From Gammaproteobacteria bacterium (GTDB taxonomy: Bacteria; Pseudomonadota; Gammaproteobacteria; Pseudomonadales; Azotimanducaceae_A), in contig JAPOON010000866.1 in NCBI GenBank assembly GCA_026713405.1, positions 1 through 10,211 of the forward strand: a stretch of DNA of 10,211 nucleotides, given 5' to 3'. Shown here one piece after another: positions 1 to 10,211 of this stretch. Each line of letters begins with the position of its first letter. The first letter of the stretch is position 1. The translations under genes were made by a program, and so were the position numbers. The notes beneath the pieces are model-generated. The model made no database searches. It was not told the DNA's origin and was given only the letters and a program-made list of their open reading frames with translations.

Positions 1-2
1 CC

Positions 3-122
3 CTTCGGGCGAAGTATGGGCTGGCGATGCGGCTTCTGGACATCGGTGCCAGGCTCACTGGCCGCTTTCACAAGCGCGCCTATATTAGTGTCAAGCTAAC
101 CGAAGAAGCTGGGGCGGGGTAG
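3..122 (+). CDS. 3' end of an unidentified protein-coding gene (partial)
   Basis: The third forward frame is open from the window edge to a TAG at 120-122 and gives 39 residues beginning LRAKYGLAMRLLDIGARL and ending in KLTEEAGAG. The composition looks like a real protein tail: an amphipathic basic helix, many codons ending in G or C, and no low-complexity sequence. The other two forward frames also stay open for about 90-100 bases, so the frame choice rests on residue composition only. No family is recognised. The start and most of the gene lie left of the window. Confidence 0.35.
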   Translation, partial: LRAKYGLAMRLLDIGARLTGRFHKRAYISVKLTEEAGAG

Positions 123-490
123 GCGACGGACGATCGTCTGCGGCGATTGCCGGACGATGTCGCAACTTACATCGTCAATCCAGGCCCAACTGCCGCTCCA
201 AGTCTGCAATCCGGGCTTCCTCTTGCAGCGGGCCGTGGATGGGTGCGCGGGACTGTACCATGGGGATGGGCACTGCCGGCGGTGCCGGCGGCACGAAGCA
301 TCGTGTGGCCCGGTTGCAGAACGGGCCCTGCAACTTGCCAAGGATGCAGTGCGGGTTATGCCGGCGATCTACTCCATGTTTCGTGCGAATTCGTCAGAAA
401 CAGGCAAACGACAAAGCGGCAAAGAACGATTCGGAAACGTTGCACTCATCAGCCTCGGCCGCACTGGATCGCGGGATCGGTTCGCCGTCT
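123..490. other. Intergenic stretch without a supportable gene
   Basis: About 370 bp separate the partial left-hand gene from the 3' end of the marR-like gene. A minus-strand frame is open from about 396 down to a TGA at 175-177. Its end reads like a coiled-coil tail (QEEARIADLERQLGLD). It has no ATG start beyond a short internal one, and its longest GTG-started product would be 39 residues (from 294). It could be the remnant of a decayed gene, but nothing identifies it. No tRNA, terminator with a T-run or copy of the 15-bp operator was found here. Confidence 0.4.
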
Positions 491-991
491 TCAGGTGCGA
501 GCGGTTCTGCCTTTTGCCCGTTTCCCTTCGAGTTCGGCCTGCAACTCATCCCCGTCCGCAACAACCGGCCCCCAGTCTGCGGTCAGCAATCGCCGGAACG
601 CGCGAAGATCGGCGGCCGTTGCCCGTGTCCGCCTGGCCATCAGTTCCGACAGCGCATGGAGGGCTTCGAGGGCCGCGGTGCGTATGTCGGCGGAAGAATC
701 GGTCAATCCGTACTGGATGCGCCGGGGGTCGTTCGGGTGTTGCCGCTGTTCCACCAGGCCGGACTCGATGAGCAGCTTGGTCATCTGGTGGACGTTCTGG
801 CGGGTGAGGCCCATCTCGCGCGCGATGTCGGCAGGCGAGTGCACGCCGCTGGCGATGTAAACCAGTATCAGCGACTGGGTGCGGTGCACCGGGGTGAAAC
901 CCTGCGATGCGAGTACGTTCTGCAGGCTGTTGTCGAACCAGTCCAGGGCCTTTACCAGCCCGGCGATCAGGTGCCATTCAACGTTTTGCAT
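491..991 (-). CDS. MarR-family transcriptional regulator
   Basis: This encodes a 166-residue winged helix-turn-helix regulator of the MarR type, normally a dimer whose DNA binding is relieved by a small, often aromatic ligand. The DNA-binding part is clear. The helix-turn-helix spans roughly residues 53-77 (PADIAREMGLTRQNVHQMTK), and the wing follows at about 79-97 with the family hallmark D-P-R-R at 88-91. Length is normal for the family, with a somewhat long polar, basic C-terminal tail. The ATG at 989-991 has no convincing Shine-Dalgarno sequence. No in-frame ATG, GTG or TTG exists between it and the TGA that lies inside the operator, so this start is the only reasonable one. Its promoter carries the 15-bp site shared with the CMD and VOC genes, which suggests autoregulation and control of the neighbouring catabolic genes. 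The ligand is unknown. Confidence 0.92.
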   Translation of the reverse strand: MQNVEWHLIAGLVKALDWFDNSLQNVLASQGFTPVHRTQSLILVYIASGVHSPADIAREMGLTRQNVHQMTKLLIESGLVEQRQHPNDPRRIQYGLTDSSADIRTAALEALHALSELMARRTRATAADLRAFRRLLTADWGPVVADGDELQAELEGKRAKGRTART

Positions 992-1089
992 TTGCGATTG
1001 CCGTCGTACCTTGCGCTTCGGCAGACCAGGCGCGGTGCGCGCAGGTCGCCGGAGTGTCCTCGTTCCCTTTCCGGATGCCGGACTGAGCG

Positions 1090-1104
1090 GTCAATTTGAT
1101 TGAC
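1090..1104 (-). promoter_or_regulatory. Operator copy 1, overlapping the marR -10
   Basis: On the minus strand this reads GTCAATCAAATTGAC, an inverted repeat GTCAAT/ATTGAC around a 3-bp centre. It covers the -10 hexamer completely, so a bound protein would block RNA polymerase. It is identical to the sites at 3672-3686 and 3845-3859. That the MarR protein binds it is inferred from proximity, size and symmetry. Confidence 0.65.
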
Positions 1105-1122
1105 GGGAACGGCCACTGTCAA
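1094..1122 (-). promoter_or_regulatory. Sigma-70-type promoter of the marR-like gene
   Basis: On the minus strand a perfect -35 TTGACA (1122 to 1117) is followed after exactly 17 bp by TCAAAT (1099 to 1094) as the -10. The predicted transcript starts near 1087, giving a leader of about 96 nt before the marR ATG. The leader contains a small hairpin, TCCGG-ATG-CCGGA (1070-1082). The same -35, spacing and -10 recur before the CMD and VOC genes, which strengthens the call. The promoter is read from sequence only. Confidence 0.65.
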
Positions 1123-1134
1123 CTGGAAATTCGG

Positions 1135-1437
1135 ATGGGGAAATCCGGATGCGGGAAGTCGCCGGCCCAACGGCGCGTTGGTCGCATTGGCTTGCCCGTG
1201 CCAGGCCACATACACAGGAACCCTGTACCTCGATGCCCATGCGCTTCCAGTGGAGACGCCGATTGCAGGAAACCAGTAATATTTGAGCGGACTTCCGGGC
1301 GGCGGGTTCCCACGGCGGGCTCCAACGACGGGTAGGCGCGCTCCGCTGGACAAGAATGGCCGCAGGCTGAACGGGACGAATGGGGCCGGTCTGAACCCGG
1401 CCGGTAACTGTGACACGGATTCGAGGGGGTGCGAACG
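1135..1437. other. Long leader / intergenic region upstream of the aldehyde dehydrogenase
   Basis: About 300 bp between the marR promoter and the aldehyde dehydrogenase start carry no convincing gene, no copy of the 15-bp operator and no good sigma-70 promoter pair. TAATAT at 1277-1282 could serve as a -10 but has no acceptable -35 at 16-18 bp. A 6-bp hairpin GGCCGG-TCTGAAC-CCGGCC lies at about 1384-1402, some 35 bp before the start codon. The promoter of the aldehyde dehydrogenase therefore remains unidentified. Confidence 0.4.
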
Positions 1438-2811
1438 ATGAACAAGACGGTCGAACTGATCTCTCCGATCGACGGATCGGTGTATCTCACTCGCGAGGTC
1501 GTGTCCCGGGATGCGGCGTTCGCGGCGGCGGAACGCGCGCGCAGGGCGCAGCCGGGCTGGGCTGCCCGCCCACTTGAGGAACGTGTGGCGCTGGTGCGCC
1601 TTGCGAACGAGATCGTCGGGCAGTCGGTCGACCGCATGGCGGTCGAACTCGCCCACCAGATGGGCCGGCCCGTTCGTTACGGCGGCGAGTATTACGGATT
1701 CGACGAACGGGTGACCTACATGGCCGACGTCGCTGCCGATGCGCTGGCGCCGCTGGTTGTGGAAGACAGCGACCGGTTCCGCCGCATGATCAAGCGCGTG
1801 CCGTGGGGGACGGTGCTGGTTGTCGCACCCTGGAACTACCCGTACATGACCGCCATCAACACGGTCGCGCCCGCGCTGATTGCCGGAAACACCGTCATTC
1901 TGAAGCACGCGAGCCAGACGCTTCAGGTCGGCGAGCGCATGGCCGAGGCCTTCCACGAGGCGGGCGTTCCCGAAGACGTCTTGCAGAACCTCGTTCTCGA
2001 TCACCAAACCACCTCGGCGCTGATCGCGGAGCGGGCGGTGCACTTCGTGAACTTCACCGGCTCGGTCGGTGGAGGCCAGGCCATGGAGCGCGCGGCGGCC
2101 GGAACCTTCATCCCGGCGTCCACCGAACTCGGCGGCAAGGACCCGGGCTATGTCCGCGCCGATGCCGACATCGATGCCGCGGTCGATACGCTGATGGACG
2201 GCGCCATGTACAACGCGGGCCAGTGCTGCTGCGGCATCGAGCGAATCTACGTGCAGCAGCCGCTGTTCGGCGCCTTTGTCGAAAAAGCCGTCGCCTGGGC
2301 GGGCGCGCAGAAACTCGGCAACCCGCTCGATCAGGAGACCACCATGGGGCCGATGGCCAGCATCCGTTTCGCGCAGGAAGTGCGCGCGCAGATCGACGAG
2401 GCCCGGGCGCAGGGCGCGAAGGTGCACGTCGAACCGATGGCTGCCGACGACGGTGGCGCCTACGTCACGCCGCAGGTGCTCACGAACGTGACGCACGACA
2501 TGCGGGTGATGCGCGAGGAGACCTTCGGCCCCTCCGTCGGCATCATGCCCGTGCACGATGACGAGGAGGCCGTTCGCCTCATGAACGACAGTCAGTTCGG
2601 CCTGACGGCATCGATCTGGACGGCAGACACCGACGCCGCGGAAGCCCTCGGCGAGCGCATCGAGACCGGCACGGTGTTCATGAACCGCTGCGACTATCTG
2701 GACCCGGCCCTGTGCTGGACCGGCTGCAAGGACACCGGCCGCGGCGCCGGCCTCTCCGTGCTGGGCTATCAGTCACTCACCCGGCCGAAGTCCTTCCATC
2801 TGAAACAGTAG
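1438..2811 (+). CDS. NAD(P)-dependent aldehyde dehydrogenase
   Basis: This is a 457-residue member of the aldehyde dehydrogenase superfamily, which oxidises an aldehyde to the carboxylic acid with NAD(P)+ in the cytoplasm. All key elements are visible: PWN with the oxyanion asparagine N133, cofactor-binding lysine K156 (ILKH), the FTGSVGGG turn, general-base E230 in TELGGKDP, and catalytic C264 in NAGQCCCG. The late EETFGP motif follows. The E-to-C distance of 34 residues equals that in human ALDH2 (E268/C302), and both proteins have three consecutive cysteines. Length is close to the shorter, succinate-semialdehyde-dehydrogenase-like (Sad/YneI) group. The ATG at 1438 is preferred over an in-frame GTG at 1429 because a purine run (GAGGGGG, 1423-1429) sits 8 nt before it. 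Inference: it oxidises an aldehyde intermediate of the cluster's pathway. The substrate cannot be read from sequence. Confidence 0.93.
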   Translation: MNKTVELISPIDGSVYLTREVVSRDAAFAAAERARRAQPGWAARPLEERVALVRLANEIVGQSVDRMAVELAHQMGRPVRYGGEYYGFDERVTYMADVAADALAPLVVEDSDRFRRMIKRVPWGTVLVVAPWNYPYMTAINTVAPALIAGNTVILKHASQTLQVGERMAEAFHEAGVPEDVLQNLVLDHQTTSALIAERAVHFVNFTGSVGGGQAMERAAAGTFIPASTELGGKDPGYVRADADIDAAVDTLMDGAMYNAGQCCCGIERIYVQQPLFGAFVEKAVAWAGAQKLGNPLDQETTMGPMASIRFAQEVRAQIDEARAQGAKVHVEPMAADDGGAYVTPQVLTNVTHDMRVMREETFGPSVGIMPVHDDEEAVRLMNDSQFGLTASIWTADTDAAEALGERIETGTVFMNRCDYLDPALCWTGCKDTGRGAGLSVLGYQSLTRPKSFHLKQ

Positions 2812-2875
2812 GGCCCCGGTGGAACGGGCATGGACCGTTGGTTCAGCGTCAGGGACCGGCGCATGGCTCAATGCA

Positions 2876-2889
2876 GCGGGCAAACCCGC
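2876..2889. terminator. Weak hairpin between convergent genes
   Basis: GCGGG-CAAA-CCCGC forms a short stem-loop in the 158-bp gap between the 3' ends of the aldehyde dehydrogenase and the CMD-family gene. There is no T-run on either strand, so intrinsic termination is doubtful. No better terminator was found in this gap. Confidence 0.2.
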
Positions 2890-2969
2890 CGTGCGCCCTC
2901 ATCGCGGCCATCCGGGCGTCGGTGGTCAGACTGCCCGCGGCGCCCGTTTCCGCGCCGTGAAACTGCCCG

Positions 2970-3638
2970 TCAGGAACTGTCCTTGCCGGAACTCGTCCAG
3001 GCAGACCCGGCCCAGTCGGCCTTCTCGCCCTCGGCGGGAATGGGCACCTCGCGGATGCGCTCGTCCACGTCGTCGTATTCCAGCCGCAGCGCCTTGCACA
3101 TCACCGCGTGCAGGTTGTAGCCCAGGCAGTGGTAGGTGAGTTCCAGTATGTCCTCGTCCGAGAGATGCTCGTGCAGCGCGTTGAACAAGTCGTCGGAGGC
3201 GCGCCCGCCCTGCAGGATCAGGGCATCGGCCCAGGCCAGAACCGCCCGTTCCTTCGCATCGAAGCAGTCCGCCACCTGCCAGTTGGGGATGGCGGCGATC
3301 TTCTCTTCCGGCAAGCCGAAGCGGCGCGCCGCCTTGCAGTGCTGGGAGAATACGAACTGGCTGCCCTGGGCGTAGCCGGTTCGAAGAATGCCCAGTTCGC
3401 GCACCTTGGGGTCGAGCTGGCTGATGCTTTTCTCCGCGAACATGCCGAACATGCCGAAGTGGCTGGTGGCGTGATCGAACACGTAGGGAACCAGTGCGAA
3501 CACCGTCCACCAGTTTCCGGGCGTGCCGGTGGCCGTACCCGGTTCCGCCACCGGGTCCCGGTCACCGAACAATGCCTCGTAATATTTGCGAACGTTCTCG
3601 GTTGCGTCTGCGAGCGGAACTTCTCTCAGCCTCGGCAT
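2970..3638 (-). CDS. Carboxymuconolactone decarboxylase (CMD/AhpD-like) family protein
   Basis: This encodes a 222-residue, all-helical protein of the CMD/AhpD superfamily. Members include decarboxylases of aromatic ring-cleavage lactones, thiol peroxidase partners and many uncharacterised enzymes of catabolic clusters. The family core is seen at about residues 79-115: the VRELGILRTGYAQGSQF helix, then SQHCKAARRFGL with H100, then PEEKI. Where many CMD proteins have Y-E-W-x-x-H, this one has F-V-F-S-Q-H, so the usual glutamate is V96. The AhpD CxxC pair is also absent, with only C101 present. Two ATGs lie close together (3644 and 3638). AAGGAG at 3646-3651 is 7 nt from the second and 1 nt from the first, so 3638 is chosen. 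The gene has its own promoter with the shared operator and is divergent from the VOC gene. The reaction is unknown, but a role in degrading a cyclic compound is likely. Confidence 0.86.
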   Translation of the reverse strand: MPRLREVPLADATENVRKYYEALFGDRDPVAEPGTATGTPGNWWTVFALVPYVFDHATSHFGMFGMFAEKSISQLDPKVRELGILRTGYAQGSQFVFSQHCKAARRFGLPEEKIAAIPNWQVADCFDAKERAVLAWADALILQGGRASDDLFNALHEHLSDEDILELTYHCLGYNLHAVMCKALRLEYDDVDERIREVPIPAEGEKADWAGSAWTSSGKDSS

Positions 3639-3671
3639 GGTCATTCTCCTTCCCGGACAGTGAATCGAAGA

Positions 3672-3686
3672 GTCAATTTGATTGAC
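3672..3686 (-). promoter_or_regulatory. Operator copy 2, overlapping the CMD-gene -10
   Basis: On the minus strand this is GTCAATCAAATTGAC, identical to copies 1 and 3. It has the same orientation and register relative to its gene and covers the -10. Binding by the MarR-family protein encoded at 491-991 is inferred. Confidence 0.67.
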
Positions 3687-3704
3687 GGGAAAGTGCCCTG
3701 TCAA
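3676..3704 (-). promoter_or_regulatory. Sigma-70-type promoter of the CMD-family gene
   Basis: On the minus strand, TTGACA (3704 to 3699), 17 bp, then TCAAAT (3681 to 3676). The transcript would start near 3669, about 30 nt before the start codon. The -35 lies inside a second small dyad, CCTGT-TG-ACAGG. The promoter and the bases upstream of the -35 (GAATTTCC) closely match those of the marR promoter. Confidence 0.67.
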
Positions 3705-3826
3705 CAGGAAATTCCGGCACGCTCGGAATCCGTTCCGCGCCAAACCCGCAAACGGCGCCGGCAGGCAAGTCGGAGGCGCAGCCGCATGCCCGGCCGAGTC
3801 AGGGTACCGACGCTGGCCGCCAGCCA

Positions 3827-3855
3827 TTGACATTCGTCCGGAAAGTCAATCAAAT
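3827..3855 (+). promoter_or_regulatory. Sigma-70-type promoter of the VOC gene (and probably the MFS gene)
   Basis: TTGACA at 3827-3832, a 17-bp spacer, then TCAAAT at 3850-3855. The transcript would begin near 3862, leaving about 23 nt before the VOC ATG. The architecture is the same as in the marR and CMD promoters, but the DNA upstream of the -35 is not similar, so the shared element is the operator-promoter core. Confidence 0.67.
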
Positions 3856-3859
3856 TGAC
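3845..3859 (+). promoter_or_regulatory. Operator copy 3, overlapping the VOC-gene -10
   Basis: GTCAATCAAATTGAC in the sense orientation of the VOC gene, identical to copies 1 and 2 and covering the -10. The two operators of this divergent region (copies 2 and 3) are about 158 bp apart, so they control separate promoters. A looped complex between them is possible but speculative. Confidence 0.67.
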
Positions 3860-3884
3860 GGCAGTTCGCGAAGGGGATCGGCAC

Positions 3885-4427
3885 ATGCCAGCCAACGAAA
3901 AGTTCGAGATTCAGGGCATCAATCACCTTGCACTGGTGTGCAGGGACATGAAGAAGACGGTGGACTTCTACTCCGGGGTTCTGGGCATGCCGCTCACCAA
4001 GACCATCGATCTGCCGGCTGGCATGGGCCAGCACTTCTTTTTCGACATCGGCAACGGCGACATGCTGGCCTTTTTCTGGTTTCCCGATGCGCCGGAGAGC
4101 CTGCCCGGCGTTACCCACGCGGAAAACCTGGTGGGCGGCGGCAGCATTACCTCCGCGCATGCATCGATGAATCACGTCGCCTTCAACGTGCCCGGGGAGA
4201 AAATCGACGAGTATCAGCGGAAGCTGCGCGAGGCGGGCGTCGATGCCACCGCCGTGGTCAACCACGACGATTCGGAAACCCAGGCCAGCCCGTCCCTCAC
4301 CGATACGACTTTCGTGCGGTCGATCTATTTCAAGGACCCGGACGGCATCCTGCTGGAGTTTGCCGCCTGGACCCGCGAACTCGACGAAAGGGACGTCAAT
4401 TCGGAGCCGATGAGCGTCGAAGCCTGA
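3885..4427 (+). CDS. VOC-superfamily (glyoxalase/extradiol-dioxygenase fold) metalloprotein
   Basis: This 180-residue protein has the paired beta-alpha-beta-beta-beta modules of the vicinal oxygen chelate superfamily. Module 1 begins GINHLALVCRDMKKTVDFY and carries H14. Module 2 begins MNHVAFNVP and carries H97. The protein ends its core with KDPDGILLEF, carrying E158. H14, H97 and E158 fit a 2-His-1-Glu metal site. Length matches single-pair VOC proteins such as glyoxalase I or bleomycin/fosfomycin-resistance types. It is shorter than two-domain type I extradiol dioxygenases (about 290 residues), so ring cleavage is possible but not shown. The ATG at 3885 has GAAGGGG 8 nt upstream. An in-frame TTG at 3855 lies inside the operator and is rejected as a start. 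The MFS gene follows after 28 bp, so the two are probably co-transcribed. Confidence 0.88.
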   Translation: MPANEKFEIQGINHLALVCRDMKKTVDFYSGVLGMPLTKTIDLPAGMGQHFFFDIGNGDMLAFFWFPDAPESLPGVTHAENLVGGGSITSAHASMNHVAFNVPGEKIDEYQRKLREAGVDATAVVNHDDSETQASPSLTDTTFVRSIYFKDPDGILLEFAAWTRELDERDVNSEPMSVEA

Positions 4428-4441
4428 CCCGGCGCGCCGGG
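4428..4441. repeat. Perfect 14-bp palindrome between the VOC and MFS genes
   Basis: CCCGGCGCGCCGGG begins directly after the VOC stop codon and fills half of the 28-bp gap to the MFS start. It could form a GC-only hairpin in the mRNA, reducing expression of the transporter relative to the VOC gene or helping reinitiation. There is no T-run, so it is not a normal terminator. Confidence 0.5.
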
Positions 4442-4455
4442 CACGACATTCCCCC

Positions 4456-5793
4456 ATGAACAACGGCAGCAGGCTGTATGCCTGGTATGTGGTCGCTGTG
4501 CTGCTCGTCGCGCAGATCTTCGCGTTCCTCGACCGCATGATCATGGGGCTGCTGGTCGGCCCCGTGCGCGAGACCTTCCAGATCTCCGATACCCAGTACA
4601 GCCTGCTGGCCGGGCTCGCCTTCTCGCTGTTCTACGCCATCATGGGTCTGCCGCTGGCGCGCATCGCCGACAGCAGGAACCGCCGCAATCTCATCGTTGC
4701 CGGCATTGCCGTGTGGAGCGCGATGACGGCGCTCTGCGGGCTGGCGAAAAACTTCTGGTCGCTGTTCCTGGCCCGGGTGGGCGTCGGCGTGGGGGAGGCG
4801 GCGCTGGGGCCGGCTGCCTATTCCATGATCAGCGACTACTTCCCGAAGTCGCTGCTGGCCCGCGCCCTGAGCGTCTACATGATCGGCGTGACCCTGGGCT
4901 CGGGGTTCGCCTACATCCTGGGCGGTGCCGTTGTGGCCCTGGTGCAGGACATGGGCGCCATCGAGGTGCCCGTGCTGGGGCAGATGTACGGCTGGCAGCT
5001 CACCTTCTTCATCGTGGGGGTGCCGGGCCTGCTGGTGGCCCTGTGGATGCGCGCGACGGTGCGCGAGCCGGCCCGGAAGGGCATCGGCGCCGGTTCCGCC
5101 GACTCGATTCCCCTCAGGGAGGTGGTGGCCTACATCGTCGAACGCCGGGCCGCTTATTTTCATCACATCTTCGGCGTTTCCATCTACATCATGGTGGTCT
5201 ATGCGCTGAATCTCTGGGGCCCGACCTATTTCATCCGGACGTTCGACTACGGCCGTGCCGAGGCGGGCCTGGTCTTCGGCATCCTCATGATCCTGGCCGG
5301 TACGGCGGGCCTGCTGGTGGCCGGTTTCGGGGCAGACCGCTGGTTTGCCCGCGGCCGGCTCGATGCCTACCCGCGCACCATACTGATCAGCATGGTCTGC
5401 ATGATCCCCAGCGCGGGCATGCTCGGCTTCGTCACGAGCGACATCCTGGGCATCGTATTCATGTCGCTGGCGGTGTTCCTTTCCGCGGTGCAGGGCGGCA
5501 TCGCCGGGGGCACCCTGCAACTCATGTCGCCTAACCGCATGCGGGGCCAGATCATGGCGGTCTACCTGCTGGTGGGAAACCTCATCGGCCTGGGGCTCGG
5601 CCCGACAGTCGTGGCCGCCACCACCGACTACGTGTTCGGGTACGATGCCGCGGTCGGCAAGTCCATCGCCCTCTGCGCCGTGGTCATCTGCCCGGTGGGC
5701 GCCTACATCCTCTGGCGCGGCCTCGGGCCGGTGCGGCGGCAGATCGAGGAGCGCCAGGCGCTGGAGGCTGGGGAGGCTGCGGCCGCTGCTTGA
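4456..5793 (+). CDS. Spinster-like major facilitator superfamily (MFS) transporter
   Basis: This encodes a 445-residue inner-membrane protein with about 12 hydrophobic segments, the usual MFS size. TM1 (about residues 10-30) ends in FAFLDR, the 'YLDR'-type motif of the spinster-like branch. The loop after TM2 holds a motif-A variant, GLPLARIADSRNRRN (64-78). A third typical stretch is ARVGVGVGEAALGPAAYS followed by MISDYFP. Such proteins move small organic molecules by proton-coupled transport and are common in sphingomonad and gammaproteobacterial catabolic clusters. The direction and substrate here are unknown; uptake of the cluster's growth substrate is the favoured inference. The ATG at 4456 follows CCCCC and has no Shine-Dalgarno sequence. 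Translation probably depends on coupling to the VOC gene 28 bp upstream. Confidence 0.9.
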   Translation: MNNGSRLYAWYVVAVLLVAQIFAFLDRMIMGLLVGPVRETFQISDTQYSLLAGLAFSLFYAIMGLPLARIADSRNRRNLIVAGIAVWSAMTALCGLAKNFWSLFLARVGVGVGEAALGPAAYSMISDYFPKSLLARALSVYMIGVTLGSGFAYILGGAVVALVQDMGAIEVPVLGQMYGWQLTFFIVGVPGLLVALWMRATVREPARKGIGAGSADSIPLREVVAYIVERRAAYFHHIFGVSIYIMVVYALNLWGPTYFIRTFDYGRAEAGLVFGILMILAGTAGLLVAGFGADRWFARGRLDAYPRTILISMVCMIPSAGMLGFVTSDILGIVFMSLAVFLSAVQGGIAGGTLQLMSPNRMRGQIMAVYLLVGNLIGLGLGPTVVAATTDYVFGYDAAVGKSIALCAVVICPVGAYILWRGLGPVRRQIEERQALEAGEAAAAA

Positions 5794-5814
5794 CGCACCC
5801 GGCATTTTGCGCGC

Positions 5815-5900
5815 CATTGATCCCGGCTCCTCCCGGGAGGGGCGCCGATTGACGCCGGCTCCTCCCCGGAGGGGTTCCGATTGACGCCGGCACCTCGCTT
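5815..5900. repeat. 32-bp tandem repeat, about 2.6 units, with GC-rich hairpins
   Basis: The element ATTGA(T/C)(C/G)CCGGC(T/A)CCTC recurs at 5816, 5848 and 5880, exactly 32 bp apart. Units 1 and 2 are nearly full length and contain snap-back cores (perfect palindrome CCTCCCGGGAGG at 5829-5840; imperfect in unit 2). Unit 3 breaks down after about 20 bp. The array starts about 20 bp after the MFS stop and may act as a transcription attenuator. Unit 3 also supplies the TTGACG used as the -35 of the next gene. Confidence 0.75.
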
Positions 5901-5909
5901 TCGTAAATT
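5881..5909 (+). promoter_or_regulatory. Putative promoter of the flavin monooxygenase gene
   Basis: TTGACG (5881-5886), 17 bp, TAAATT (5904-5909). It would start transcription near 5916, close before the coding region. The -35 comes from the last unit of the 32-bp repeat. It is weaker than the three TTGACA promoters, but the 17-bp spacing and the adjacent operator-like site support it. Read-through from the VOC-MFS transcript is an alternative. Confidence 0.45.
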
Positions 5910-5917
5910 GGATTGAC
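5903..5917. promoter_or_regulatory. Degenerate operator copy 4
   Basis: GTAAATTGGATTGAC matches the reverse-orientation operator GTCAATTTGATTGAC at 13 of 15 positions, with the ATTGAC half intact and the other half changed to GTAAAT. It overlaps the -10 and the expected transcription start of the flavin monooxygenase gene. Binding by the same regulator would put this gene in the same regulon, probably at lower affinity. Confidence 0.5.
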
Positions 5918-5943
5918 GTAATCCACCCTTGGTGAGCCAGACC

Positions 5944-7107
5944 GTGAAAGAAGCCGATCTCATTGCGCGCCTCGAAGACCTGGCGCCCCTGCTGGAGGAA
6001 AACGCGCTGCGGGCGGAACGGGAACGCAAGCCGGTGGACTCCGTGATGAGCGCCATCGAGGCCACGGGCGCCTACCTGTACTTCGTGCCGAAGCGTTTCG
6101 GCGGTTACGAGTTCAGCGTCGAGGGTTTCATGCGCATCGGCATGAGCCTCGGCGAAGCCTGCATGTCCACGGCCTGGGTGACCACCTTCTGCATGGAGCA
6201 CAACTGGCTCTTGGCGCTGTTCTGCCAGGAGGCCCAGGAAGACATCTTCGGCAGCCAGCCCTACATCATCGGGCCGGGCATGCTCGCGCCCATGGGAGAA
6301 GCCACGCCGGAAGACGGCGGTTTCAGGCTGACCGGCCGCTGGGAGTGGGGCACCGGCGTCATGCACGCCGACTGGGTGCTGGTGGGCGCCAGAACGGCGG
6401 GGTGCGATCCGCAGCAACCCGACCTGTACATGTACGCGTTACCACGCAGCGAGGTCACCGTCGTCGACACCTGGAACCCGTCGGGCATGGTGGGCACCGG
6501 CAGCAACGAGGTGCACATCGACAATGTCTTCGTGCCGGGGCACCGCCGCCAGGACGTCAACGGCCTGCGCGACGGCGGCTCGCCGGGCGCGCGCTGGCAC
6601 GACAGGCCCCTTTACCGCATGCCGATGCTGCCCTTCCTGGGCCTGACGGCGACGGCGCCACTTGTTGGCGGGGCGCGCAAGGCGGTGCGGTTGTTTCAGC
6701 AGCGGGTTGCCAAGCGGGCGGTGTACGGCACGGCAGACAAGCAGAAGGAGCGCGCCGTCATCCAGGCGCGCCTGGGCCGCGTGACCGCCAGAATCGTCGG
6801 CCTGGAGAAGCAGCTGCTCGGCCTGGGCGCGGAGACATACGCGCTTGGCACCCGTGGCGGTACCAGCCAGGCGGTGGAACGCGCGGAGTTGCGGGTGCGC
6901 GTGGCCATGCTGGTGCGGGAGGCCCGCGACATCGTCACCGAGGTCATCGAGGCCAGCGGCGCCCACGCGCACTTCCTGGACAACCCCCTGCAGCGCATTC
7001 AGCGCGACATCAACACGGCGGCCGGGCACACGGTCTTCGATCTCGATGCCGGCACCGAACTGTACGGCCGGCTACTGCTGGGCTACCCGCCGAACCTGCC
7101 GGTCTGA
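5944..7107 (+). CDS. Acyl-CoA-dehydrogenase-fold flavin monooxygenase (HsaA / group D type)
   Basis: This is a protein of about 387 residues with the acyl-CoA dehydrogenase fold in its two-component-monooxygenase variant. Members such as HsaA or p-hydroxyphenylacetate hydroxylase use reduced flavin and O2 to hydroxylate phenols. Visible signatures are FVPKRFGGYEFS (47-58), TGRWEWGTG (130-138, the family's SGRW..SG flavin-loop region), and the C-terminal block NPLQRIQRDINTAAGHTVFD followed by LYGRLLLG. H362 in GHTVFD lies 25 residues from the end. That resembles the flavin-site His396 of the 422-residue C2 hydroxylase, but the equivalence is inferred. A flavin reductase partner is expected but absent here. 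TTG (5929), GTG (5932) and GTG (5944) are all possible starts. GTG 5944 is chosen because GGTGAG lies 7 nt before it. A dehydrogenase acting on a thioester cannot be fully excluded. Confidence 0.85.
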   Translation: MKEADLIARLEDLAPLLEENALRAERERKPVDSVMSAIEATGAYLYFVPKRFGGYEFSVEGFMRIGMSLGEACMSTAWVTTFCMEHNWLLALFCQEAQEDIFGSQPYIIGPGMLAPMGEATPEDGGFRLTGRWEWGTGVMHADWVLVGARTAGCDPQQPDLYMYALPRSEVTVVDTWNPSGMVGTGSNEVHIDNVFVPGHRRQDVNGLRDGGSPGARWHDRPLYRMPMLPFLGLTATAPLVGGARKAVRLFQQRVAKRAVYGTADKQKERAVIQARLGRVTARIVGLEKQLLGLGAETYALGTRGGTSQAVERAELRVRVAMLVREARDIVTEVIEASGAHAHFLDNPLQRIQRDINTAAGHTVFDLDAGTELYGRLLLGYPPNLPV

Positions 7108-7118
7108 GGCACCGACGG

Positions 7119-7151
7119 GGGAGGCGCAAGCACCTCCCGGATTGCGTTTTT
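7119..7151 (+). terminator. Probable intrinsic terminator of the flavin monooxygenase gene
   Basis: A stem-loop GGGAGG (7119-7124) ... CCTCCC (7133-7138) with an 8-nt loop starts 12 bp after the stop codon. It is followed by a TTTTT run at 7147-7151. The 8-bp gap between stem and T-run makes it weaker than a textbook terminator. Confidence 0.45.
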
Positions 7152-7394
7152 GGATCTCTTATTCGCGGACAAGGTTCTCAAACGAGTCAATTCCCCGCCC
7201 CTTCGCTGTTTTCTCTACGGGCTGGGGCATCGCCCCGTTAGCCTGGCTTCAGCGCAAGCGGCTGCCTGCAATTCTCCCGGTTTCGATGTCGAGTATGTCC
7301 GGAAAGAGATCGCTCACCGTCCGGGAGAGCGCGGCCATGGGTGCCCACCCCTCTATTCGAGGTGAACACCCGACAGCGCTACAAAACTCCGACG
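7152..7394. other. Gap between the convergent monooxygenase and TonB-receptor genes
   Basis: No supportable gene lies here. A 71-codon plus-strand frame (about 7150-7365) has no ribosome-binding site or recognisable domain. Structure is present: a hairpin GGCT-GGGGC-ATC-GCCCC-GTT-AGCC (7220-7243, with a bulge) and 8-bp arms TCTCCCGG/CCGGGAGA (7273-7280 and 7321-7328) around a 40-nt loop. Neither is followed by a T-run in the receptor's direction, so the receptor's terminator is not identified. A lone GTCAATT half-site near 7185 has no partner. Confidence 0.4.
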
Positions 7395-9746
7395 CTACAG
7401 GTCGTAGGTAAAGAACGCGCTGACCGTCCGCGGCCGAAGCGGCTGCCCGAAGCCCATCTGGAAAGCCGAGAACGTCGTGCGCGACTCGAAGTAGAACTCG
7501 TCGGTCAGGTTGCGTGCCCGCACACCCAGGCTCCATTTTTCGTCCGGGCTGCGGTACGTGACGCTGGCATTCAGGATCTTGTGGTCGTCGGTGAATGACT
7601 CCAGCGTATTCTCCGTGCGCGTGTAGTAGTCGGCCTTGGTCGAATAGTCGCTGCGCAAGGTGAGCACCGCGCCGTTGGGCAGCGCGACATCGTAGGCCGC
7701 GGTGATCGCCAGGGTCCACGAAGGCACAAACGGCAGTTCGTGCTCCTCGGTAATCACAATCCCGGATGAAACAAGCCCGCCGCCCACCAGAGAGTCGATC
7801 TCATCGTCCAGATGACCGACGTTTATGCCCAGCGTGAAGTCGTCGGTGACCAGAGCCGTCAGCTCGATCTCAAAGCCCTTGTAGGTCGCATCGCCCAGGT
7901 TGAACTTGGTGGTGTTGTCTCCAACGTTCGGCAGCAGTGAGGTGGCCGAAATCTGCATGTCGGTGTATTTCAACAGAAACGCCGCCACGTTGGCGCGCAG
8001 ACGCCCGTCAAGCAGCGTGGTCTTGTAGCCAATCTCGAAGTTCTCCACGAACTCGGGTTCGTAGTTCGGCAACGGAATGGGCACCACGCCCGTGAACCGT
8101 GCCGGAAACCCGCCGTCCCGGTAGCCTTCCGAATAGGTGAAATACGCCATGGACGTCTCGTTCACGTCGTAGGACAGGCTCGCCATGGGCGTGTGCTCTG
8201 TCGTTTTCAACAGGCCCGGCTGCACCGTGGTCGCAGTGACGCGCTCCGTGATCATCACGAAGTCTTTCTCCGACTCGGTATACCGGGTACCCACGGTCAG
8301 GTGCAGCGCCTGGGTGATGTCGAAGGTCAGCTGGCCGTACAGCGCCCAGCTTTCGTTGTCGATGTGGCGCGCCAGGTTCTGGAAGAAATTGGCGGGGGGT
8401 CCGCCGCTGATGGCCGGAACGTGGGCGATCTGATTGAAGATGTCTTCCACCCCGTCCTCTTTGAAGTAGTAGGCGCCCACCACGTAGTTCAAGCGGCTGT
8501 CCATGCCGGTGCCCGTCAGCTGCAGCTCCTGGGAGAACTGTTCCTGGCTGTATTCGGGATGCGTGTTCGCGAAAACGATGTGCGGCGAGAAGTCGAGGTC
8601 GTTGAACAGGAAGATGTCGAACTCGCGGTAGGAGGTGATGGATTTCAGCGAGACCGCCTCGAAATCCAGCCCCAGCGTCAGGTTCGTGCCCCAGACTTCG
8701 ATGTCCTGTTTGCCCTCCACCTGGTTGCCTTGCAGGTCGGTGAAAACGCTGTTCGTCTCGAACCGCCCGGCGTTCCACACGGACCCGTAACAGGCCGGGT
8801 TGCCGGCCTGTCCCGCCGGCGAGAGGCAGCTTCCCGGGTCGCCGCTGTAAAAGACATTCCAGAAGTTGCCGAATGCCCCCGGTTGGCCCGGGCCCTCCCT
8901 TTGCTGTCCGTCCCACACGCCGATGCCGTTCAGGGGAACGATGGCGCCGGGCGTGCTTTCGTCCTTGGAGTAGTCGAAGCTGAAGTCGACGGAGAATTGC
9001 TCGCCCGCCATGCCGCTGATCACCAGCCGCGTTCCCCACACATCTTCGCTGCCAAGTTCGTAGCTGTCGTACTGAAGCGCATCGACGTAGCCGTCCATTT
9101 CCCGGGTGAATGCACTCAGGCGTGCACCCCAATCGCCGTTGAGCGGTACGTTGACCGTGCCCCGGGCTTCAATCAGGCCATCCTCTCCGGCCCCCAGCTT
9201 GATCGACGCCCCAAACTCATCGTCCGGCTTCCTGGAAACGATGTTGATGGCGCCGCCGATGGTATTGCGCCCGAACAGGGTTCCCTGCGGACCGCGCAGC
9301 ACTTCGATACGCTCCACGTCCACCAGGTCGGAGGCCTGACCCACCATGCGGCCCATGAACACGCCATCGAGATAAAGCCCCACGGCCGGGTCCTCGACAA
9401 TGATGAAGTCCGCCTGACCCATGCCGCGGACAAACACCACCGGCGACTCCACACCGCTGGTGCCGCCGGCGCTTTCAAAGTGCACGTTGGGCACGATCTG
9501 GCCGATGACGTCGAAGTTGGCTTCGCCGCGCGCGAGGATCTCCTCGCTGGAAATCACGGCAACGGAGGTCGGCACGTCCTGCAGGCTTTCCTCGCGGCGC
9601 CGCGCTGTCACCACGATTTCCTCGAGGGTGCGCGCGGCGGGCTCGTCATCCGCGGCGCGAACATCCCCTGCCAACGGCAGAAGTGCGGCGGCCGCCAGCA
9701 GGGCGACCACCAGGGATGTGTCTCGAAATACGATGGGTAAACTCAC
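7395..9746 (-). CDS. TonB-dependent outer-membrane receptor
   Basis: This 783-residue receptor has the full architecture of the family. A signal peptide (hydrophobic core about 11-26, likely cleavage after DVRA, about residue 31) is followed by a TonB-box region LEEIVVTARRREESLQDVP (about 41-59). The plug domain includes LYLDGVFMGR, then VERIEVLRGPQGTLFGRN and GGAINIVSRKP. The remainder is a 22-strand-type barrel with many alternating aromatic strands, ending ARNLTDEFYF ... FFTYDL. Such receptors import siderophores, cobalamin, sugars or large hydrophobic or aromatic compounds using TonB-ExbBD energy. The catabolic neighbours suggest import of the cluster's substrate rather than iron. The start is GTG at 9746, with GGAGAG 6 nt upstream (9753-9758). 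The gene is intact, convergent with the monooxygenase, and has its own putative promoter. Confidence 0.95.
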   Translation of the reverse strand: MSLPIVFRDTSLVVALLAAAALLPLAGDVRAADDEPAARTLEEIVVTARRREESLQDVPTSVAVISSEEILARGEANFDVIGQIVPNVHFESAGGTSGVESPVVFVRGMGQADFIIVEDPAVGLYLDGVFMGRMVGQASDLVDVERIEVLRGPQGTLFGRNTIGGAINIVSRKPDDEFGASIKLGAGEDGLIEARGTVNVPLNGDWGARLSAFTREMDGYVDALQYDSYELGSEDVWGTRLVISGMAGEQFSVDFSFDYSKDESTPGAIVPLNGIGVWDGQQREGPGQPGAFGNFWNVFYSGDPGSCLSPAGQAGNPACYGSVWNAGRFETNSVFTDLQGNQVEGKQDIEVWGTNLTLGLDFEAVSLKSITSYREFDIFLFNDLDFSPHIVFANTHPEYSQEQFSQELQLTGTGMDSRLNYVVGAYYFKEDGVEDIFNQIAHVPAISGGPPANFFQNLARHIDNESWALYGQLTFDITQALHLTVGTRYTESEKDFVMITERVTATTVQPGLLKTTEHTPMASLSYDVNETSMAYFTYSEGYRDGGFPARFTGVVPIPLPNYEPEFVENFEIGYKTTLLDGRLRANVAAFLLKYTDMQISATSLLPNVGDNTTKFNLGDATYKGFEIELTALVTDDFTLGINVGHLDDEIDSLVGGGLVSSGIVITEEHELPFVPSWTLAITAAYDVALPNGAVLTLRSDYSTKADYYTRTENTLESFTDDHKILNASVTYRSPDEKWSLGVRARNLTDEFYFESRTTFSAFQMGFGQPLRPRTVSAFFTYDL

Positions 9747-9787
9747 GTCTCACTCTCCAAAAAAATGGGCGGCATTAGCGTCAAATC

Positions 9788-9815
9788 ATCTTACACAGAT
9801 GCGATTGCGGATCAA
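9788..9815 (-). promoter_or_regulatory. Putative promoter of the TonB-dependent receptor
   Basis: On the minus strand, TTGATC (9815 to 9810), 16 bp, then TAAGAT (9793 to 9788), about 40 bp before the GTG start. Both hexamers match consensus at four positions or more. A degenerate dyad, GTCAAATCATCTTAC (9780-9794), overlaps the -10 but matches the 15-bp operator at only 9 positions, so regulation by the same protein is not claimed. Confidence 0.4.
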
Positions 9816-9838
9816 ACTACTCTGACCCCATTTGTCCC

Positions 9839-9856
9839 GTCCCGGATCACCGGGAC
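9839..9856. repeat. Perfect 7-bp stem hairpin, REP-like
   Basis: GTCCCGG-ATCA-CCGGGAC forms a compact GC-rich hairpin. It follows directly after CTCTGACCCCATTT (about 9820-9833), a short motif I remember as frequent near REP-associated or IS200-like elements in proteobacteria. That association is from memory and unverified. No transposase is encoded here. Confidence 0.55.
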
Positions 9857-9892
9857 ACCGGCGTGCAAGGCACAACGCCGAATCTCGGGAAA

Positions 9893-10001
9893 GAGTTCGT
9901 ATGCGGGGCTTCCCTTTCCGCGCGTTAAGCTCGTCCGTGAAACCTGCGCACGACAAGCACACGAAGCCGCGCGCCGAAAGGGAAGCCCCGCATGCGAACT
10001 C
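9893..10001. repeat. Long inverted repeat, 32-bp arms, forming a 109-nt hairpin
   Basis: Arm 1 (9893-9924) and the reverse complement of arm 2 (9970-10001) agree at 30 of 32 positions; both start GAGTTCG and share ATGCGGGGCTTCCCTTTC. The 45-bp interior can pair further (GCTCGTCCGTG against CACGACAAGC, imperfectly), leaving a loop of about 9 nt. Short frames cross it, but they encode mirror-image peptides of the repeat rather than a recognisable protein. It may be a miniature transposable or REP-type element, or a structured RNA in the leader region between the right-hand gene and the receptor gene. Confidence 0.85.
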
Positions 10002-10111
10002 GCTGCCCGGTGCTTGCGCTTGTTCCAGAATGTCAAGAAAACTCGAATGGGGATTTTGTTCCATGCGAGTGTGCATGGCAATCGGTCGGGCAGCGCGTAG
10101 TCCCGGGCGCG

Positions 10112-10211
10112 TTATCTGGCCCGGGTAAACCCGGCCTGCACCCAGCGCAGGTTTATGCCGATGCGCTCGGCCAGGGGGGCGGACCAGGCGTAGCTCAGGG
10201 TCGCTCCGGAG
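10112..10211 (-). CDS. 3' end of an unidentified protein-coding gene (partial)
   Basis: The minus-strand frame ending in TAA at 10112-10114 is open to the window edge (frame from 10210) and gives 32 residues, including TLSYAWSAPLAERIGIN and the tail WVQAGFTRAR. The alternation of polar and hydrophobic or aromatic residues suggests beta-strands, but the final arginine is unlike a typical outer-membrane barrel. Codons mostly end in C or G, as in the neighbouring genes. It runs in the same direction as the receptor gene, 365 bp upstream of it, with the repeat region between. No family assigned. Confidence 0.5.
   Translation of the reverse strand, partial: SGATLSYAWSAPLAERIGINLRWVQAGFTRAR

Follow-up and report, generated by a model that had tools for sequence, protein, structure and literature searches.

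Three identical 15-bp sites, very probably operators of a local MarR regulon, at putative aromatic-breakdown genes of an uncultured gammaproteobacterium

CouR of Rhodococcus jostii RHA1 is a MarR-family regulator of p-hydroxycinnamate catabolism (PMC4737184, available in part). As described there, it resembles the system proposed here: it is a MarR repressor with several near-identical inverted repeats at one aromatic-catabolic regulon, its own gene included; the repeats have the arms ATTGA and TCAAT (with a 5-bp spacer) and occur with a TTGAcA -35 element; and one repeat serves two divergent promoters, which we count as a further likeness. However, the CouR boxes are ATTGA-N5-TCAAT and lie over the -35, whereas the sites described here have the arms the other way around (GTCAAT-N3-ATTGAC) and lie over the -10 (PMC4737184). 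None of our sites has the CouR arrangement. For EstR of Agrobacterium tumefaciens, also a MarR-family regulator, the operator is a 14-bp palindrome, close to ours in length, in the promoter region of a divergent regulator/enzyme pair, but its letters, GTTATCGCGATAAC, are unrelated to ours (PMC5201249, available in part). GbsR and OpcR of Bacillus subtilis are two MarR-type repressors in one pathway, and one of their operators overlaps a -35 (PMC7396694, available in part). GbsR and OpcR act jointly on one promoter, whereas here one operator seems to be served by different paralogues in different lineages. Among the papers returned by a literature search on MarR and the arm words, as far as their text was available, we recognised none that describes a GTCAAT-N3-ATTGAC operator.

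Sites and genes in the window

The window is the whole stretch of DNA that we analysed (10,211 nucleotides). Its putative aromatic-breakdown genes and the sites upstream of them are as follows.

491..991, minus strand: marR gene (MarR1), 166 aa, winged-helix MarR-family regulator (Pfam MarR_2 E 2e-12, MarR 1.6e-6)
1090..1104, minus strand: candidate operator of marR, GTCAATCAAATTGAC, covering the putative -10 (exact motif search)
1117..1122, minus strand: -35 TTGACA of the marR promoter, 12 nt from the operator
2970..3638, minus strand: CMD gene (carboxymuconolactone decarboxylase family), 222 aa (Pfam CMD E 4.5e-15), with orthologues in relatives
3672..3686, minus strand: candidate operator of the CMD gene, GTCAATCAAATTGAC; the orthologous promoter is kept in register in relatives
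3699..3704, minus strand: -35 TTGACA of the CMD promoter
3827..3832, plus strand: -35 TTGACA of the VOC promoter
3845..3859, plus strand: candidate operator of the VOC gene, GTCAATCAAATTGAC; identical in G001, GTCAATGATATTGAY-type in other relatives
3885..4427, plus strand: VOC gene (glyoxalase/extradiol-dioxygenase fold), 180 aa (Pfam Glyoxalase E 5.5e-19)
4456..5793, plus strand: MFS transporter gene, 445 aa, directly behind VOC (Pfam MFS_1 E 1.1e-40)
5881..5909, plus strand: ACAD promoter, TTGACG-17-TAAATT (promoter scan)
5903..5917, plus strand: weaker operator-like site of ACAD, GTAAATTGGATTGAC, 2 mismatches to GTCAATCAAATTGAC
5929..7107, plus strand: ACAD gene, flavin monooxygenase of the HsaA/p-hydroxyphenylacetate-hydroxylase type, oxygenase component
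7395..9746, minus strand: TonB-dependent receptor gene, 783 aa (Pfam TonB barrel E 2.6e-44, plug 5.7e-17)
9780..9794, minus strand: weaker, variant operator-like site of the TonB gene, GTAAGATGATTTGAC (palindrome search)

An earlier note on this DNA had described three identical 15-mers, each upstream of a different gene and in the same orientation to it, with TTGACA, 17 bp and TCAAAT in one register, and we find just this. GTCAATCAAATTGAC has exactly three exact copies in the window, and each promoter points towards the gene downstream (marR, CMD or VOC). TTGACA occurs five times on the two strands, three of these exactly 12 nt upstream of the palindromes, and TCAAAT starts 17 nt after TTGACA at all three promoters. 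Allowing up to 3 mismatches gave seven rows, namely the three exact copies, the other-strand readings of the same places, and the weaker site at 5903-5917; 0.12 were expected (200 dinucleotide shuffles, none of which reached 7). The promoter cores had also been called identical, which is true of the 15-mer and the -35 hexamer. Beyond these elements, the promoters of marR and CMD agree at 19 of 32 positions (permutation p 0.0002; 16 of 32 in G001, p 0.01), but the VOC promoter is unlike both (6/32 with marR and 4/32 with CMD).

The three promoters do not look like strong sigma-70 promoters: the -35 is perfect but the -10 is poor. TCAAAT matches TATAAT at 4 of 6 positions and lacks the A at position 2, and a promoter scan of positions 900-6000 reported none of the three; its sole promoter-like site was the one before ACAD. 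The -10 may instead be CAAATT, one base further down, with a spacer of 18.

MarR1 scores above the Pfam cut-offs (PF12802, 47.5 bits versus 27; PF01047, 28.3 versus 24.6), and its AlphaFold model (mean pLDDT 87.9) has a helix-turn-helix (H53-60/H64-76), with the recognition segment TRQNVHQM, and a beta wing (E80-84/E92-96). MarR proteins with 74-94% identity to MarR1 exist in other holders. A structure of CouR is in the PDB, and CouR was not among the five PDB sequences that MarR1 matched at E 0.01. The VOC protein has only weak matches in the PDB. VOC is probably the first gene of a VOC-MFS unit, and no palindrome was found in the 250 bp upstream of the MFS gene. ACAD matches both the HsaA family (NCBIfam E 9.4e-70) and p-hydroxyphenylacetate 3-hydroxylase oxygenases, as well as PDB 2rfq (3-HSA hydroxylase, E 3.3e-56), but it is below the NCBIfam cut-offs (235.3 of 450 bits and 199 of 650 bits), so these matches do not tell its substrate.

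The sites at 5903-5917 and 9780-9794, which the earlier note did not list, are probably two more, weaker members of the regulon. The same 15 letters as GTAAATTGGATTGAC stand before ACAD in G001, and those of GTAAGATGATTTGAC stand before TonB in G006 and G008, whose receptors are orthologues with 90-92% identity.

A motif-blind search also led to this palindrome. Among exact palindromes with 5-mer arms and spacers of 0-11 in 61 merged regions upstream of cluster genes (14 sequences), TCAAT-N3-ATTGA ranked first (7 regions, 4 loci). It was still first without the window and L001, with only 4 regions in 2 loci. In a looser search, the variant GTAAAA-N3 was first, and several G+C-rich palindromes were ahead of GTCAAT-N3 (14 regions, 7 loci).

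Conservation of the sites in related genomes

In the window, both the regulator and its putative targets have an inverted repeat in the range of about 15-20 bp at their promoters. G001, the closest relative with a DNA sequence, has the 15-mer unchanged before both CMD and VOC. Its marR site reads GTCAATCAAATTTGC, with 2 mismatches and part of one arm lost; the putative autoregulatory site is partly eroded there. More broadly, conservation at orthologous promoters, which the earlier note had proposed as a check, is seen for CMD and VOC; for marR it is seen in G001 only. In the 5.3-Mb genome of G001, the degenerate motif GTMAAWNNNWTTKAC occurs at three places, all in the cluster (reversed control, 0), and the 15-mer with up to 2 mismatches occurs at six, four of them in the cluster. 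Across 13 genomes with a MarR1 homologue, there are five perfect matches to GTCAATNNNATTGAC in four genomes (reversed control, 0), and all five directly precede CMD or VOC orthologues. The spacer between -35 and operator differs among relatives while the arms are unchanged, which speaks for an operator. Two observations count against it: at VOC of G009, TTGACA lies 6 nt instead of 12 nt before the palindrome, and G006 and G008, which have MarR1, match only 8/10 and 7/10 arm positions at CMD (10/10 and 9/10 at VOC). As a search motif for a whole regulon, as had been suggested, the 15-mer is of less use: in the 13 related genomes and in the family it points mainly to one cluster.

We also surveyed 206 family genomes for a strict pattern, TTGACA-N11-13-palindrome. 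Of these genomes, 27 have it, at 34 places in all (8 with the reversed control), and 18 of these places, in 15 genomes, are before CMD, VOC or VOC2. All 15 genomes carry MarR1 or its paralogue MarR2, as compared to 26 of the 206 overall (Fisher p 3e-16, ignoring kinship), so the sites, including the three copies of GTCAATCAAATTGAC, very probably serve a local MarR regulon as operators. The earlier view of the palindromes as promoter-bound regulatory sites of a local gene set agrees with their retention at orthologous promoters and with the MarR-type gene in the cluster.

The association has exceptions. The strict pattern was not found in the MarR1 genomes G005, G010 and G012, nor in 8 of the 20 MarR2 genomes (G076, G100, G119, G134, G147, G161, G163 and G167), and G163 has the full arms at another spacing. 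G085 has a near-site before VOC (9/10 arm positions, TTGACA-N12) and no match to MarR1 or MarR2. Three genomes that are close by CMD identity and without MarR1 or MarR2, namely G183, G015 and G014, on the other hand fit the association. Their CMD promoters are recognisable and in register, with 7/10, 7/10 and 6/10 arm positions, versus 10/10 in the window and G001. We give little weight to an arm test (22 versus 4 promoters, Mann-Whitney p 0.005), whose rows are related. It used rows with an exact TTGACA 11-13 nt before CMD, VOC or VOC2. Left out were the rows for marR, those whose -35 matches at 5 of 6 (including CMD of G014 and G163, with 6 each, CMD of G007 and G085, with 7 each, and the off-register CMD of G004, with 6), and the off-register VOC rows of G009 and G011 (6 each).

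Which protein binds the sites

The earlier note took the binder to be the adjoining MarR, and this is now less plain. Among the 15 strict-site genomes, MarR2 is present in 12 and MarR1 in 9, so the association is larger in number with MarR2. Where its neighbourhood was read, the MarR2 gene is directly behind CMD-VOC2 or VOC2. Relatives appear to use a repressor paralogous to the window's MarR at these sites, and we favour a takeover of MarR2 operators by the window's MarR. Three observations argue for MarR1 in the window: queries with MarR1 and with MarR2 each gave a single match in G001, MarR1 itself; marR1 carries the operator in the window; and the promoter of marR1 is similar to that of CMD outside the core. 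As G001 is a draft MAG whose completeness is not told, the missing MarR2 there is weak evidence. Overall, we think it fairly likely that the 15-mers are operators of a local substrate-induced regulon, with MarR1 as the binder after a takeover from MarR2.

A more specific history is tentative, and we would put it at somewhat under even chances. The two paralogues would share the arms GTCAA/TTGAC and differ in their preference at positions 6/10, which are T/A with MarR2 and A/T close to most MarR1. The lineage of the window and G001 would have lost MarR2 and gained a copy of the CMD promoter before marR1, and its ACAD site would have moved to T6/A10, so that MarR1 would have inherited the operators and would run the MarR2 regulon. 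The arm TTGAC is also a -35 word, so one operator can serve as a -10 cover and as the -35 of the opposite promoter, as it does in eight genomes (G003, G004, G040, G058, G075, G118, G120 and G121). Given this dual use, a few changes could turn an operator into a divergent promoter or the reverse.

The operators might instead belong to MarR2 (or to another MarR paralogue) encoded elsewhere in the window's genome, with the control by MarR1 limited to the variant sites of ACAD and TonB and MarR1 itself a MarR2 target. The frequency of MarR2 and its place behind the target genes would fit, as would the variant GTMAAATNATTTKAC, which is found near MarR1, ACAD or TonB in 6 of the 13 genomes (G004, G005, G007, G009, G012 and G013) and to which the window's TonB site belongs. 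But no MarR2 was found in G001, whose two perfect operators equal the window's, and the window's marR1 and ACAD sites carry the MarR2-type T6/A10, not A6/T10. We consider this alternative unlikely. MarR3-type paralogues are disfavoured as binders, as they occur in genomes with and without strict sites. It is less probable again that a regulator of another family binds the palindrome and that the linkage to MarR is coincidental. Having arms of 5-6 bp does not by itself mark a palindrome as a MarR site, and G085 has its near-site without either paralogue; against this stand the 15 of 15 strict-site genomes with MarR1 or MarR2, and we noticed no non-MarR regulator beside the sites (queries were the seven window proteins, MarR2 and VOC2).

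Could the conserved letters be promoter elements only, TTGACA and a -10 in surroundings that are palindromic by chance? The -10 is inside the palindrome, and the distance from -35 to palindrome is 12 nt in nearly all aligned sites. However, the core is CAA in the window and GAT in relatives with the arms still perfect, while in G014, G015 and G183 the reverse is seen, with the -35 and core largely kept and the arms eroded. Full arms also occur without TTGACA at the 12-nt distance in G155, G159, G161 and G163. We regard this explanation as ruled out by the first two of these patterns, or very nearly so. A dispersed repeat, which the earlier note had raised against its own reading, would account for three identical copies within 10 kb, but the flanks differ, the sites of relatives are at orthologous promoters, and for G001 the confinement of the motif to the cluster leads us to reject it almost entirely.

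As to where MarR1 came from, we found no relative in viral contigs (23 stretches, 0 confirmed) and only distant, partial matches in plasmids (10 records; the best was 37% over half of the query), so we rejected both origins. The full promoter-operator pattern occurs at 14 loci in viral contigs, none with a homologue of a cluster protein, and we take these to be chance. When we widened the search from the family to a sample of 390 genomes from the order, the one match at E 1e-30 was G001 itself.

A proposed switch and its meaning

We propose that GTCAAT-N3-ATTGAC is bound by a dimer of a MarR protein, each subunit placing its winged helix on one half-site; the protein is most likely encoded by marR of the window itself. 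As the operator is over the -10 and starts 12 nt past the -35, the dimer would keep RNA polymerase off the promoters of marR, CMD and VOC(-MFS). At ACAD and the TonB receptor gene this block would be weaker. The ligand would probably be an aromatic or other ring compound that the ACAD monooxygenase handles or produces. It would free the operators of the dimer, and uptake, transport, oxidation and the regulator itself would be induced.

A MarR repressor with local operators is a familiar kind of switch; its history is the interesting part. The analysis gives a sequence-defined operator and a candidate regulator for a catabolic cluster of uncultured Gammaproteobacteria. It also gives a series of operators from nature, some intact, some altered and some eroded, that can be set against the presence or absence of two paralogous regulators. 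With this series, two proteins and two 15-bp sites are enough to test how one repressor inherits the operators of another. The inducer of the regulated genes would tell which compound the cluster handles.

Putative operators and promoters of the cluster

The earlier note had placed three identical 15-mers, GTCAAT-N3-ATTGAC, upstream of genes for a MarR regulator, a carboxymuconolactone decarboxylase family protein (CMD) and a VOC protein. These positions are right and all three copies are exact. The count of matches with up to three mismatches (7 rows) was never reached in shuffled window sequence (0/200), so chance is excluded. The features are:

491-991, minus: marR
1090-1104, minus: 15-mer, putative marR operator
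1438-2811: aldehyde dehydrogenase
2970-3638, minus: CMD
3672-3686, minus: 15-mer, putative CMD operator
3845-3859, plus: 15-mer, putative VOC operator
3885-4427: VOC
4456-5793: MFS
5903-5917: weaker relative of the 15-mer, GTAAATTGGATTGAC, upstream of ACAD
5929-7107: HsaA/HPAH-type monooxygenase (ACAD)
7395-9746, minus: TonB receptor
9780-9794, minus: weaker relative of the 15-mer, GTAAGATGATTTGAC, upstream of the TonB receptor gene

TTGACA lies exactly 12 nt upstream of each 15-mer, and each promoter reads toward its own gene. The note had called the -35 hexamers strong: the -35 is indeed perfect, but the -10, TCAAAT, is missing its A at position 2. Between 900 and 6000, a promoter scan reported only the ACAD promoter and none of these three. 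We left the aldehyde dehydrogenase out of the regulon because no site lies in the 250 bp before it and it has no homologue at L001, the closest related locus (in genome G001); lying between marR and CMD, it is perhaps a later insertion.

Upstream of ACAD (5848-5917), ATTGAC occurs three times, at 5848, 5880 and 5912, spaced exactly 32 bp, with two copies inside CCGATTGACGCCGGC. The counterpart in L001 has just the last two of these words at the 32-bp spacing.

Conservation and reach of the motif

We obtained 13 MarR1 loci by scanning genome contigs with a MarR alignment (MarR1 being the window's own MarR). In 11 of the 13 neighbourhoods, ACAD and at least one further window gene (CMD, VOC, MFS or TonB; aldehyde dehydrogenase in one) lie beside MarR1; in L003 and L013, ACAD is the only one. 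L001 is the closest to the window (MarR 88%, CMD 94%, VOC 95%, MFS 95% and ACAD 89% identity), and the operator is kept at its orthologous promoters: the 15-mer is exact at CMD and VOC and the ACAD site is identical. Its marR site is a version with one arm damaged.

At L009, GTCAATGATATTGAT lies just 6 nt after TTGACA before VOC (start 11042, minus), an exception to the 12-nt rule. In L111-L114 (G159, G155, G167 and G161), the MarR encoded behind ACAD is less closely related (about 40%), with GTCAAATAATTTGAC upstream of ACAD and GTCAAACTACTTGAC or GTCAAAATACTTGAC upstream of the TonB gene (same arms, different cores).

We also ranked exact palindromes with 5-bp arms without presupposing a motif; across 61 merged upstream regions, TCAAT-N3-ATTGA comes first (7 regions, 4 loci). 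With the window and L001 excluded it remains first, but thinly (4 regions, 2 loci). A looser count put a variant site, GTAAAA-N3, on top (11 loci), and GTCAAT-N3 (14 regions, 7 loci) ranked below several G+C-rich palindromes.

The motif had also been proposed for genome-wide searches. Perfect GTCAATNNNATTGAC occurs at 5 places in 4 of 13 genomes (reversed control, 0), each immediately upstream of a CMD or VOC orthologue. GTMAAWNNNWTTKAC occurs at 28 places in these 13 genomes (reversed control, 8), of which at least 15 are at cluster genes by our own reading; all three in G001 are within the cluster. Allowing up to two mismatches, the 15-mer has 6 places in G001. Four of them belong to the cluster, and the remaining two, identical to each other (GTCGATCAAATTGAG), both lie in long open frames. 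Given this distribution, the regulon is local. Across 206 family genomes, the strict pattern TTGACAN{11,13}TCAAYNNNRTTG has 34 places, spread over 27 genomes (8 in the reversed control). Eighteen, in 15 genomes, precede CMD, VOC or VOC2; 13 of the other 16 were inspected, and 9 have no nearby cluster homologue while 4 lie inside MFS-like coding sequence.

Two MarR paralogues and a proposed history of the operators

Many relatives encode a paralogue, MarR2 (about 33% identical to MarR1), behind CMD-VOC2 or VOC2. Leaving aside a fragment of 72 residues in G116, 20 of the 206 genomes have it with at least 50% identity. MarR1 and MarR2 fall into distinct clades (18 rows for MarR2, support 100/99; 20 rows with 50% or more identity for MarR1, 88/92), and their recognition segments are TRQNVHQM or TRQNVHHM in MarR1 versus mostly SKQAVQQ or SKQA.QQ in MarR2. 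The 15 genomes with strict sites before CMD, VOC or VOC2 all have at least one of the two (MarR2 in 12, MarR1 in 9). In 6 of 13 genomes, MarR1, ACAD or TonB has a variant palindrome, GTMAAATNATTTKAC, nearby. Because of MarR2's frequency at strict sites and these variant palindromes, it looks as if MarR2 was ancestrally paired with T6/A10 sites (letters at operator positions 6 and 10) and MarR1 with A6/T10 sites. The window's marR1 and ACAD sites are both T6/A10. G001 has perfect operators at CMD and VOC, yet queries with MarR1 and MarR2 both recover MarR1 only. Likeness between the marR and CMD promoters extends outside the core (19/32 positions, p 0.0002, in the window; 16/32, p 0.01, in G001); the VOC promoter has no such likeness to them. 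From these sequences, the simplest account would be that the CMD promoter was copied to marR1 and the operators were then taken over by MarR1.

We aligned CMD promoters on TTGACA-N12 and scored arm positions out of 10, judging kinship from CMD identity alone. The window, G001, G003 and G075 score 10; G002, G004, G009, G011 and G118 score 9. G183 (7), G015 (7) and G014 (6) have neither MarR at the thresholds used. The eroded promoters largely retain the -35 and the core GATAT. The MarR1-only genomes G006 and G008 score 8 and 7 and speak against a simple rule; their VOC sites have 10 and 9 arm positions.

Divergent promoters and a proposed mechanism

The window's divergent promoters have one separate operator each. 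In eight relatives, by our reading, the operator arm TTGAC may double as a -35 for the opposite promoter:

Interlocked promoters: loci L016, L034, L116, L120, L122, L126, L127 and L128; genomes G003, G004, G040, G058, G075, G118, G120 and G121

Before MFS (G004, G040, G058, G118, G120 and G121) we find TTGACT or TTGACC, 17 nt, and TAGCAT or TAGGAT; before VOC (G003 and G075), TTGACT or TTGACC, 17 nt, and TAGGCT. This resembles CouR, for which a single repeat is reported to cover both -35 boxes of divergent promoters (PMC4737184). G058 has palindromes on both sides (GTCAATGATATTGAT and GTCAATAGCATTGAC), whose inner arms are the -35s.

By analogy with the family and with CouR (PMC4737184), a MarR dimer over the -10 would sterically block RNA polymerase, and a ligand would release it from the operator. 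Taken as a set, the flavin monooxygenase, VOC, CMD, MFS and TonB suggest a ring compound as the putative substrate. This is a MarR regulon of an ordinary kind; what is worth following is its history and the matched series of operators and regulators.
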